From contig CAHJWM010000016.1 in NCBI GenBank assembly GCA_903642325.1, forward strand, positions 1-64,000: 64,000 nt of DNA, read 5' to 3'. A program made the translations under genes and the position numbers. This stretch comes from Myxococcales bacterium. Its GTDB lineage: Bacteria > Myxococcota_A > Polyangia > Polyangiales > Polyangiaceae. The notes beneath the pieces were generated by a model. That model worked only from the letters and a program-made list of their open reading frames with translations, had not been told where the DNA came from and made no database searches. Positions 1 through 64,000 of the stretch are shown here, piece after piece; the first letter of the stretch is position 1; each line of letters begins with the position of its first letter.

Positions 1-1
1 C

Positions 2-916
2 GATGCGTTCGTCGCAAACATAGCCGTGCTCCGGCGACGCGAGCAGGCTCGGGCGCTCCTGCTCGAAGGCATCGCGGACCAGTAGCTTCTCGTTCTCATG
101 CGAGCGTCGCTCTGCTGCTGTCGTCTGGCACCACTCAAGCGCCTGGCGATTCAAATCAGCGAGCCCTTCGTACTTGCGAGCTGGAAAGAAGCTGGTCCGG
201 ATGTACTGGATAGCGCGCTCCACACGACCCTTCTCGTTGCCGCGTGCCACCGCCACCGGCCTCGGCTCGTAACGGTAGTGCGCCGACAGCTCGAGCAGGG
301 TCGGGTGAAAGCGGATAGCATCACCTTTTCGCTCCAAGACCGCGCTCTTCAAGTTGTCGTACAACAGCACCCGCGGCACGCCGCCAAAAAATCCAAACGC
401 CGACACGTGCCCATCGAGAAAGCTCGACATCCGCGCGTCCAAATAGAAGCGCAGAAACACCATGCGCGAAAAGCTCAGCACCATCACAAACGCCATCAAT
501 GCGCGCTCAGCATTGCCCACTTGCTGTTTGCCGAAGTGCGCCCAGTCGACTTGAGCTTGCTCGCCCGGCAGCGTGCGCAAGCGCAGATACGCTTCCGCCG
601 CGGGACGCGGCCGGTGCATCGCCACCGCGCGGCGGAAGTGATCAGGGCTTCCCGCAAACCCACGCTCCTTCGCCATCACGTACAGCCGGCTCGCAGGTAA
701 CCGCGGATAGGTGGCCAGCGTTTCCGCGATCAGTGGCACGTACGGCAGGACGATCGATGGCTTGTGCACGCGCGACGGAGCCGCTACGCCCTCGCGCGAA
801 AGCGTGCGGCGCACCGTGCCGTGGTGGATGCCTAGCTGCGCCGCGATCGTGCCGATCTTCCATTTTTCCGCGTGAAACAGCCGCACTACCTCCGCGGCTT
901 GTTCCTTCGTGATCAT
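2..916 (-). CDS. istA: IS21-family transposase IstA (5' part, runs off the window)
   Basis: Reading leftward from an ATG at 914-916 gives an open frame of 305 codons with no stop before the window edge. The first 45 residues look like a helix-turn-helix ([19 protein letters not shown]). The DDE integrase core follows: first Asp in QVDWAHFG, second Asp in [10 protein letters not shown] and the Glu in GNEKGRVER, the order and spacing typical of IstA. The family cuts and pastes DNA with the helper ATPase IstB; istB, if present, lies outside the window. The ATG overlaps the stop of the upstream ORF (ATGA at 913-916), so it is probably translated by coupling. I cannot tell whether the whole element is intact. 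Confidence 0.88.
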
Positions 917-1266
917 CGACTGCCTCGCAGTGGAGTCCGCAGCTCTCGAAAATCACCGAGGCCGCGGAGGCGCTTGGGGCGGACGTGGCCGCCGATTTCG
1001 TACCGCACCAGCTGGCTCTCGCCGGGCCACAGCTCGTCGCCGAAAAGACCCGAGTCGAGCCAACTCGGGGAGCCGGACTCCGCAGCAATCACAACGCTGA
1101 GCGGACTGCCGTTCCACAGCGACAGCCCCTCCAGCAGTGTGAGCAACGCTCGCGGGTGGCACGGGCGGAGCGGCAGCCGCGCTTTCAGCAAGTCGCCCCA
1201 TTCCGGGCTTGTGCACAATAGCCGCGCTTCTGAGATCGTCGTTTGGAGTTGGGCTGTCAATCGCAT
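913..1266 (-). CDS. Small protein of unknown function, translationally coupled to istA
   Basis: 117 aa. I chose the ATG at 1264-1266 over the one at 1309-1311 because an AGGAG sits 8 nt upstream of it (1275-1279). The stop overlaps the istA start as ATGA, which strongly suggests a real gene co-translated with the transposase. The protein has an amphipathic N-terminal half and a motif region reading [13 protein letters not shown] followed by [19 protein letters not shown] do not recognise a named domain. My impression is that similar ORFs accompany IS elements in other GC-rich proteobacteria and myxobacteria, but I cannot verify that here. Inference: an accessory protein of this IS21 element. 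Confidence 0.6.
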
Positions 1267-1528
1267 CGTCGGTGCTCCTGGCCAATGCGGCACCTTCTTG
1301 CCGCTCGACATCCGTGCCCGAGCTCGTCGCTAACTGCGACCAGTGATGCGTCACTTTCTCCAGTCGCCGAGCGCGATAGCGGGCTTGTCGTGCTGCATGC
1401 CGTTGCCCACCGCGCAGCGTCCGCTGATAACGGTGTCCCGCTTCACGCTTACTCTGCCGTCGGCTTATTGAAGCGCACTCCCGCCCGCAGAACTCCTGCC
1501 CGCAGTCACAGAGCCCGCACAACTTCAC
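953..1528 (-). CDS. Cys-rich small IS-associated protein (possible zinc ribbon), boundaries uncertain
   Basis: The frame from a GTG at 1526-1528 begins with a Cys cluster (KLCGLCDCGQEFCGREC), followed by a basic stretch rich in Arg, His and Tyr (AGHRYQRTLRGGQRHAARQA). The frame is also open for about 27 codons upstream, where another CRRC pair is read, but no ATG is available before an in-frame TAG. The 5' end may therefore have been cut by whatever joined this element to the IS91 remnant. The listed stop at 953 makes it overlap the next ORF by over 300 nt; the biologically meaningful C-terminus is probably near 1260. The Cys spacing suggests metal or nucleic-acid binding. Together with the next two ORFs it forms a three-gene mobile unit. 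Confidence 0.45.
   Translation of the reverse strand: MKLCGLCDCGQEFCGRECASISRRQSKREAGHRYQRTLRGGQRHAARQARYRARRLEKVTHHWSQLATSSGTDVERQEGAALARSTDDAIDSPTPNDDLRSAAIVHKPGMGRLAESAAAAPPVPPASVAHTAGGAVAVERQSAQRCDCCGVRLPELARLGSFRRRAVARREPAGAVRNRRPRPPQAPPRPR
1275..1279 (-). promoter_or_regulatory. Shine-Dalgarno site deciding the start at 1266
   Basis: AGGAG on the minus strand, 8 nt before the ATG at 1264-1266. The alternative ATG at 1309-1311 has no comparable site. Confidence 0.5.
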
Positions 1529-1807
1529 CTGCTTCCGACAGCGGCGGCATTGAAATAGCCGATAAAAGTCTTTGATCGCTGGCTCCGCCCAGCAGACTTT
1601 TTGGCTCTATCGACCGCGATCAGCGAAGCTCACGCCACAACCTGTCGCTGGTTGGAAAGGCTCGGTTGCACCCGGGCCTTTCGCCTATCTGGACTCCGCG
1701 ATCATCCGAAGCCCACGGCGCTCAGGCCCAACTTTCTGCCATTCCCGCCCGCGCGAATCTGGCTCTCACCACCGCGCCAATTTAGCCACGTCCGCCATGC
1801 CGCCGAC
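1529..1807. other. Junction between the IS21-type unit and the IS91 remnant; no gene seen
   Basis: 279 bases with stops in all credible frames. The Cys-rich frame enters it from the left and ends at an in-frame TAG. The truncated IS91 transposase ends at its right edge. Probably a recombination junction or decayed element end; I see no convincing terminal inverted repeat. Confidence 0.4.
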
Positions 1808-2509
1808 CTATGCGCCGATTTGGATGCCCGCTGACAGCGTTTCAACATCCAGACGGTCCGGTGTTGGCAGGCGCCAAAACTCGGCGCGCGCGGCGCTCTT
1901 GGCCGCAGTGAACACGCCGTCGGGGACGACGACGTGAAAATGAACGTTCAAGTTCATGCTGCCGCCGAATCGCTGCGGGAAACACACTGCTCCGCTTGCT
2001 GTCGAGCGAAGCCCGGACAGCCCGGCGCGCTCGCGCTGCGAGCGGAAGATCTCCTGCACAAAGATTCGCCCCACCGCGGTTAGTGCACGCGGATCGCGCG
2101 CGAGCAACAGGCGCAGCTCGAACGGCACCGAAAGCACCCACTGGCGCAGTGGCACTTCCGGAACCACTTGGTCCGTCAAATGGGCAGCGGTGCCACACAT
2201 GCGTCGCGCATTGCAGGATGGGCACACGCCACGCTTCTTGCACGAGAGGGCGACGAGCAAGTCTTTGCCGCACGAGCGGCAGCGTGCTCGCAAAAAGCCG
2301 TGCGCTAAGATACCGCACTTCAAGTACTCGCGCAGCTCGCGCTCGACGTATTGCGGCAGGGCACGCTCGTGCGTCTCGCGGGCTTCTGCGAGAAACGTCT
2401 CGAGGTGCTCAGCGACAATCTTGTAGAGCGGTGTACCCTCGGGGTCGTGCCGCTGGTAGCGTTTGAACGCGGGTGGCGTCGGTCCTTGGCGCGTTCCGTG
2501 CGGTCCCAC
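1808..2509 (-). pseudogene. Truncated IS91-family (HUH) transposase
   Basis: 233 aa from a GTG at 2507-2509. The N-terminal third carries the zinc-binding domain of IS91-type transposases: CRSCGKDLLVALSCKKRGVCPSC gives two CxxC pairs, followed by CNARRM. The rolling-circle domain begins with the ELRLLLARDP region, and the HUH metal site appears as HFHVVVPDGVF. The protein stops soon after. Full-length relatives are about 350-450 aa and carry the catalytic tyrosine further on, which is missing here, so I call it a pseudogene. IS91 elements move by rolling-circle transposition and often capture neighbouring genes. The break lies just before the junction with the IS21-type unit. Confidence 0.85.
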
Positions 2510-2860
2510 CAGGGAACAATCAGCGAACCCCGTGCCACCTGAATCCCCCCAGATTTACGGCTAATTTGCTGCCGCGGGGGTGGCCAAGCGGAGGTTCTGG
2601 CCGGCGACCGCTGTCGGTTATCGAGTCGGAAGTCTAGGACAACCAAAGGGACCGCAGCGAGCGACGGAAACAGCCGATTCGGGACCGGTTGGCGCTCCCC
2701 TGCTGCTCGCACGCGACATGTTGGCCAAACCTTTCGGAGCGATGCGTTGGTGAGCCGCCGGACGGGCGCCGCGCAACAAAAGAAACGCTCGGGTGCCCAC
2801 ACGCTGCGCGCGTTGTGCCTGTCTCACGCCTCGCAATTGAATTCTTGTTTGTGCTACCCG
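2510..2860. other. Non-coding or decayed stretch between the IS91 remnant and the regulator remnant
   Basis: About 350 bases. Several short ORFs read through on both strands but none has recognisable protein character. It would contain one end of the IS91 element if that end survives; no clear terminal motif seen. Confidence 0.35.
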
Positions 2861-3274
2861 TTACCGTAGCGAGCCACGGAAATAGCCGCCTCTGGACCAG
2901 GTGGCCCCGCCTACCGCCTGCAGTCGCGACGCGCTGGCCAGCTTTCTCAGACCAAGCTTTCTCCGGTTTGAACGTTGTCCGCGGACGCGCATTGCATCGA
3001 CCTCGGTGCAGTCCAAATAGCGGACTCCGCGCTTGCCGACGATCGGATGGAGCTGCACCCCCGTGCTCTGCGTCGTGCTCAAGCGGAGACCCAATCGCAA
3101 CGCTACCCGCCCGCGCGTCAGAAGCCCCGGCGATGGCGCCGCCAAGGTGGCAGGAGGCAGGCAGGAGGCAGGCAGGAGGCACAGGCCCAGCACAAGAAAC
3201 GCGGTCTTGCGCCGATTTCCCGATTTGCAGCGAGTGATCATCCCGAGTGTCGCCCTTTGCAGATGCCACGGCAA
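2861..3274 (-). pseudogene. Degenerate copy of the HTH regulator at 4220-4884
   Basis: 137-codon frame. Residues of the form SPGLLTRGRVALRLGLRLST, then GVQLHPIVGKRGVRYLDCTEV, align closely with SPAGKLLTRGEVAGRLGLSLST and GVQLKPIVGERGVRYFEETEI of the gene at 4220-4884. The match even extends to the N-terminal MPWHLQRATLG, which resembles a MSWHLQLVTWG reading upstream of the other gene's start, so the duplicated DNA is longer than the coding part. The second helix of the HTH is damaged (TVRRMEG became TTQSTG) and the middle and Cys-rich regions are not recognisable. An 11-bp tandem repeat lies inside the 5' part. Best read as a decayed paralogue. Confidence 0.6.
3149..3181. repeat. Three perfect tandem copies of an 11-bp unit
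   Basis: The unit ggcaggaggca occurs three times without a gap at 3149-3159, 3160-3170 and 3171-3181. Eleven is not a multiple of three, so each copy gained or lost shifts the frame of the remnant it lies in. Suggests slippage in a gene no longer under selection. Confidence 0.85.
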
Positions 3275-3507
3275 TGTGCAGCGCGTCCTAGGCAGGTCGG
3301 CTGAAGTGCGTGCCGCGCACCGACGTGGTCAAGCTCGCAGGCACGCAGAGGGCACCGTTGTAGATTGGGCCTGCGTCGGGATACGTTCCGTCAAGAAGCA
3401 GAACTGACAGGATCTCGTTGGTGTTTGGCGCGACAGCGTTCACTTCTATGAGTCGCTCCCGCCGACGAAGAAAGCAGAATCGAGCTGGACGAATATTTCG
3501 TCGAGGG

Positions 3508-4198
3508 TCAATTCCGCGTCGTAGGCCAAGTTACCGACGCCCAGCTCGCTCTCGCCGAATGGCACGCGTTCGTGCCGAAGTAGGTGATCGCAACAAGAGC
3601 TGGCCATCTAGGTGACCGCCGTGACTCGGTGCGGCTCTTCGACCGGCCGCGAATGCGGTGCAGGTGCGTCGATGAGCCCGGCCTCAACATCGGCGACGAC
3701 GTCGATGAGCACGCCGCCATCGCGAGCAGGCGCTGGCTCGACGGCGCGATGCAATTCGGAGGGGTGCCCCGCGCACGGCGCTTCTTGTTCGAGCCGCGAA
3801 ACCTGCCCCGAGCCTCTCGCGCAGCCTGCCGCTCGGGGCAGGTCGTGCAGTATTCGCGGAAGCCACCCTTGCATCGCGGGCATGGCTCCGACGGGCGCTC
3901 GACGAAGCGCCGCACGGCCGCAACGGCGTCGCCCGCCGGCTATCGGCTGATGGCTGTATGAGGCTTCACGGGGCGCTTGCCCGGCCCCCGCCGAGAGCAA
4001 CACAGCGCCACGGAGCCGAGCCCAGGTTCGCCAGAGGCATTCGACCGTGTCGACGGGCAACACCAATTCCGTGACGACCTCGTCGGGGGGCATGCCACGA
4101 TCGAAGCGCGTGAATACGCTCGCGGCGATATCGCCTGCGGCTGGCGAGTCGAGTGACGCCGAAAGATCCGTCGACTTCATGATTTCTGTGTTCGCCAT
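3508..4198 (-). pseudogene. Regulator-like gene (middle plus Cys-rich domains), frameshifted
   Basis: From the ATG at 4196-4198 the frame reads a helical segment DIAASVFTRFDRGMPPDEVV and CLWRTWARLRGAVLL, matching the middle part of the gene at 4220-4884 (TLAAATFRRFRNGADVVAVV and LFEHWKRLRGTVLL). The expected Cys-rich end is in another frame around 3800-3890: PCPRCKGGFREYCTTCPERQ with two CxxC pairs. One indel near 3935-3945, in a G-rich run, would join the two (…PIAG then DAVAAVRRFVE). The gene lacks an HTH of its own and starts 22 nt after the end of its upstream relative, so the two were probably one operon. Either a pseudogene or an assembly indel. Confidence 0.5.
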
Positions 4199-4219
4199 CG
4201 TTGGTCCGTTGGTCCTGGT

Positions 4220-4884
4220 TCAGAAGAGTTTTCGCGCGTGGCGCTCAAGAACGCCAGCTCGCCCTGCTTTTTGAGCGCAATCACGACACCAATACGCGGG
4301 CTCCCGCTCGCAAAGGACGCATTGCTGCCCGGTGCCCTTCTTGAACTCGGACCCGCCGACAGCAGCGCGTTCTCGTCGTGAGGTTCGGTGCTCCCAAAGC
4401 ACCAGCAAGCGCGGTGAGGCTCTTCGCGTCGAGCAAGACGGTCCCTCGCAAGCGCTTCCAGTGCTCGAACAAGCTTTCGATCTTTTTCCGGGGACTCCCG
4501 GAGCCCAGTGACAACAGCCACCACGTCGGCGCCGTTCCGAAATCGCCTGAACGTCGCCGCGGCGAGCGTGCCGTCAGCGCGTTCGTCGACCGGTACCCGG
4601 GTCCGTCGCACTCGGACGAGCACGGTTTGGATCTCGGTCTCCTCGAAGTAACGGACACCGCGCTCGCCAACGATGGGTTTGAGCTGCACGCCTTCCATAC
4701 GGCGCACGGTGCTCAAGCTCAGACCAAGTCGCCCTGCCACCTCCCCGCGTGTCAGGAGCTTGCCGGCAGGGCTTGCCAGCATGGCAGGCGGCACGATCTC
4801 AGCCGCATAAGGCGCATTCGCAGCGTCGTCTTGCCTAATTTCTATGGCGCTCTTCTCCCCCATGTCACGAGTTGCAGGTGCCAT
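4220..4884 (-). pseudogene. HTH (MerR/excisionase-like) regulator with Cys-rich C-terminus, two frameshifts
   Basis: The frame from the ATG at 4882-4884 gives residues 1-115 with a winged-HTH-like core (LLTRGEVAGRLGLSLSTVRR, then VGERGVRYFEETEI). This resembles the DNA-binding part of MerR or excisionase proteins: helix-turn-helix followed by a wing and a helix. Coding sense then moves by one base at an A-run near 4490 (continuing KIESLFEHWKRLRG) and again near 4360-4380, ending in a zinc-ribbon-like CVLCEREPAYWCRDC and a stop at 4220. Without the shifts the original frame runs to 4177 in low-complexity sequence. Probable function when intact: DNA-binding regulator. The two indels make it a pseudogene unless they are sequencing errors. 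Confidence 0.55.
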
Positions 4885-4890
4885 GACATG
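4861..4890. promoter_or_regulatory. Inverted repeat over the start codon of the HTH gene
   Basis: catgtca at 4861-4867 and tgacatg at 4884-4890 are exact inverted copies separated by 16 bases, spanning the start codon (4882-4884). The position would suit a self-repression site for a dimeric regulator. The decayed copy at 2861-3274 does not keep the repeat. Function is inference only. Confidence 0.3.
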
Positions 4891-5334
4891 TCGAGCGTGG
4901 CGTCGACAAAGCGTCTGCGCAAGTGGGATGACAGATGCCGGGAGCCGTCGCCCATGTGGGCGCAGCGTTGACGGCCATGCGGCAATGACGGACTTAATTC
5001 GCGATCAATTAGTACGATTTTGTGAAGCAAGATTTAGGTTGATCGCTGGTAATGACTGAACAATTGCCGCCGACATTTCTGCCAATCGCTGATCAACTAG
5101 TTAATGGTGAGCCAAGAAAGCAGGCTCCATGTCGAAGACGGTTTCGGCCACGCCTCTGCGTGTGCCAGGGACACCGTGCGGTAGCGGTGCGCCCGCAGAC
5201 CCAAGCGAGACACTCACCCCCAAGGATCATCCGCCACGGCTCGTCCGTGCGAAGAGTAGCGTCGGCGCGGCGCGTCAGCGCGGCTCGTCCCCACGAGTGT
5301 CGAGCAATCTGGCGCAGCCGGCGGGCGTGCTATC
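4891..5334. other. AT-richer stretch upstream of the HTH gene and the recombinase remnant
   Basis: About 440 bases. 4985-5105 is visibly richer in A and T than the rest of the window. Near-identical 11-mers gatcaattagt (5005-5015) and gatcaactagt (5091-5101) occur 86 bases apart. It could hold promoters for the leftward HTH gene or recombination sites. Sequence resembling the DNA-binding part of a serine recombinase may continue into 5240-5334 but is too broken to place. Confidence 0.35.
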
Positions 5335-6276
5335 TTGGGAGCGGGACTTCCTTCTGGGGTCGTTGGCACCTACAACTGGGGCCGACTCGATTCGCGCGGC
5401 AGGTGTATTCGGCCCGAAAGCGAATGGATCCCGATGGCGGTCGAGCGCATCGTGGACGACGAGATTTTTCAAATGGTCCAAGAGCTGCGGTTTGCGGCGG
5501 GACCCAGGCCGGAATTCCGGACGCCTGCCGTCTAGCCCGCTCTTCCTGGCGGGTTTGCTGCGCTGCTCGCGCTGCGGCGATACCTGCCAGCTCGAAAGCT
5601 CGGGCAAGCTCGATCCGAACGGCCACCCTATCGCTACTACAATTGCCGCCGATTCTGTCGGAGCGGGAAGGAAGCTTGCGCGGGCCACCGAATCTCTGTC
5701 GACACGCTGGACAGCGCGATCGTGAGCCACATCGCGGAGCACGTTTTTACGGCAGAGCGCTGTCGCGAGATTCTGCGCCAATTCGTCGAAGACCAGGGCA
5801 TTCTCCGACAAAAGACCACCGAACAACGCCGGCTCCTCGAACGCGAGCGCGACGAGCTCGGCAAGCGCCTCGAGCGCTGGTATGAGCGCATCGAAACAGA
5901 CTCCGAACTCGGCGATGTCGGCGCCGAACGGCTCCGCGAGCTCAAGGCGAAGCGCGACGAGGTCATGCGCGCGCTGGCCAAGCTGAAGCCCATGCACTCG
6001 GTGCCGCCCTACCTGTACAAACCGGAGACCATCCAGCGGTTTCAGGCTCGACTACGCGAGGCGTTCCTTGGAGGGGACCGGGCAACTGCCCGCGTCTATC
6101 TGCAAAATCTGGTCGACCACATCGTCGTCGGTGAAGACGAAATCATCATCGAAGCACGCGCGGGCGCGGCCCTCGCCATGATGTCCGCGCCGGGCACGAA
6201 TTCCCCCGAAGCCGCTAAGGGAGAAGTTCTTGCACACGTCGTAGATTGGCGCGCCCCAGTGGATTCGAACCACTGA
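5335..6276 (+). pseudogene. Serine recombinase, C-terminal remnant with frameshifts
   Basis: Three pieces of a large serine recombinase are read in two frames. First is the end of the recombinase domain (VGTYNWGRLDS, then a VERIVDDEIFQMVQ segment). Next, in another frame, comes the zinc beta-ribbon start LFLAGLLRCSRCG. After a shift back near 5627 the ribbon completes (YYNCRRFCRSGKEAC). A coiled-coil follows at about 5780-6000, with a C-terminal LVDHIVVGEDEIIIEA. The N-terminal catalytic resolvase domain with its serine is not found. Relatives are 450-600 aa and excise or integrate DNA between short att sites. The reading frame ends inside the tRNA-Arg gene, consistent with past integration there. 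Inactive as it stands. Confidence 0.8.
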
Positions 6277-6323
6277 CCTACGGCTCCGGAGGCCGTCGCT
6301 CTATCCAGCTGAGCTAGGGGCGC
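6247..6323 (-). tRNA. tRNA-Arg(CCG)
   Basis: A complete cloverleaf can be drawn on the minus strand. The acceptor GCGCCCC (6317-6323) pairs with GGGGCGC (6251-6257). The D arm is GCTC/GAGC, the anticodon stem ACGGC/GCCGT has loop CTCCGGA (anticodon CCG), and the T arm is AGTGG-TTCGAAT-CCACT. A G discriminator and an encoded CCA follow at 6247-6250. It reads CGG arginine codons. Its 3' end faces the decayed island, and the recombinase frame terminates within it, as expected of an integration site at a tRNA 3' end. Confidence 0.97.
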
Positions 6324-6691
6324 TTGCTCGAGAAGATGTTCGAGGCGGTCCTTGTCGCATGCTCGGGGGTGGCGAGCAAGGGCCGTGAAGTGACGCGAAT
6401 GTCCGGTTTGGCCGAGGCGGAAGGGCGCGCGGTTCAGCCGATCGCGTCGCAGAAGGTGACGGCGTCGGGGCGGGTAGTCGCTTCGAAACGATGAACCTAA
6501 GTCCGACGTGGGACGCACAAAGAGGCTTGATAGGGGGCGCTCGATGTCCAGCCGCGCACCTCGCCGCGCGACCCTGTTCCCGTCACTGGTCGCGCCATGG
6601 CGATTCGAGGTGCGGGCCTCGCCGGGGTCGCGGTGCCATCGCGAGTGGTCTGCAATCGCGACCCACTCTGCACGGTGGTGCAACGCTTCGG
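6324..6691. other. Intergenic region between tRNA-Arg and the DUF885 gene
   Basis: 368 bases without a credible gene. It should contain the tRNA promoter and the end of the DUF885 transcript; no strong hairpin or promoter match stands out. Confidence 0.4.
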
Positions 6692-8338
6692 CTATAAGCC
6701 GCTCTGTTCGATCCAGCGCCAGGGGAGGGTGCCATGGGAGAGCGCCCAGTCGTTGAATCGTTTGAGGGTCCAACCTTGTTCGTCGACTTTGCGCTGTTTG
6801 AGGCGCGTGACTTCGAGCTTGCCGAGGAGGTAGCTCATGGGAACGGTGGGGCTCATGGTGTACCAGTTCACGTCGCCCTCGGCGCGCCCGCGAGTGAAGC
6901 CCATGTGCCGCATCAGGTGTTTGACGGCTCCTTCGTAGCTCAGCTCGCCGGTGTGCAGGCCCACGTCGATCAGGATGCGATGAGCGCGCCACAAGGCGTC
7001 GTTCAGTTGATTCAAGCGCGCCACGGGCTCTCTCACCACGCCTTGGTCGACGGCCATTTGCTCGCACCATAGCGTCCAGCCTTCGTAAAAAATCGAGTGT
7101 GCGAACAGTCTGCGCAGTTTGCTCGGGTGTTGATTGGCGGTGCAAAACTGCAGGTGATGACCGATGTAGGCTTCGTGCGCGCAGGTCAGCGGAACGCCGA
7201 AGTGTTGTCGAATCTCCGCGGCCTTCTCGGCGGGCTTGTCGCGCAACAGGCTGAGATCGTTGACCCAAAAAATGCCGGTTTGGTCTTCATCATAGCAACC
7301 GGGCTGCGAATAAGCGGCGGTCGGAAATTGATGGCGCAAAAATTCCGGGACGAGCTTCACCAACAGGCGCTCGCCTTTGGGCAGGCTAACGACGTTGGCT
7401 TTACGAAACGCGTCCCGCACGCGGCGCGTCTCGACCTCGTACTCTTGGAAGAGCGAGGGTTGCTTCGGTTTCCAAGCCGTTTGCGCGCGCTCCAAAATCT
7501 CGCGGGGCCGTTTGTTTTTGGCAAGCTTGCGTGCCTCGGTGTCCATTTCCGCTTCGATGCGCGTGACCAGGGTGTGACCCAAGGCTTGCGCTTCGCGCGC
7601 GCCGAGGTCCCAGCCCAAGCGTTCCCGAATCAGTGCCTCGAAGCGCTCACGGCCGACGCAAAAGCCGCCCACGGGCCCGGGCTTGGCTTCGGTGATACGG
7701 GCCGAATAGGCCGTGAATGCCGCCTTCGCGCCGCTCAGCAAAGCATCGATTCGGGCGGGCGTGGCGCGCTTCGTGAGCTTGAGCGGCGCCGCGATCGCGT
7801 CGAGCAAGCTCGGCGCGCCCGCGCAGCTCTGCTCCGCCATCCGCGTCCACACGGGGATCGGCGCTTCGATTAAGCCGGCGCTGCTCGATAAGTACGCTGG
7901 CAACTTCGCCAAGCGCGACAAGATAGCGTCGGCGGCCGGCGTCAGGTCGTCCGCGTATCTGACAACCAGCCCGTGCACGCTGCCGATGGCCCCCGACGCC
8001 CAGCGCTCCGGGTTCCGCGTGAAGTCCAAGCGCTCGATCGACCAGAGCTCGCTGCGGAGCTCGGCCAACAGCGCCCGCCGGTCCAGCCAATCGTCACCGC
8101 GAAAGTCGACTTCGGGCAATTCCTCGACGCGACTCAACGTTTGGCGAAGCAGCTTTTCATGAGCGCGGAAGAGCGCATTCGTGGGGCGCTCGAGCTCGCC
8201 ATCGAGCTCATGCCGCCCCGTGCTCGAGCCGTAGCTCGGAAAGCGCGCAAACGTCTCTTCCACGTAGCGCTCCGCCGTGCTGGCAAAGGCTACAACCGAC
8301 GCGTTCGACTTCGTGCGGAGCCGCTGTGCGCTTTCCAT
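6692..8338 (-). CDS. DUF885 family protein (putative metallopeptidase-like)
   Basis: 548 aa from an ATG at 8336-8338. The protein matches the general plan of DUF885 proteins: a long helical N-terminal half and a C-terminal HExxxxHH motif (HEAYIGHHLQ, around residue 385) followed by FYEGWTLWCEQM, the usual second conserved block. The two blocks resemble zinc peptidase sites (His, His and a downstream Glu), which is why the family is suspected of peptidase activity. The canonical motif has Pro-Gly before the HH; here it is Ile-Gly. No signal peptide is visible, so it is probably cytoplasmic. Substrate unknown. It stands alone, with the tRNA downstream and a divergent lipoprotein gene upstream. 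Confidence 0.85.
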   Translation of the reverse strand: MESAQRLRTKSNASVVAFASTAERYVEETFARFPSYGSSTGRHELDGELERPTNALFRAHEKLLRQTLSRVEELPEVDFRGDDWLDRRALLAELRSELWSIERLDFTRNPERWASGAIGSVHGLVVRYADDLTPAADAILSRLAKLPAYLSSSAGLIEAPIPVWTRMAEQSCAGAPSLLDAIAAPLKLTKRATPARIDALLSGAKAAFTAYSARITEAKPGPVGGFCVGRERFEALIRERLGWDLGAREAQALGHTLVTRIEAEMDTEARKLAKNKRPREILERAQTAWKPKQPSLFQEYEVETRRVRDAFRKANVVSLPKGERLLVKLVPEFLRHQFPTAAYSQPGCYDEDQTGIFWVNDLSLLRDKPAEKAAEIRQHFGVPLTCAHEAYIGHHLQFCTANQHPSKLRRLFAHSIFYEGWTLWCEQMAVDQGVVREPVARLNQLNDALWRAHRILIDVGLHTGELSYEGAVKHLMRHMGFTRGRAEGDVNWYTMSPTVPMSYLLGKLEVTRLKQRKVDEQGWTLKRFNDWALSHGTLPWRWIEQSGL

Positions 8339-8555
8339 CGGGCAAGGCTCCTCCGAGGGGCCCTACTGCGTCAACCGCGTGACTCGGGGAGCATTTCGGT
8401 GACGCATCGACGCTGCTCGACGCCCCGTTTACCAAACGATCGGGAACTTCGCGCAATTGTTACGTCGCTGTCGCGGTCTGTGTTACCCCTTGGCCTAGTC
8501 TGCGCGCGAATATCAATGAGCCTGCTTTGGCGCAGCGCTCTCGGGAGTAGGTCTC

Positions 8556-10439
8556 ATGATGCGGACTTCGAGTCGCTTGCGTTGCGCGACAATTTTGGGT
8601 TTGGTCGGACTTTCGGTGGGCATGTCGGGGTTTGGCTGTAGTGCGCCGGACACCCAGGGCAACGAGGCGCGAGAAAATATCGGGTCGCTTGGTCTCACGC
8701 TGCTGGCAGGGGGCGTCACGCTGAACGGTATCGATTACACGATCACCGGCCCGGCCGGTTATACCAAGGCCGGCCGAATCGACGTCAGTGGCAGCACCCA
8801 GATCTCAGCGGTGATCGGCGGGATTCCGGCAGGCATCGGCTACACCGTGTCATTGAGCGCTTCTGACGCGGGCAACCCGGCCACGACGTGCGCGGGTTCG
8901 GCCAGCTTCAACGTGACGGCCGGCGCCACCACTTCGGCCCAGGTTCATCTGCTCTGCAAAGCGCCGCCGAAGAACGGCAGCGTGACGATCAACGGCACGC
9001 TCAACGTGTGCCCGAACGTGGACGCGCTTTCGGTCGAGCCGGCGGACACCAGCGTAGGTCACGCGATCACCTTGACGGCGTCCGGCAGCGACGTGGACCA
9101 GGCGCCGAGCGCCCTCAGCTTCACTTGGACGAGCACCGGCGGTACCCTAAGCGGCGCCGATACTGCGAATGCAACACTGACGTGTACCGTCGCTGGTCAG
9201 ATCACGGTGACGCTCGTCGTATCCGACGGCGACTGTCGCGACACCGCAAGTCAGGTCGTCAATTGCTCGAACGCTACCGGTGGTGATGGCAGCGGCGGCT
9301 CGGGCAGCTCAGGAGCCGGCGGAGTTGGCGGGGGCGGCACGACGAGCGGGGCGGGCTCGGGCGGCGTTGCTGGAGCTGCTGCGGGTGGGGCCGCGGGCTC
9401 CGGCGCCGGTGGAGCGGGCGGGACCGCGAACAGCCCCGGAGGCGGCGCGGGCAGCGCGGGCCTACAGACGGCATTTGCGACTTGGCCCGGCCGCAACTCG
9501 GTCGTCACAGTCGACGTGGCGAACACCTGGCCCAGTAATTTGAGCGGGCTGTTCTACGAGCCGACGCTCGGCGCAGTGCCGCCGGTGCTCTGGGCGGTGC
9601 AGAACGGTCCCTCGAAGCTGTTTCGCTTGCTCTTCAACGGCACCAGCTGGGTGTCTGATTCCGACAACGGTTGGAGCGCCGGCAAAAGCGAATCGTACGC
9701 GGGCGGCACCGGAGCGCCCGATTCCGAAGGCATCACCAAAGCTGCGTTCGGCACGAGCGGCTTGTACGTCTCGACCGAGCGCGACAACAACAACAACGCC
9801 GTCAGCCGCCTGAGCGTGCTCTTGTTCGACGGCAGCATCATCGATTCGACCCTGACCGCCACGCGCGATTGGAACCTGACCGCGGATCTGCCGGTCGCGG
9901 GTGCAAACCTCGGCCTGGAAGCGATCACCTGGGTGCCAGACTCTTACTTGATGTCGAAAGGCTTCATCGACGAGAGCTCGGGCCGCGCTTACGACCCCAC
10001 GATGTACGCCAATCATGCGGGCGGCATTTTCTTCGTTGGGCTAGAACAAAATGGCATGATTTACGGCTACGCGTTGGATCATGTCGGCGGCGGATTCACG
10101 CGCGTCGCCACCGTCTACAGCGGCAACCCGTCGATCATGGATCTATCGTTCGATCGCGACGTTGGCTACCTGTGGGCCGCCGGTGACGACTCCCTGCAGG
10201 GTCGCACCAATGTGCTCGATGTCGACACGCGCGCCGGCTCGGCAACTCGCGGTAAGTTCTACGTTCGCCAAGGGTTCGAACGCCCGAGCACGATGCCGAA
10301 CACGAACAATGAGGGCTTCACCGTCACACCCGAGAGCTCCTGCGTCGACGGTTTCAAGCCCGTGTTCTACTCCGATGACAATGACTTGAATGGTCATTCG
10401 ATCCGGCGCGACGCTGTCCCTTGCGGCGCGTTTCTCTGA
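8556..10439 (+). CDS. Large exported lipoprotein with PKD-like domain and Gly-rich linker
   Basis: 627 aa. A GGGAG lies 8 nt before the ATG at 8556. A hydrophobic signal ends in a probable lipobox (SGFGC, Cys at about residue 28). Residues about 40-130 look like a beta-sandwich with one disulphide-capable pair. Residues about 140-235 resemble a PKD/Ig-like domain (PADTSVGHAITLTASGSDVD). Then comes a Gly/Ser/Ala linker at about 240-305, the style common in polyangial lipoproteins. The last 320 residues are beta-rich with no catalytic motif I recognise (GLEAITWVPDSY, NNEGFTVTPESSC) and may form a propeller, as in SdiA-regulated or phytase-like esterase domains; that is a guess. Likely on the outer surface. 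Confidence 0.75.
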   Translation: MMRTSSRLRCATILGLVGLSVGMSGFGCSAPDTQGNEARENIGSLGLTLLAGGVTLNGIDYTITGPAGYTKAGRIDVSGSTQISAVIGGIPAGIGYTVSLSASDAGNPATTCAGSASFNVTAGATTSAQVHLLCKAPPKNGSVTINGTLNVCPNVDALSVEPADTSVGHAITLTASGSDVDQAPSALSFTWTSTGGTLSGADTANATLTCTVAGQITVTLVVSDGDCRDTASQVVNCSNATGGDGSGGSGSSGAGGVGGGGTTSGAGSGGVAGAAAGGAAGSGAGGAGGTANSPGGGAGSAGLQTAFATWPGRNSVVTVDVANTWPSNLSGLFYEPTLGAVPPVLWAVQNGPSKLFRLLFNGTSWVSDSDNGWSAGKSESYAGGTGAPDSEGITKAAFGTSGLYVSTERDNNNNAVSRLSVLLFDGSIIDSTLTATRDWNLTADLPVAGANLGLEAITWVPDSYLMSKGFIDESSGRAYDPTMYANHAGGIFFVGLEQNGMIYGYALDHVGGGFTRVATVYSGNPSIMDLSFDRDVGYLWAAGDDSLQGRTNVLDVDTRAGSATRGKFYVRQGFERPSTMPNTNNEGFTVTPESSCVDGFKPVFYSDDNDLNGHSIRRDAVPCGAFL

Positions 10440-10676
10440 TCGGGACGGCGAAGCCAATCCGAGACAGCTGAGACCAAGCGGACGAATGGCCGTACCCGCG
10501 ACGGAATTTGCGCGCCACAAGCGAATGGACCGCATGCGTGCGACGAAATTTTTCTGGCCACGTTTCGCGGATGCTTCGCAACGGCTGAACGCGAGCTAAC
10601 GCTCGCTGTCAATCACTCATAAATCATGCTCCGCCTAAACTGATAGGCGCGTGCGACCGTTCGAGGGGGCATTGCC

Positions 10677-10865
10677 ATGCCATCCAATCCGTCTCACTCC
10701 TTCGAAGACCCGGACCTGATCGAGACCCTGCCGGCGAGCGGTCGCACGCAGGCAGAGATCGACGCGCCGGCTTCTAGTAGCGCTGCCTGGGATAGCGAGG
10801 CCCCCACTGCCGTCAATTCGGTCCGGCCCCTGTTCGCCGGCCCGCCTCGTCTGCCGACGACCTAG
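10677..10865 (+). CDS. Small hypothetical protein (62 aa)
   Basis: A strong GAGGGGG at 10663-10669 precedes the ATG at 10677 by 7 nt, the main reason to accept this short frame. The product is acidic at the N-terminus and Pro/Ala/Ser-rich, without a signal peptide, membrane segment or known motif. It lies between the lipoprotein gene and the glyoxalase gene with a 66-nt gap to the latter. Function unknown; it could be a chance ORF. Confidence 0.4.
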   Translation: MPSNPSHSFEDPDLIETLPASGRTQAEIDAPASSSAAWDSEAPTAVNSVRPLFAGPPRLPTT

Positions 10866-10931
10866 CCTCGTGCTCTCGGCGCCGACTAGCGGGCGTTTGC
10901 GGGCGCGGGGCTCGGGCACTACGTTCCCGAG

Positions 10932-11702
10932 ATGCACGTTACGATCGTTCCCTGTCTGAAAGACAACTACGCCTACGTGCTGCTCGCGCCCGGGTCCAAG
11001 CGCGCGGTGGTCGTCGATCCCGGTGAGGCCGAGCCGGTTGCGCGAGTCCTAGCCGCTCAGGGCCTCGCGCTCGGCGCAGTCTTGGCAACTCACCACCATG
11101 CGGATCACGTTGGCGGAACGCGCGAGTTGGCCAGAATTTTCCCAGGGCTCCGCGTGCTCGGGCACGCCTCCGACCGTGGTCGCATCCCGGAGCAAAATGA
11201 GTTCCTCGAGCACGGCGCGTCGGTCATCGTCGAAGGCCTGGAGTTCGATGTGCTGCACATTCCCGGGCACACCCTGGGTGCGGTCGCGTACGCAGGGCAG
11301 GGCGCCGTGTTCACTGGCGACACGTTGTTCGCGGCCGGCTGCGGGCGCTTGTTCGAAGGCACGCCCGCGCAGATGTACGAATCGCTGAACGTCAAGCTTG
11401 CCGCCTTGCCTGACGAAATCCTCGTCTATTGCGGTCACGAATACACGGCGGAAAATCTTCGATTTGCCGCGCACCTAGAACCCTCCAACGCCGCCGTTTC
11501 GACCAAAGCCGCACAGGTCGCGGACAAGCGGTCGCGCGGGGAGTTCAGCGTCCCGTCCACGCTCGCCGAAGAAAGAGCCACGAACCCATTCATGCGCATT
11601 GGCAGCCTCGAGCTGCAGAAGAGCGTAGCTTCTTCGCTCTCGGGCGATCGTTCTCCTACGGCCATCCTGGGGGCCGTCCGTGCCGCAAAAGACAAGTTCT
11701 AA
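10932..11702 (+). CDS. gloB: Hydroxyacylglutathione hydrolase (glyoxalase II)
   Basis: 256 aa, the usual length. Metallo-beta-lactamase fold with THHHADH at residues 53-59, HIPGHTLG near 112-119, GDTLFAAGCGR near 131-141, CGHEYT near 170 and a C-terminal NPFMR motif, the set that marks glyoxalase II rather than other family members. It hydrolyses S-D-lactoylglutathione to D-lactate and glutathione in the cytoplasm, finishing methylglyoxal detoxification; related substrates are possible. It overlaps the next gene by 23 nt, so the two are probably cotranscribed. Confidence 0.92.
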   Translation: MHVTIVPCLKDNYAYVLLAPGSKRAVVVDPGEAEPVARVLAAQGLALGAVLATHHHADHVGGTRELARIFPGLRVLGHASDRGRIPEQNEFLEHGASVIVEGLEFDVLHIPGHTLGAVAYAGQGAVFTGDTLFAAGCGRLFEGTPAQMYESLNVKLAALPDEILVYCGHEYTAENLRFAAHLEPSNAAVSTKAAQVADKRSRGEFSVPSTLAEERATNPFMRIGSLELQKSVASSLSGDRSPTAILGAVRAAKDKF

Positions 11703-12663
11703 GCGAGCGCGCGGTGCTCTTCTTTGCGTGTTGGCGACCGCCCTTGCATGCAAGCGCCACGCTCCCCCCGGCTCGAGCCAGGCACGGAACGCACAGTCGC
11801 TCGCGAGCCCCGCGCGTTCTGACCAAGAAAACGCCCAGGACATGCTGCCCGCGGAAGAGCTGACCTGGGACTATTCCTCGACCGAGCTTGGCCCGATGCG
11901 CGTCGTCGTGTCCATCCCTGAGCGTGCGGCGCACGCGCGCTTGCCCGTACTGGTCGCGCTCCACGGTCGCGGAGAAGCGTTGAAGGGACCCGCAGCCGGC
12001 GCGCGCGGCTGGATCGATGATTATTGGCTGCCGACAACGATCGAACGCTTGCATCGCCCCCCACTGACGCTCGAAGACTTTCGCGGTTTTGCCGATGACG
12101 CGCGGGTGTCACGTCTGAACGAGAGCTTGAAACGGCAGCCCTATCAGGGCCTGATCGTGGTCTGCCCCTACACGCCTGACATACTGCCTGCGGATGAGCC
12201 CATCGACGAAGCGTTGCCCCTTGCTCGCTTCATCGTGGATACCGTGCTGCCGCGCGCTTACCGCGAGACCCCTGCCGTTGGCAGTCCGGAAAGCACCGGC
12301 GTCGATGGCGTCAGCCTGGGCGGGCGCGCCGCTCTCGGCATTGGCCTACTTCGCCCCCAAGCGTTCGCGGTCGTCGCCTCACTGCAAGCGGCTATCCGAA
12401 TCGACAACTCAGAGGACATCGTCCGCCGCGCGCGCGAGGCAAAGCTCGCGAAGCCAGACCTCTTCATTCGGCTACTGACCAGCAGCGATGATTATTTCAT
12501 CAAAGCCAATCAATCGTTGGCGAGCGCCCTGGTGGGCGCGGGCATCCACACCGAGCTCGTGACCGTTCCCGGCCCACATGACTACGTCTTCAATCGCGGC
12601 CCGGGCGGCTATGAAATGCTGATGTTCCACGACCGCGTGCTGCGCGGGCAAACTGAGTTTTGA
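11680..12663 (+). CDS. Alpha/beta-hydrolase (esterase-like) lipoprotein
   Basis: 327 aa, overlapping gloB by 23 nt in another frame. Residues 11-24 form a signal peptide with a lipobox (TALAC, Cys24). The mature part has an alpha/beta-hydrolase layout: VLVALHGRGE (oxyanion region), nucleophile elbow GVSLGG with Ser212, an Asp candidate in LTSSDDYF and the His in VPGPHDY near residue 303. This resembles the esterase-D/feruloyl-esterase branch. Substrate unknown. It would act on the outside face of a membrane. The overlap with a cytoplasmic detoxification gene may be only packing. Confidence 0.75.
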   Translation: MPQKTSSKRARGALLCVLATALACKRHAPPGSSQARNAQSLASPARSDQENAQDMLPAEELTWDYSSTELGPMRVVVSIPERAAHARLPVLVALHGRGEALKGPAAGARGWIDDYWLPTTIERLHRPPLTLEDFRGFADDARVSRLNESLKRQPYQGLIVVCPYTPDILPADEPIDEALPLARFIVDTVLPRAYRETPAVGSPESTGVDGVSLGGRAALGIGLLRPQAFAVVASLQAAIRIDNSEDIVRRAREAKLAKPDLFIRLLTSSDDYFIKANQSLASALVGAGIHTELVTVPGPHDYVFNRGPGGYEMLMFHDRVLRGQTEF

Positions 12664-12866
12664 TGACGCGGTCGGAAGCGCTCACACGCATCAGGCGATG
12701 ACGAGGCTAGATTTCCGTTGTCGATGTAATGCGGCCCGGCATTTCGAATCGAACGAATTGGGGTTCTGGGGGTGGTTCCGCTACGATACTCTGCCCTATT
12801 CAGGCCGGCGGAACCTCGGTGAAGCCGCGGGTTTGCAGGGACCTTGAGAGGTTTGGAGCACGTTAC

Positions 12867-14369
12867 ATGAGCCAGGATACGCGAAAAGACCCCCGCGCGA
12901 AGGTGCTCACCATGACCGTCCGCTACAAGAGCGCGACGCTGGATGAGTTCATCGAGCACCACTCTTACGACGTGAGCCGCGGCGGCATGTTCATCAAAAC
13001 ACCGTCGCCTTTCCCCCCCGGTACCCTGCTCAAGTTCGAAGTAAAAATCGCGGCCGATCAGCGCGTGATCCAGGGCGTGGGCCGCGTGGTGTGGAAGCGG
13101 GACAGCGAGACGCACGGCGGCGACCCGCGGCCCGCGGGCATGGGGGTAAAATTCATCAAGATTGACGACGCGTCGCGCACGGTGATTGACGCCCTGATCG
13201 ACTCCCGCGGCGATGCGATGAGCGCCTACGATGCGGGCGGCGGAGACGGTGGTACGCCCGCGGCCCCGAAGACACCGGGCATTGCGGCGGAGGCGCCGAA
13301 GGTTCCGAATCCACGCAAGGCGACCATGATCGGGCTCGGAGCGATGAATCCCTCCAATCGCCCTCCCATCAATGCTCCGCTCGCGCCGCCGAGCGGTTCC
13401 TTCTTCCCCGAAACGAAATCCGAAGCCGAGATGCCGGCGCCGGAAGACCGCACGGTCATGAGGCAGGCCCGCGAGCTGTTGCAGGACGCGCTGGCCCAAA
13501 CTGGCAGCTCCCTAGAAGACGTGGCGGCCACCCCTAAAAACGACGCTCCTCCATCGAGCGCAGCGGGCGCGTCGTCGGCGCGTGCAGGGGCTCCGCCCAA
13601 CGCGAGCGAGCCGCTCACGGCAGAGCCGACGCCCAGTACCCAGCGCTCAGAGCCGCCCGCTGAGCCGACTTTGGCTACGGCTGCGCCAACGGGGGCCAAG
13701 GCGGTCTCGGCGCGGCCCCTCGTGCCGGTGTCCAACGCACCGCGTGAGCGGGTCCCCGCGCGTAAGTCGGCGGTGTCCGCTGCCCCGGCGAGCCGCCGCG
13801 TGTCCGTGCCGATGGCGGCGCCGGTCGACAAGGGCAGCGGCAGCGGCCGCATCGTCGTGATTGTGGCTGCGCTCGCCGCGGCCGCCGGCATCGTGTTCGC
13901 GCTGTCCAATGGTTCCGCGCCTGCACCGGCGACGTCGGCCAGCGCCGAGCCGGCCGCATCGCTGGCGCCGCCCGTGGCCAGTGACGAGGTGCCCGCGGAT
14001 ACGGCGGCGGCAGCTCCGGTCGAAAGCGTGGCGCCCGTAGTTTCTGCGTCAGCAGCTCCGGCGGCGTCGGCTGTACCGGCCGCGTCTGCGGCGCCCGCTG
14101 TCATGCCGCGAAAGCCGGTCGTCGCGGCGGTCCCGAGGCCTGCGCCAGTAGTGGTGGCTCGGCCTGTCGCGGCGGCGGCAGATCCTGGAGAAGTGATCCA
14201 CCGACCCTTCGTGCCGCCCGTACGTCCCCCCCTGGGCGCAAACCCAACAGGCGAGCCGAGCAGCCCGGTACCACCCTCGACCGAGCCGGGCGCCCAGAAG
14301 CCCGCCGTGCCCGTCCCCGACGCGCCAAGGCCGAAGCCCGTCGAGCCGGCCGGTGACAACCCGTACTGA
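12867..14369 (+). CDS. PilZ-domain protein with Ala/Pro-rich tail and one membrane segment
   Basis: 500 aa. I start at the ATG 12867 (GGAG 8 nt upstream) rather than at 12729, whose extra 46 residues have no domain character. Residues 1-115 form a PilZ domain: RKDPR and DVSRGGMFI correspond to the RxxxR and (D/N)xSxxG c-di-GMP-binding motifs. After a low-complexity region a transmembrane helix lies at about 328-348 (RIVVIVAALAAAAGIVFAL), then an Ala/Pro/Val-rich tail of 150 residues. It probably links c-di-GMP to an envelope process. The kinase gene follows after 15 nt, so the two are likely one operon and could work together. Confidence 0.85.
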   Translation: MSQDTRKDPRAKVLTMTVRYKSATLDEFIEHHSYDVSRGGMFIKTPSPFPPGTLLKFEVKIAADQRVIQGVGRVVWKRDSETHGGDPRPAGMGVKFIKIDDASRTVIDALIDSRGDAMSAYDAGGGDGGTPAAPKTPGIAAEAPKVPNPRKATMIGLGAMNPSNRPPINAPLAPPSGSFFPETKSEAEMPAPEDRTVMRQARELLQDALAQTGSSLEDVAATPKNDAPPSSAAGASSARAGAPPNASEPLTAEPTPSTQRSEPPAEPTLATAAPTGAKAVSARPLVPVSNAPRERVPARKSAVSAAPASRRVSVPMAAPVDKGSGSGRIVVIVAALAAAAGIVFALSNGSAPAPATSASAEPAASLAPPVASDEVPADTAAAAPVESVAPVVSASAAPAASAVPAASAAPAVMPRKPVVAAVPRPAPVVVARPVAAAADPGEVIHRPFVPPVRPPLGANPTGEPSSPVPPSTEPGAQKPAVPVPDAPRPKPVEPAGDNPY

Positions 14370-14384
14370 GCCTGCCCGTTCCTC

Positions 14385-16304
14385 ATGAGCGGCTCCTCCC
14401 GCGCTAAAGGAGGCGAGCCGGATCCGCGGATCGGCAGCCTGCTCGCCGACCGTTATCGGATCGATGCGCTCGTGGGTGAGGGCGGCATGGGCAAGGTGTA
14501 CTCCGCCGAGCACGTGCTGATGCGTAAACGCCTGGCGGTGAAGGTGCTGCGTCGCGAGCTCAGCCACGTGCCCGACATCGTGGCGCGTTTCGAACGCGAG
14601 GCGATGGCCGCGGGCAACATCGAGCACCCGAACGTTGCGGGCGCGACTGACTTCGGCAAATTGCCGGACGGCTCCGTGTTTCTGGTGCTGGAATTCGTGT
14701 CCGGGCACAGCCTGCGCGACGAAATGGCGCGCGCCGTATTTCCTGTCGAACGCGCCTTGCATATTACCCGGCAGATCGCCGGCGCGCTCTCGGCCGCCCA
14801 CGCGCGAGGCATCGTGCATCGCGATCTCAAACCGGAGAACGTGATGTTGGTCGAAAAGGGAGGGGACCCCGACTTCGTCAAGGTTTTGGACTTCGGCATT
14901 GCAAAGGTGCCGCTCGATCCGATTGAAACAGCCGCGCAGGCTGGCAATCCGCTCACCAAAGCCGGCATGATCTTCGGCACTCCGGAGTACATGGCGCCGG
15001 AACAGGCGCTCGGGCAAAACGTGGACGGGCGCGCGGATCTGTACGCGGTCGGCGTCATTTTATTCGAAATGCTGTCAGGGGTCCGACCGTTCACCAGTGA
15101 AAGCTCGGTCGGCATCTTAGGCCAACAACTGTCCAAGCTCGCGCCCACGATCGCCGAGCGTGCGCCCGGTATCTCGGTGCCGCCTGCGGCCGAACGAATC
15201 GTCCGCCAGTTGCTCGATCGCGAAAGCGCTGCGCGCTATCAGAACGCAAGCGAGCTCGGGCGCGCCATCGACCTCTTGCTCGCGCCCATCCCCGCGCAAG
15301 GCTCGTACCGCTTTACACTCGCCGATGCCTCGCGGCCCTTGCCCGCCGAAAGTTTAGCGCGCGCGAGCTCGCCGTCCGTGCCACCACTGGCGGCGCCGAT
15401 TTCGAATGCGTTCAAAAGCCGCTTGCTCGCCATCGTGCGCGCCTTCGAGCATTGGCGTCGGCGCTGGCCTGCAGGCGTGCGCGTGGCCCTCCGGCGCGTG
15501 CCAACTCCCGCGCTCTTGTTCGCCCTGTCGCTGGCGACCGTGCTCACCGCCGTGCTCCTGACTGCGCTTGGATTCAGAGTGGTGCGCTCACTTCGCATCC
15601 GCCCGAACTCCCGAGCCGTAACGGCAGGCTCCGCATCGGCCATGCCGAGCGCGGCGGCTTTGCCCGCGGCCATTACTGCCTCTGAGAGCGCGGTGGCTGA
15701 CGCGGTAAAAGGTGGCTTGCCAAGGCTTGAGGCACTTCTGCAAAGGTACCCGCAGGATGCTCGCCTCTCGTTGCAGCTTGCCCACGCCGCGCTCGAAGCG
15801 AAAGATTACGTCAAAGCGGCAGGCTGGGCCGCGCGCACGCTGAGCCTCGATCCGAGGCTTGCCGACGATCAGCAGCTCGCGAGCGTTTTATTTCAGAGCG
15901 CACAGGTGAAGCCCGCCTCGGAGGCAAGCTTCGCATCGTTGTTCGGTGCCATGGGCCAACACGGCGCCGACATCGTGTACGACCTAGCGGCGACCGAGAG
16001 TGTCGAGCGCTGGGTCCGCGTACGCGCGGACTCTTGGTTACGCTCGCCTAGCTTCGCAAAGGTTTCGACGCCAGCCCTCGGCGTCGCCGTTGCCTTGCGT
16101 TTTGCCGGCAGCTGCCCGGAGCGCGCGGCTCTGCTCGCCCGCGCCAAGGCCGAAGGCGACCTGCGCGCGCTCGGATACCTGAATCGATACCGCGCGACGA
16201 CCGGTTGCGGCTGGAAGCGAAGGAACGACTGCTTCGCCTGCATGCATGGCGACGGCCGTCTGCGTGAGGCGATCGGCGCGATCAAACAGCGCTTACCCCC
16301 GTAA
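14385..16304 (+). CDS. Ser/Thr protein kinase, membrane-anchored
   Basis: 639 aa. An N-terminal Hanks-type kinase spans about 24-300: Gly-loop GEGGMGKVY, VAIK-type lysine in AVKVL, catalytic HRDLKPEN with His145, DFGIAKV, and the APE-type EYMAPEQ. A transmembrane helix at about 376-396 (LLFALSLATVLTAVLLTALGF) separates it from a 240-residue C-terminal part. That part is helical with a TPR-like stretch and several cysteines near the end (CGW, CFAC), and would lie outside the membrane as a sensor. All catalytic residues are intact. It follows the PilZ gene closely and converges with the DsbA-like gene downstream. Confidence 0.93.
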   Translation: MSGSSRAKGGEPDPRIGSLLADRYRIDALVGEGGMGKVYSAEHVLMRKRLAVKVLRRELSHVPDIVARFEREAMAAGNIEHPNVAGATDFGKLPDGSVFLVLEFVSGHSLRDEMARAVFPVERALHITRQIAGALSAAHARGIVHRDLKPENVMLVEKGGDPDFVKVLDFGIAKVPLDPIETAAQAGNPLTKAGMIFGTPEYMAPEQALGQNVDGRADLYAVGVILFEMLSGVRPFTSESSVGILGQQLSKLAPTIAERAPGISVPPAAERIVRQLLDRESAARYQNASELGRAIDLLLAPIPAQGSYRFTLADASRPLPAESLARASSPSVPPLAAPISNAFKSRLLAIVRAFEHWRRRWPAGVRVALRRVPTPALLFALSLATVLTAVLLTALGFRVVRSLRIRPNSRAVTAGSASAMPSAAALPAAITASESAVADAVKGGLPRLEALLQRYPQDARLSLQLAHAALEAKDYVKAAGWAARTLSLDPRLADDQQLASVLFQSAQVKPASEASFASLFGAMGQHGADIVYDLAATESVERWVRVRADSWLRSPSFAKVSTPALGVAVALRFAGSCPERAALLARAKAEGDLRALGYLNRYRATTGCGWKRRNDCFACMHGDGRLREAIGAIKQRLPP

Positions 16305-16368
16305 TCCAATGCGCCTTCCGCCCGTTGCCGGCGGTTCAGCTCACCCAGAGGCAAGCCCGGCTCTCCGA

Positions 16369-16437
16369 GGGGAGGCGAAACGCCTCCCCGAACGTTCAGC
16401 GACGCGGTGGCAGCGGCGCCACCGGGCTCGCTGAACG
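16369..16437. terminator. Two adjacent hairpins between convergent genes (bidirectional terminator-like)
   Basis: Hairpin 1 has ggggaggcg (16369-16377), loop aaa and cgcctcccc (16381-16389), a perfect 9-bp stem. Hairpin 2 has cgttcagcg (16393-16401) pairing with cgctgaacg (16429-16437) and an inner cggtggc/gccaccg stem. No U-tract on either side, so termination by hairpins alone is inference, but the placement between convergent genes fits. Confidence 0.55.
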
Positions 16438-16442
16438 GGATC

Positions 16443-18410
16443 TCACTTACCGCCAGCCTCTTTCAAAGCGCGGTTGATGAGCTTCTTGAACGCCGCTTCC
16501 GGTTGAGCCCCGCTCACGTAGTAGCCGTTGATCACGAACGCTGGCGTACCGTTGATGCCCGCCTTGTTTCCGACCTCAGCGTCGGCATCGATCTTGGCTT
16601 TGTGCGTGCTGCCGTCGAGCGCCGCCTTGAACTTGTCCATGTCCACTCCCAGGTCTTGGGCGATCTTCTCGAGCTGCGGGCGATCGGTGCGGGCTGCGTC
16701 GTCGCCGTCACCCGCAAACAGCTTGTCGTGAAACGTCCAAAAGGCAGCGGAGCCTTTCTGAGCGAACACTTCTTGTGCGGCTTCCGCGGCCATGGGCGCA
16801 TTCTTGTGAAACGGCAGTGGCATGTGGCGCCACACGATTTTGATCTTGTTTCCGTACTCCTTTTCGATCGCCAAAACCGTGGGCTCGACCCGCTTGCAGA
16901 ATGGGCATTGAAAGTCCGAAAACTCCTGGATCACGACCTTGGCGTTCGCGCCGCCCTTGACCGGGTCGCTGGCATCGGGCGCGGCGATGTCCTTTCGCTC
17001 TGGCGGTGGGGGCTCTTTGCCTTCCTTCATGAGCTCATCGTAAACCTTGGCTCGCGAAACTCCGCGGCTCAGAACGGCCTTGGCCTTGGCTAACTGGTCG
17101 TCGATGATCTTCTTGAAGTTCTCGAGCGGTTGCGCTCCGCTCAGGCGCACACCATTGATGAAGAAGTGCGGCGTGCCTCGCGCCTGAAGGTCGCTGGCGA
17201 GGTCGATGCTGGCGTCGAACTTGTCACTGAACTTGTCCGCGTCGATGTCCTTCTTCGCTTCCTCCCAGCTCACTCCCACCTTATCGGCGATGCCTTTCAG
17301 GTCGTCGTCTTCCAGCTTGGGGTTACTGTCGAACAGTTGGTCGTGGGTGTCCCAGAAGCCCTTGTCGCCCTTCTTGAGATAAGCGAGGCGCGCCAGCGTG
17401 GCGGACGGCTTGGCTCGCGGATGGAAGGGCAGGGGATTGTCTTTCCAAACGATGCGCAGATCGTTGCCGTAGGTCTGAACCACGGTCTTCAGCGTGTCTT
17501 CGACGCGCTTGCAGAACGGGCACTGAAAGTCAGAAAAGATGACCATCGTGACGAGTGCATCTTTTGCGCCACGGACTGGATCGTCATCCAGAACGTTGAC
17601 CTTCCATACGCTCTTGTCTTCCTCTTCCGTGTCTGCGGGTTTCGCGGCCGGCGCGGCGGCGGCGGGCGCCGCGGCTTGATTCTTGTTGGTCAGCGACACG
17701 TACACGTCGGCCGGCTTCTGGCCGCCCGCGATCATCTTCGTGGCCTCGGCGAGCTGAGCGTCGATCACTTCCTTGAATTTATCGAAGGGTTGAGCGCCGC
17801 TGACCGTCACGCCGTTGATGCGAAATGCCGGCGTGCCATTGGCGCCGATCTTGTTCGCCAGCGCCATGTCGTCGTCGATCTTCGCCGAGTACTTTTTGGA
17901 GTCGAGCGCTTCCTTGAACTTCGTCTTGTCCACGCCGGCCTCAGTGGCCCACTTCTCGTAGTTCTCTGGACTCAGCGTTTGCTGATTGGCAAATGCGGTG
18001 TCGTGGAATTTCCAGAAGGCGTCGTTGCCCTTGAGGCCGAACACGGCCATCGCTGCCTCGGCGGCGGGGCGCGCGTTGGGGTGGAACGGCAGCGGGTTGT
18101 TCTTCCAAACCATGCGTACCTTGGTCGGCCCGTATGTGTCGCGGACCTGCTTCAGCGTGGGCTCCACGCGGCTGCAGAACGGGCATTGAAAGTCGCTCAC
18201 GGCGACGATCGTCACCGGCGCATTCGCATTGCCCCACTGCGGGTCTTTCGCGCTCACCGGAACGCTGGCGCTACTCTGGTCGGGAATGCTGCTGGCACTC
18301 CCGGATTCGGCCTGAATGTCGGAGCCCTTGCCTTTGTCGAGGCCCCACATCAGGAACATGCCGGCTAAAAAGCTCATCAAGAAGCCGACGATTGCGGTTC
18401 CCTTATTCAT
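16443..18410 (-). CDS. Membrane-anchored protein with three DsbA-like thioredoxin domains
   Basis: 655 aa from the ATG at 18408-18410 (GAGAGA just upstream); a longer frame to 18539 exists but adds no signal character. Residues 5-24 are an uncleaved membrane anchor. Three homologous DsbA-like domains follow. Each has an FQCPFC active site (Cys pairs at 76/79, 297/300 and 502/505), an NPLPFH or MPLPFH segment, a cis-Pro region (GTPAFRING, GTPHFFING, GTPAFVING) and a SGAQP motif. Pro/Ala/Glu-rich linkers join them. Single-domain relatives oxidise or shuffle disulphides in exported proteins; all three sites look intact. Three on one anchor is unusual. It may process proteins with many cysteines. 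Confidence 0.9.
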   Translation of the reverse strand: MNKGTAIVGFLMSFLAGMFLMWGLDKGKGSDIQAESGSASSIPDQSSASVPVSAKDPQWGNANAPVTIVAVSDFQCPFCSRVEPTLKQVRDTYGPTKVRMVWKNNPLPFHPNARPAAEAAMAVFGLKGNDAFWKFHDTAFANQQTLSPENYEKWATEAGVDKTKFKEALDSKKYSAKIDDDMALANKIGANGTPAFRINGVTVSGAQPFDKFKEVIDAQLAEATKMIAGGQKPADVYVSLTNKNQAAAPAAAAPAAKPADTEEEDKSVWKVNVLDDDPVRGAKDALVTMVIFSDFQCPFCKRVEDTLKTVVQTYGNDLRIVWKDNPLPFHPRAKPSATLARLAYLKKGDKGFWDTHDQLFDSNPKLEDDDLKGIADKVGVSWEEAKKDIDADKFSDKFDASIDLASDLQARGTPHFFINGVRLSGAQPLENFKKIIDDQLAKAKAVLSRGVSRAKVYDELMKEGKEPPPPERKDIAAPDASDPVKGGANAKVVIQEFSDFQCPFCKRVEPTVLAIEKEYGNKIKIVWRHMPLPFHKNAPMAAEAAQEVFAQKGSAAFWTFHDKLFAGDGDDAARTDRPQLEKIAQDLGVDMDKFKAALDGSTHKAKIDADAEVGNKAGINGTPAFVINGYYVSGAQPEAAFKKLINRALKEAGGK

Positions 18411-18577
18411 ATCTCTCTCCCAAAGCTCGGAGTTGCGGAAGGCCGCGTGCCGAGCGTGCCTGTGACGAATGAAATTGCAGAACGAAAACTGACGACTGAC
18501 CCAGCCCTCGCGTGGGCCAAGTGAAACGAGCGCGTGCACGTCTCTCGATGCGCGCCGGCTGCTCGAAATGGCGGAGC

Positions 18578-18991
18578 TCAGACTCGCGGTGGGCGTTCGA
18601 TGGAGAGCGCGAAGCCGGTTGCCGCTAGATCCCGATCAAACGCCGCGGCCGAAAGCCGAGTCGACGCGGGGCCCGCGCCGAAGCGTGGCAGCAGCGGCAG
18701 GGCGCGCACTGGCAGCTCGCTGAGGGTCACATCACTTGGTGCTTCAGGCTTCGGGGCGCCGGCGGCGCGCGCTGGCGTCGCGTCGTCGGCGCACGGGCTA
18801 CCGTCGGTAACCGCATCCGTGCTGGTCGGCGTGCCGATCAGCGGCGCCGCAACCGTCTGCGCGTGCATGCCGCACATGGGTACCGCGGCAAGCGCGTTCG
18901 GCGCCCAACCTAGCGACAGCACGAACGCCGTCAGCGCGCAGAGCCGCGCCAACCAAACGTCCTGTGAGCGTGTCGCCGAAAGCGTCGTCAT
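18578..18991 (-). CDS. Small exported hypothetical protein
   Basis: 137 aa. A signal peptide is clear: basic start, hydrophobic LARLCALTAFVLSLGWAP and a likely cleavage after ALA near residue 35. The mature part has a short Cys-containing motif (VPMCGMHAQ), another Cys near SPCADD and a Pro/Ala-rich remainder with no recognised domain. It lies upstream of the triple-DsbA gene on the same strand, 167 nt away. Its two cysteines make it a possible client, but that is speculation. Confidence 0.5.
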   Translation of the reverse strand: MTTLSATRSQDVWLARLCALTAFVLSLGWAPNALAAVPMCGMHAQTVAAPLIGTPTSTDAVTDGSPCADDATPARAAGAPKPEAPSDVTLSELPVRALPLLPRFGAGPASTRLSAAAFDRDLAATGFALSIERPPRV

Positions 18992-19135
18992 TGCATCGCC
19001 GAGTCCGAAGCGCCGGGCAGTCTACCCGCACGCTCCCGCCGCACAACCGGCGGCGGCGCGTGCTCATTCCAAGCGCGCAGGGGTTTCGGATGTCAGTTTC
19101 TTGCCTACATCAGATCACATAGGCACAGTGGGAGT

Positions 19136-21907
19136 ATGGACGGCCCTGGAACCGCGGTTAAGCTAGCGACATCGCAAGAGAATTTGCTTGGCGATCAGGA
19201 TGCGCTGCCGCGCCGCTTCGAGCGCTATACGCTCCTCAAGCGGATTGCGCGGGGTGGAATGGGGGAAGTGTTCCTGGCTACCGCGGGCGGCATCGAAGGC
19301 GCAGAACGCCCGTGCGTGGTGAAGGCCATCCGCCGTGAGCACGAGGCTGACCGCTCATTTTTAGCGCGCTTCTTGGATGAGGCACGCATTCAAGCGCAGC
19401 TCCAGCATCCGGGCGTAGCCCAGGTTTTGGAAGCGACCAACGATGCCACGAGCAAGCCCTACGTGGTCGTCGAGTTCATCGAAGGCCGGAACTTGGGCGA
19501 TGTGCGAGCCCGCGCGGGACAGCTCGGTCTACGCATGGGCTGGTTCGAGTCGATCGCCGTGAGCATCGTGCTGGCCGACGCGCTGGCTCACGTGCACGAG
19601 CGCCTGGACGCGAGCGGCAAGCCGCTCGACATCGTACACCGCGACCTCAGCCCACAGAACGTGATGGTGAGCTACGCGGGCGACGTCAAATTGATCGACT
19701 TCGGTACGGCGCGCGGGTTGAACCGCCGCTGTCAAACGATCGCCGGCATCGTGTTTGCGAAGCCGGGCTACGTTGCCCCCGAGGTCGCCAACAACACCCC
19801 GGGCGGCGTGCCTGCCGACCTGTACGCGCTCGGCATCATGCTCTGGGAGATGCTTGCCGGCCGTCGCTTCCTGTCCGGCGACGCGTCCGCGCACATGGCC
19901 GCCGTGGCCGCGGGCAAGCGCAATCCAACGCCGCTTGCGCCGCTGATCGGCGCGCCGGCCGAGCTCGACGTCGTGATAGCCAAGCTCACCGCGGTGAAGC
20001 TCGAAGACCGTTATGGCTCGGCCCGCCACGCCATGAACGACCTCGTGCGCCTGCTGCAACGCGCGCCGAGCATGGCCGATGGCGACCGCAGCGTGCGCGG
20101 GCGCATCGCGCAGCTGATGCAAAAGCTTTACCCCGCGGAGCCGGCTCGCACTCGCTCGGAGTTCGCGCGTTTGATCGCACAGGCCCGCGCCAGCGATGTG
20201 CCCGTGTCCGTCATCCCGCCGTCTCCCCCCACGCCGGCGGTCGAGCTCGATCCGACGCTTCTGTCGGGGACGCGTTATCGATTGCTGCGCGTTCTGGGCC
20301 GCGGCGCGATGGGCGTGGTGCACGAAGCATTGCACCTCGATCTGATGCGTACGGTCGCGCTCAAAGTTCTAGACCCCGAGCGCATGGGCCTGGAGGCGGA
20401 GCGCCGCTTCAAGGTCGAGGCGCGCGCCATCGCTCAGCTGGCGCACGAAAACCTGGTGAAGCTGTTCGAGTTCGGCGTCGCTCGAGACGGGCGCCCGTTT
20501 TACGTGATGGAGCTCTTGGCGGGCGAGTCCTTGGACAAGAAGCTCGAGCGCGAGCGGGGCATGGACTACCGCGAAGCCGTGACCATTGCGGTGCAGGCTT
20601 GTCGAGCCCTGGAGACGGCCCACGCGGCGCACGTCATCCATCGCGACATCAAGCCCGCCAATTTGTTCCTGTGCAACGACGGTACGCTCAAGCTGCTCGA
20701 CTTCGGCGTCGCCAAAGCAGCCTTCAATGTGGAGACCGACGGCGCAGGCCCGGAGCTCGTCGGCACTCCCGAATACATGGCGCCCGAGCAAGCGCGCGGC
20801 CAAGCCGATGAGCGCAGCGATCTATACGCGCTCGGCGTGGTTCTGTTCGAGCTGCTCTCGGGGCGCTTGCCTCACGAGGCGGACAGCCCCGTGCTCTTGC
20901 TCGACGCCAAATTCCGCACCCAACCTCAATCACTCCGAACCCTCATACCCGAAAGAGGAATCCCGAAAATGCTCGATGCAACCGTGTCCCGTGTGCTCAG
21001 CCCGGAGCCTGAACATCGCTATGATACCGCCGGGGAGCTCCGCGCCGCGCTCGAAGCGGCGTTGCAGGAGACCGCGCCGCGGCCGCGCCGGCAGCTGATT
21101 GCGCAGAGCGCAGCGGGGGTGTTGCTTCTAGCGTTGGTTGGCTCGCTGGCAGTTGGCGCCAGTAATCCTCGATTGCGAGAGCGGGCCGTGGCGGCGGTCG
21201 CGCCCATGCTGGAAAAGGGCGAGGAATGGCAAGCGCACCTGGTTGCGCGTTTGCGAGCAGCGCACGCTTCGAGCGCGGCGCTGGCGCCGGTCGCACCGCT
21301 CGCGCCACCAGCTCCCCCCGCGGCCATCGTCGCCAAGCTCGACGCGGCGGAGCTCAAGCTCGCGCCGACCGCCGCCCTGGCCGCGCCCGTCACCCTGGCC
21401 GCGCCCGTCGCACTGACCACTACCGCCGACGATGACGGCGAAGTCGAAGACGACTTGTCCGCGAGCACGGGCAACCCCGCAGAAGCAGAGCTCACGTCTA
21501 CGAGCGCGCCCGCGGCTACGGCCGAGCCAAGCACGCTCGGCGCGACCGCGATTGCAGAAGCAGACAAGCTGCGTTCCGCGGGCAACAAGTTGAAGGCGCT
21601 GAACGTCCTCCGCGCGGCCGCGAAAAAATCGCCCCGCGACGCCAAGGTGCTCGAGGAGCTAGCTCGCATGGCCGAGCAAAATCGCGCCTGGGGTGAAGCG
21701 GTGCGCAGCGAGCGGCGCGTCGTCGCCCTGGACGGCAGCACGAATTCGAAGCTCGAGCTCGCGCGTCTCGAGCGCAAAACGGGGCACCGCGGCCGCGCGC
21801 TCGAGCTCGTGCGCAACGTATTGAAAGACACACCGGATTCGCCGGATGCTCGCGCCATGCTCGCTCAACTCGGCGGCAGCGAGCAGCTCGCCCTGCGAAG
21901 TAAGTAA
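19136..21907 (+). CDS. Protein with two Ser/Thr kinase domains in tandem, transmembrane
   Basis: 923 aa. Kinase 1 (about 30-320) has ARGGMGEVF, VVKAIRRE, HRDLSPQN with His168, LIDFGTAR and GYVAPEV. Kinase 2 (about 385-650) has GRGAMGVVHE, VALKVL, HRDIKPAN with His502, LLDFGVAK and EYMAPEQ. Both keep the Lys, HRD and DFG residues, so both could be active. Kinase 1 uses HRDLSPQN, a common myxobacterial variant. A transmembrane helix at about 660-680 leads to an Ala/Pro-rich region and a TPR-like helical end (about 800-915). Two kinases on one cytoplasmic side could phosphorylate each other. No operon partner is obvious. Confidence 0.93.
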   Translation: MDGPGTAVKLATSQENLLGDQDALPRRFERYTLLKRIARGGMGEVFLATAGGIEGAERPCVVKAIRREHEADRSFLARFLDEARIQAQLQHPGVAQVLEATNDATSKPYVVVEFIEGRNLGDVRARAGQLGLRMGWFESIAVSIVLADALAHVHERLDASGKPLDIVHRDLSPQNVMVSYAGDVKLIDFGTARGLNRRCQTIAGIVFAKPGYVAPEVANNTPGGVPADLYALGIMLWEMLAGRRFLSGDASAHMAAVAAGKRNPTPLAPLIGAPAELDVVIAKLTAVKLEDRYGSARHAMNDLVRLLQRAPSMADGDRSVRGRIAQLMQKLYPAEPARTRSEFARLIAQARASDVPVSVIPPSPPTPAVELDPTLLSGTRYRLLRVLGRGAMGVVHEALHLDLMRTVALKVLDPERMGLEAERRFKVEARAIAQLAHENLVKLFEFGVARDGRPFYVMELLAGESLDKKLERERGMDYREAVTIAVQACRALETAHAAHVIHRDIKPANLFLCNDGTLKLLDFGVAKAAFNVETDGAGPELVGTPEYMAPEQARGQADERSDLYALGVVLFELLSGRLPHEADSPVLLLDAKFRTQPQSLRTLIPERGIPKMLDATVSRVLSPEPEHRYDTAGELRAALEAALQETAPRPRRQLIAQSAAGVLLLALVGSLAVGASNPRLRERAVAAVAPMLEKGEEWQAHLVARLRAAHASSAALAPVAPLAPPAPPAAIVAKLDAAELKLAPTAALAAPVTLAAPVALTTTADDDGEVEDDLSASTGNPAEAELTSTSAPAATAEPSTLGATAIAEADKLRSAGNKLKALNVLRAAAKKSPRDAKVLEELARMAEQNRAWGEAVRSERRVVALDGSTNSKLELARLERKTGHRGRALELVRNVLKDTPDSPDARAMLAQLGGSEQLALRSK

Positions 21908-22208
21908 CGATTTGGGCCTGACTCACGCGCGCTAGCTCCGAGAGTCTAACGCGCGCGAGCATTACTCACCAGGCCGCGGATTTCGCGTCACCCTTCTTGA
22001 AGAATCTGTCGATGGTCACGCGTCGCGAGGCTTTCGTCCAAGCCTTCGGCGTCGCGTGTGCACGGGCAAGAAGCCGCCCTTCGGCCGCCGGAGGCTGCGC
22101 GCGACTCCGCCGGCTTCGGTGACCATCCAAAACCTCGCCCCATCACATCCCTGTCGGGGAACCGGTTGTGGTGCTAGAACCGCGCCGGACTCGGATTCCG
22201 ACACGTAA
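21908..22208. other. Intergenic region before the MATE gene
   Basis: 301 bases. Imperfect inverted GC-rich repeats near 21927-21961 (acgcgcgctagc and taacgcgcgcgagc) may end the kinase transcript. No gene or clear promoter seen. Confidence 0.35.
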
Positions 22209-23648
22209 ATGGCTCTCCCCTCGACTGTTAGCGCCAAAGCGCTGGTCACCACCGGTTCGCCCGTGCGCGTGATCCTGAAGTTGGCGCTGCCCACCGTGTT
22301 CGCCATGCTCACGCAGAGCGCGGTCAATGAAGTCGACATCATCTTTTTTTCGCGCCTGCCTTGTCCGGAGTCTTCGACGGCGCAGGCGGCGCTGCTGCCC
22401 TCGCTGATCCTGCTCTGGATGTTCGGCGGCTCGCTAAGCGCTATTTCTGTCGGCACGCAGGCGATTTGCGCGCGGCGCTTCGCGGAGGGGAAATCCGTCG
22501 ACGCCGGCGGGGTGCTCGTCAATTCATGGGTCTGCTCGCTTTTGGCCGGCATCCTGTTTACGGTCGTGGGCTACCTGGTCATGCCCCTCGCGCTGAACGC
22601 GCTGATCCGGGTGCCAGAAGTACGCGTGGCCGCGCTCGGCTATCTAAAGTGGCGCCTGCTCGGCATCACATCCATGGCCGCCACCTTTTCCTTCAAAGCA
22701 TTCTTCGACGGAATAGGCAAAACGCACGTGCACATGGTCGCCTCCGTGGTCATGAACGTGATCAATGTGTTCCTGTGCGTGGCGCTCATTTTTGGGCGCT
22801 TTGGCGCGCCGCGCATGGGCATGACGGGGGCGGGCCTGGCGGGCGCGGCCTCGTCGTGGGTCGGCTTCGCGATCATGGTCGCGTGGGCCGCCCTCCCTCA
22901 CTACACGAAGCACTTCAGGCCATTCGACGTGACCCGGGTCGTGAAGGGCTTGATGACGGATATTCTGAGGTTGTCCGTGCCGAGCGCGGTCGCCACCGTC
23001 GCCGTCATGAGCGGCTTTGCGTTGTTCTCCGGCATCGTCAGTCACCTGGACAGTGTCTCGCATGCCGCCGTGCTCGACAGCGCTTGCCCCGGCGGCCACG
23101 CTGAAGCCGTGAATGGCGCGGCCACGGCTTTGATCGTGGGCATCCTCAAGCTCACGTTCACCGCCTGCCTCGCCTTTGGCACGTCGACCGCAACCCTCGT
23201 CAGTCAATCGCTCGGCGCCGGGAAACCGGAGAAGGCCAACGAGTTCGGTTGGGTATCGGTTCGACTGGGGCTCGTGATCTTCGGCGTTGTAGGCCTGCTC
23301 GAGGGGGTGCTCTTGACGAAACCGCTCTTGCACTTCGTGACGCAAAGCCCCGCCGTGTACCAAACCGCGCTCGTGCCCATGCGCATGATGGGCCTATGCA
23401 CACCGCTCATTGCGGTCGGAATGATCCTCACGCAGGCGCTCTTTGGCGCCGGCAACACGCGCTTCGTCATGCTGGTAGAGCTCGTGCTGCACTTTTTCTG
23501 CCTGGTGCCGCTGGCCTGGGTCTTCGGTATCACCTTGAATTTGGGTTTGCCCGGCATCTGGGCCTCGGCGGCCATCTACGTCCTCTTGCTCACCAGTGCC
23601 ATGGTCTGGAAGTTTCGCCGGGGCGACTGGCAGACGATAGCAATTTGA
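22209..23648 (+). CDS. MATE family efflux transporter
   Basis: 479 aa with about twelve hydrophobic segments in two homologous halves. Family features include the opening VILKLALPTVFAMLTQSAVN, a late SLGAGKPEKANEFG loop after TATLVSQ (the half-repeat hallmark), and ALFGAGNTRFVM. MATE proteins export cationic or other small molecules from the cytoplasm in exchange for Na+ or H+. Substrate cannot be read from sequence. The central loop carries an unusual Cys-containing insert (DSACPGGHAEAV, near residue 295). The gene converges with the next one, only 31 nt apart. Confidence 0.88.
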   Translation: MALPSTVSAKALVTTGSPVRVILKLALPTVFAMLTQSAVNEVDIIFFSRLPCPESSTAQAALLPSLILLWMFGGSLSAISVGTQAICARRFAEGKSVDAGGVLVNSWVCSLLAGILFTVVGYLVMPLALNALIRVPEVRVAALGYLKWRLLGITSMAATFSFKAFFDGIGKTHVHMVASVVMNVINVFLCVALIFGRFGAPRMGMTGAGLAGAASSWVGFAIMVAWAALPHYTKHFRPFDVTRVVKGLMTDILRLSVPSAVATVAVMSGFALFSGIVSHLDSVSHAAVLDSACPGGHAEAVNGAATALIVGILKLTFTACLAFGTSTATLVSQSLGAGKPEKANEFGWVSVRLGLVIFGVVGLLEGVLLTKPLLHFVTQSPAVYQTALVPMRMMGLCTPLIAVGMILTQALFGAGNTRFVMLVELVLHFFCLVPLAWVFGITLNLGLPGIWASAAIYVLLLTSAMVWKFRRGDWQTIAI

Positions 23649-23679
23649 CTCGAGCGCCCTCGCGTTGCGGAGCTACGCC

Positions 23680-24378
23680 TCAGTCGACCAGCGAACGGTA
23701 TTCTTCCGTCAGCATGAAGTCTTTGCCGAGGTTCGTGGCGCGCTCGCGCGCATAGTAGTCGCGAAATCGAAACTCGGCGCTTGCCTGACGCAGCAGGCCG
23801 CCTGCCAATGCATGCGCGTCCGCATCGCCTTGTACTGTGCTGACGGCGCCCGCGCGTTGATCGATCGCGATGCGAGTGGCAACGAACGCGTCGCTGATGG
23901 GCTGGGGCTGCGGGGCGTGCGAGAGGGCGATCACCGAAAGCAACTGTTGTTTGCTGCCGAACGTGAACCACAGGTTACGCGGGGGCGCGTAGGCTGTCTC
24001 ACCGCCGAGCGCGGAGCTCGGTACGCCATTGCAAGTCAGATCCGAATAGCCCTTGTCGGCGGCGCAGGTGATACCTTGCTTGCCGAGCTGTGCGATGACG
24101 TCGGCGCGCGTCGTACGATCGAGCTGGAAGCCGAGCGCGGGCCGGCTCGCGGCCCGCTGTGGGCCGCGATGATTCGCGGCAAAGTCAGAAGCGGCGCGCT
24201 CTCGCTGAGCCGGGCTCAGCGGTTTGTCATAGCCGAACGGGCAACCGCCGTGAGCCATCCGGGTCACGGCCTCCAGCACCGGGCGGCCCGCCGAGGTGTG
24301 CCCCAAGCCAACCAAAGTCACGGCGAGCGTGGTTGTACCAAGGCCCATCGCCAAAGCTCGAGCGAGAGCGCGTTTCAT
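23680..24378 (-). CDS. Exported protein of unknown function, coupled to the globin lipoprotein
   Basis: 232 aa. An N-terminal signal or anchor (LAMGLGTTTLAVTLVGLG) precedes a GGCPFGYDKP motif near residue 45. The rest reads as a mixed alpha/beta domain with three cysteines in all (GGCPFG, GITCAADKG, DLTCNG). The last two might form a disulphide. The start ATG (24376-24378) overlaps the upstream stop (TAATG), so translation is coupled to the globin gene and the products probably work in the same place. I do not recognise the family. Secreted or membrane-tethered. Confidence 0.65.
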   Translation of the reverse strand: MKRALARALAMGLGTTTLAVTLVGLGHTSAGRPVLEAVTRMAHGGCPFGYDKPLSPAQRERAASDFAANHRGPQRAASRPALGFQLDRTTRADVIAQLGKQGITCAADKGYSDLTCNGVPSSALGGETAYAPPRNLWFTFGSKQQLLSVIALSHAPQPQPISDAFVATRIAIDQRAGAVSTVQGDADAHALAGGLLRQASAEFRFRDYYARERATNLGKDFMLTEEYRSLVD

Positions 24379-24947
24379 TACTTGCCTACGATCGAGGCCA
24401 CGAAGGTTGGGTCTACGACTACGGGCGCGAAACAGCTCGTCACGTCGCCACTGGGTACGCCGCTGCTGGTCAGCGCAGGCACGATGATGCTGCTCACGAA
24501 GTAGTTGTATTGGTCGGCTGTGATTGCGAGGCCCACGTGGGCGGCTGTCATGTCCTGCAAACCCGAGTACGTCTTGCCGTCCGTATACATGATGCTGGTG
24601 GGGCCGCCGTAGGCGTACACCAGAAACGCAGCCAGCTTGCCCTCGAACGTCGCCGCATCGTCTGCGGTCGAAGGCGGCTTTCCCGACCCGATTTTCGTAA
24701 ACGAATCACCGAGCTTCGCCGTGCCATTGGCCTTGAGATCCGCGAACACGTTCGCAATAATCGCTTTGTTAACGGCCACGAAGCCAGCCGCCTGGTAGGT
24801 GTCCCACGCGTCCTTGCCACTGCTCGTGCACTTCAGCGCAGCGCCTGGGCCTTTACTTACGTTTTCGCCGTTCTTGTTGTCGGAATCGCTGCCGCAGCCC
24901 TGCAATGCCGCGAGCACGAGGCCCGCCGCCATCATATTCTTGATCAT
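24378..24947 (-). CDS. Lipoprotein with a truncated-hemoglobin (group 1) like domain
   Basis: 189 aa from the ATG at 24945-24947 (GGGACG upstream); a longer frame to 24998 would spoil the signal peptide. Lipobox LQGC with Cys18, then a Ser/Asn/Lys linker. Residues about 50-175 fit the 2-on-2 globin pattern: FEGKLAAFLVYAYGGP, then SGLQDMTAAHVGLAITADQY with the probable proximal His137, then FVSSIIVPALTSSGVPSGDV. The Tyr often seen at position B10 is not present. Two cysteines (Cys40 and one near 168) could form a disulphide. Truncated globins bind O2 or NO in the cytoplasm; a lipid-anchored one is unusual. Its coupled neighbour may share its role. Confidence 0.7.
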   Translation of the reverse strand: MIKNMMAAGLVLAALQGCGSDSDNKNGENVSKGPGAALKCTSSGKDAWDTYQAAGFVAVNKAIIANVFADLKANGTAKLGDSFTKIGSGKPPSTADDAATFEGKLAAFLVYAYGGPTSIMYTDGKTYSGLQDMTAAHVGLAITADQYNYFVSSIIVPALTSSGVPSGDVTSCFAPVVVDPTFVASIVGK

Positions 24948-25296
24948 GAACCGTCCCTTTCGGAGACTTTCGGCGCCGAAGAGGATGTCGACTGCCACTG
25001 TGAGCTACGAGCAGGGCAAGCAAGCGGATCTGGCACGGCCTCACTTTGCGCGATTTCTAGCGGCCGAACGTCCGGCGTCCTGTTGTGACTTAGCTCGCGT
25101 GCTCGCTTGCGCTCGCGACGCTCGAATGTCTCGTTGGACCTGATGAGCATTCGAGCGGCGCCGCATCGAGGGCACGCGCTGCCCGTGTCGAAGTCAGGGT
25201 GGGATCGGTCGGAGTGCGCTAGTCCCGTGCGAATCCGCCGGCCGGAGCCACGATGAAACGCGTAGAAGGCCGCTTACAGCGTTTCCGGTGAGCTGC
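24948..25296. other. Upstream region of the globin operon
   Basis: About 350 bases between the globin start and a terminator at 25297. No gene stands out; the promoter of the globin operon should lie here, but no consensus is convincing by eye. Confidence 0.4.
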
Positions 25297-25326
25297 AAAA
25301 AAGGCGAGGTTCGTTGACCTCGCCTT
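25297..25326 (-). terminator. Rho-independent terminator of the lipoprotein gene
   Basis: On the minus strand GGCGAGGT and ACCTCGCC form an 8-bp stem (25317-25324 with 25303-25310), with a 6-nt loop and a run of six T at 25297-25302. It lies 27 bases after the stop of the gene at 25354. Confidence 0.9.
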
Positions 25327-25353
25327 CTGCTCGTCGAGTGAGCGATCAGCCGA

Positions 25354-26133
25354 TCACGAAAATTCGACCGACCCTCCCGCGCCAGTACAGCTACCCTCGC
25401 CATTCGTGAGCTTGCACGAGGTCGAGCCGTCCTTGGTAATGACCGTGAAGCTGCCGCTCTTGGTCGTGCTGTCCCACGAACCGTTCGCTTGAATCAGCAC
25501 ATTGCCGTCGCCTACATCGACGCTGTAGGTGGCAACGCCGTTGACCAATGCGTAGCTCAGATCGATTGATACTTTATCGCCGGGTGGCGTGACGGTCTCG
25601 GTCAAATGCTCCTTGTAGATGATCATCAGGGGCGGCGGATTGCTGATCTCCGCGTATTCCAAAGTTCCGTCCACGATGACGCTCGACGTGCCCGAACTGT
25701 ACTTGCAGTCGTCGTACGTGAGAGAAGACTGAGCGCCGGAGCCGTCCTGATTCGCGGAGCCACCGATCTTCACCGTTCCGCCACCATTACAGGCACAGGT
25801 CTGGGTCGTCGATCCGCCGCTCGGGGTGCCACACGCAAACGGCGCATCGTCCAGAACGTGGGCCCCCGGGCCTCGGCTGCCACCTAGCTTGGCAGACATC
25901 ACTTGGACACTGCTGCTCGCGTTCTGACCGTCGAGGCCGGCGATGATCGCCTTTTTGTCGCCCTTGCTGAGCGTGCCGCTCGGGTGCAGGTAAGCCTCAT
26001 GAAGGCCGCTGAAATCCGCACTCGGGCCCCCGCTCGGCTTATCGTCGCCACCGCCACAGCCCGTCGCACCGAGCGCAATCAGCGCCACCCCTAACCCAGA
26101 CCACACTCCCATACCACCATTGAACAGATGCAT
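25354..26133 (-). CDS. Exported lipoprotein of unknown function
   Basis: 259 aa. Two ATGs are adjacent (26131-26133 and 26134-26136); GGAGGT at 26139-26144 is 5 nt from the first and only 2 nt from the second, so I use 26133. A signal with lipobox GATGC (Cys26) is followed by Gly/Asp-rich spacer, then a beta-rich domain. That domain contains a Cys cluster (FACGTPSGG, QTCACNGGG) and further pairs (DDCKYS, SCKLTNGEGSC). No catalytic motif seen. The gene stands alone with its own terminator. Confidence 0.65.
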   Translation of the reverse strand: MHLFNGGMGVWSGLGVALIALGATGCGGGDDKPSGGPSADFSGLHEAYLHPSGTLSKGDKKAIIAGLDGQNASSSVQVMSAKLGGSRGPGAHVLDDAPFACGTPSGGSTTQTCACNGGGTVKIGGSANQDGSGAQSSLTYDDCKYSSGTSSVIVDGTLEYAEISNPPPLMIIYKEHLTETVTPPGDKVSIDLSYALVNGVATYSVDVGDGNVLIQANGSWDSTTKSGSFTVITKDGSTSCKLTNGEGSCTGAGGSVEFS

Positions 26134-26138
26134 CATTG

Positions 26139-26144
26139 ACCTCC
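26139..26144 (-). promoter_or_regulatory. Strong Shine-Dalgarno site before the lipoprotein start
   Basis: GGAGGT on the minus strand. Its spacing favours the ATG at 26131-26133 over the one at 26134-26136. Confidence 0.6.
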
Positions 26145-26303
26145 AAGGTTTAATCCCCAACATCACACTCGGCCTAATACGTTCACGACGCGCAAAACTT
26201 GCGCCTGTTTTTCAGGTCGAGTCTGGTCTTGAGCCTCAGGCGCAGACCTCTGTTGCCACTCAGCGGCATCGCTCACTGGCACGGTGTCACTTGGCGGCGG
26301 CAC

Positions 26304-26340
26304 GAGCCCTATTGGCAACCATTCGATGCCAATAGGGCTC
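26304..26340. repeat. Perfect 14-bp inverted repeat with 9-nt loop
   Basis: gagccctattggca (26304-26317) and tgccaatagggctc (26327-26340) pair without a mismatch. It lies 44 bases after the stop of the HEAT-repeat gene and about 170 bases before the lipoprotein start. No T-run, so either a hairpin terminator for the HEAT gene transcript or a binding site. Confidence 0.7.
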
Positions 26341-26384
26341 GGTGATGGGGAATCAACGGCTAGCGAGCGCGCGTGAGCGTTCGG

Positions 26385-27689
26385 TCAGTGTGCGCTGCGT
26401 CCTCTGCGCGAGAGGAGCGCGCAGGCCACGTCCGTCCGCACCCTCGCATCATCGTCTGCGAGCGCGGTCGCGGCATCGCTGTAGTCGCCCAAGCTCGTTA
26501 GCGCTCGTGCGGCGTGCCAGCGTGTTGGCATGTCGCCACTTCGTAGCGCCTTCACCAGCGCGGGTTCGACGCTCGAATCACCGGCTCGAGCCAAGGCGTC
26601 CACGGCCGCCTCCCGGGCCCGCAGCTCCGCCTCCGACGTGACCGTCTGATTGGCCAGAACGCGCAGCGCACTGAGGGCCCGGTCACTCCGCCCCGGCAGG
26701 TCACTCAGCCGGGACAACGCAACCACCTGCAGCTCGGCGCTGGCCGTACGCGACGCCTCCAGAACCGCCGCTTCGTTTTGCAAGCTGAGCTCGATGACGT
26801 TTAAAGCCAGTCGCTTCTCGTCGTCCGTGCCCTCCCGGATCGCGTGCCTGAGTTGGGCGTTCGCTGGCGCAGCCCCAGCACCTCCGGCGCGCACGAGCGC
26901 ATACGAAGCGCTAACCCCTGCGACGCCACCGCTGTCGGCTACGACAGAAAGCTCGCGCTCGCCCCCGGCCACGAAGGAAGCCTTTTCCGCCCAAGCATCG
27001 ACGATGCCGATTTTTCGCGCCTCGTCCGCCCGTGCCCACAGATCTTTCAGCGCGAGCACGGCGTGCTCTCCGCCGATTGCGCCGGCGGCGCGGGTGGCCT
27101 GATTTTGGGCCTGCGGATCTGGGTCGAGGCGGGCCGAATCCAGCAACGGCCCGAGCTCGCTCGGTTGCCGTGCGTCGTACGCGGCGCTGAACGCCGCCCG
27201 CCGCACGCGCTCGTCCGGATCGGCGAAAAAATGCTGACGCACATCGCCATCGATCGGCCGCACCGCTGCGCGCGCGGCGACCGCGCGGAAGCCACCGCTG
27301 TCCGATCCGGCATAGCGGTTGACCTGGCTGATTCGATCGAGCACGTTTTGCTCGAGCAAGATCAAGCTGAGCTCGGCCGAGACATCGTCCTCGTCTGTCG
27401 CTCGCTTCTCCATCACGTCGCGCAGCGGCCGCGCGCAAGCGCGCAGCGTGCGCACCCGCCGCGCGCCGTATTTGCCCTCGGCCGACATGACCTCTCGCTC
27501 TGCCACCGCCTGCGCCAAGTGCAGCGCCACAGTCGGCGTCAGCTCGCGTGCTTGCTGCGCGGCCGCGATATCGCGCTTCAACATCGCGAGGTCGCCGCGT
27601 AGCGCCGTTCTTACGGGCGGCTTGGGCCCGCACTCCGCCAAGAACAACAGGGCCCATGCCCACCGCTGAATGCCCGCCACGCTGCCCAC
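26385..27689 (-). CDS. HEAT-repeat protein, probably lipid-anchored
   Basis: 434 aa from a GTG at 27687-27689, 9 nt after the pyrG stop. A short hydrophobic start (WAWALLFLAEC) suggests a lipoprotein signal, with Cys about residue 20. Most of the rest consists of paired amphipathic helices of HEAT type, for example DERVRRAAFSAAYDARQ, PQAQNQATRAAGAIGGEHAV and RWHAARALTSLGDYSDA. HEAT arrays are protein-binding scaffolds, so no enzymatic role is expected. Placement right after pyrG implies cotranscription but not a shared function. Confidence 0.7.
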   Translation of the reverse strand: MGSVAGIQRWAWALLFLAECGPKPPVRTALRGDLAMLKRDIAAAQQARELTPTVALHLAQAVAEREVMSAEGKYGARRVRTLRACARPLRDVMEKRATDEDDVSAELSLILLEQNVLDRISQVNRYAGSDSGGFRAVAARAAVRPIDGDVRQHFFADPDERVRRAAFSAAYDARQPSELGPLLDSARLDPDPQAQNQATRAAGAIGGEHAVLALKDLWARADEARKIGIVDAWAEKASFVAGGERELSVVADSGGVAGVSASYALVRAGGAGAAPANAQLRHAIREGTDDEKRLALNVIELSLQNEAAVLEASRTASAELQVVALSRLSDLPGRSDRALSALRVLANQTVTSEAELRAREAAVDALARAGDSSVEPALVKALRSGDMPTRWHAARALTSLGDYSDAATALADDDARVRTDVACALLSRRGRSAH

Positions 27690-27698
27690 GACGCAGGA

Positions 27699-30060
<2,362 letters not shown>

Positions 30061-30157
30061 GCGAGGCGACTCTGTACTCGAGCGGCCAGGCGACGCAAGT
30101 GCGAAGCACCTCAGGATTTGGCCCAAGCCGCGGGCCTATGGATACTCCTCGCCTCGC

Positions 30158-31870
30158 GTGATCCCTTCGTCATTTCGCCTGAGCTATCCCTGCTTTCTTG
30201 CCGCGTGGGTGTTGATCGTCGGCGGCGCGCCCTCTAGCTCGGGCCTCGCTGGGTGTGCGGCGCCCGCAGCCCAGAGACCGGCTGCATCCGCTCCATCCTC
30301 CACGCCAGCGTCGGCACTGATTGCTCCGGGGCCACCAGGGCCGAGCGCCAGCCCATTGCCGGCGCCAAGCAGTAGTGGAGCCGTCCTCGGGACCGCGCCG
30401 GCGGCCAATGTCGCTGCGGTGCAGGAACCCGCGATCGCCCCCATGCTGCCGCCGCCGGCTGCGCCTCCGCACATCTGGAAAGGTGGCGAATTCCAGCGGG
30501 CGCTCGCGGAGCTCGCACGTTGGGTGAACAAGAGTGGCGGAGTGCTGGGCGCGGAGCTGGAGGATGTGGCGAGCGGCAAGGTTCTAGGCCGCGTCGGCGC
30601 GAATACGCCCGAAAACCCGGCTTCGAATCAGAAAATCGTGACCACGGCCGCAGTGCTGCGCCACCTGGGAAGTGGGTTCCGCTTCAAGACCTCGATCTGC
30701 GGAAGCCGCGCGGGCGACAGCGTGCAGTCACTGGTGCTGCGCGGCTCGGGCGACCCATCGCTGGCCAGCGATGACCTTCAGGCGCTCGCGAAAATGTTGG
30801 CGCAAGCCGGCTTGAAGCACGTGGCCGACCTCTTGATCGATCAGAGCTTCTTCGACGACCACTTCGTGCCGCCGGCATTCGACCAACAGCCCGAGGAATG
30901 GGCGGCGTTTCGCGCGCCGGTGAGCGCAGTGTCCTTGAACCGCAACGTGGTCACGCTGGGCGTTGCGCCGGGCGAGCCCGGAGAGGCGGCAAAAATCTGG
31001 TTCGATCCCGACGGATTCGTGGACATCACGGGCAGCGTGCGTACCGAGCCCGCGCGCGATCTTCGAAACCTCGAAAAGCCGGAGCGCGCCGAGAACGTGA
31101 AGCTGACGCTCAAGGCATCAGGGCAGCGGCTGGGCGCCTGGGTCGCGGGCACTATTTCGCCAAATCGTGTCACATTTCACTGGTCGCGTCGCGTGGAGGA
31201 TCCGAGCTTACTGCCGGGCTACGGCTTTCGCGTCGCCCTCGAGGCCGAGGGGATCCATGTGAACGGCACGATTGCCGTCGGCGGGCAGGCGGAGGTTAGC
31301 GAGCTCGCGACGCACGAATCGAAGCCACTTGCCGAGCTCTTGCCAGAGCTCGGCAAAGACAGTGATAATTTTTATGCCGAGACGCTGCTGAAAGACCTGG
31401 GCGCCCGCGTCAAGGGCACGCCGGGCAGCAGCGAAAGCGGCGCCGCCGTCGTCCTCGATTATCTTCGTGAGATCGACGCGCTCGAGCCGGGCACGCGCAT
31501 TACGAACGGCTCGGGGCTGTTCGATGCCAACCGGCTCAGCGCGCACACGTTGGTGAAGACGCTGATGCATGCTTACCGTGAGCCCGCGACGGGCGGCGTG
31601 TTCCTCGATCAGCTCGCGGTGGGCGGCGTGGACGGCACGCTCAAACATCGCTTTTCCGCGTTCAAAAAAGCGCGTTCGATCCGGGCCAAAACGGGCACGC
31701 TCGAGCGCGTGATCGCTTTGAGCGGCTTCGCTTTTCGTCCAGACGGCTCATCGCCCGTCGCGTTTTCTCTGCTCGTGTCCGGCATTGCCGGCAAGCATGC
31801 CGAGGTGCGGCAGCGCGTCGATGAGCTCGTTTCGGGCGTCGCGCGGGTACTGGCGCACGACGCATCGTGA
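30158..31870 (+). CDS. dacB: D-alanyl-D-alanine carboxypeptidase/endopeptidase (PBP4, S13 family)
   Basis: 570 aa if started at GTG 30158. I prefer it because a signal peptide with a lipobox-like GLAGC then begins the protein; the open frame reaches back to 29984. S13 motifs are present: SxxK in NPASNQKIVT, SxN in NGSGLFDANRLS and KTG in RAKTGTLERV. The family trims or cleaves peptidoglycan stem-peptide crosslinks in the periplasm. A Pro/Ala/Ser-rich spacer of about 80 residues separates the lipid anchor from the catalytic domain. It runs divergently from the hypothetical at 29464. Confidence 0.85.
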   Translation: MIPSSFRLSYPCFLAAWVLIVGGAPSSSGLAGCAAPAAQRPAASAPSSTPASALIAPGPPGPSASPLPAPSSSGAVLGTAPAANVAAVQEPAIAPMLPPPAAPPHIWKGGEFQRALAELARWVNKSGGVLGAELEDVASGKVLGRVGANTPENPASNQKIVTTAAVLRHLGSGFRFKTSICGSRAGDSVQSLVLRGSGDPSLASDDLQALAKMLAQAGLKHVADLLIDQSFFDDHFVPPAFDQQPEEWAAFRAPVSAVSLNRNVVTLGVAPGEPGEAAKIWFDPDGFVDITGSVRTEPARDLRNLEKPERAENVKLTLKASGQRLGAWVAGTISPNRVTFHWSRRVEDPSLLPGYGFRVALEAEGIHVNGTIAVGGQAEVSELATHESKPLAELLPELGKDSDNFYAETLLKDLGARVKGTPGSSESGAAVVLDYLREIDALEPGTRITNGSGLFDANRLSAHTLVKTLMHAYREPATGGVFLDQLAVGGVDGTLKHRFSAFKKARSIRAKTGTLERVIALSGFAFRPDGSSPVAFSLLVSGIAGKHAEVRQRVDELVSGVARVLAHDAS

Positions 31871-31945
31871 GCGATTGAAGAGGCTCGTTGGCGTGGTGAG
31901 TCCGGTGTACGCGGAGCTCCGACCCCTTTTTTAGCCGTTTGGTGG

Positions 31946-32485
31946 CTACTTGCCGACGGCGGGGGTGGTCGCGTTCGTATACAAATCGATGTTGTGCTGA
32001 TACTCGCCGCGGTCCGTGATGCTCATGGATAGGAATAGAATCACGAACAGCACTGCGGTCAGGAACAAGATCAAGTGAAACTTCTTGTCCCAAAACAAGT
32101 GCATAAAAAATGTGACGACTAGGCCGGCTTTGATGGTCGCGATCACCATGGCGACGACCAGATTGCCCTCGCTGCCTAGGTCGAAGCTCGTCACGCTGAC
32201 CGTGAGGATGGTCAGGGCCATCAATGCCCCGAGCACCGCCAGCATCATCCAAATCGGCATGGTGTGCGCCAGCCCGTGATCTTCGTGCTTCTCGTGGCCC
32301 TGTTGCGGGTCTTCGGAAACGGCGTCTGCCTGCTCGTCCTGCTCGGGCTCATCCTGCTCGGTCGGTTCGAAAGCGGGATTGGGCGCGGTGGCGTCGTCCT
32401 CGGGCGCGATCGTCGGCGTTTCTTCCGAGGACCCTTGCATGGACTTCGGTTGCTCGGCGTTCTGGGGCGTGTCGTCGTTTGCCAT
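31946..32485 (-). CDS. ctaF: Cytochrome c oxidase subunit IV (caa3 type)
   Basis: 179 aa from the ATG at 32483-32485; a GTG at 32503 is the alternative. Last gene of the respiratory operon. The C-terminal 100 residues have three membrane helices, with a THDGLAHT-like entry (HGLAHTMPIWMML), AGLVVTFFMHLFWDKK and LFLTAVLFVILFLS, matching the small subunit IV of prokaryotic oxidases. The first 75 residues are an unusually long, very acidic extension (Glu, Asp, Gln and Pro) with no known counterpart. The overlap with coxC's end is 0 to a few bases, depending on the start. Confidence 0.8.
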   Translation of the reverse strand: MANDDTPQNAEQPKSMQGSSEETPTIAPEDDATAPNPAFEPTEQDEPEQDEQADAVSEDPQQGHEKHEDHGLAHTMPIWMMLAVLGALMALTILTVSVTSFDLGSEGNLVVAMVIATIKAGLVVTFFMHLFWDKKFHLILFLTAVLFVILFLSMSITDRGEYQHNIDLYTNATTPAVGK

Positions 32486-32504
32486 GTCTTCCGAGGCCTG
32501 CACT

Positions 32505-33473
32505 TCAGTGGATCAGATAAAGCAGCGGAAAAAGGTAGATCCAAACTAGATCGACCAAGTGCCAGTACAGAGCGGAGTAGTCGATGGGGCCGAAGTACTT
32601 GGGACCAAACTGGCCCTTATTGGCTCTAATTCCGAGCCACACCCAGACCCCGATGCCCGCGAGGACGTGGATGCCGTGTAGCCCTGTCATGAAAAAGTAG
32701 ATGCTGAAGAAGACGTGCGCGTTGCGCGGCTTAGAGGGCCGCGTCGTGTCTTCCGCGGCCGGGCCGATGACGCCGGCCTTGAGCAACGGCTCGAGTTGCG
32801 CTTCCGTGGGCCGCTCGAATTTACCCGTAACCGGCCGGGTCAGGTCGATGGCGCCGGCGACCGCGCTGACGTCGCCCTTGTGCTCGGCGAGCTGGGTCAG
32901 CTTCTCCGCGTACTCGGCGGCTTCCGGATGCTTCTTCTTGAAGGCATCGAGCTCCCAGACTTGCTCAGTGGGATGGAAAGCGGGGCCGGGCAGGAGGCCA
33001 TCATGGAACTTGTGTTGGTACTCGAAGAACTTCACGACCATGAACGTGCAGGCGCACGCGATCGTGATCGCGATGTTCAGCACCAATAACTTACGCTGAG
33101 CAAGCTGAGCGTTGCGCACGGCCCAGGCCGCGGTGAGGCTGCTGACCAAGAGCACACAGGTGTTGATGGCACCCATGGTCGTGTTCAAAAAGTAGTGCGC
33201 GTAGACGAACACTTCCGGGTGCATGCCGCGGTACACCGTGTACGCGCAGAACAACCCCGAAAAAAACAGCACCTCTGTCAACAAGAACAGCCAGATGCCG
33301 AGCTTACCGGCATCGAATTGCTGCTGATACGTGTCGAAGTGATGAGCCAGGTGTGGCCCAGCGCCGTGACCGTGCTCGTCATGACCGCCGTGGTCGGCGT
33401 CCTCGTGCACTGCCGGCGCCGGTACGCGGTGACCCGGCTTGGGCTCGATCGCGGGGGAGATGCTTTCACTCAT
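32505..33473 (-). CDS. ctaE: Cytochrome c oxidase subunit III
   Basis: 322 aa, longer than the usual 200-260. Membrane helices include WLFLLTEVLFFSGLFCAY and the late HVFFSIYFFMTGLHGIHV, a signature of subunit III. Two unusual parts: a His-rich N-terminus (residues about 23-46) and a charged insertion of about 90 residues (160-250) between helices, on one side of the membrane. Subunit III stabilises subunit I and supports proton pumping. Immediately upstream of the subunit IV gene and about 100 bases after coxA. Confidence 0.92.
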   Translation of the reverse strand: MSESISPAIEPKPGHRVPAPAVHEDADHGGHDEHGHGAGPHLAHHFDTYQQQFDAGKLGIWLFLLTEVLFFSGLFCAYTVYRGMHPEVFVYAHYFLNTTMGAINTCVLLVSSLTAAWAVRNAQLAQRKLLVLNIAITIACACTFMVVKFFEYQHKFHDGLLPGPAFHPTEQVWELDAFKKKHPEAAEYAEKLTQLAEHKGDVSAVAGAIDLTRPVTGKFERPTEAQLEPLLKAGVIGPAAEDTTRPSKPRNAHVFFSIYFFMTGLHGIHVLAGIGVWVWLGIRANKGQFGPKYFGPIDYSALYWHLVDLVWIYLFPLLYLIH

Positions 33474-33575
33474 GGTGTCGTCCGATGTTCGAAGTGTCGC
33501 AGAATTCCGAGGCTCGGGGGAGCCAGGTTGCTCGAGCCCTGGCCCGCGAGGAAATGCTTGAACCCAGGTGAAACG

Positions 33576-35255
33576 CTACACGATCTTTTCTTTGCGTGGC
33601 ACGTAGCCGCTGATCGTCTCGTCATACATCAGGTTCTCGTAACCGTCGTACGGCCCCGCGGTCACCACCGGCGGCTTGTGGAAGTTGTAGTAGGGCGGCG
33701 GCGAGGAGCAGTGCCACTCCAGAGTCGCCCCGCCCCACGGATTCATCGGCGCGGTCTTCCCGCTCTTCAGGCTCTTGTACAAGTAGAAGGCGGTCAGCAG
33801 GAAGCCGATGCCCAGTGTGTACGCGCCCAATGTGGACAAGACGTGCAGCGGCTGAAACTCGGGTAGATAGTTATAGTAGCGGCGCGGCATGCCGCGGCTG
33901 CCGAGGATGAACTGGGGGAAGAACGTTACGTTCAGGCCCACGAACACGAGGGCAGCGCCGACCCGCCCGACCTTCTCCTCGTACATCTTTCCGGTGAACT
34001 TCGGCCACCAGTAGTGGAGCCCGCCCATGAATGCGGTGATTGCACCGCCCATCATCACGTAATGAAAGTGAGCGACCACGAAGTAGGTGTCGTGCAAATG
34101 CACGTCGACGCTCATTACAGCCAAGAAAATGCCGGTGAGGCCGCCGATGGTGAACACCCACAGAAACGCGAGCGCGTACAGCATGGGCGTGTCCAAGTGG
34201 ATGACGCCCTTGTACATGGTCGTGATCCAATTGAAGACCTTGATTGCCGTGGGAATCGCGATCAAAAACGTGATAGCGCTGAAGATCGTTCCGGCCAACA
34301 CCGATTGGCCGCTGACGAACATGTGATGGCCCCAAACCAGGAAGCCGAGGAAGGCGATGGCCAAGCTGCTGACGGCGATGAACTTGTAGCCGAAGATCCG
34401 CTTCCGCGAAAAGACCGGGATGATCTCCCCGATCACCCCGAACGCCGGCACGATCATGATGTACACGGCCGGGTGGGAGTAGAACCAGAAAAAGTGCTGA
34501 AAGAGCACCGGATCGCCGCCCAGCATCGGATCGAAAATGCCGATGTGCAACGTGCGCTCCACGATCATCATCAGTAGCGTGATGCCGATGACCGGAGTCG
34601 CGAGCACCTGAATCAGAGCCGTGGAGTAGAGCGCCCAGCAGAAGAGCGGTAAGCGAAACCAGGTCATGCCCGGCGGCCGCAACTTGTGCATCGTGACGAT
34701 GAAGTTGAGGCCGGTGAAGATAGAGCTGAAACCGAGGATGAATGCGCCGAATGCGGCCGGCACGACGGCGGTCGAGGTGGTGGTGCTGTAGGGCGTATAA
34801 AACGTCCAGCCCGTGTCGACCGCGTTGATCGCGAGCGAGCTCAGCATGAACAAGGCTCCCACGATCCACAGGTGGTAGCTCGCCAAGTTCAGGCGTGGGA
34901 AGGCGACGTCTTTGGCCCCGAGTTGCAGCGGCATGATGATGTTGCCGAGGGCGGCCGGGATGCCCGGGATGATCACCAAGAACACCATGATCGCGCCGTG
35001 CAGCGTGAACATTTGGTTGTAGGTGTCGTGGTCCATGATCGTGCGCTGCGGCGTGAGCAGCTCGGTGCGCACGAGCAGGGCGAAGAAGCCCCCGAGCGCG
35101 AAGGCGGTCAGCACCGAGCACAGGTACATGACGCCGATGCGTTTGTGATCGAGCGTGAAAATCCAGGACAGGACGCCCTTGTCATGGGTGAGGTAGTTGT
35201 CAGAGCCGCTGGAACGCGGCGCGACGACGTCGACCGTTGTGCTGGGTGCTGCCAT
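33576..35255 (-). CDS. ctaD: Cytochrome c oxidase subunit I
   Basis: 559 aa, normal length, with twelve membrane helices. It holds the heme a and heme a3-CuB centre that reduces O2. Key segments are seen: [11 protein letters not shown] (heme a His), [11 protein letters not shown] (CuB His and Tyr region), WGHHMFVSG (CuB histidines) and [13 protein letters not shown] (heme ligands). The order and residues are canonical for heme-copper oxidases. Part of the long operon with the alternative complex III. Confidence 0.98.
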
Positions 35256-35262
35256 GGTTCCT

Positions 35263-36285
35263 CTATTTCAAACTCTTGATGAAATCGATCAGCCCATCGA
35301 TGTCTTTGTCGCTCAGTTTGCCCTCGAAGGTGGGCATGGCCGGCGCGTAACCCATGACGATGTGGGCCTGCGGGTCGAGCATCGATTCGCGTAAGTAATT
35401 TTCGTCGACCTTCATCGCTGGGCCGCCGGTCATGGACTCCATCTTCCCGTAGATGGCCTTCCAAGACGGGCCGACTTTCGGAGTGCCGTCGATCGAGTGG
35501 CAGGTCGAGCAGCCCTGCTTCTCGTACAGCATGGCCCCGCGGTCCTTACCGGTCAGACTGTCGGCCTGAGCGATCGTTGCCGCGAGCCACTTCTCGTAAC
35601 CGCCCGGGGGATGGACGACCACGCGGCTCAACATGTCGGAGTGCGATGTGCCGCAGTACTCCGCGCAGAAGATGGGAAATTCACCGGTCTGCGTCGCCTT
35701 GAACCAAAGGTCGGTGTAGCGCCCGGGCACGGCATCCATCTTCGTGCGGAAGGAGGGGATGTACAGAGAGTGAATGACGTCAACGGAGTTGATGATCATG
35801 CGCACCGCGGTATTGACCGGCACGTGCAACGCGTCGTCGGGGGTACCCAGACCGTCATAGGTGAAGAGCCACTTCCACTTTTGACCGGTGGCGCGAATTT
35901 CCATCGCCGCCTTGGGAGGCGTTCGCAGGTTCACGAAACCCTTGAAGCCGCCGACGAAGAGCGGCACCACGACGAACAGCGGAATCACCGACCAGGTGAG
36001 CTCGAGCATCGTATTGTGCTGGCTCGTTTTGGCGGCGATCTCGTTGGCGGCGCGCGATTTCGCGCGGTACTTCACGCAGAAGCGCACCATGGCCCAGAAG
36101 ATCGCCACTGAGAAGAACAGCGACATCCAGAGCATGAAGTTGTACAGGGCGTCCGTGTTCTCCGTGGTCACGGACGCGCTCGGCGGCATCCAGAAGTACG
36201 GCGAGGGCGCAAGCTTGGGCAGCTTGGGCTCGAGGCCGAACAGGCCTGAAAAGCTGGCGACGGAGTTCGTTATGCTTGCGCTCAT
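35263..36285 (-). CDS. ctaC: Cytochrome c oxidase subunit II with C-terminal cytochrome c domain (caa3)
   Basis: 340 aa. Two membrane helices lie near residues 45-120 (the first is [18 protein letters not shown]), then the CuA domain with [12 protein letters not shown] (Cys, Cys, His, Met ligands). A fused c-type heme domain follows with [10 protein letters not shown] near residue 263 and a C-terminal Met ligand candidate in APAMPTF. The fusion marks the caa3 type: electrons arrive at the attached heme and pass to CuA and subunit I. Its start overlaps the SCO gene's stop (ATGA, 36282-36285). Confidence 0.96.
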
Positions 36286-37145
36286 TGCTCTTCGCTCTCG
36301 TTAAGGCGCTTCTTGCCGCGCCTCGAAAGAACCGTCAGAAACCCGGCCAACAGGAACACGGTCGCCCCGCCTCCGGCGCGCATGATGTTGCGCGCGACAG
36401 GTGCATACCGGCCCTCGTTCGCGTCATAGTGAAAACAGAACAGAATGAGTTGGTCGACCGTCGTGCCGATCTTGCCTTCGGAAGATTCGACGAGCGACAG
36501 ACGCAGGGTCTTCTCGGGGTAGTCGAGGCCGTACAGGTAGCGGTCGATTTTGCCCGAGGGGGTGCTCAGGATCACCGTCGCCGGGTGCACGTACTCGCCG
36601 CGAGCTTCGTTGTAGTGATAAGTGATGCCGAGGGCTTTGGCCATTGCCTGCACGTTGTTCTCGGACCCGTGTAGGAATGCCCAGCCGTTCTCGGAGCCAG
36701 GGCGCCCGTACTGCGCCAGGTAACGAGCTTTGGTCCGGTGAGCGAGCTCCTGGGTCTCGGTCGGGTCGTAACTGACGGTGACGATGCGGTAGTCTTTGCC
36801 AATCGTCCAGTCGACCTTTTTCAGGCCCTCGACGAGCGCCGTAAGCTGCAGGCTGCACAGCATCGGGCAGTTCGAGTAGTTCATGGTCAGGATGACCGGA
36901 ACACTGCCGTCGAAGTAATCCTTGAGCACGACGGGCTTGCCGTCTTGATCGGTGAAGCCGAGATCCATGGGCACCGGCGTGTTCAGGTGCTCCTTGACGT
37001 CCACCCCCAGCAAGCGGCGAGGCAACGGCTCCGTACGCTGCACCTGCTCGGACTCCGGTACCAGATCGGCGCGCGCCGCTGGCGCAATGCACAGCGACCC
37101 GGCGATGATCGCCGTCAGGAGCCAGGTGGTGTTCCGTTCGAGCAT
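36282..37145 (-). CDS. SCO1/SenC-family copper chaperone
   Basis: 287 aa. An N-terminal signal or anchor (TTWLLTAIIAGSLCIAPAARA) is followed by a thioredoxin fold with the CxxxC copper site NCPMLC and the conserved His region (GEYVHPATVIL). A C-terminal helix (GGATVFLLAGFLTVLS) may give a second membrane contact, unusual for the family. SCO proteins help load CuA of subunit II, which is the next gene, overlapping by four bases. The sequence and position agree well. Confidence 0.9.
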   Translation of the reverse strand: MLERNTTWLLTAIIAGSLCIAPAARADLVPESEQVQRTEPLPRRLLGVDVKEHLNTPVPMDLGFTDQDGKPVVLKDYFDGSVPVILTMNYSNCPMLCSLQLTALVEGLKKVDWTIGKDYRIVTVSYDPTETQELAHRTKARYLAQYGRPGSENGWAFLHGSENNVQAMAKALGITYHYNEARGEYVHPATVILSTPSGKIDRYLYGLDYPEKTLRLSLVESSEGKIGTTVDQLILFCFHYDANEGRYAPVARNIMRAGGGATVFLLAGFLTVLSRRGKKRLNESEEQ

Positions 37146-37154
37146 GCCGTCGGA

Positions 37155-37769
37155 TCAATGTTGCATGGGCCCGGGTGCCTCAGCGCCTGGGGTAGCCGCA
37201 GTGGGCGTCGGGTTCGGAGGTGACGCGGAAGCCGCCGTTACGGGCACAGGTTTAGCTGATGTGGCCGGCGCAGGCTTGGGCTCCGTGTTTTTTTCTTTCA
37301 CCGTCTCGCCGTTCTTCGCGGGTTCCGGTTTCTTGATAGCAGCTGTCGAGGTAACACTCGCGTTTGGCGCAGGGCCCGCATCCGCTGTCTCGGTAACGGT
37401 GCCCGCGGCTTGAGGTGGGGGCGCCGGCGTTGCGCTGTTCGGGTCCCGCTGGAGGTCACTCAGCACGAGACCCTTTGCCAACGCGATGGGTAAAGACACG
37501 ACGCCCTTGCCCCGATCCAAATAGCTTGCGGGCCCGCTCAGCATGCCGCGCTGCGAGTTTTTGAGCGCGATCACGACCGCGTTTGCGTCCGCGTCTTTGG
37601 TCGATTCCTCGACCTCGATGTCGTGGCGCACGAGGGCGGTGACTGCCCATGCGATCGAGAGCACGGCACACAGGCCTACCGCGACCAGCGTGCCGAGGGC
37701 GCCGGTATTAATCTTGTCGGCCTGTGTGCCGTCGACCTCGCCGCTGGTGTCGTGTGCTTCGCTCGCCAT
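37155..37769 (-). CDS. Single-pass membrane protein of unknown function in the respiratory operon
   Basis: 204 aa. One membrane helix near residues 24-46 (LGTLVAVGLCAVLSIAWAVTAL), then a helical part (ANAVVIALKNSQRGML) and a long Ala/Pro/Lys/Thr-rich tail. No heme motif or known domain. Located between actF (10 nt downstream of it) and the SCO gene, so expressed with both complexes. Inference: an assembly or linker protein for the complex III to oxidase supercomplex. Confidence 0.65.
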   Translation of the reverse strand: MASEAHDTSGEVDGTQADKINTGALGTLVAVGLCAVLSIAWAVTALVRHDIEVEESTKDADANAVVIALKNSQRGMLSGPASYLDRGKGVVSLPIALAKGLVLSDLQRDPNSATPAPPPQAAGTVTETADAGPAPNASVTSTAAIKKPEPAKNGETVKEKNTEPKPAPATSAKPVPVTAASASPPNPTPTAATPGAEAPGPMQH

Positions 37770-37778
37770 CCGGTGCTC

Positions 37779-39035
37779 CTAGATATTCTCGAATGCCAGA
37801 GATTTCGGCAGCCGCGGGTCGTTGGTGGCCAGCAGGTTCAAGCCCTTGGCGCGCCACGCAACGCCGGCGATGAATAGGGAAAGCACGCCGACCCAACAGG
37901 TGAGGTCAATCAGCTGGAACGGTACCTGATCCACGCCTAGCGTCGGCATCACCAGCCAGTACATGTCCAGGTAGATCATGACCAACTGCCAGATGCACCA
38001 GAACGCTAGCGCCTTCCGATTGCGCTTCACCCAGCGCGACAGCAAGCCAAAGAACGGGATCACGAAGTGCCCGAAGAGTAACGTCCAGGACAGTGTCCCC
38101 CAGCTGTTCGCGAAACGTTCCTTGAACCAGAGCGTCTCCTCCGGGATGTTCGCGTACCAGAGCAGCATGAACTGCGAGAAGCCGATGTAGGCCCAGAACA
38201 CCGTGAACGCGAAGACCATCTTGCCGAGGTCATGGAAGTGGTGAACCGTCACACTGGAGGTCAAGCGGCCCTTGCTCTGCAGCCACATGAGGGTCAGCGC
38301 GAGCGAAGAGTTGATGGCCATGACGCAGCTCGCAAAGTAATACACGCCGAAGATCGTACTGAACCAACGCGGATCGAGCGTCATGATCAAGTCGATGGCG
38401 CAGAACGTGAGCGTCAGTGCGAACACGATCATTGCCGGGCCGGCAACCCGGCGCATGGTGACGACGGTTTTGGCCGCGTCGTTGCCTTGCTGCTTGTCTT
38501 GCCCCAGGCTGCGGTTCAGAAAAAAGTACGAAAGCAGCGTCCAATAGCCGAAGTAAACGACGAAGCGGATCGCGAAAAAGTGCGGATTTAGATACGGGAT
38601 CTTATGCTTCAGCTCTTCTCGGCCGAGCATGTTGTTCACGTCCGACCAGATGTACATCGGTGACTTGCCGAGGATCAGCGGGATCACCACCGGAAAAGCC
38701 AACACCGCCAGCACTGGCGCGTTGCTGGCGATGAGCTCGCCAATGCGGCGGATGACGAGCGACCAATGCGAGTTGACGATGTTTTGGATGGTGATCCACC
38801 ACACCGCACCAGCGCCGATCGTCATTACCCACACGAACGCGACTAGGTAGGAGTGAGAGAAGCGATTCCAATTGTCGTTCTCGCTAGAACCGAGGAAAGC
38901 GCTCACTCCCAGCGCGACCACTCCCACCACCAGCGCCTTCAGGAACAGCGATTGCCCAACCTCCGCCAAGCGGATGTTGTCACTCGTCCCGCCATCGCCG
39001 CTCGAGCTCGAACTACCGTTGCTGACCTTTGCCAT
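37779..39035 (-). CDS. actF: Alternative complex III subunit ActF
   Basis: 418 aa with about ten membrane helices and a WWITIQNIVNSHWS region plus repeated Trp/Tyr helices (SHSYLVAFVWVMTIG). This matches ActF, a shorter relative of the NrfD-like ActC that anchors the complex in the membrane and may help bind quinol. The order actC-actDE-actF is that of known act operons. A Ser/Gly-rich N-terminus of about 18 residues precedes the first helix. Confidence 0.88.
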   Translation of the reverse strand: MAKVSNGSSSSSGDGGTSDNIRLAEVGQSLFLKALVVGVVALGVSAFLGSSENDNWNRFSHSYLVAFVWVMTIGAGAVWWITIQNIVNSHWSLVIRRIGELIASNAPVLAVLAFPVVIPLILGKSPMYIWSDVNNMLGREELKHKIPYLNPHFFAIRFVVYFGYWTLLSYFFLNRSLGQDKQQGNDAAKTVVTMRRVAGPAMIVFALTLTFCAIDLIMTLDPRWFSTIFGVYYFASCVMAINSSLALTLMWLQSKGRLTSSVTVHHFHDLGKMVFAFTVFWAYIGFSQFMLLWYANIPEETLWFKERFANSWGTLSWTLLFGHFVIPFFGLLSRWVKRNRKALAFWCIWQLVMIYLDMYWLVMPTLGVDQVPFQLIDLTCWVGVLSLFIAGVAWRAKGLNLLATNDPRLPKSLAFENI

Positions 39036-39058
39036 TTTCCGTCAGATCCTTTTGCGGC

Positions 39059-40294
39059 TCACTTGAGGCTGGCGCGCGCGTCCGGGGGTAGGTCGCCGAC
39101 GCTGCCGCTGCGGCTGCGCTGCAGCGCGCGCACGTACATGACGATCGCCCAGCGGTCTTCAGTTTTGATTTGAGGAGCGTAGGCGGGCATGCTTCGGATG
39201 CCATTCGAGATGGTCCCGAAGAGTTGACCGACCGGCTGTTGCCGGACGTATTCCAGGGTCATGTTAGTCGGTGCGACCCAGGTGCCCTGCTGCAGCGACT
39301 CTGCGCGCCTCGACACCATGCCGTCGCCTTGGCCGATTTGTCCGTGGCACGGGGTGCAATAGATGCCGAAGCGCTGCCGGCCGCGGTCCATGGTGGCCTC
39401 GTTCAGGGCGACCTCGCTCGGGAAGGTGCGCGCCCAACCTGGGCCGTCCTTGCCCTGATAGAAATGGTCGTCGTCACGCGCGTCGCCAGCCGCGACGGTG
39501 CCCTCGATGGCGGGGCGCGCGGCGCGGCCGTCGGCGAAGAAGGAATTTTCGCGCTGAGCCTTGTACTTGGGCTGCGAATCCATGTCCTGAATCAGGTGGA
39601 TGCGCGGGCTCGAGCTCTTCGTGTAACGCGCCTTTGCGGCCAAGGCGAACGGAACTACCGACGCGACCGCGAAAATAATCAGGCCGTAGACAAGACCCGT
39701 CGGCATTCGCTCGGGGGTAACACGGTCTTCGAGCACCGCCTCTACCGCCACCGGGTGCGTGGTCGCGAGCAGCGCCCGCGTTTCGACGTCGTCGAACTTG
39801 GGGTCACTGGCTCGAATCAACAAGAAGAACTTATCGTCCGTGACGCGGGCGAAGCGACGAACCTGATCGAGCGGGTGAGAAGGTTCGGGCAGGTTGTTCA
39901 AGATCAACATGCCGACCAGCGTAGTGATCGCACTCAGCAGCACCGTCAGCTCGAACATGATCGGCACGTTTGCCGGAATGCTCCAAAATGGTTTGCCGCT
40001 GATGATCCAGGCGTAGTCGTGGGCATTCGTCCACCACTGGAGCAAGATCGCGCTGGCTAAGCCGGTCAGGCCAGCGCCCAACGTGAACCAGGGCAGGATG
40101 GTCATCTTGATGCCCATCGCGTCGTCGATGCCATGCACTGCGAACGGCGTGTACGTGTCCCACTTGGTGATACCCGCGGCGCGAATCTGCTTGGCGGCAT
40201 GCAGAATCTGCGGCGGCGTGTCGTACTCGGCGAGCAAGCCGTGCACCGGCGGCGGGCTCGACTTGACGCTGTGTTTCTTGTGCTCGTCGCTCAT
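39059..40294 (-). CDS. actDE: Fused alternative complex III subunits ActD and ActE
   Basis: 411 aa from the ATG at 40292-40294; a frame reaching to 40594 runs out of phase over actC and is not meaningful. Residues 1-195 are the ActD-type (DUF3341) part: VHGLLAEYDTPPQIL, then two membrane helices around 65-90 and 110-133. A third helix at about 200-220 (GLVYGLIIFAVASVVPFALAA) leads to a cytochrome c domain with one heme site CTPCHG (Cys313, Cys316, His317). That is the ActE part. In the ActA-F complexes I know of, ActD and ActE are usually separate, so this is one continuous gene where two are expected. Confidence 0.9.
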   Translation of the reverse strand: MSDEHKKHSVKSSPPPVHGLLAEYDTPPQILHAAKQIRAAGITKWDTYTPFAVHGIDDAMGIKMTILPWFTLGAGLTGLASAILLQWWTNAHDYAWIISGKPFWSIPANVPIMFELTVLLSAITTLVGMLILNNLPEPSHPLDQVRRFARVTDDKFFLLIRASDPKFDDVETRALLATTHPVAVEAVLEDRVTPERMPTGLVYGLIIFAVASVVPFALAAKARYTKSSSPRIHLIQDMDSQPKYKAQRENSFFADGRAARPAIEGTVAAGDARDDDHFYQGKDGPGWARTFPSEVALNEATMDRGRQRFGIYCTPCHGQIGQGDGMVSRRAESLQQGTWVAPTNMTLEYVRQQPVGQLFGTISNGIRSMPAYAPQIKTEDRWAIVMYVRALQRSRSGSVGDLPPDARASLK

Positions 40295-40302
40295 GTTCGT
40301 TC

Positions 40303-41670
40303 TCAATGGTCGCCGTGCGCCAAGCCGGCCGGGCTGAACGCTTTGACTTCGGACATCGCCACCATCGGTAGGTAGCGGCAGAACAGCAGGAACAAGGTGA
40401 AAAAGAGGCCAAAGCTCCCGCCGAGGGTCATCAAGTCGACCGGGGTTGGCACGAAGTAACCCCAGCTCGACGGCAAGAAGTCGCGGCTGAGCGAGGTGCA
40501 GATGATGACGAAGCGTTCGAACCACATCCCCACGTTCACGATCAGGCCGATGATCAGCGTGGCCCACGGGTTCCTGCGCACCTGCGGGAACCAATGCAGC
40601 TGTGGGAAGAGCACATTGCAGCTAATCATCGTCCAGTACGCCCAACCGTACGGGCCGAAAGCGCGGTTGACGAACGTGAAGACCTCGTACTTGTTGCCCG
40701 AGTACCAGGCGACGAAGAACTCCATACCGTACGCGTAACCGACGATCAGGCCAGTAGCCATGATCACCTTGTTCATCAGCTCGAGGTGCCGAATGGTGAT
40801 GATGCGCTTCAGGCCGAAAAACTGGCGGGCGGGGACGGCGAGGGTGACCACCATCGCGAAGCCGCCGAAGATGGCCCCGGCTACGAAGTAGGGCGGAAAG
40901 ATGGTGGTGTGCCAGCCCGGCAGCTGAGCGGTTGCGAAGTCGAAGGAGACGACCGAGTGCACGCTGAGCACGAGGGGCGTGGCGAGCGCGGCGAGGATCA
41001 GATAAGCGCGCTCGTACACGTGCCACTGGCGCGAGGACCCGCGCCAACCCATGGCCACGATGCCATACGCGACACGGCGCACGGTGGTGGTGGCGCGATC
41101 TCGAAAGGTCGCAAAATCCGGGATCATGCCCATGTACCAGAACAAAATGGAGACGGTGGCGTAGGTGCTCACGGCGAACACGTCCCACTCGAGCGGGCTC
41201 CGGAATTGCGGCCACATGTCCATCTGATTGGGGATGGGGAACATGTAGTAGGGCAGCCAGGGGCGGCCGATATGCATGCCCGGGAAGATGCCGGCGCACA
41301 CGACGGCGAAGATCGTCATGGCCTCGGCGAAGCGATTGATCGCCGTGCGCCAGTTCTGACGAAACAAGAACAGCACGGCGCTGATCAGAGTGCCGGCGTG
41401 ACCGATACCGATCCAAAAGACGAAGTTTACGATCGGAAAACCCCAGGCGACCGGCATCATGTTGCCCCAGGCGCCGATGCCATTCCAGATCACGTAGCCC
41501 AGGCTGCCCAGAAACATCAGCAGCAGGAGCTGCGCGAAGCCGAAGGCGATGTACCAGGCGCGCGGCGGCGTCGCGGTCTCGGCAATGCGCGTCACGTTGT
41601 CCGTGATGCGCGCGAACATGTTGTCGCCAGCGGGCGGCGCTTCGAATGGGTTCACGTCGCTGATTGCCAT
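40303..41670 (-). CDS. actC: Alternative complex III subunit ActC (NrfD-like)
   Basis: 455 aa with about ten membrane helices and NrfD/PsrC-type signatures ([21 protein letters not shown] and [20 protein letters not shown]). It is the main membrane anchor and the likely quinol oxidation site, next to the Fe-S clusters of ActB. It starts 3 nt after the actB stop and is followed by actDE 8 nt later, so they are translated as a unit. Confidence 0.93.
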
Positions 41671-41673
41671 GGA

Positions 41674-44840
<3,167 letters not shown>

Positions 44841-44853
<13 letters not shown>

Positions 44854-45491
44854 GTCGAACAGTCGGTAGGGGGATTGATGTGATTTTTCGCGCGAAAAGC
44901 CTTGCCAAACGCGACTGGGTCGCCCGGCGGTGCCCAAGTCATGTTGGTGACCTCTTCGGGGGGCCGAAGGTTTTTTTCCGGCTCGCGATGGCAATCTAGA
45001 CACCAGCCCATGCTGAGCGGCTCGTGCTGGTAGACCTGCTCCATTTGGTCGACGCGACCGTGGCAGGTCACGCAACCGACGCCGCGCGTAACGTGTGCGC
45101 TGTGGTTGAAGTAAGCGTAGTCCGGTAGGTCATGGACCTTGATCCACTCGACGGCCTTACCCGTCGCATAGCTTTCGCGGATGGGTGCGAGCTTGGGGCT
45201 CGTCGTCCAAACCTTGCTATGACAATTCATGCACGTCTGCGCCGGGGGCACGGCCGCGTGCGAGCTGTCCTCGACGGTGTTGTGACAGTACCGGCAGTCG
45301 ATGCCGAGCTGGCCGGCGTGCAGCGCATGACTGTACGGCACGGGTTGCTCGGGCATGTACCCGACATCAGTAGTTTTTGGGGAGGCTCCGTACCAGATCA
45401 GCCCGATCAGGTAGAGTGGCGCGACTCCAAGCACTACCCCGGCGATCTGCCGAGTTTTATTGGCCCAGCGCGGGAATACGAACAGATTCAT
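44841..45491 (-). CDS. actA: Alternative complex III subunit ActA (pentaheme cytochrome c)
   Basis: 216 aa from the ATG at 45489-45491; the upstream TTG at 45497 is less likely. An N-terminal helix (VVLGVAPLYLIGLIWYGA, near residues 17-36) anchors or exports it. Five CxxCH heme sites are seen: CRYCH, CMNCH, CVTCH, CLDCH and CSTCH. This is the five-heme pattern of ActA, which accepts electrons from ActB and passes them outward to the attached cytochrome domain or oxidase. First gene of the long respiratory operon. Confidence 0.94.
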
Positions 45492-46104
45492 CACCAAAAC
45501 CGTGATTTTTCGCGCGCGCTTCGCCGGGCGCCGAGCGAATTCGTGAGGAGGGTGGGAGCATTGGCGAGGCCGAAACCGGTTCGGACGGATCCCTTCACCC
45601 GTGGGGCTCGAAATGTCGAAGGCCGGGCCTCTGGGTTTGCCCGTGGTGCCGCAAGGAGCGAACGGGTCCGCGCGCCTACGGAGTCGTTCCGCCTGCGCGT
45701 GCGCGCTTATGCGCTACCACCCAAAAAATGTAAATGAGTAGCGCTTTTCGCACCGCGCAAAACGTGCGCAACCATACATAATCGTTGAAGATTATCTCAT
45801 TGCGCAGTGCGCCGCATGGCCGCCTTTTAGGGCGCCAATCGAAGCGGCGGTCGATGGTCTCCAAAAGCCGCAGCTCATGGACGTCCGGGATGAGCGACTA
45901 GCGCGCCGCCCCGGGCAGATTACGGAGTCCGACGGGGCCCACGGCCTAAGCGGCGTGGAATCCCCCTGGCCGAGCTAGGCAAGCGCAGAGCGCGTACTCC
46001 TGGCCGTTCCCGACGACGCCGAGTGGTTCCAAGGGGGTTACGCGGGATCGACGAGATGCGCCACCCTGCTGGATAACGCCAGCGCGCCGGAATCGAGCAG
46101 TGCT
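45492..46104. other. Upstream region of the act-cox operon
   Basis: About 613 bases between actA and the end of the sigma gene, both on the minus strand. The segment 45720-45800 is richer in A and T (taaatgagtagcgctttt, and ataatcgttgaagattatctcatt near 45777-45800, which has a short inverted repeat atcgttgaagat) and is the likely promoter zone of the operon. No real gene is seen; a 62-codon minus frame at 45676-45864 is not convincing. Confidence 0.45.
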
Positions 46105-47754
46105 TCAGAAATCGCGCATTTGGCGGCGAATCTTACCGATGGCCTGCTCTTGCAGCTGCCGAATGCGCTCGCGGGAAAGATTGTACTTGTCGCCGATCTC
46201 TTTCAACGTGAGCTCGTCCTCGTTGTCGAGGCCGAACCGCCAGCGGATAATCCGCGACTCAATCGGCGTAAGGGTGTCGAGCAAGCGCTTCACTTCTTCA
46301 GCCCACTTTTGATTCGCCAGGCTCTCGTACGGAGACAGCGAATTTTCTTCCACCAAGAAATCGATGAAGCGCCGGCCGTCCTCGTCCCCGACCGGGCGGT
46401 CGAGCGAAAATGGGGTGTCCGCGTATAGGTCCCGAACTTTGTCGAGCTTGTCCCGCGGCACGCCGGTTTCCTTCTCGAGCTCTTCGATCGAAGGCTCCTT
46501 GCCGGTCCGGGCGATAATCGTCTGCGTAGCGCGAGCGACGCGGTTGTACGTATCCAGCATGTGCACGGGAATGCGTACAGCCCGGCCCTTATCGGCCAAC
46601 GCGCGGCTGATGGCATGCCGAATCCACCACGAGGCATACGTCGAAAATCGGTACCCGCGCGCGTGGTCGAAGCGCTCGACCGCTTTCATGAGGCCGATAT
46701 TGCCCTCCTGAATCAGGTCGATGAGCGGCAAACGGCCGCGGTTATAGCGCCGCGCGATACTGACGACGAGGCGCAAATTGGCTTTTACGAAGCGGTTTTT
46801 CGCATGCCGTTGCAAGGTGTCGGTGTGCTTCACGCGCTCGACATAACGGCGGTAAGCTTGGGTATCCGGCACGACCACGCGCTCCGGATCTTCCTCTGGG
46901 GCGTCGTTCACCACGTCGCGTGCGGCGCGGTTTGCGTTCGACATCCAGATGCGATCCGAATCCGGAAGGCGAATATCGCGCGCCAATGACTCGCTGAGAT
47001 CGCCCCATTGCCGCAGCTGGTCCGCGTGCAGTTTCGATCGCTGCTTGCGGTAGACCTTGCTGAGCTTGCGAAGCTCAGCGACCTGACCGAGCTCCGGCCG
47101 TTCTTCCGGATTCAGCGAGCCGACATCCCGCTCTAGTTGCTCGAGCACATGCTCGGCCGCTGGAATGTAGGCGAGCAGAGCTGCCCAGTGGTCGACCTCG
47201 GCGCCCTCGACGGCTTGCGCCGCTTGCAGCTCCTCGTCCGGACCCATGACCTGGTGCGTGGCCATCTCTCGGAAATAACGAGACAGCATCGAATCGCTAG
47301 AGCCGTCGATCACGGCTGCGGCGGGCGCCTCCGAGGCGAAGCCACCCGCGTCAGCGGCGAGATCCGGCGTTTCCTCCGGCCCGTCCTCCGAGGACGAAGG
47401 CTCGCCCGCCCCTTTCGGCGACCGACGAACGGCTGTGTCCTCCGCAGCGTCTTCACGGTACTCTTGGGTCGTGTCTTTCGCGGGAGCGGTCTTGTTGGAC
47501 ATGGCTGCCTTGCCTGGGGTGGAAGGGCGACTAGAACTAGATGAGCTGCCCGGCTTCGAACGCGCGCCAGATTCTGGAGAACGCGCGGGGTCTGCCGGGC
47601 CGGTGTTCGTCACTGAGTCTGTTTTCAGCAAGTTGCGTGCCGGTAATTTGCTCGACGGCTTGTCGGCTCCCTTACTGAGATGCGCGCCGGGCCTCAGTTT
47701 TTTCGCGCCGGTTTGGGCGGCCAGCGTTTTAATTTGGGGAGCGCGGGTAGTCAT
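46105..47754 (-). CDS. Sigma-70 family RNA polymerase sigma factor (group 2 type)
   Basis: 549 aa. The N-terminal 150 residues are Ser/Pro/Ala-rich and poorly structured; an internal ATG ([10 protein letters not shown]) is an alternative start. Region 1.2 is at [18 protein letters not shown]. Region 2 follows: [32 protein letters not shown] and [17 protein letters not shown] (-10 recognition). Regions 3 and 4 include [27 protein letters not shown] and [20 protein letters not shown] (-35 recognition). The ending [14 protein letters not shown] differs from the usual RpoD end, so I favour an alternative group 2 factor such as the myxobacterial SigB/SigC kind. No ECF features. Confidence 0.85.
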
Positions 47755-48271
47755 TGTCGAATCGGGGTCGAAAGTCCTCTATTTACACTACGTTCAACTG
47801 GCCGAAACAGATTCAGCGATTTCATCGGCCGAAGGGCCTATTTCGAGAATTTCCTCGAGTCGCCTTGACCGACGCCAAGCTCGAGGGAAGGAGCCCGCCC
47901 GTTAGACAATGTCTACGGTTGAATTGTTCCTGCTCGTTAGCGTTGGTCCCAAAATCGTTTTCTGATGTCAGGCTCCGCCGGCATTCAGTCAAGGTTTGCC
48001 GGCTAGAAACGCTGTAGGCATGCAGCACGATGCCCCGCAAGTTTTGCGATGTGAGCGCGGCACACGAGTTGGCAGCGAACGCGCATCCCTGATCGGAATG
48101 TCGCGCCGGTCACGTCGCGTCTAGGTCTTGGCATTCAGGCGACAGCGCGTGCGCGAACGTATCAAGTGCCTGATCCGCGCGTGTTACTACTTGTTTCCAA
48201 GCCAGCGGCCTATTTCCAATCGGGGCTCGTCGCAAACTTGCGGCGGTCCAATCGGGGCCTGTCTCTCACCG
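47755..48271. other. Upstream region of the sigma gene
   Basis: 517 bases, no gene. It contains the palindrome at 47903-47915 and AT-richer segments at 47790-47830 and 47930-47965. A pheT gene, often found after pheS, is not here. Confidence 0.4.
47903..47915. promoter_or_regulatory. Short palindrome upstream of the sigma gene
   Basis: tagaca-a-tgtcta, perfect 6-bp arms around one base, 149 bases before the sigma-factor ATG. Could be an operator; a chance match cannot be excluded. Confidence 0.3.
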
Positions 48272-49363
48272 TCAGAACTGCGCGACGAATCGCGGATCAT
48301 TTTCGAACAAGAGACGGATATCCGGGATGTTGTAACGCAGCATGAGCACGCGTTCGACGCCCATACCAAAAGCAAACCCGGTGTACCTCTCAGGATCGAT
48401 TCCGCAGTGCGTCAGAACGTCTGGGTGAATCATTCCGCAGCCCAAGATTTCGAGCCAGCCGGTGGCTTTGCAGACTCGGCATGTGGCCCGCGTGCCGTCA
48501 TCTTCGCTGCAGAACACGCAGCCGACGTCGGCTTCGGCGCCAGGCTCGACGAACGGAAAGTAGCTCGGGCGGAAACGCACCGGCGTGCTCGGCCCATACA
48601 AGCGACGAGCGAACTCGGTGAGCACGCCTTTGAGCTCGGCGAAGCTCACGCTCTCGTCGACGAGGAAGCCTTCGATCTGGTGGAACATCGGTGAGTGCGT
48701 CACGTCGTCGTCGCGCCGAAATACGCTGCCGCCGCTCACGATTGCCATGGGCGGAGTGTGCGTGCTCATCTCCCGAACTTGAACGTTGCTGGTGTGCGTG
48801 CGCAAAAGAACGCGAGCATCGCTGGGTGCACCAGTGACCTTCACCCAGAAGCTGTCCTGCATGTCCGTCGCGGGGTGGTCGGGCGGGAACGCAAGCTTCG
48901 TGAAGTTGTGTTCTTCGAGCTCGATCTGCGGACCCCAAGCGACCTCGAACCCGAGCGAGCGAAAGATGTCCAAGATCTCGTTGCTGACCTGCGTGATGGG
49001 GTGCAAGTGCCCACGCTCCGCAGATCGCCCGGGGAGGCTCATATCGAAGGGCGCCGCGTTCAGATCCGCCGCTCTCAGCGCACTCGTGATCGCGCTCAGG
49101 CGTGCTTCGAACGCGAGCTCGACTTCCGCGCGAACCCCATTCACGCGCTCCCCCAAAGCGCGGCGCTGGTCCGCAGGCGCTTGACCCAAGCCGCGCAAAA
49201 TGGCGGTGAGCTCGCCCTTTTTGCCGAGGATCTCCGCGCGCGCGAAGCGCAGCTCCTGTTCGGTCGCGGCTGTACCGAACGCGGCAACTGCGCGCGGACC
49301 AAACGCCGCGAGGCTTGCCTCGATCCGGAGCTCGCCGTCGGACGAACCAGAGTCAGACGACAC
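48272..49363 (-). CDS. pheS: Phenylalanyl-tRNA synthetase alpha subunit
   Basis: 363 aa from a GTG at 49361-49363, normal length. A helical N-terminal arm (RFARAEILGKKGELTAILRG) that contacts tRNA is followed by the class II core with GHLHPITQV and FRSLGFEVAWGPQIE (motif 1), PMFHQIEGFLVDE (motif 2) and FGMGVERVLMLRYNIPDIRL (motif 3). It charges tRNA-Phe as an alpha2beta2 enzyme with PheT. Ends with ENDPRFVAQF. Follows rplT by 15 nt; pheT would be expected next but is absent. Confidence 0.97.
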   Translation of the reverse strand: MSSDSGSSDGELRIEASLAAFGPRAVAAFGTAATEQELRFARAEILGKKGELTAILRGLGQAPADQRRALGERVNGVRAEVELAFEARLSAITSALRAADLNAAPFDMSLPGRSAERGHLHPITQVSNEILDIFRSLGFEVAWGPQIELEEHNFTKLAFPPDHPATDMQDSFWVKVTGAPSDARVLLRTHTSNVQVREMSTHTPPMAIVSGGSVFRRDDDVTHSPMFHQIEGFLVDESVSFAELKGVLTEFARRLYGPSTPVRFRPSYFPFVEPGAEADVGCVFCSEDDGTRATCRVCKATGWLEILGCGMIHPDVLTHCGIDPERYTGFAFGMGVERVLMLRYNIPDIRLLFENDPRFVAQF

Positions 49364-49378
49364 GGTGGCGGCCGCCGT

Positions 49379-49729
49379 TTACTTGCCCGTGGCCAATGCC
49401 GCGAGCTGCGTAAACGCGCCGGTGTCGTTAACGGCGATATCCGCGAGGATCTTCCGGTCGAGCTCCAGCCCGGACTTCTTCAGGCCCGAGATGAGGCGCG
49501 AATAGCTCGTGCCGTTGGCCCGAGCGGCCGCGTTGATGCGCGCAATCCAGAGCACCCGGAAATCTCGCTTGCGGAGCTTGCGTCCGGCGTAGGCGTACTG
49601 CCACGACTTCCACAAAACGCGCATCGCTTGGCGATAGCGGTTTTTGCGGCCTCCGAAAAAGCCTTCGACTTGGTCCAGCACGCGCTTGTGGCGGCGGCGG
49701 GGCGACGGACCTCGTTTGACGCGCGACAT
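49379..49729 (-). CDS. rplT: 50S ribosomal protein L20
   Basis: 116 aa from the ATG at 49727-49729; the open frame reaches further but codes nothing there. Standard L20 features: [31 protein letters not shown], then the conserved [16 protein letters not shown] and [15 protein letters not shown]20 binds 23S rRNA early in 50S assembly. Located between rpmI and pheS as in many bacteria. Confidence 0.98.
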
Positions 49730-49758
49730 TTTAGATTCTCCTGAATTTCTGGCTCGGC

Positions 49759-49956
49759 TCACCCATAGGGGAGCATGATCTTCACTCGATGTTCCATGGC
49801 CGAGTCGACCATATCGTTGTCGCGCAGACGCCGCCGGCGCTTGCGTGACTTCCCGATCATGCCGTGCTGCGCATTGCCCTTCGGACGGCGAACGCGACCA
49901 CTGCCGGTCACTTTGAAGCGCTTCGAGGCCGCTTTGTTGGTCTTCATCTTGGGCAT
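49759..49956 (-). CDS. rpmI: 50S ribosomal protein L35
   Basis: 65 aa with the typical [20 protein letters not shown] opening and the [11 protein letters not shown] basic segment. It starts after GGAGT upstream. Usually preceded by infC, but none is found in the 684 bases before it. Confidence 0.97.
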
Positions 49957-50640
49957 GGCAAATTCGACTCCGAGTAGCGAGGGCGCTAACGCGCGTCGCC
50001 CTGCCGGCGTGCGGAGAACCGCAAAAGGGGCCGGGGGGCGGACTTATGAACGAAGCCTGGAAGCTCGTCAAGCCTTCGGCGCGGCGGCTTTCATGTTTCC
50101 ATCGCTCTTCATGGCATGGCGACATGGCGCGACATGGCGCGGCGACTTCCAGGGCGGCTGGTCCGGTACCTCGGGTGAAAATCCCGCGCGGCCGAGCCGG
50201 GATCTAGCCACTCGAGCGCGGAAACACCGCATCCCCGGGGTTTACGACTTAAAACAGGTTCGATAGCTGGCGGTGATGCAATTCGTCGCTTCGGCAGGAC
50301 GAGCGCGTCGCCGCGACCGGGATCCGGGCAATAGCGAGGCCCGCGGTCCTGACCGCCGGCAAATCGTCGCTCCTGAAAAGTCCGGCCCGTTGGTAGTGAG
50401 TCCTCTTCCAACCCCCGGCCAGGGTCGACGGGTGCGAATACCCGCTACCGGCCAACTGCGGCTGTGGCTCGTGCGCGGGACGACGTTGTCGAATCGCGGC
50501 GTGCAGTCGGCATTCCCGCTGCCTCATGCAGCCGAAAGCGCCCGACGCGATTCCGAAACAAATTGTGGAACCAAGCGTTTTTTTCTGCTTCCGGTTTTTA
50601 GCGCGAGGCGCGGACAGGCGTGTGCTAAGGGCGCTGCTCG
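49957..50640. other. Region between rpmI and carB; no gene recognised
   Basis: 684 bases. No ORF resembles infC. Divergent promoters for rpmI (leftward) and carB (rightward) should be here. The part near 50570-50605 has T-runs (cgtttttttctgc, ggtttttagc). No L20-leader structure could be confirmed by eye. Confidence 0.4.
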
Positions 50641-53600
50641 ATGCCGCGTCGGAACGATATCCGGAAGATTCTTCTGCTAGGTTCTGGACCGATCGTCATC
50701 GGTCAAGCCTGCGAATTCGATTACTCCGGGACCCAGGGGGCCAAGGCCCTAACGGGCTTGGGCTACGACGTAGTGCTGGTGAACTCGAACCCAGCCACGA
50801 TCATGACCGATCCGGAGCTCGTTCGTCGCACCTACGTCGAGCCGCTCACGGTCGAGACGGTCACCGCCATCATCGAGCGCGAGCGGCCGGATGCGCTCTT
50901 GCCGACCTTGGGCGGGCAGACTGCATTGAACCTAGCGCTCGAGCTGCACGACAAGGGCGTGCTCTCCAGGCACGGCGTCCGCCTGATCGGCGCCCAAGTG
51001 GATGCCATCCGAAAGGCGGAGGACCGCATCCTATTCAAGGACGCGATGACGGCGATCGGCCTTGAGTCTCCCGTCTCCGCTCATTGCGAGAACCTAGCGC
51101 AGGCGCTGGTGGTCGTCGAAAAAACCGGTTACCCGGTGATTCTGCGCCCAAGCTTCACCATGGGCGGCTCTGGCGGCGCGGTGGTCGAAAATGCAGAGGA
51201 GCTCGGGCCAAAGCTCGACTGGGCGCTCGCTCAATCGCCGACCCATCAGGTGTTGGTCGAGGAGAGCTTGATCGGTTGGAAAGAATTCGAGCTGGAGGTA
51301 ATTCGCGACGCCGCGGACAACTTCATCGTCATCTGCTCGATCGAGAATCTCGACCCGATGGGAGTCCACACCGGTGACTCGATCACGGTCGCGCCATCCA
51401 TGACGCTCACCGATCGCGAATACCAGCGGCTGCGCGACGCCGCGCGCGCCGTGATGACCGAGATTGGCGTGGAGACCGGCGGCTCGAACGTTCAGTTCGC
51501 GATCGATCCCAAGACCGGCCGCGTGCTCGTGATCGAGATGAACCCCCGTGTTTCGCGCTCGAGCGCCCTTGCTTCCAAGGCCACCGGCTACCCCATCGCG
51601 AAGATCGCCGCGAAGCTGGCGGTCGGCTTCACGTTGGACGAGCTCGAGAACGACATCACGGGCACGAGCGCCGCCTTCGAACCGACCATCGACTACGTGA
51701 TCGTGAAATGGCCGCGCTTCGCGTTCGAGAAGTTTCCCGGCTCCGACGCCCGGCTCGGTACGCAGATGAAAAGCGTCGGCGAGGCCATGTCGATTGGCCG
51801 AACCTTTCCCGAAGCCTTGCAGAAGGCCGCGCGCTCACTGGAGACCGGTAAAGCGGGCTTCGTGAGCTTGTTCGACCGAATCGATTACCGAAGTCTGAAG
51901 TTCTCGCCGGACGCGGCCCGCGACTTGGCCCACGACGCGCCACCGCTCGCCAAGCCAAAACCGACCTTGCCGCCGCCGAGCGGCGAAGAACTACGAGCCG
52001 CGCTAGAAAAAGCGGTCCGCGTACCGACCGCAGAACGCCTATTTTACGTGGGTGACGCCCTTCGTCATGGCATCTCGCAAGAGCGGCTGAACGAAATCAC
52101 CGGCATAGACCCTTGGTTCTTGGCGCAGCTCGGGCGGATCGTGAAACAAGAGCAGGTCATCGAGCATGCGGCCGCGTTGGACGCTGACTTGCTTCGCGAG
52201 AGCAAGCGCCTCGGCTTCAGCGACGTTCAGCTGGGCGCATTGCGCCAAATCGCGCCCGAAGAGATCTTCAAGCTCAGGGACGAGCTCGGTGTGCGCGCCG
52301 TGTTTGCCCGTGTCGATACGTGCGCGGCAGAATTTCTGGCCAAGACCCCGTATTTGTATTCGAACTATGAATCGGAATCGGAGGCGGAAGTCTCTGACAA
52401 GAAAAAGGTCATCATCTTGGGTGGCGGCCCGAACCGTATCGGGCAGGGCATCGAGTTCGATTATTGCTGTTGTCACGCCGTGTTTGCCCTTCGAGAGCTC
52501 GGCCTCGAGACAATCATGGTCAACTGCAATCCGGAGACCGTATCGACCGACTACGACACGTCCGATCGCCTCTACTTCGAGCCGCTGACGCTCGAGGATG
52601 TGCTGGCCATCTGCCGCGAGGAAGCCTCGAAAGGCGAGCTCCTAGGCGTCATCGTACAATTCGGTGGGCAGACTCCGCTGAAGCTCAGCGTCGCTCTCGA
52701 GCGTGCGGGCATCAAGCTGCTCGGCACGTCAGCCGACGCCATCGACCGTGCCGAAGATCGCGAGCGCTTCGACGCACTCTTGACGAAGCTCGGCTTGAGG
52801 CGGCCACGGGCCGGCATTGCGCGGTCCATCGAAGAGGCCCGCAAGATCGTGACTCAGATCGACTTCCCGATTTTGGTCCGGCCGAGCTACGTGCTTGGCG
52901 GCCGCGCCATGATGACGTGCTGGTCGGACTCCGAGCTCGACGCGTACGTGCAGTTGGCCTTCGATGCCGCGCGCGAAGAGGGGGGCTCGCAAATCCTGCT
53001 CATCGATCAATTCTTGACAAACGCGACCGAGGTCGATGTCGATGTGGTGTGCGATGGCAAGCGCGCCGTGATCGGCGGCGTCATGCAGCACATCGAAGAG
53101 GCGGGCGTGCATTCAGGCGATTCCACCAGCGTGCTGCCGCCTCATTCGCTTGACAGCGAGGTCGTGGCTCGCATCGAGGAAGAAGCCAAAAAGCTCGCGC
53201 TCGAGCTGGGCGTGGTTGGGCTCATGAACGTACAATTCGCGGTCAAGGATCGGGAAGTGTACGTGCTCGAGGTCAACCCCCGTGCCTCTCGAACCGTGCC
53301 GTTCGTGGCCAAGGCCACCGGGCGCCCGCTGGCGAAGATTGCAGCCAAGGTCATGGTCGGCCGGACCTTGGACGACCTTCAGATCTTCGATCGTGCCCTA
53401 CCGATGCACGTCGCGGTCAAAGAGTCGGTATTCCCTTTTCAAAAATTTCCCGGCGTCGATACCATTCTCGGCCCCGAGATGCGCTCCACCGGGGAGGTGA
53501 TGGGAATTGCTGGAAGCTTTGCGCTCGCTTTCGGCAAATCACTGGCTGCGTCGAGCGTTCGCTTGCCTGATCACGGTGTCGCCTTCATCAGCGTGAAGGA

Positions 53601-53994
53601 CGACGACAAGGAGATCGCCTGCCAAGTCGCTCGTCGCCTCAGAAACCTGGGCTTTTCGATCATGGCGACCGGCGGCACCGCGACTGCCATCAGTCGCTCA
53701 CGCATCCCGGTCGAACGCGTGAATAAGGTGCTCGAAGGGTCGCCGCACGTCGTGGACGCCATTCACGACTTCCGCGTGGCGCTGGTAATCAACACCACAC
53801 AGGGCGCCAAGGCCATAGCCGACAGTTACTCGATCAGGCGCAACGCGCTGCTCTCGAACGTGCCCTACTTCACGACCATGGCGGCGGGGGCAGCGGCGGT
53901 CGACGCGCTCGAGGTTAGCTCATTACTGGCCAAGCGCGGCGAGCTCGTCAAGAGCTTGCAGGAATGGCACTCGCGCTCCGCCGAAGGCGAATAG
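50641..53994 (+). CDS. carB: Carbamoyl-phosphate synthase large subunit
   Basis: 1117 aa, slightly longer than the usual 1070. Two homologous halves: [22 protein letters not shown] in the first and [22 protein letters not shown] in the second, each with an ATP-grasp domain (for example [11 protein letters not shown]). The C-terminal methylglyoxal-synthase-like domain ([12 protein letters not shown]) is the regulatory site. The enzyme makes carbamoyl phosphate from bicarbonate, glutamine ammonia and two ATP for pyrimidines and arginine. The small subunit carA is not in the window. With pyrG at 27699, two pyrimidine genes occur here, but not linked. Confidence 0.98.
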
Positions 53995-54048
53995 TCAATA
54001 AACTCTCGCGTTTCGCGAAGCATCGATCGGACATGCTCGGGCTTTGCT

Positions 54049-54552
54049 ATGCTGACACCGGTGCGCCACCGCTATCCATTCGACGCGTTGCACGGGCTGC
54101 GCCAAACGCGAGTCGATCGCCAGACGGAGGTCGTTGGCGAGGAGGCCGCCCGCACCGCTCGAGCACGGCGCGATGAGGCGCGCGCCGAGGCCGAACGGCA
54201 GAGCATCGAACACGGCATTGCGAGCGGGGCGCGAGCCGAGGCCGAAAGGTTGGGCGACGGGCTCATGCGGGTTGGCGACTTACAAGTGGTCGGAGACTGG
54301 CAACGCGGCGCGGAGGCCGAGTTGAAGCTCAAGGCCGAACGAGAGGGTTTGGCGCGCGAAGCCCGCGTGGTTCAAATGGCGGCAGAGGCGCTGGCGCGAA
54401 ACGAGCTCGGAGTCGTCAGCAACGAACTAAAGGCAATCGACACGCATCGCAGCGACTGGCGGGCCGAGCGGGCCGCCGCGCGAGAGCGCTCCGACGAGGA
54501 AGCCGCCGCCGAGCAATGGACCGCCGGTCACTATCCGGCGCGCCGCGCTTGA
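54049..54552 (+). CDS. FliJ-like coiled-coil protein
   Basis: 167 aa. The start HRYPFDALHGLRQTRVDRQT resembles the N-terminal pattern of FliJ and YscO chaperones, and almost all the rest is a heptad-repeat coiled coil rich in Ala, Arg and Glu. The class helps unfold export substrates at flagellar or type III secretion ATPases; no such genes are near, so the role here is uncertain. Its stop overlaps the next gene's start (TGATG), so translation is coupled to the lytic transglycosylase. Confidence 0.5.
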   Translation: MLTPVRHRYPFDALHGLRQTRVDRQTEVVGEEAARTARARRDEARAEAERQSIEHGIASGARAEAERLGDGLMRVGDLQVVGDWQRGAEAELKLKAEREGLAREARVVQMAAEALARNELGVVSNELKAIDTHRSDWRAERAAARERSDEEAAAEQWTAGHYPARRA

Positions 54553-56948
54553 TGCCACGCCGTATGCTGGCCTGGGCGGGCCTCCCGCTTGCGGCCTTGC
54601 TCGTATATTGCGAAGCACGCCATGGGCTAGAAGGCCCAGCGCTGAACAGCGCGCCGCCATTCCGCGTCGCGCCAGTGACATCGACCTCGTCGCCCGTCAC
54701 GAACGCAACCTTCTCCCTGAGCGATTTTCGCCCGCTCTTGACCGAGCCGAGCCTTGCCACCGTGGCGGCTGCGTTGGAGACGGGCAAAGTCTCGGACGCT
54801 GCACAAAAGCTCTCCACGTGGCTCGAGAACACGCCGCCGCCGGTGGCAGAACGCTTTCGTTACGATTTTCTACTGGCTCGTTTGCAAGAGCAAAGCGCAC
54901 AATTTTCGCTGGCGCTTGCCGGCTATGCGCGCGTCAGCGCGGGCAATTCCCCGCTCTGCAATTATGCGCGGGTCGGCGAGGCGCGCGCCCTGCTGGCGCT
55001 TGGCGGCGCCAAAGAAGTCGATCGTAGGCTCGGCCCCGTGCCGGATGACGAGCCAGTCGCAAAGCTCAAGTGGCCAGTCGCCGCCGAGGCCGCGCGGCTG
55101 CGAGGGGACCGAGTATCGGCGCTCGCGGCTTATGACCGCGCCCTCGCGAGTATGGCAAAAGGGAGCGAGCGCGCCGACTACGAGCTTCACCTGGCGACGA
55201 TTTTGCTCGAGCCGCCGACCCCGGCAGATACGGCGCGTCCGAGCGAAATGTTGAGGGCGCTCGAGCTCGCGCGTCACATCCAAAATGAGACGAGCGTCTC
55301 ACGTGCGACGCTGCTTGCTGCTCGAACGCTCGAGGCTAGCGTGCTCGGCGTGCTGCCCGAGCCCCTGCGCAGCACCCACATCGCGCGCAGTGCGGCAGAG
55401 CGGCTGGAGCAGGCGCGCGCGCTGTTCGATGCGCGCCACTTCGAGGAGGCCCGGGTCGCCGCAGACGAAACGCTCAGCTTGCTTCCAGAGGCCGAGCGCA
55501 GGGGCGCCGCCGGATGTGAATTGCAGTTTCTGCTGGGAAAATCTCTGTCCGCGGCGCGCGCTTACGATCGGGCGGGCGAGGTGTTCGAGGCCCTCTTCAA
55601 TCAGTGTTCGGATTCCGACCTGCGCTCGCGTGCGCTGTTCATGGCGGGCAAAGCGGCGGCGAGCGACGGTCAATACATGCTCGCCATCCAACGTTTCGCC
55701 GCGTTGGAGAGAGAATTCCCGAGTCACTCACTCGCCGACGATGCGCGACTTTACGGCGCGCTCGCCTACCTCGAGCTGGGCGTCGAGGCGCGCTTCACGG
55801 AGCTTCTGAGCTCACTACCTGACGACTATCCCGACGGGGACATGGTGGTGGAGGGATCGTTTCGGCTCGCGCTACGACGGCTAGACAAGCAAGACTACCA
55901 AGGCGCCGCGCGCGTATTGGAGCGCGTGCTGGACAACAAGCTCAGCACCGGCGCGCGCGCTGCCGACTTTGCGGGCCGCGAACGCTATTTTCACGCGCGC
56001 GCCATCGCCAGAACCGGTGACGGCGAACGCGCGCTCGCGGAGTACGAAACGCTGATCCGTGACTTACCCCTCAGCTACTATATGCTCTGCGCATATAGCG
56101 CGCTCGCGGCTGCGGATCAGGCTCGCGCGGAGGCGGCCCTCGGCGCCGCCTTGGCCGCGGTGCCCAGCGCCAAGGTCGTCGTCACGACTCGTCCAGAATT
56201 TTCGGGACCTGGTTTCGTGCGCGCTCTCGAGCTGTTCGGGGTCGGAGATTTGGAGGACGGCTCGCAAGAGCTCGACGCACTAGGTTTGGCCGATAGCTCC
56301 CGACCCGAGATCCTGTGGGGGCTGTCGAAGCTGTACGCCGAGGCCGGCTCGGTCAAGCTATCGCACGCTGCAGCGCGACGAGCGCTCTCCGCCGCGCCGC
56401 CCAATTGGCCTGCCGACGACTGGATGGACGCCTGGAAGCTAGCCTTTCCTGCGCCTTATCAAGAGATTGTCCTGCGCGAAGCCAAACGCAGCGGGCAAAG
56501 CCGCGCCTTGATCTATGCGATCATGCGCGAGGAGTCGGCGTTCGACCCGGACGCCGAAAGCCCGGCCGATGCTTACGGCTTGATGCAATTGATCGAGCCG
56601 ACGGCGAAAGCCGCGGCCCGCCCGCTCGGATTGCCTTTCGACCGCGCTTCGCTGAAACGCCCGAGCGTCAACGTTGCGCTCGGCTCCAGCGTGCTCGCTC
56701 AATATGCCGCTGCCTTTCCCGAGAACGTGCTCCTAGCGATTCCTGCTTATAACGCCGGCCCGAATAATCCGAAGCGTTGGCTCCGCGAGCGGCCGACTTT
56801 GGACTTCGACATTTGGGTCGAGCTGATCCCGTTCGTGGAGACGCGCCGCTACGTCAAGCGTGTGCTCTCGAGTCGCGCTGCATACGCGTTCCTTTATCAG
56901 CGAGAAAACTTCGAAAGCTTCGCGACTTTGCCCAGTAAAGTGCAGTGA
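54552..56948 (+). CDS. Soluble-type lytic transglycosylase (Slt70-like) with TPR region
   Basis: 798 aa from the ATG at 54552, within TGATG of the previous stop; a longer frame to 54516 is less likely. A hydrophobic signal and a Cys (LLVYC) suggest a lipoprotein. A long helical solenoid (about 60-600) resembles the U-shaped Slt70 region. The C-terminal SLT domain has the catalytic Glu in MREESAFDPDAES, the DAYGLMQLIEPTA block and AYNAGPNNPKRWL. It cleaves the glycan strands of peptidoglycan in the periplasm. The coupling to a FliJ-like protein suggests a possible link to an export machine. Confidence 0.88.
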   Translation: MPRRMLAWAGLPLAALLVYCEARHGLEGPALNSAPPFRVAPVTSTSSPVTNATFSLSDFRPLLTEPSLATVAAALETGKVSDAAQKLSTWLENTPPPVAERFRYDFLLARLQEQSAQFSLALAGYARVSAGNSPLCNYARVGEARALLALGGAKEVDRRLGPVPDDEPVAKLKWPVAAEAARLRGDRVSALAAYDRALASMAKGSERADYELHLATILLEPPTPADTARPSEMLRALELARHIQNETSVSRATLLAARTLEASVLGVLPEPLRSTHIARSAAERLEQARALFDARHFEEARVAADETLSLLPEAERRGAAGCELQFLLGKSLSAARAYDRAGEVFEALFNQCSDSDLRSRALFMAGKAAASDGQYMLAIQRFAALEREFPSHSLADDARLYGALAYLELGVEARFTELLSSLPDDYPDGDMVVEGSFRLALRRLDKQDYQGAARVLERVLDNKLSTGARAADFAGRERYFHARAIARTGDGERALAEYETLIRDLPLSYYMLCAYSALAAADQARAEAALGAALAAVPSAKVVVTTRPEFSGPGFVRALELFGVGDLEDGSQELDALGLADSSRPEILWGLSKLYAEAGSVKLSHAAARRALSAAPPNWPADDWMDAWKLAFPAPYQEIVLREAKRSGQSRALIYAIMREESAFDPDAESPADAYGLMQLIEPTAKAAARPLGLPFDRASLKRPSVNVALGSSVLAQYAAAFPENVLLAIPAYNAGPNNPKRWLRERPTLDFDIWVELIPFVETRRYVKRVLSSRAAYAFLYQRENFESFATLPSKVQ

Positions 56949-57010
56949 TCGACGCTCGGGCACCTAGCGCCTCGATTGACGCGCTGGGCGCGCGGCGCAA
57001 CATTCGCGCC

Positions 57011-57568
57011 ATGGCTCGAACCCCCTCTAGCATGCTGCCGCTCGGTACTCCGATCCCAGATTTTTCCTTACCCGATGTGGTGGGCGGCGCCGTCTTGTCG
57101 TCTTCCGCGCTCCTAGGCAAGCCTTCGGTGGTGTTCTTCATCTGCAACCATTGCCCATTCGTGAAGCACATCCGGGCCGGCATCGCCGACTTTGGTCGAT
57201 TCTGCCAGGAACGCGGCATAGAGATGGTCGCGGTGAGCTCCAACGACGCGGACGCTTACCCGGCTGACGCGCCCCCCGCGATGAAGGAAGAAGCCCGGCA
57301 AGCCGGATACGTTTTTCCTTATCTGTATGACGAGTCGCAGGCCGTAGCTCGCGCGTTCGACGCGGCTTGCACCCCGGATCTTTACGTTTTCGATGCAGCC
57401 GGGAAGCTTGCATACCGCGGGCAGTTCGACGGCGCCCGCCCGGGCAATGACGTGGCCGTTACCGGCGCTGATGCACGCGCCGCGGTCGAAGCCCTGCTCG
57501 CGGGCCGAGTGCCGTCAGCCGATCAGTTGCCGAGTATCGGCTGCAATATCAAATGGCGGCAAAGTTAG
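57011..57568 (+). CDS. Thioredoxin-fold (peroxiredoxin/redoxin-like) protein
   Basis: 185 aa from the ATG at 57011. A redoxin fold is visible: LPLGTPIPDFSLPDVVGG at the start, then FFICNHCPFVKH with a CNHC site, then VAVSSNDADAYPAD and the cis-Pro region CTPDLYVFDAAG. The CxxC/CNHCPFV pattern is typical of a widespread redoxin family that may reduce disulphides or peroxides. No signal peptide, so cytoplasmic. The gene converges with the response-regulator gene, only 6 nt away. Confidence 0.85.
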   Translation: MARTPSSMLPLGTPIPDFSLPDVVGGAVLSSSALLGKPSVVFFICNHCPFVKHIRAGIADFGRFCQERGIEMVAVSSNDADAYPADAPPAMKEEARQAGYVFPYLYDESQAVARAFDAACTPDLYVFDAAGKLAYRGQFDGARPGNDVAVTGADARAAVEALLAGRVPSADQLPSIGCNIKWRQS

Positions 57569-57574
57569 GGTTAA

Positions 57575-58867
57575 TCAAGCTCGTGCGGCCAAGCGCAGTG
57601 CTGTGCTGGTCAGAGCCATTTCCCGGGCGACGCGCCGCCAATCCTCGAGATGATGCGAAACGCCGAGCGTGCGGAGATAAGAAAGGTCGATGGCAATGCA
57701 CCCTTTCGGCACCTCGTCCAGCGCCGGCACCTCGGGATTAACGGATAGCAAATTCCCCACGTAAAGCGCCGCCGCCGAATCGAACGTGCGCGCTCCCGGC
57801 ACCGGCTCTAAGTGACGCGCCACCGTCTGAACAATCTTGTTCGGCAAGCCCCACAAGCCGAGCAGATAGCCGCCCACCTCCGCATGTGTCGCACCGAAGA
57901 AGTCGAGCTCGGCCTCATACAAAGGCTGCTTGCCGCGGCTGCTGGTGGAGAGCGCAAGCGAGAAGCGCTGGGGCGCGCGCGCGGCGTAGATCAATTGGCC
58001 CACGTCCTGCAACATCCCGGCCATGAGCAGCGTGTCTCCGCCAGATTCGTGGCCGAGCAGACGCTTGGCGAGCTGAGCCGCGGCAAGCGAGCGCTTCTGA
58101 AGCGCATCGATCGAAAACTCCGGGATGGCTTGCGACACGGGGAACATTTTCGAGATTTCTACGGATAAAACTATGGCTTTGATCACCTCCACGCCCAGAA
58201 AGGCGACCGCACCGGCGATCGAGGATACCTGCCGAGATAAGCCATAAAAGCCAGAGCTGACGAGCTGCAGCACGCGGGCGGAAATCGCGATGTCCCGCTC
58301 CACGATCTCCGCCACTGCGCGCGAGCTCGAGTTTGGATTGCCGAGCGCGCTGGCGATTTCGACATAGGTCCGCGGCGCGGACGGCAACTCATTGCTACGG
58401 CTGGCCAATTGCCGCAGCTCGGGTTGGTTCAGGATGGCGCGGATTCCGCAAGCATTCTCTAGGGTCGTCTTCAAGAGCTGCGCATCGCACGGTTTGGACA
58501 AGAACTGATGAGCCAGGGGCATTGCGGTGCGCAGGACATCTAGCTCGGTGTGCCCGGTCAGAAGGATGCGCACGAGGCCGGGGTAGCGCTCCTGAACGCG
58601 GCGCAAAAAAGCGGTGCCACTCATGCGAGGCATGTGTGAATCGACCAACACGACGTCGAACGACTGGCATTCCAGGCGTTCTAGTGCCTCTTCCCCGTTG
58701 CTGACGAAATGGAGCTCCCAGCCCGCATCTTGCGCATGACGTTTCAAGACGCGTTCGATACTGCGCAGAATGAGCTCGTCGTCGTCGACGAAGAGAATTC
58801 GGCGCACGTCCGCTGCACGGTCTTCGCGTATTTTAGGGCTAGGCGGAATTCGGCTGGTTTGCGACAT
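57575..58867 (-). CDS. Response regulator with HDOD output domain
   Basis: 430 aa. Receiver domain at about 22-140: RILFVDDDE, phosphoacceptor Asp76 in VVLVDSHMPRMSG, then LLTGH and FLSKPC. The C-terminal HDOD domain at about 145-335 has the helical pattern and DVGQL in place of an HD motif (MLQDVGQLIYAA). HDOD proteins relay signals to other regulators or to c-di-GMP and motility systems; no enzymatic activity is expected here. No partner sensor kinase is adjacent, though Ser/Thr kinases are nearby. Confidence 0.9.
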   Translation of the reverse strand: MSQTSRIPPSPKIREDRAADVRRILFVDDDELILRSIERVLKRHAQDAGWELHFVSNGEEALERLECQSFDVVLVDSHMPRMSGTAFLRRVQERYPGLVRILLTGHTELDVLRTAMPLAHQFLSKPCDAQLLKTTLENACGIRAILNQPELRQLASRSNELPSAPRTYVEIASALGNPNSSSRAVAEIVERDIAISARVLQLVSSGFYGLSRQVSSIAGAVAFLGVEVIKAIVLSVEISKMFPVSQAIPEFSIDALQKRSLAAAQLAKRLLGHESGGDTLLMAGMLQDVGQLIYAARAPQRFSLALSTSSRGKQPLYEAELDFFGATHAEVGGYLLGLWGLPNKIVQTVARHLEPVPGARTFDSAAALYVGNLLSVNPEVPALDEVPKGCIAIDLSYLRTLGVSHHLEDWRRVAREMALTSTALRLAARA

Positions 58868-58987
58868 GTCCCCTGGTTAGAACAACGGTCGCAACGACTG
58901 AAGCTTGAGCCGCGCCTCGGCCCACGAGGACGGCCCACGGAAAATCCGGTCGCTTCGGCGCTAGGCCTTCGTTAGCCTAAACGAGCG

Positions 58988-60025
58988 TTGCCCGAGCTTT
59001 GCCCATCTATCGCGGTCTTAACCGCGGCGCTGCTCACGGCGCGCGCGCTTTTCGCGACACCTCCGCCTCCATTTCCCGTCGTCGACCTACACGTAGATCT
59101 CTCGTACCAGTATAACTTCGAGGACAAAGCCTTCGCTGCCGAGAACGGACAGTTTTCCATCGAAGCACTGCGGCGCGGTGGGGTGGCAGGTGTGGTCCTG
59201 CCGTTATTCGTGCCGCGCAGAGCGTCGACGACAGGTCCGCGCCTCGCCGATCTCGAACGCTCGTATGCGAGAGTGAGCGCGGCGTTGAGCAATACACCAC
59301 CGTTTGCGCGGCCCGGATGCAGCGCACCGCTCGGAGCGGTGCGCACCTTTCTCGCCTTCGAGGGTGCCGGGCCGTTGGCGGATGACCCTGACGCGCTCGC
59401 GCGCTGGCAGGCCCGCGGGCTACGTGTCGTGGGTCTAGTCCATACCTACGCGAACGAGCTAGCCAGCTCGTCGGGAGATCATCCGCCCGAGCCGTATGGG
59501 CTAACCGAACGGGGGCGTCGGTTCGTACGGAGCGCGTTCGCGCTCGGGCTGGTCGTTGATGTATCGCACGCTTCCGACCTCGCGCTGACGGACGTGCTCG
59601 CATTGGCGAACGAGGCGCACGGCGTCGTGGTGGCCACGCATTCCAACGCACGAGCCTTGGCCGATCATCCGCGCAATTTGACGGATTTGCAGATACGCGG
59701 CATCGCACGCACCGGAGGCGTCATCGGCGTGAACTTTCACGGGCCCTTTTTGGCCCGCGGCAGGCGCGCCAAATTGAGTGATGTCGTCGCTCAGATTCAG
59801 CATCTGGCTCGGATCGCCGGCCCCGATCACGTTGCAATCGGCTCCGACTTCGAGGGCGACATAGAACCACCGAGCGAGCTAGCCAATGCCAGCCGTTTCC
59901 CACGCTTGAGCTTCGCGCTGGCTCGCGCCGGCTTTGCCGAACGAGCCATCCGCAAGATCTTTGCGGGCAACGCTTTGCGTGTGCTCTGCCCGACGAGCCC
60001 AGTTTACAGCACGGGCGAGCCTTGA
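58988..60025 (+). CDS. Membrane dipeptidase (peptidase M19 family)
   Basis: 345 aa from a TTG at 58988. A signal-like segment (LTAALLTARALFATPPP) precedes the amidohydrolase core. Metal-site blocks: VVDLHVDLSYQY, FEGAGPLADD, VDVSHASD and VVATHSNARAL, with GSDFEGDIEPP near the end, as in M19 renal-dipeptidase relatives. The family hydrolyses dipeptides, often containing D-amino acids. Probably periplasmic. The DUF1232 gene follows 16 nt later. Confidence 0.87.
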   Translation: MPELCPSIAVLTAALLTARALFATPPPPFPVVDLHVDLSYQYNFEDKAFAAENGQFSIEALRRGGVAGVVLPLFVPRRASTTGPRLADLERSYARVSAALSNTPPFARPGCSAPLGAVRTFLAFEGAGPLADDPDALARWQARGLRVVGLVHTYANELASSSGDHPPEPYGLTERGRRFVRSAFALGLVVDVSHASDLALTDVLALANEAHGVVVATHSNARALADHPRNLTDLQIRGIARTGGVIGVNFHGPFLARGRRAKLSDVVAQIQHLARIAGPDHVAIGSDFEGDIEPPSELANASRFPRLSFALARAGFAERAIRKIFAGNALRVLCPTSPVYSTGEP

Positions 60026-60041
60026 TAGAGCGACGGCTCAC

Positions 60042-60599
60042 ATGGCCCCGCTCGAAGTACGCTGTCTCGACGCATTTCCCAACTGGCTCCGCTCACTCGG
60101 TGAGGACGCCAGGGCGCTCGCGTCGCTACTCGAGGCCGACGCCTCCGACGCCTCCGACGGGACCAAGCGCCGCTCCGCCGCCGTTCTCAACTACCTGTTC
60201 AAGTCGCTCGACCTGATCCCGGACGGTCTCGAAGATCTCGGCTTCATCGACGACGCGTTCGTGGTTCGCAGCGCGGCCGCAGCGATCAAGCTAGAGTCCG
60301 AGGCCGCGCTCTCCGACGATCCTACGGGTACCCTGGCGCGCTTGGCCGAGGAAGCGGAGCTGGTGCGAGAGTTCATGGGCAGCGAGTACGGCCGCCTTGC
60401 CAGATACGTGACGGGCCTGGAGCAAGGGTCAGCGCGTGGTCGAAGCGTGAGCGCAATCTTGAGCGACCCCGCACTGCAACGCGAGATCGCGCTGGAGGTC
60501 GGGCAATGGGCTGATCGGTACGCCGCGCCGAGCTTCGCGCGCGATGAGCGTAACTTGGTCAAGCTACGCGCTTTCTTGCTGGCAAAATTGCCGGTTTGA
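60042..60599 (+). CDS. DUF1232 (YkvA-like) protein
   Basis: 185 aa from the ATG at 60042. The segment NYLFKSLDLIPDGLEDLGFI followed by DDAFVVRSA is the DUF1232 signature, normally found in small membrane-linked proteins of unknown function. Here it is preceded by about 50 helical residues and followed by a longer helical part. No clear membrane helix. Likely cotranscribed with the dipeptidase. Confidence 0.75.
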   Translation: MAPLEVRCLDAFPNWLRSLGEDARALASLLEADASDASDGTKRRSAAVLNYLFKSLDLIPDGLEDLGFIDDAFVVRSAAAAIKLESEAALSDDPTGTLARLAEEAELVREFMGSEYGRLARYVTGLEQGSARGRSVSAILSDPALQREIALEVGQWADRYAAPSFARDERNLVKLRAFLLAKLPV

Positions 60600-60617
60600 G
60601 GGTGTGAGCGAAGGGCC

Positions 60618-61688
60618 CTAACCTCGACCTAACATGGCCGCGGCGCGCTCCCCCAACGCGCTCTGGGGCGTGTAGCGTTCCGGTGCCCCGAGCTCGAAGG
60701 AGCTACGCGGGGCGCGGCCGTCCAGCACGAGCTCTAGGTCCTTCACCAGCTCCCGCGCCGAGCCATAGCGGTTCGCCGGATTTTTGCGCATCGCTTTCAT
60801 GACCATGGCATCGATGCTGGGGTCGAGCTCGTCGCATAACCAGGATGGCGGGGGCGTAGGCGAAAACAATTGATGGCGTAGCAGCGTGGCACTGAGCTTC
60901 AGATCGAACGGCAATTGGCCAGTGAGCATGCGAAACATCACGGCGCCGAGCGCATAGATGTCCGTGCGTGCATCGACCGGATCACCAAGCACTTGCTCTG
61001 GAGCCATGTACTGCGCCGTGCCGCGCACCGCGTGCACCTCGGTTTTCACGCCTTGCCCCGACACTTCGGCCAAACCGAAATCCAAGAGCTTCAGGCGTTT
61101 GGCGTTGCCGGCCGCCGACGTCAAAAACAAATTGTCCGGCTTGATGTCGCAGTGCACGATTCCGGCCGCATGCATCGCCGCTAGGCCCTCTGCTACCTGT
61201 AAGGCAATGAGTAGGCTAGCTCGAACGCCGAGCTTCGCCTTTCGGCTCAGCAGATCGGCCATCAGCTCACCGCGCAGGAGCTCCATCACCATGTAAGGGG
61301 TGCCTGGAGTCGGGTCGCGCACGGCCAGCGTCTTCACGACATTTTGGTGGTGGACCGCCAACGCCGCGCGCGAGCCAATCAAGAAATGTCCGCGAAGCAC
61401 GCTGCAGCGCGCGGCTTCATCGGTCAGGATCTTGATCACGACCTCCTGTTCGGTGACCCGGTCCCAACCGATATAGACTTTGGACGTGCCACCTTTGTCC
61501 AGGTAGCGATCGATTGCATAGCGGCCGGCCAGGAGCGGGGCGCGTGGGCGAGGTTTGGACTTGGGAGCAGCCTCGGGCAGGATTGGCGTAACTCGAAAGG
61601 CGCGCGCCCGCTCTGACGATTGCGCCTGCGGCAGGGGATGCGATGACAGCGCGGACATGAGGACAGCACCGGTAGACACCAAAGCCAT
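60618..61688 (-). CDS. Atypical Ser/Thr protein kinase (HCD instead of HRD)
   Basis: 356 aa from the ATG at 61686-61688; the frame to 61766 would overlap the DUF423 gene. The kinase spans about 57-330 and has no membrane helix. The Gly-loop (DKGGTSKVY), Lys86 in VVIKIL, DFGLAEV and EQ of QYMAPEQ are present. Two canonical residues differ: the catalytic loop reads HCDIKPDN (Cys180 in place of Arg), and the alpha-C region HFLIGSRAALAVHH lacks the usual Glu of the REA motif. The catalytic Asp remains, so activity is possible but unusually regulated, or it may be a pseudokinase. Adjacent to another kinase gene. Confidence 0.88.
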   Translation of the reverse strand: MALVSTGAVLMSALSSHPLPQAQSSERARAFRVTPILPEAAPKSKPRPRAPLLAGRYAIDRYLDKGGTSKVYIGWDRVTEQEVVIKILTDEAARCSVLRGHFLIGSRAALAVHHQNVVKTLAVRDPTPGTPYMVMELLRGELMADLLSRKAKLGVRASLLIALQVAEGLAAMHAAGIVHCDIKPDNLFLTSAAGNAKRLKLLDFGLAEVSGQGVKTEVHAVRGTAQYMAPEQVLGDPVDARTDIYALGAVMFRMLTGQLPFDLKLSATLLRHQLFSPTPPPSWLCDELDPSIDAMVMKAMRKNPANRYGSARELVKDLELVLDGRAPRSSFELGAPERYTPQSALGERAAAMLGRG

Positions 61689-61719
61689 CGAGTCACGCAA
61701 ATTTGTTGCAGCTCGAGTC

Positions 61720-62085
61720 TCAGCGAGCTCGCCTCGCGACCCACGCAAAGCTCGAAAACCCTGCAATCAAGCCCAGCCCACCGAACGGAGTAACCGCCCC
61801 GACGCCGTGCGGGGCTCCCAGTGCCAGGGCGTACAGGCTGGCCGAGAACAGTGTGCTGCCGATCAACAGCAACGCCCCCGGCAGCGCGCTCGACTCGGTT
61901 TGGAGCTGAAACACGCCGAACCCGAGCATGCCCAAGGCGCCGACGAACCAATAGCGCGTAGCGGTCTCCCACATGGCGAGCTCGGCGGTCCCGAGAACCC
62001 CCCGGAGTGAGTGCGCGGCGAACGCCCCAGCGATCACCCCAAGCGCCGCGCAGGCGGCGCCAATGCTGACGAAGTTCGGTTTCAT
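61720..62085 (-). CDS. DUF423 membrane protein
   Basis: 121 aa from the ATG at 62083-62085. Four hydrophobic segments and the DUF423 opening (IGAACAALGVIAGAFAAHSLR), then WFVGALGMLGFGVFQ, ALLLIGSTLFSASLYALALG and GGLGLIAGF. Small integral membrane protein of unknown function. Located between the two kinase genes on the same strand. Confidence 0.88.
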   Translation of the reverse strand: MKPNFVSIGAACAALGVIAGAFAAHSLRGVLGTAELAMWETATRYWFVGALGMLGFGVFQLQTESSALPGALLLIGSTLFSASLYALALGAPHGVGAVTPFGGLGLIAGFSSFAWVARRAR

Positions 62086-62158
62086 TGCGGCTCGTGCACG
62101 TGGACCCAAGCCTCGCCGATTGCCAGACGAGCTGCGCCCAGGATGGGAATGGCGCCGC

Positions 62159-63904
62159 TCAAGCGTCAGCGGTACGCGATGGCCCGGGAGGCGTGGGTTG
62201 ATTGGGTTCGTGCTCACCGGAGCTGGCGAGCAGCTCATTCATGAGCTCCCGGCATTCGGGCTTGCCCTTGAGGTTGGTCATGAGCAGGGCGGACGCCTCG
62301 AAGAAGCTCTTCTCGTACTTGAGACCCTCGCGCGCGCGCCCGGCGACCTTTTCGCGCCCGGTTGCTAGATCCTCCTCCAAGGCTTCGGCGTATCGCGCGA
62401 GTTGGCCACGGAGCTCTTCGATCTGCCGGCGTAGGTCCGCCGCGCTGGCTTCGCGACCCGTGCGTCGTGTCTCCCGCGTTTTCAGCCACTGACGTTGCGC
62501 CTCGACCATGGCGTGCGCTGCGCCTGCTTGCTCGTAGATTGTTCGAGTGCCCGCGCCGGCCCGGTCCGCGCGGTCGGCGATCGCCACCCGTTCTTCGGCA
62601 ATTTGCTCGGCCCGGCTGAGCTCCCGCCGCGCCGCCTCTTCTTCTTCACCGTAGGCGGCGGCTTCGCGCAGAACGCGCGACTCCTCGTGCGCCAGCTCTT
62701 CGACTTTGCGACCTATCTCGGCGCGTAAGGCGCGGCCACGGCGCTCCAGTGCCTCGAGCTTTCGGGTGTGGCTCGCAACCTCGCCTTCCAGCCCACTGGC
62801 CTTTGCCGCCAGGTCCCAAAGCGTGACTAAAGCCTGCGCAACATCCGGTGCCGCATTGGCCGATGGGTAGGCGCGCGACACCATCCGTGCGAAGAGCCCA
62901 GCCCGGCCCGCCCACTCGATGACGCCCGGTGTGCGCGGCGGCGGCGGCGCGAGCGGAGCCGCGGGCGGTGTATCCCCGCCGCCCTCCTTCTCCCAAGAGG
63001 CGCTGGGCAGTGAGCGCTGCAGTGCTTTGAGCTCTTCGAGCAAGTGATGACCGTCGCGGTAACGCTTCCGCGGGTCCTTCTCCAGCAAGCGGAGCACGAT
63101 TCTCTCGGCGGCCGGACTGCAGTCTTTTCGGATGCTGGTGGGGCGCGGCGCGGGCGCAGTCCGCTGCATTTCTAGCAGGCTGTCCCGATCACCCGATCGA
63201 AATGGCAGCTGGCCGGTGAGCATTTCGAAGAACAGTACCCCGAGGGCGTACAGATCCGAATGCGGACCCGCTTGCTCGCCGCGCGCCTGCTCGGGCGACA
63301 TGTATTCCGGCGTACCGAACACCGCGCCCTTCGGGGCGAGCCGCGGATCGTGCGCCAAAGCCGCCAACCCGAAGTCCAAGATCTTGACGAAGTCTTTTCG
63401 CCCGCCGCGGTGGGTGAGCAAGATATTGTCGCTCTTCAAGTCGCGGTGCACGACCCCCAAGTCGTGCGCACGGGAGAGCGCGGCCCCCATTTGCTCCAGG
63501 ATATCGACGCCGCGGTTCAGCGGCATCGGACCGTGCGCGAGCTCGGTCGAAAGCGGAGTCCCAATCAAATACTCCATCACCAGATAGAGCTCGCCCTCGT
63601 CGGTCTCGCCGATATCGTGAATGTCGATGATGTGCGCATGATCGACGCGATTGGCGGCGCGCGCCTCGCGCAGCATCCACGCGCGCAGATGTGTTTCGCC
63701 ACGAAGGTCGGGGCGGATGAGCTTGACCGCGACCACGCGATCGATGAGCACGTGGCGGGCGCGGTAGACGATCCCCATACCGCCCTCGCCGATGCGCGCT
63801 TCCAAGCGATAGCGGCCAGCGATGACCTTACCGAGCGCGGGGTCATCGGCCTTTTTGGTACGGTGCGCCGCCACGGCGGGCTTCTGCGGAGCAGGCTGTG
63901 CCAT
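62159..63904 (-). CDS. Ser/Thr protein kinase with long coiled-coil C-terminus
   Basis: 581 aa. Canonical kinase at about 31-300: GEGGMGIVY, AVKLIRPD, HRDLKSDN with His153, LDFGLAAL and EYMSPEQ. A Pro-rich spacer follows, then a strongly charged coiled-coil region at about 370-555 (Glu, Arg and Ala heptads, for example RQIEELRGQLARYAEALEED). No membrane helix, so probably cytoplasmic and oligomeric through the coiled coil. Last gene of a minus-strand group with DUF423 and the HCD kinase. Confidence 0.9.
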   Translation of the reverse strand: MAQPAPQKPAVAAHRTKKADDPALGKVIAGRYRLEARIGEGGMGIVYRARHVLIDRVVAVKLIRPDLRGETHLRAWMLREARAANRVDHAHIIDIHDIGETDEGELYLVMEYLIGTPLSTELAHGPMPLNRGVDILEQMGAALSRAHDLGVVHRDLKSDNILLTHRGGRKDFVKILDFGLAALAHDPRLAPKGAVFGTPEYMSPEQARGEQAGPHSDLYALGVLFFEMLTGQLPFRSGDRDSLLEMQRTAPAPRPTSIRKDCSPAAERIVLRLLEKDPRKRYRDGHHLLEELKALQRSLPSASWEKEGGGDTPPAAPLAPPPPRTPGVIEWAGRAGLFARMVSRAYPSANAAPDVAQALVTLWDLAAKASGLEGEVASHTRKLEALERRGRALRAEIGRKVEELAHEESRVLREAAAYGEEEEAARRELSRAEQIAEERVAIADRADRAGAGTRTIYEQAGAAHAMVEAQRQWLKTRETRRTGREASAADLRRQIEELRGQLARYAEALEEDLATGREKVAGRAREGLKYEKSFFEASALLMTNLKGKPECRELMNELLASSGEHEPNQPTPPGPSRTADA

Positions 63905-64000
63905 GTTTTGTCGTCTAATCCCGATAGGATGGACGGCTGAGATTAGCCGTGACCCAAGAGACTAGCATCACTACAACGGCGCGGACCAAGCCCGCGTTAG
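63905..64000. other. Right edge of the window
   Basis: 96 bases upstream of the kinase gene; too short to interpret. Confidence 0.3.

Follow-up and report, generated by a model that had tools for sequence, protein, structure and literature searches.

The window, by which we mean the whole stretch of 64,000 nucleotides of DNA that was analysed, carries on its minus strand two overlapping genes, the first of which codes for a group I truncated haemoglobin with a lipoprotein signal and the second for a partner protein which is predicted to be anchored in the membrane beside it. Such exported globins are numerous in one phylum; the distal residues typical of the family are gone from them, and many are tied to this partner without a family. 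The pair, carried by bacteria related to the myxobacteria, is kept together across very diverse species and therefore globin and partner probably function as one unit. What is described below on the open reading frames, on the fold as predicted, on individual residues and on the conservation of the pair are results of computation.

The globin and its predicted lipid anchor

The globin gene (P0001, 189 aa) occupies 24378..24947 on the minus strand, with the ATG at 24947 and the stop codon TAA at 24380-24378. Its product begins with a hydrophobic segment and the lipobox ALQGC at the end of a lipoprotein signal peptide (24894..24947, minus strand; Cys18 codon 24896-24894), and this signal is followed by a short polar linker and the globin domain, approximately residues 40-189 (24381..24830, minus strand). 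The cysteine which a lipobox requires is in place, as the earlier note had read it, and P0001 is predicted from its sequence to be exported, lipidated and held by the anchor. A pattern rule, which is a rough one, picks up a hydrophobic stretch with a lipobox-like Cys in 40 of the 43 homologous globin ORFs. Cys40 and Cys172, a pair also seen in the close relatives of P0001, likely form a disulphide which clamps both ends of the domain.

Taken alone the sequence of P0001 is borderline. Against the Pfam family Bac_globin (PF01152) it gives E 0.052 and 14.2 bits, below the cut-off of 21, and its best PDB chain is trHbN with E 0.008. Its identity as a globin is settled by its relatives and by the model, because the family profile and the predicted structure both match group I truncated haemoglobins (trHbs). 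PF01152 is matched by 7 of 15 globin family members (best 4.8e-8), and a profile of 38 domains (alignment A4) reaches E 9e-21 at best against truncated haemoglobins of solved structure, almost all of which belong to group I. AlphaFold2 run on the A4 alignment gave a model of the globin domain (ma07b538436cc) with pLDDT 90.5 and pTM 0.85. It superposes on trHbN and Tetrahymena trHb, which are Foldseek neighbours too, with Z 14-15 and an rmsd of 1.7-2.0 over 115-117 residues, and the 18 best among the structure chains listed for the model are group I trHbs (Z 13.5-15.1). Its fold, its profile match and its F8 His make the domain of P0001 a group I truncated haemoglobin. Structure prediction had been proposed as a check of the fold; with a group I trHb fold at Z ~15 the globin stands, and the claim of a lipid-anchored truncated globin is borne out at the sequence level by lipobox, fold and family profile.

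Truncated globins are usually cytoplasmic. The exported globin shares with the known group I trHbs (trHbN; M. tuberculosis HbN, Tetrahymena trHb) the 2-on-2 fold (Z 14-15), the F8 His and the GG before the F region, but it is lipid-anchored by sequence and has apolar residues at B10, E7 and E11 which replace Tyr B10 and Gln E11. The exported globins also add Cys pairs, a flexible tether, often tandem domains, and a fixed partner gene. Tandem proteins with two or more domains on one lipid anchor are seen at L007, L010, L013, L030, L035, L043, L053, L064, L065, L067 and L070. Cytochrome c' is likewise an exported haem protein with an apolar distal side, but it is a four-helix c-type cytochrome with covalent haem and not a globin. 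In the acylated animal globins, globin X and the N-myristoylated globin of C. elegans (PMC3176823, PMC3520999), a lipid also holds the globin on the membrane; they differ in being acylated at the N-terminus inside the cell, in having no such partner known, and in their unrelated lineage and anchoring mechanism. A search of openly licensed full texts, in which absence is no proof, found no bacterial lipoprotein or periplasmic globin, and a term search in the family-wide survey PMC4720485 found no bacterial lipoprotein globin. As far as the openly licensed papers searched go, the exported, partnered form of globin is undescribed.

The haem pocket

The proximal haem ligand of P0001 is predicted to be His137 (24537..24539, minus strand), which aligns with the F8 His of trHbN and, via the family profile, also with that of Tetrahymena trHb, so that the truncated-globin motifs with a proximal His137 were correctly recognised in the earlier note. 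This His is invariant in A4, and every one of the 69 homologous domains with export signal that were compared has it. Also invariant over the 38 domains of A4, the median pairwise identity of which is ~27%, are a Tyr directly preceding the F helix and a Met at the fourth position ahead of F8. The invariant F8 His argues for retained haem in the exported globins, and P0001 would bind its haem on His137.

The distal side differs from that of trHbN. Using the register of Tetrahymena trHb (Y25 = B10, Q46 = E7, Q50 = E11), the distal pocket of P0001 spans 24633..24758 on the minus strand with Ile64 at B10, Phe101 at E7, Lys104 at E10 and Leu105 at E11; the B10 Tyr is absent, as had been claimed, and CD1 was left out of the comparison because its register could not be placed. 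Among the 69 exported domains there is no B10 Tyr (0/69) and no E11 Gln (0/69). E11 is Leu, Phe, Val or Met, E7 is apolar, and all three positions are apolar in nearly all domains, the exceptions at B10 being a Glu aligned in one tandem subclade, where the register is uncertain, and a Thr in three domains. A comparison set of 20 other trHb-like proteins of the order, mostly without an export signal, has B10 Tyr in 10 and E11 Gln in 6. The exported globins thus differ as a class, because the comparison proteins often keep these residues and the exported set never does. In NO dioxygenases of the trHbN type Tyr B10 and Gln E11 hydrogen-bond the bound O2; judged by its residues, Ile64 at B10 and Leu105 at E11, P0001 does not belong to them, and none of the 69 domains has either the Tyr or the Gln. 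At L136, L151 and L153 there are truncated globins which show no export signal and have a residue other than Tyr at B10 (LYERLG...AHKGMNIS or similar); they are a type separate from the exported globins.

According to PMC4720485, E10 in trHbs is basic and supports the haem, highly hydrophobic distal pockets are predicted to release O2 at up to 10^4 per second, and a large k_off together with open tunnels predicts a role in storage or transport. E10 is Lys104 in the globin of the window and Cys in 29 of 38 paired domains. A Phe is found at the expected G8 position of the pocket, where it may narrow the ligand tunnels and so count against fast gas exchange. The extra Cys residues vary with the subtype of exported globin, in keeping with an oxidising compartment, where they could form disulphides.

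The partner and the conservation of the pair

The partner gene (P0002, 232 aa) lies at 23680..24378 on the minus strand (ATG 24378-24376, stop 23682-23680), and its start overlaps the stop of the globin gene by 1 nt in the TAATG of AAG TAATG AAA (24376..24380, minus strand). The N-terminus of the protein has positive residues and then a hydrophobic helix. In the model (pLDDT 91.0, pTM 0.78) the secondary structure places this helix at residues 2-26 (24301..24375, minus strand), and we take it as an uncleaved anchor; there are two further helices and two alpha/beta repeats, and the C-terminal part is mainly beta. Cys46-Pro47 (24238..24243, minus strand), the beginning of the motif C46-P47-F-G-Y, is invariant in the membrane-anchored form (33/33 in alignment A5), where the other invariant residues are Cys105, Cys116, Leu146 and Gly177. 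The pair Cys105 to Cys116 (24031..24066, minus strand) is likely a disulphide. As these two are near in sequence and expected to pair, Cys46 would be left unpaired; 32 of 44 partners carry three Cys, and Cys46 is then the lone one if Cys105 and Cys116 pair. The earlier note had pointed to the TAATG overlap and to an exported partner with CPFGY, and the overlap, the hydrophobic N-terminal helix and the motif are all there. Judged from sequence and model, the partner would be membrane-anchored and face the same compartment as the globin, leaving on the cytoplasmic side a short N-terminus of few residues without a signalling domain.

No match to P0002 was found in Pfam or NCBIfam, nor to the 14 partners which were also tried against Pfam, and the partner profile gave nothing meaningful among solved structures (best E 0.32). 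The best fold neighbour is YjgB/DUF4309 (PDB 4ygt) with a Foldseek E of 1.4e-3, an rmsd of 5.0 over 125 residues, 9% identity and a Z of 7.2, and a Z under 8 is in a range also reached by common arrangements and unrelated folds; we treat the neighbour as a lead and assign the partner to no family.

A search with the globin only gave hits in 3 of 59 genomes, the window's own included, and by itself would have suggested that the globin is rare. The partner as query was found in 12 of the same 59 genomes, and divergent lipoprotein globins adjoin it at those loci. When all 183 genomes of the order are searched, 35 have the partner and 73 the globin profile, a count which also takes in ordinary trHbs. 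There are 40 partner genes in this set: 37 follow immediately after a globin in the same orientation, one comes before its globin, one is convergent to it and the remaining one sits where a contig ends, and an exported globin adjoins all of them except this last (39/40). In 14 of 42 loci the start of the partner and the stop of the globin overlap by 1 or 4 nt, and in most of the others the two are no more than a few tens of bases apart.

A separate scan of named genomes guards against the selection bias of the partner search because it was led by the globin. It gave 18 loci with the partner at 17, the eighteenth being truncated where its contig stops. Among the taxa represented are Corallococcus exercitus, C. 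carmarthensis, C. interemptor, Kofleriaceae, Polyangiaceae and Bdellovibrio sp. qaytius, the last of which is outside the phylum of the others. It should be kept in mind that the 17 loci include a broken copy in C. interemptor and two or three genomes already in the order search. In the broken copy (L173:3992-4780) the globin frame reads into the partner and a deletion has removed the proximal His region; this fused ORF is a decayed copy, and no natural globin-partner fusion was recognised. Since 39 of 40 partner genes have an exported globin as neighbour and 17 of 18 globin-led loci contain the partner, the conserved pairing that the earlier note had suggested looking for is found, and the partner deserves to be called fixed. 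The distances of globin and partner are congruent (Mantel r 0.67, 0/5000 permutations as high), which we have not used as evidence of contact because joint inheritance alone would give the same.

Phylum-wide, the partner profile was found in 43 of 377 genomes. The strong matches again have the globin gene in front wherever the contig reaches far enough, apart from one convergent case (L062). The weak matches often have no membrane helix and no Cys-Pro and are lipoprotein-like themselves, and many of them precede exported tandem globins or are convergent to them (L064, L065, L067, L070, L114; others by coordinates). Since the association survives these changes of gene order, it argues that the two are linked in function and not just through a single overlap passed on by descent. 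At least nine of the weak relatives of the partner stand without an adjoining globin (10 kb was read for three of them, L111-L113), and most of the genomes concerned hold such globins elsewhere. In the other direction, exported lipoprotein globins of the same order were seen without a partner in the stretch read (L103, L104, L106, L107, L108, L109, L110), and in two genomes with such globins (G050, G101) no partner was detected genome-wide. Because exported globins without a partner occur, the partner is not required for every one of them; the association is strong when read from the partner and looser when read from the globin.

What the pair could do

The reading which fits best, and which we propose tentatively, is that the pair is a self-contained envelope module in which a tethered gas buffer or trap is docked or assembled by the partner. 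The two genes would be translationally coupled and make up one module of the cell envelope. The first product would be secreted and lipid-anchored, with the fold of a group I truncated globin and the haem on His137, and its wholly apolar distal side would lead to fast binding and release of small gases, not to the holding of O2 for NO dioxygenation. The partner, membrane-anchored in the same compartment, would dock the globin or help it to gain its haem and folded state, and the unit would act on the outer side of the membrane as a tethered buffer or trap for O2, NO or CO. The physical interaction of globin and partner, the exchange of gas and the partner's role are what we infer. Neither a conserved third gene or larger operon nor a regulator conserved next to the pair was found in the neighbourhoods of 20 loci and the window. 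The partner is unlikely to relay a signal alone, because it has few cytoplasmic residues and no conserved regulator nearby.

The partner could alternatively be a haem chaperone which, in the style of CcmE, holds haem crossing the membrane with its invariant Cys-Pro (and His27) and loads the exported apo-globin. We find this rather unlikely. Known haem regulatory motifs are built around Cys-Pro, and Cys46-Pro47 is invariant, with Cys46 as the probable lone Cys wherever a partner has three (32 of 44). CcmE serves an exported haem protein, in its case the c-type cytochromes, and has a single membrane helix and an outer beta-rich domain, a topology which the partner resembles; on the other hand the 14 partners searched in Pfam gave no match to CcmE, and no shared motif was recognised. 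The distant form of the partner (L064, L065, L067, L070) apparently has neither the helix nor the Cys-Pro and is still found beside exported globins, and some exported globins have no partner detected in the genome. Little is understood of how proteins that bind haem non-covalently acquire it once outside the cytoplasm, and with a fixed pair in cultured Corallococcus the question is accessible to experiment. A dedicated two-gene system for such a globin, in which the partner picks up haem at the membrane and hands it on to the lipid-anchored globin, is in our estimate quite unlikely; if true, it would answer how an exported b-type haem protein acquires its haem. Improbable, finally, is a globin domain which is haem-less or a purely structural envelope scaffold, the pair having an unrelated role, e.g. 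in envelope assembly. The sequence is very divergent, with P0001 under the Pfam cut-off, and there is a likeness between the partner and small envelope proteins which is limited to the fold, but the F8 His, the Tyr before the F helix and the Met four residues before F8 have stayed invariant over 38 domains despite the low median identity (~27%).

An apolar pocket may favour NO or CO over O2, for which cytochrome c' and soluble guanylate cyclase are the analogues, and with B10, E7 and E11 apolar in nearly all exported domains the pair might be a trap or sensor for NO or CO. We regard this as unlikely. In the 183 genomes copper nitrite reductase (TIGR02376) is found in 2 of the 35 partner genomes where 4.8 are expected, and NnrS (PF05940) in 13 of 35 where 12.4 are expected; the window's own genome has neither. 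A link to denitrification or NO by co-occurrence is rejected, as there is no association with TIGR02376 or PF05940 over the 183 genomes, but NO from other organisms could be a source despite these counts. A sensor is further disfavoured by a partner without an output domain and by the lack of a conserved regulator, and the sensor role which the earlier note had in mind is weakened by the partner having no cytoplasmic or signalling domain and by the missing adjoining regulator. From its proposal of a surface sensor or scavenger of O2, NO or sulphide, the lipid anchor, the fixed partner and the conserved pairing are kept, the sensor loses ground, NO tied to denitrification gains no support, and sulphide comes out neither stronger nor weaker.

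The genes around the pair were called by a GC3 rule, which is rough and misses some known genes. The only recurrent neighbours are Ser/Thr kinases (10/21 loci) and ABC transporters (5/21), neither of them fixed to the pair, and we put the recurrence of the kinases down to their abundance in these genomes. A ChrR-type anti-sigma-like cupin (L116:10609-11208) and an ECF sigma factor (L120:8525-9028) are neighbours at single loci, each with a relative in one other locus. In the window, a lipoprotein-like ORF with GATGCGGG near its start (25354-26166, minus strand) lies ~400 bases upstream of the globin and was not found as a conserved neighbour in the relatives, and an ORF of 923 aa at 19136-21907 on the plus strand codes for a single chain with two Ser/Thr kinase catalytic domains, one after the other.
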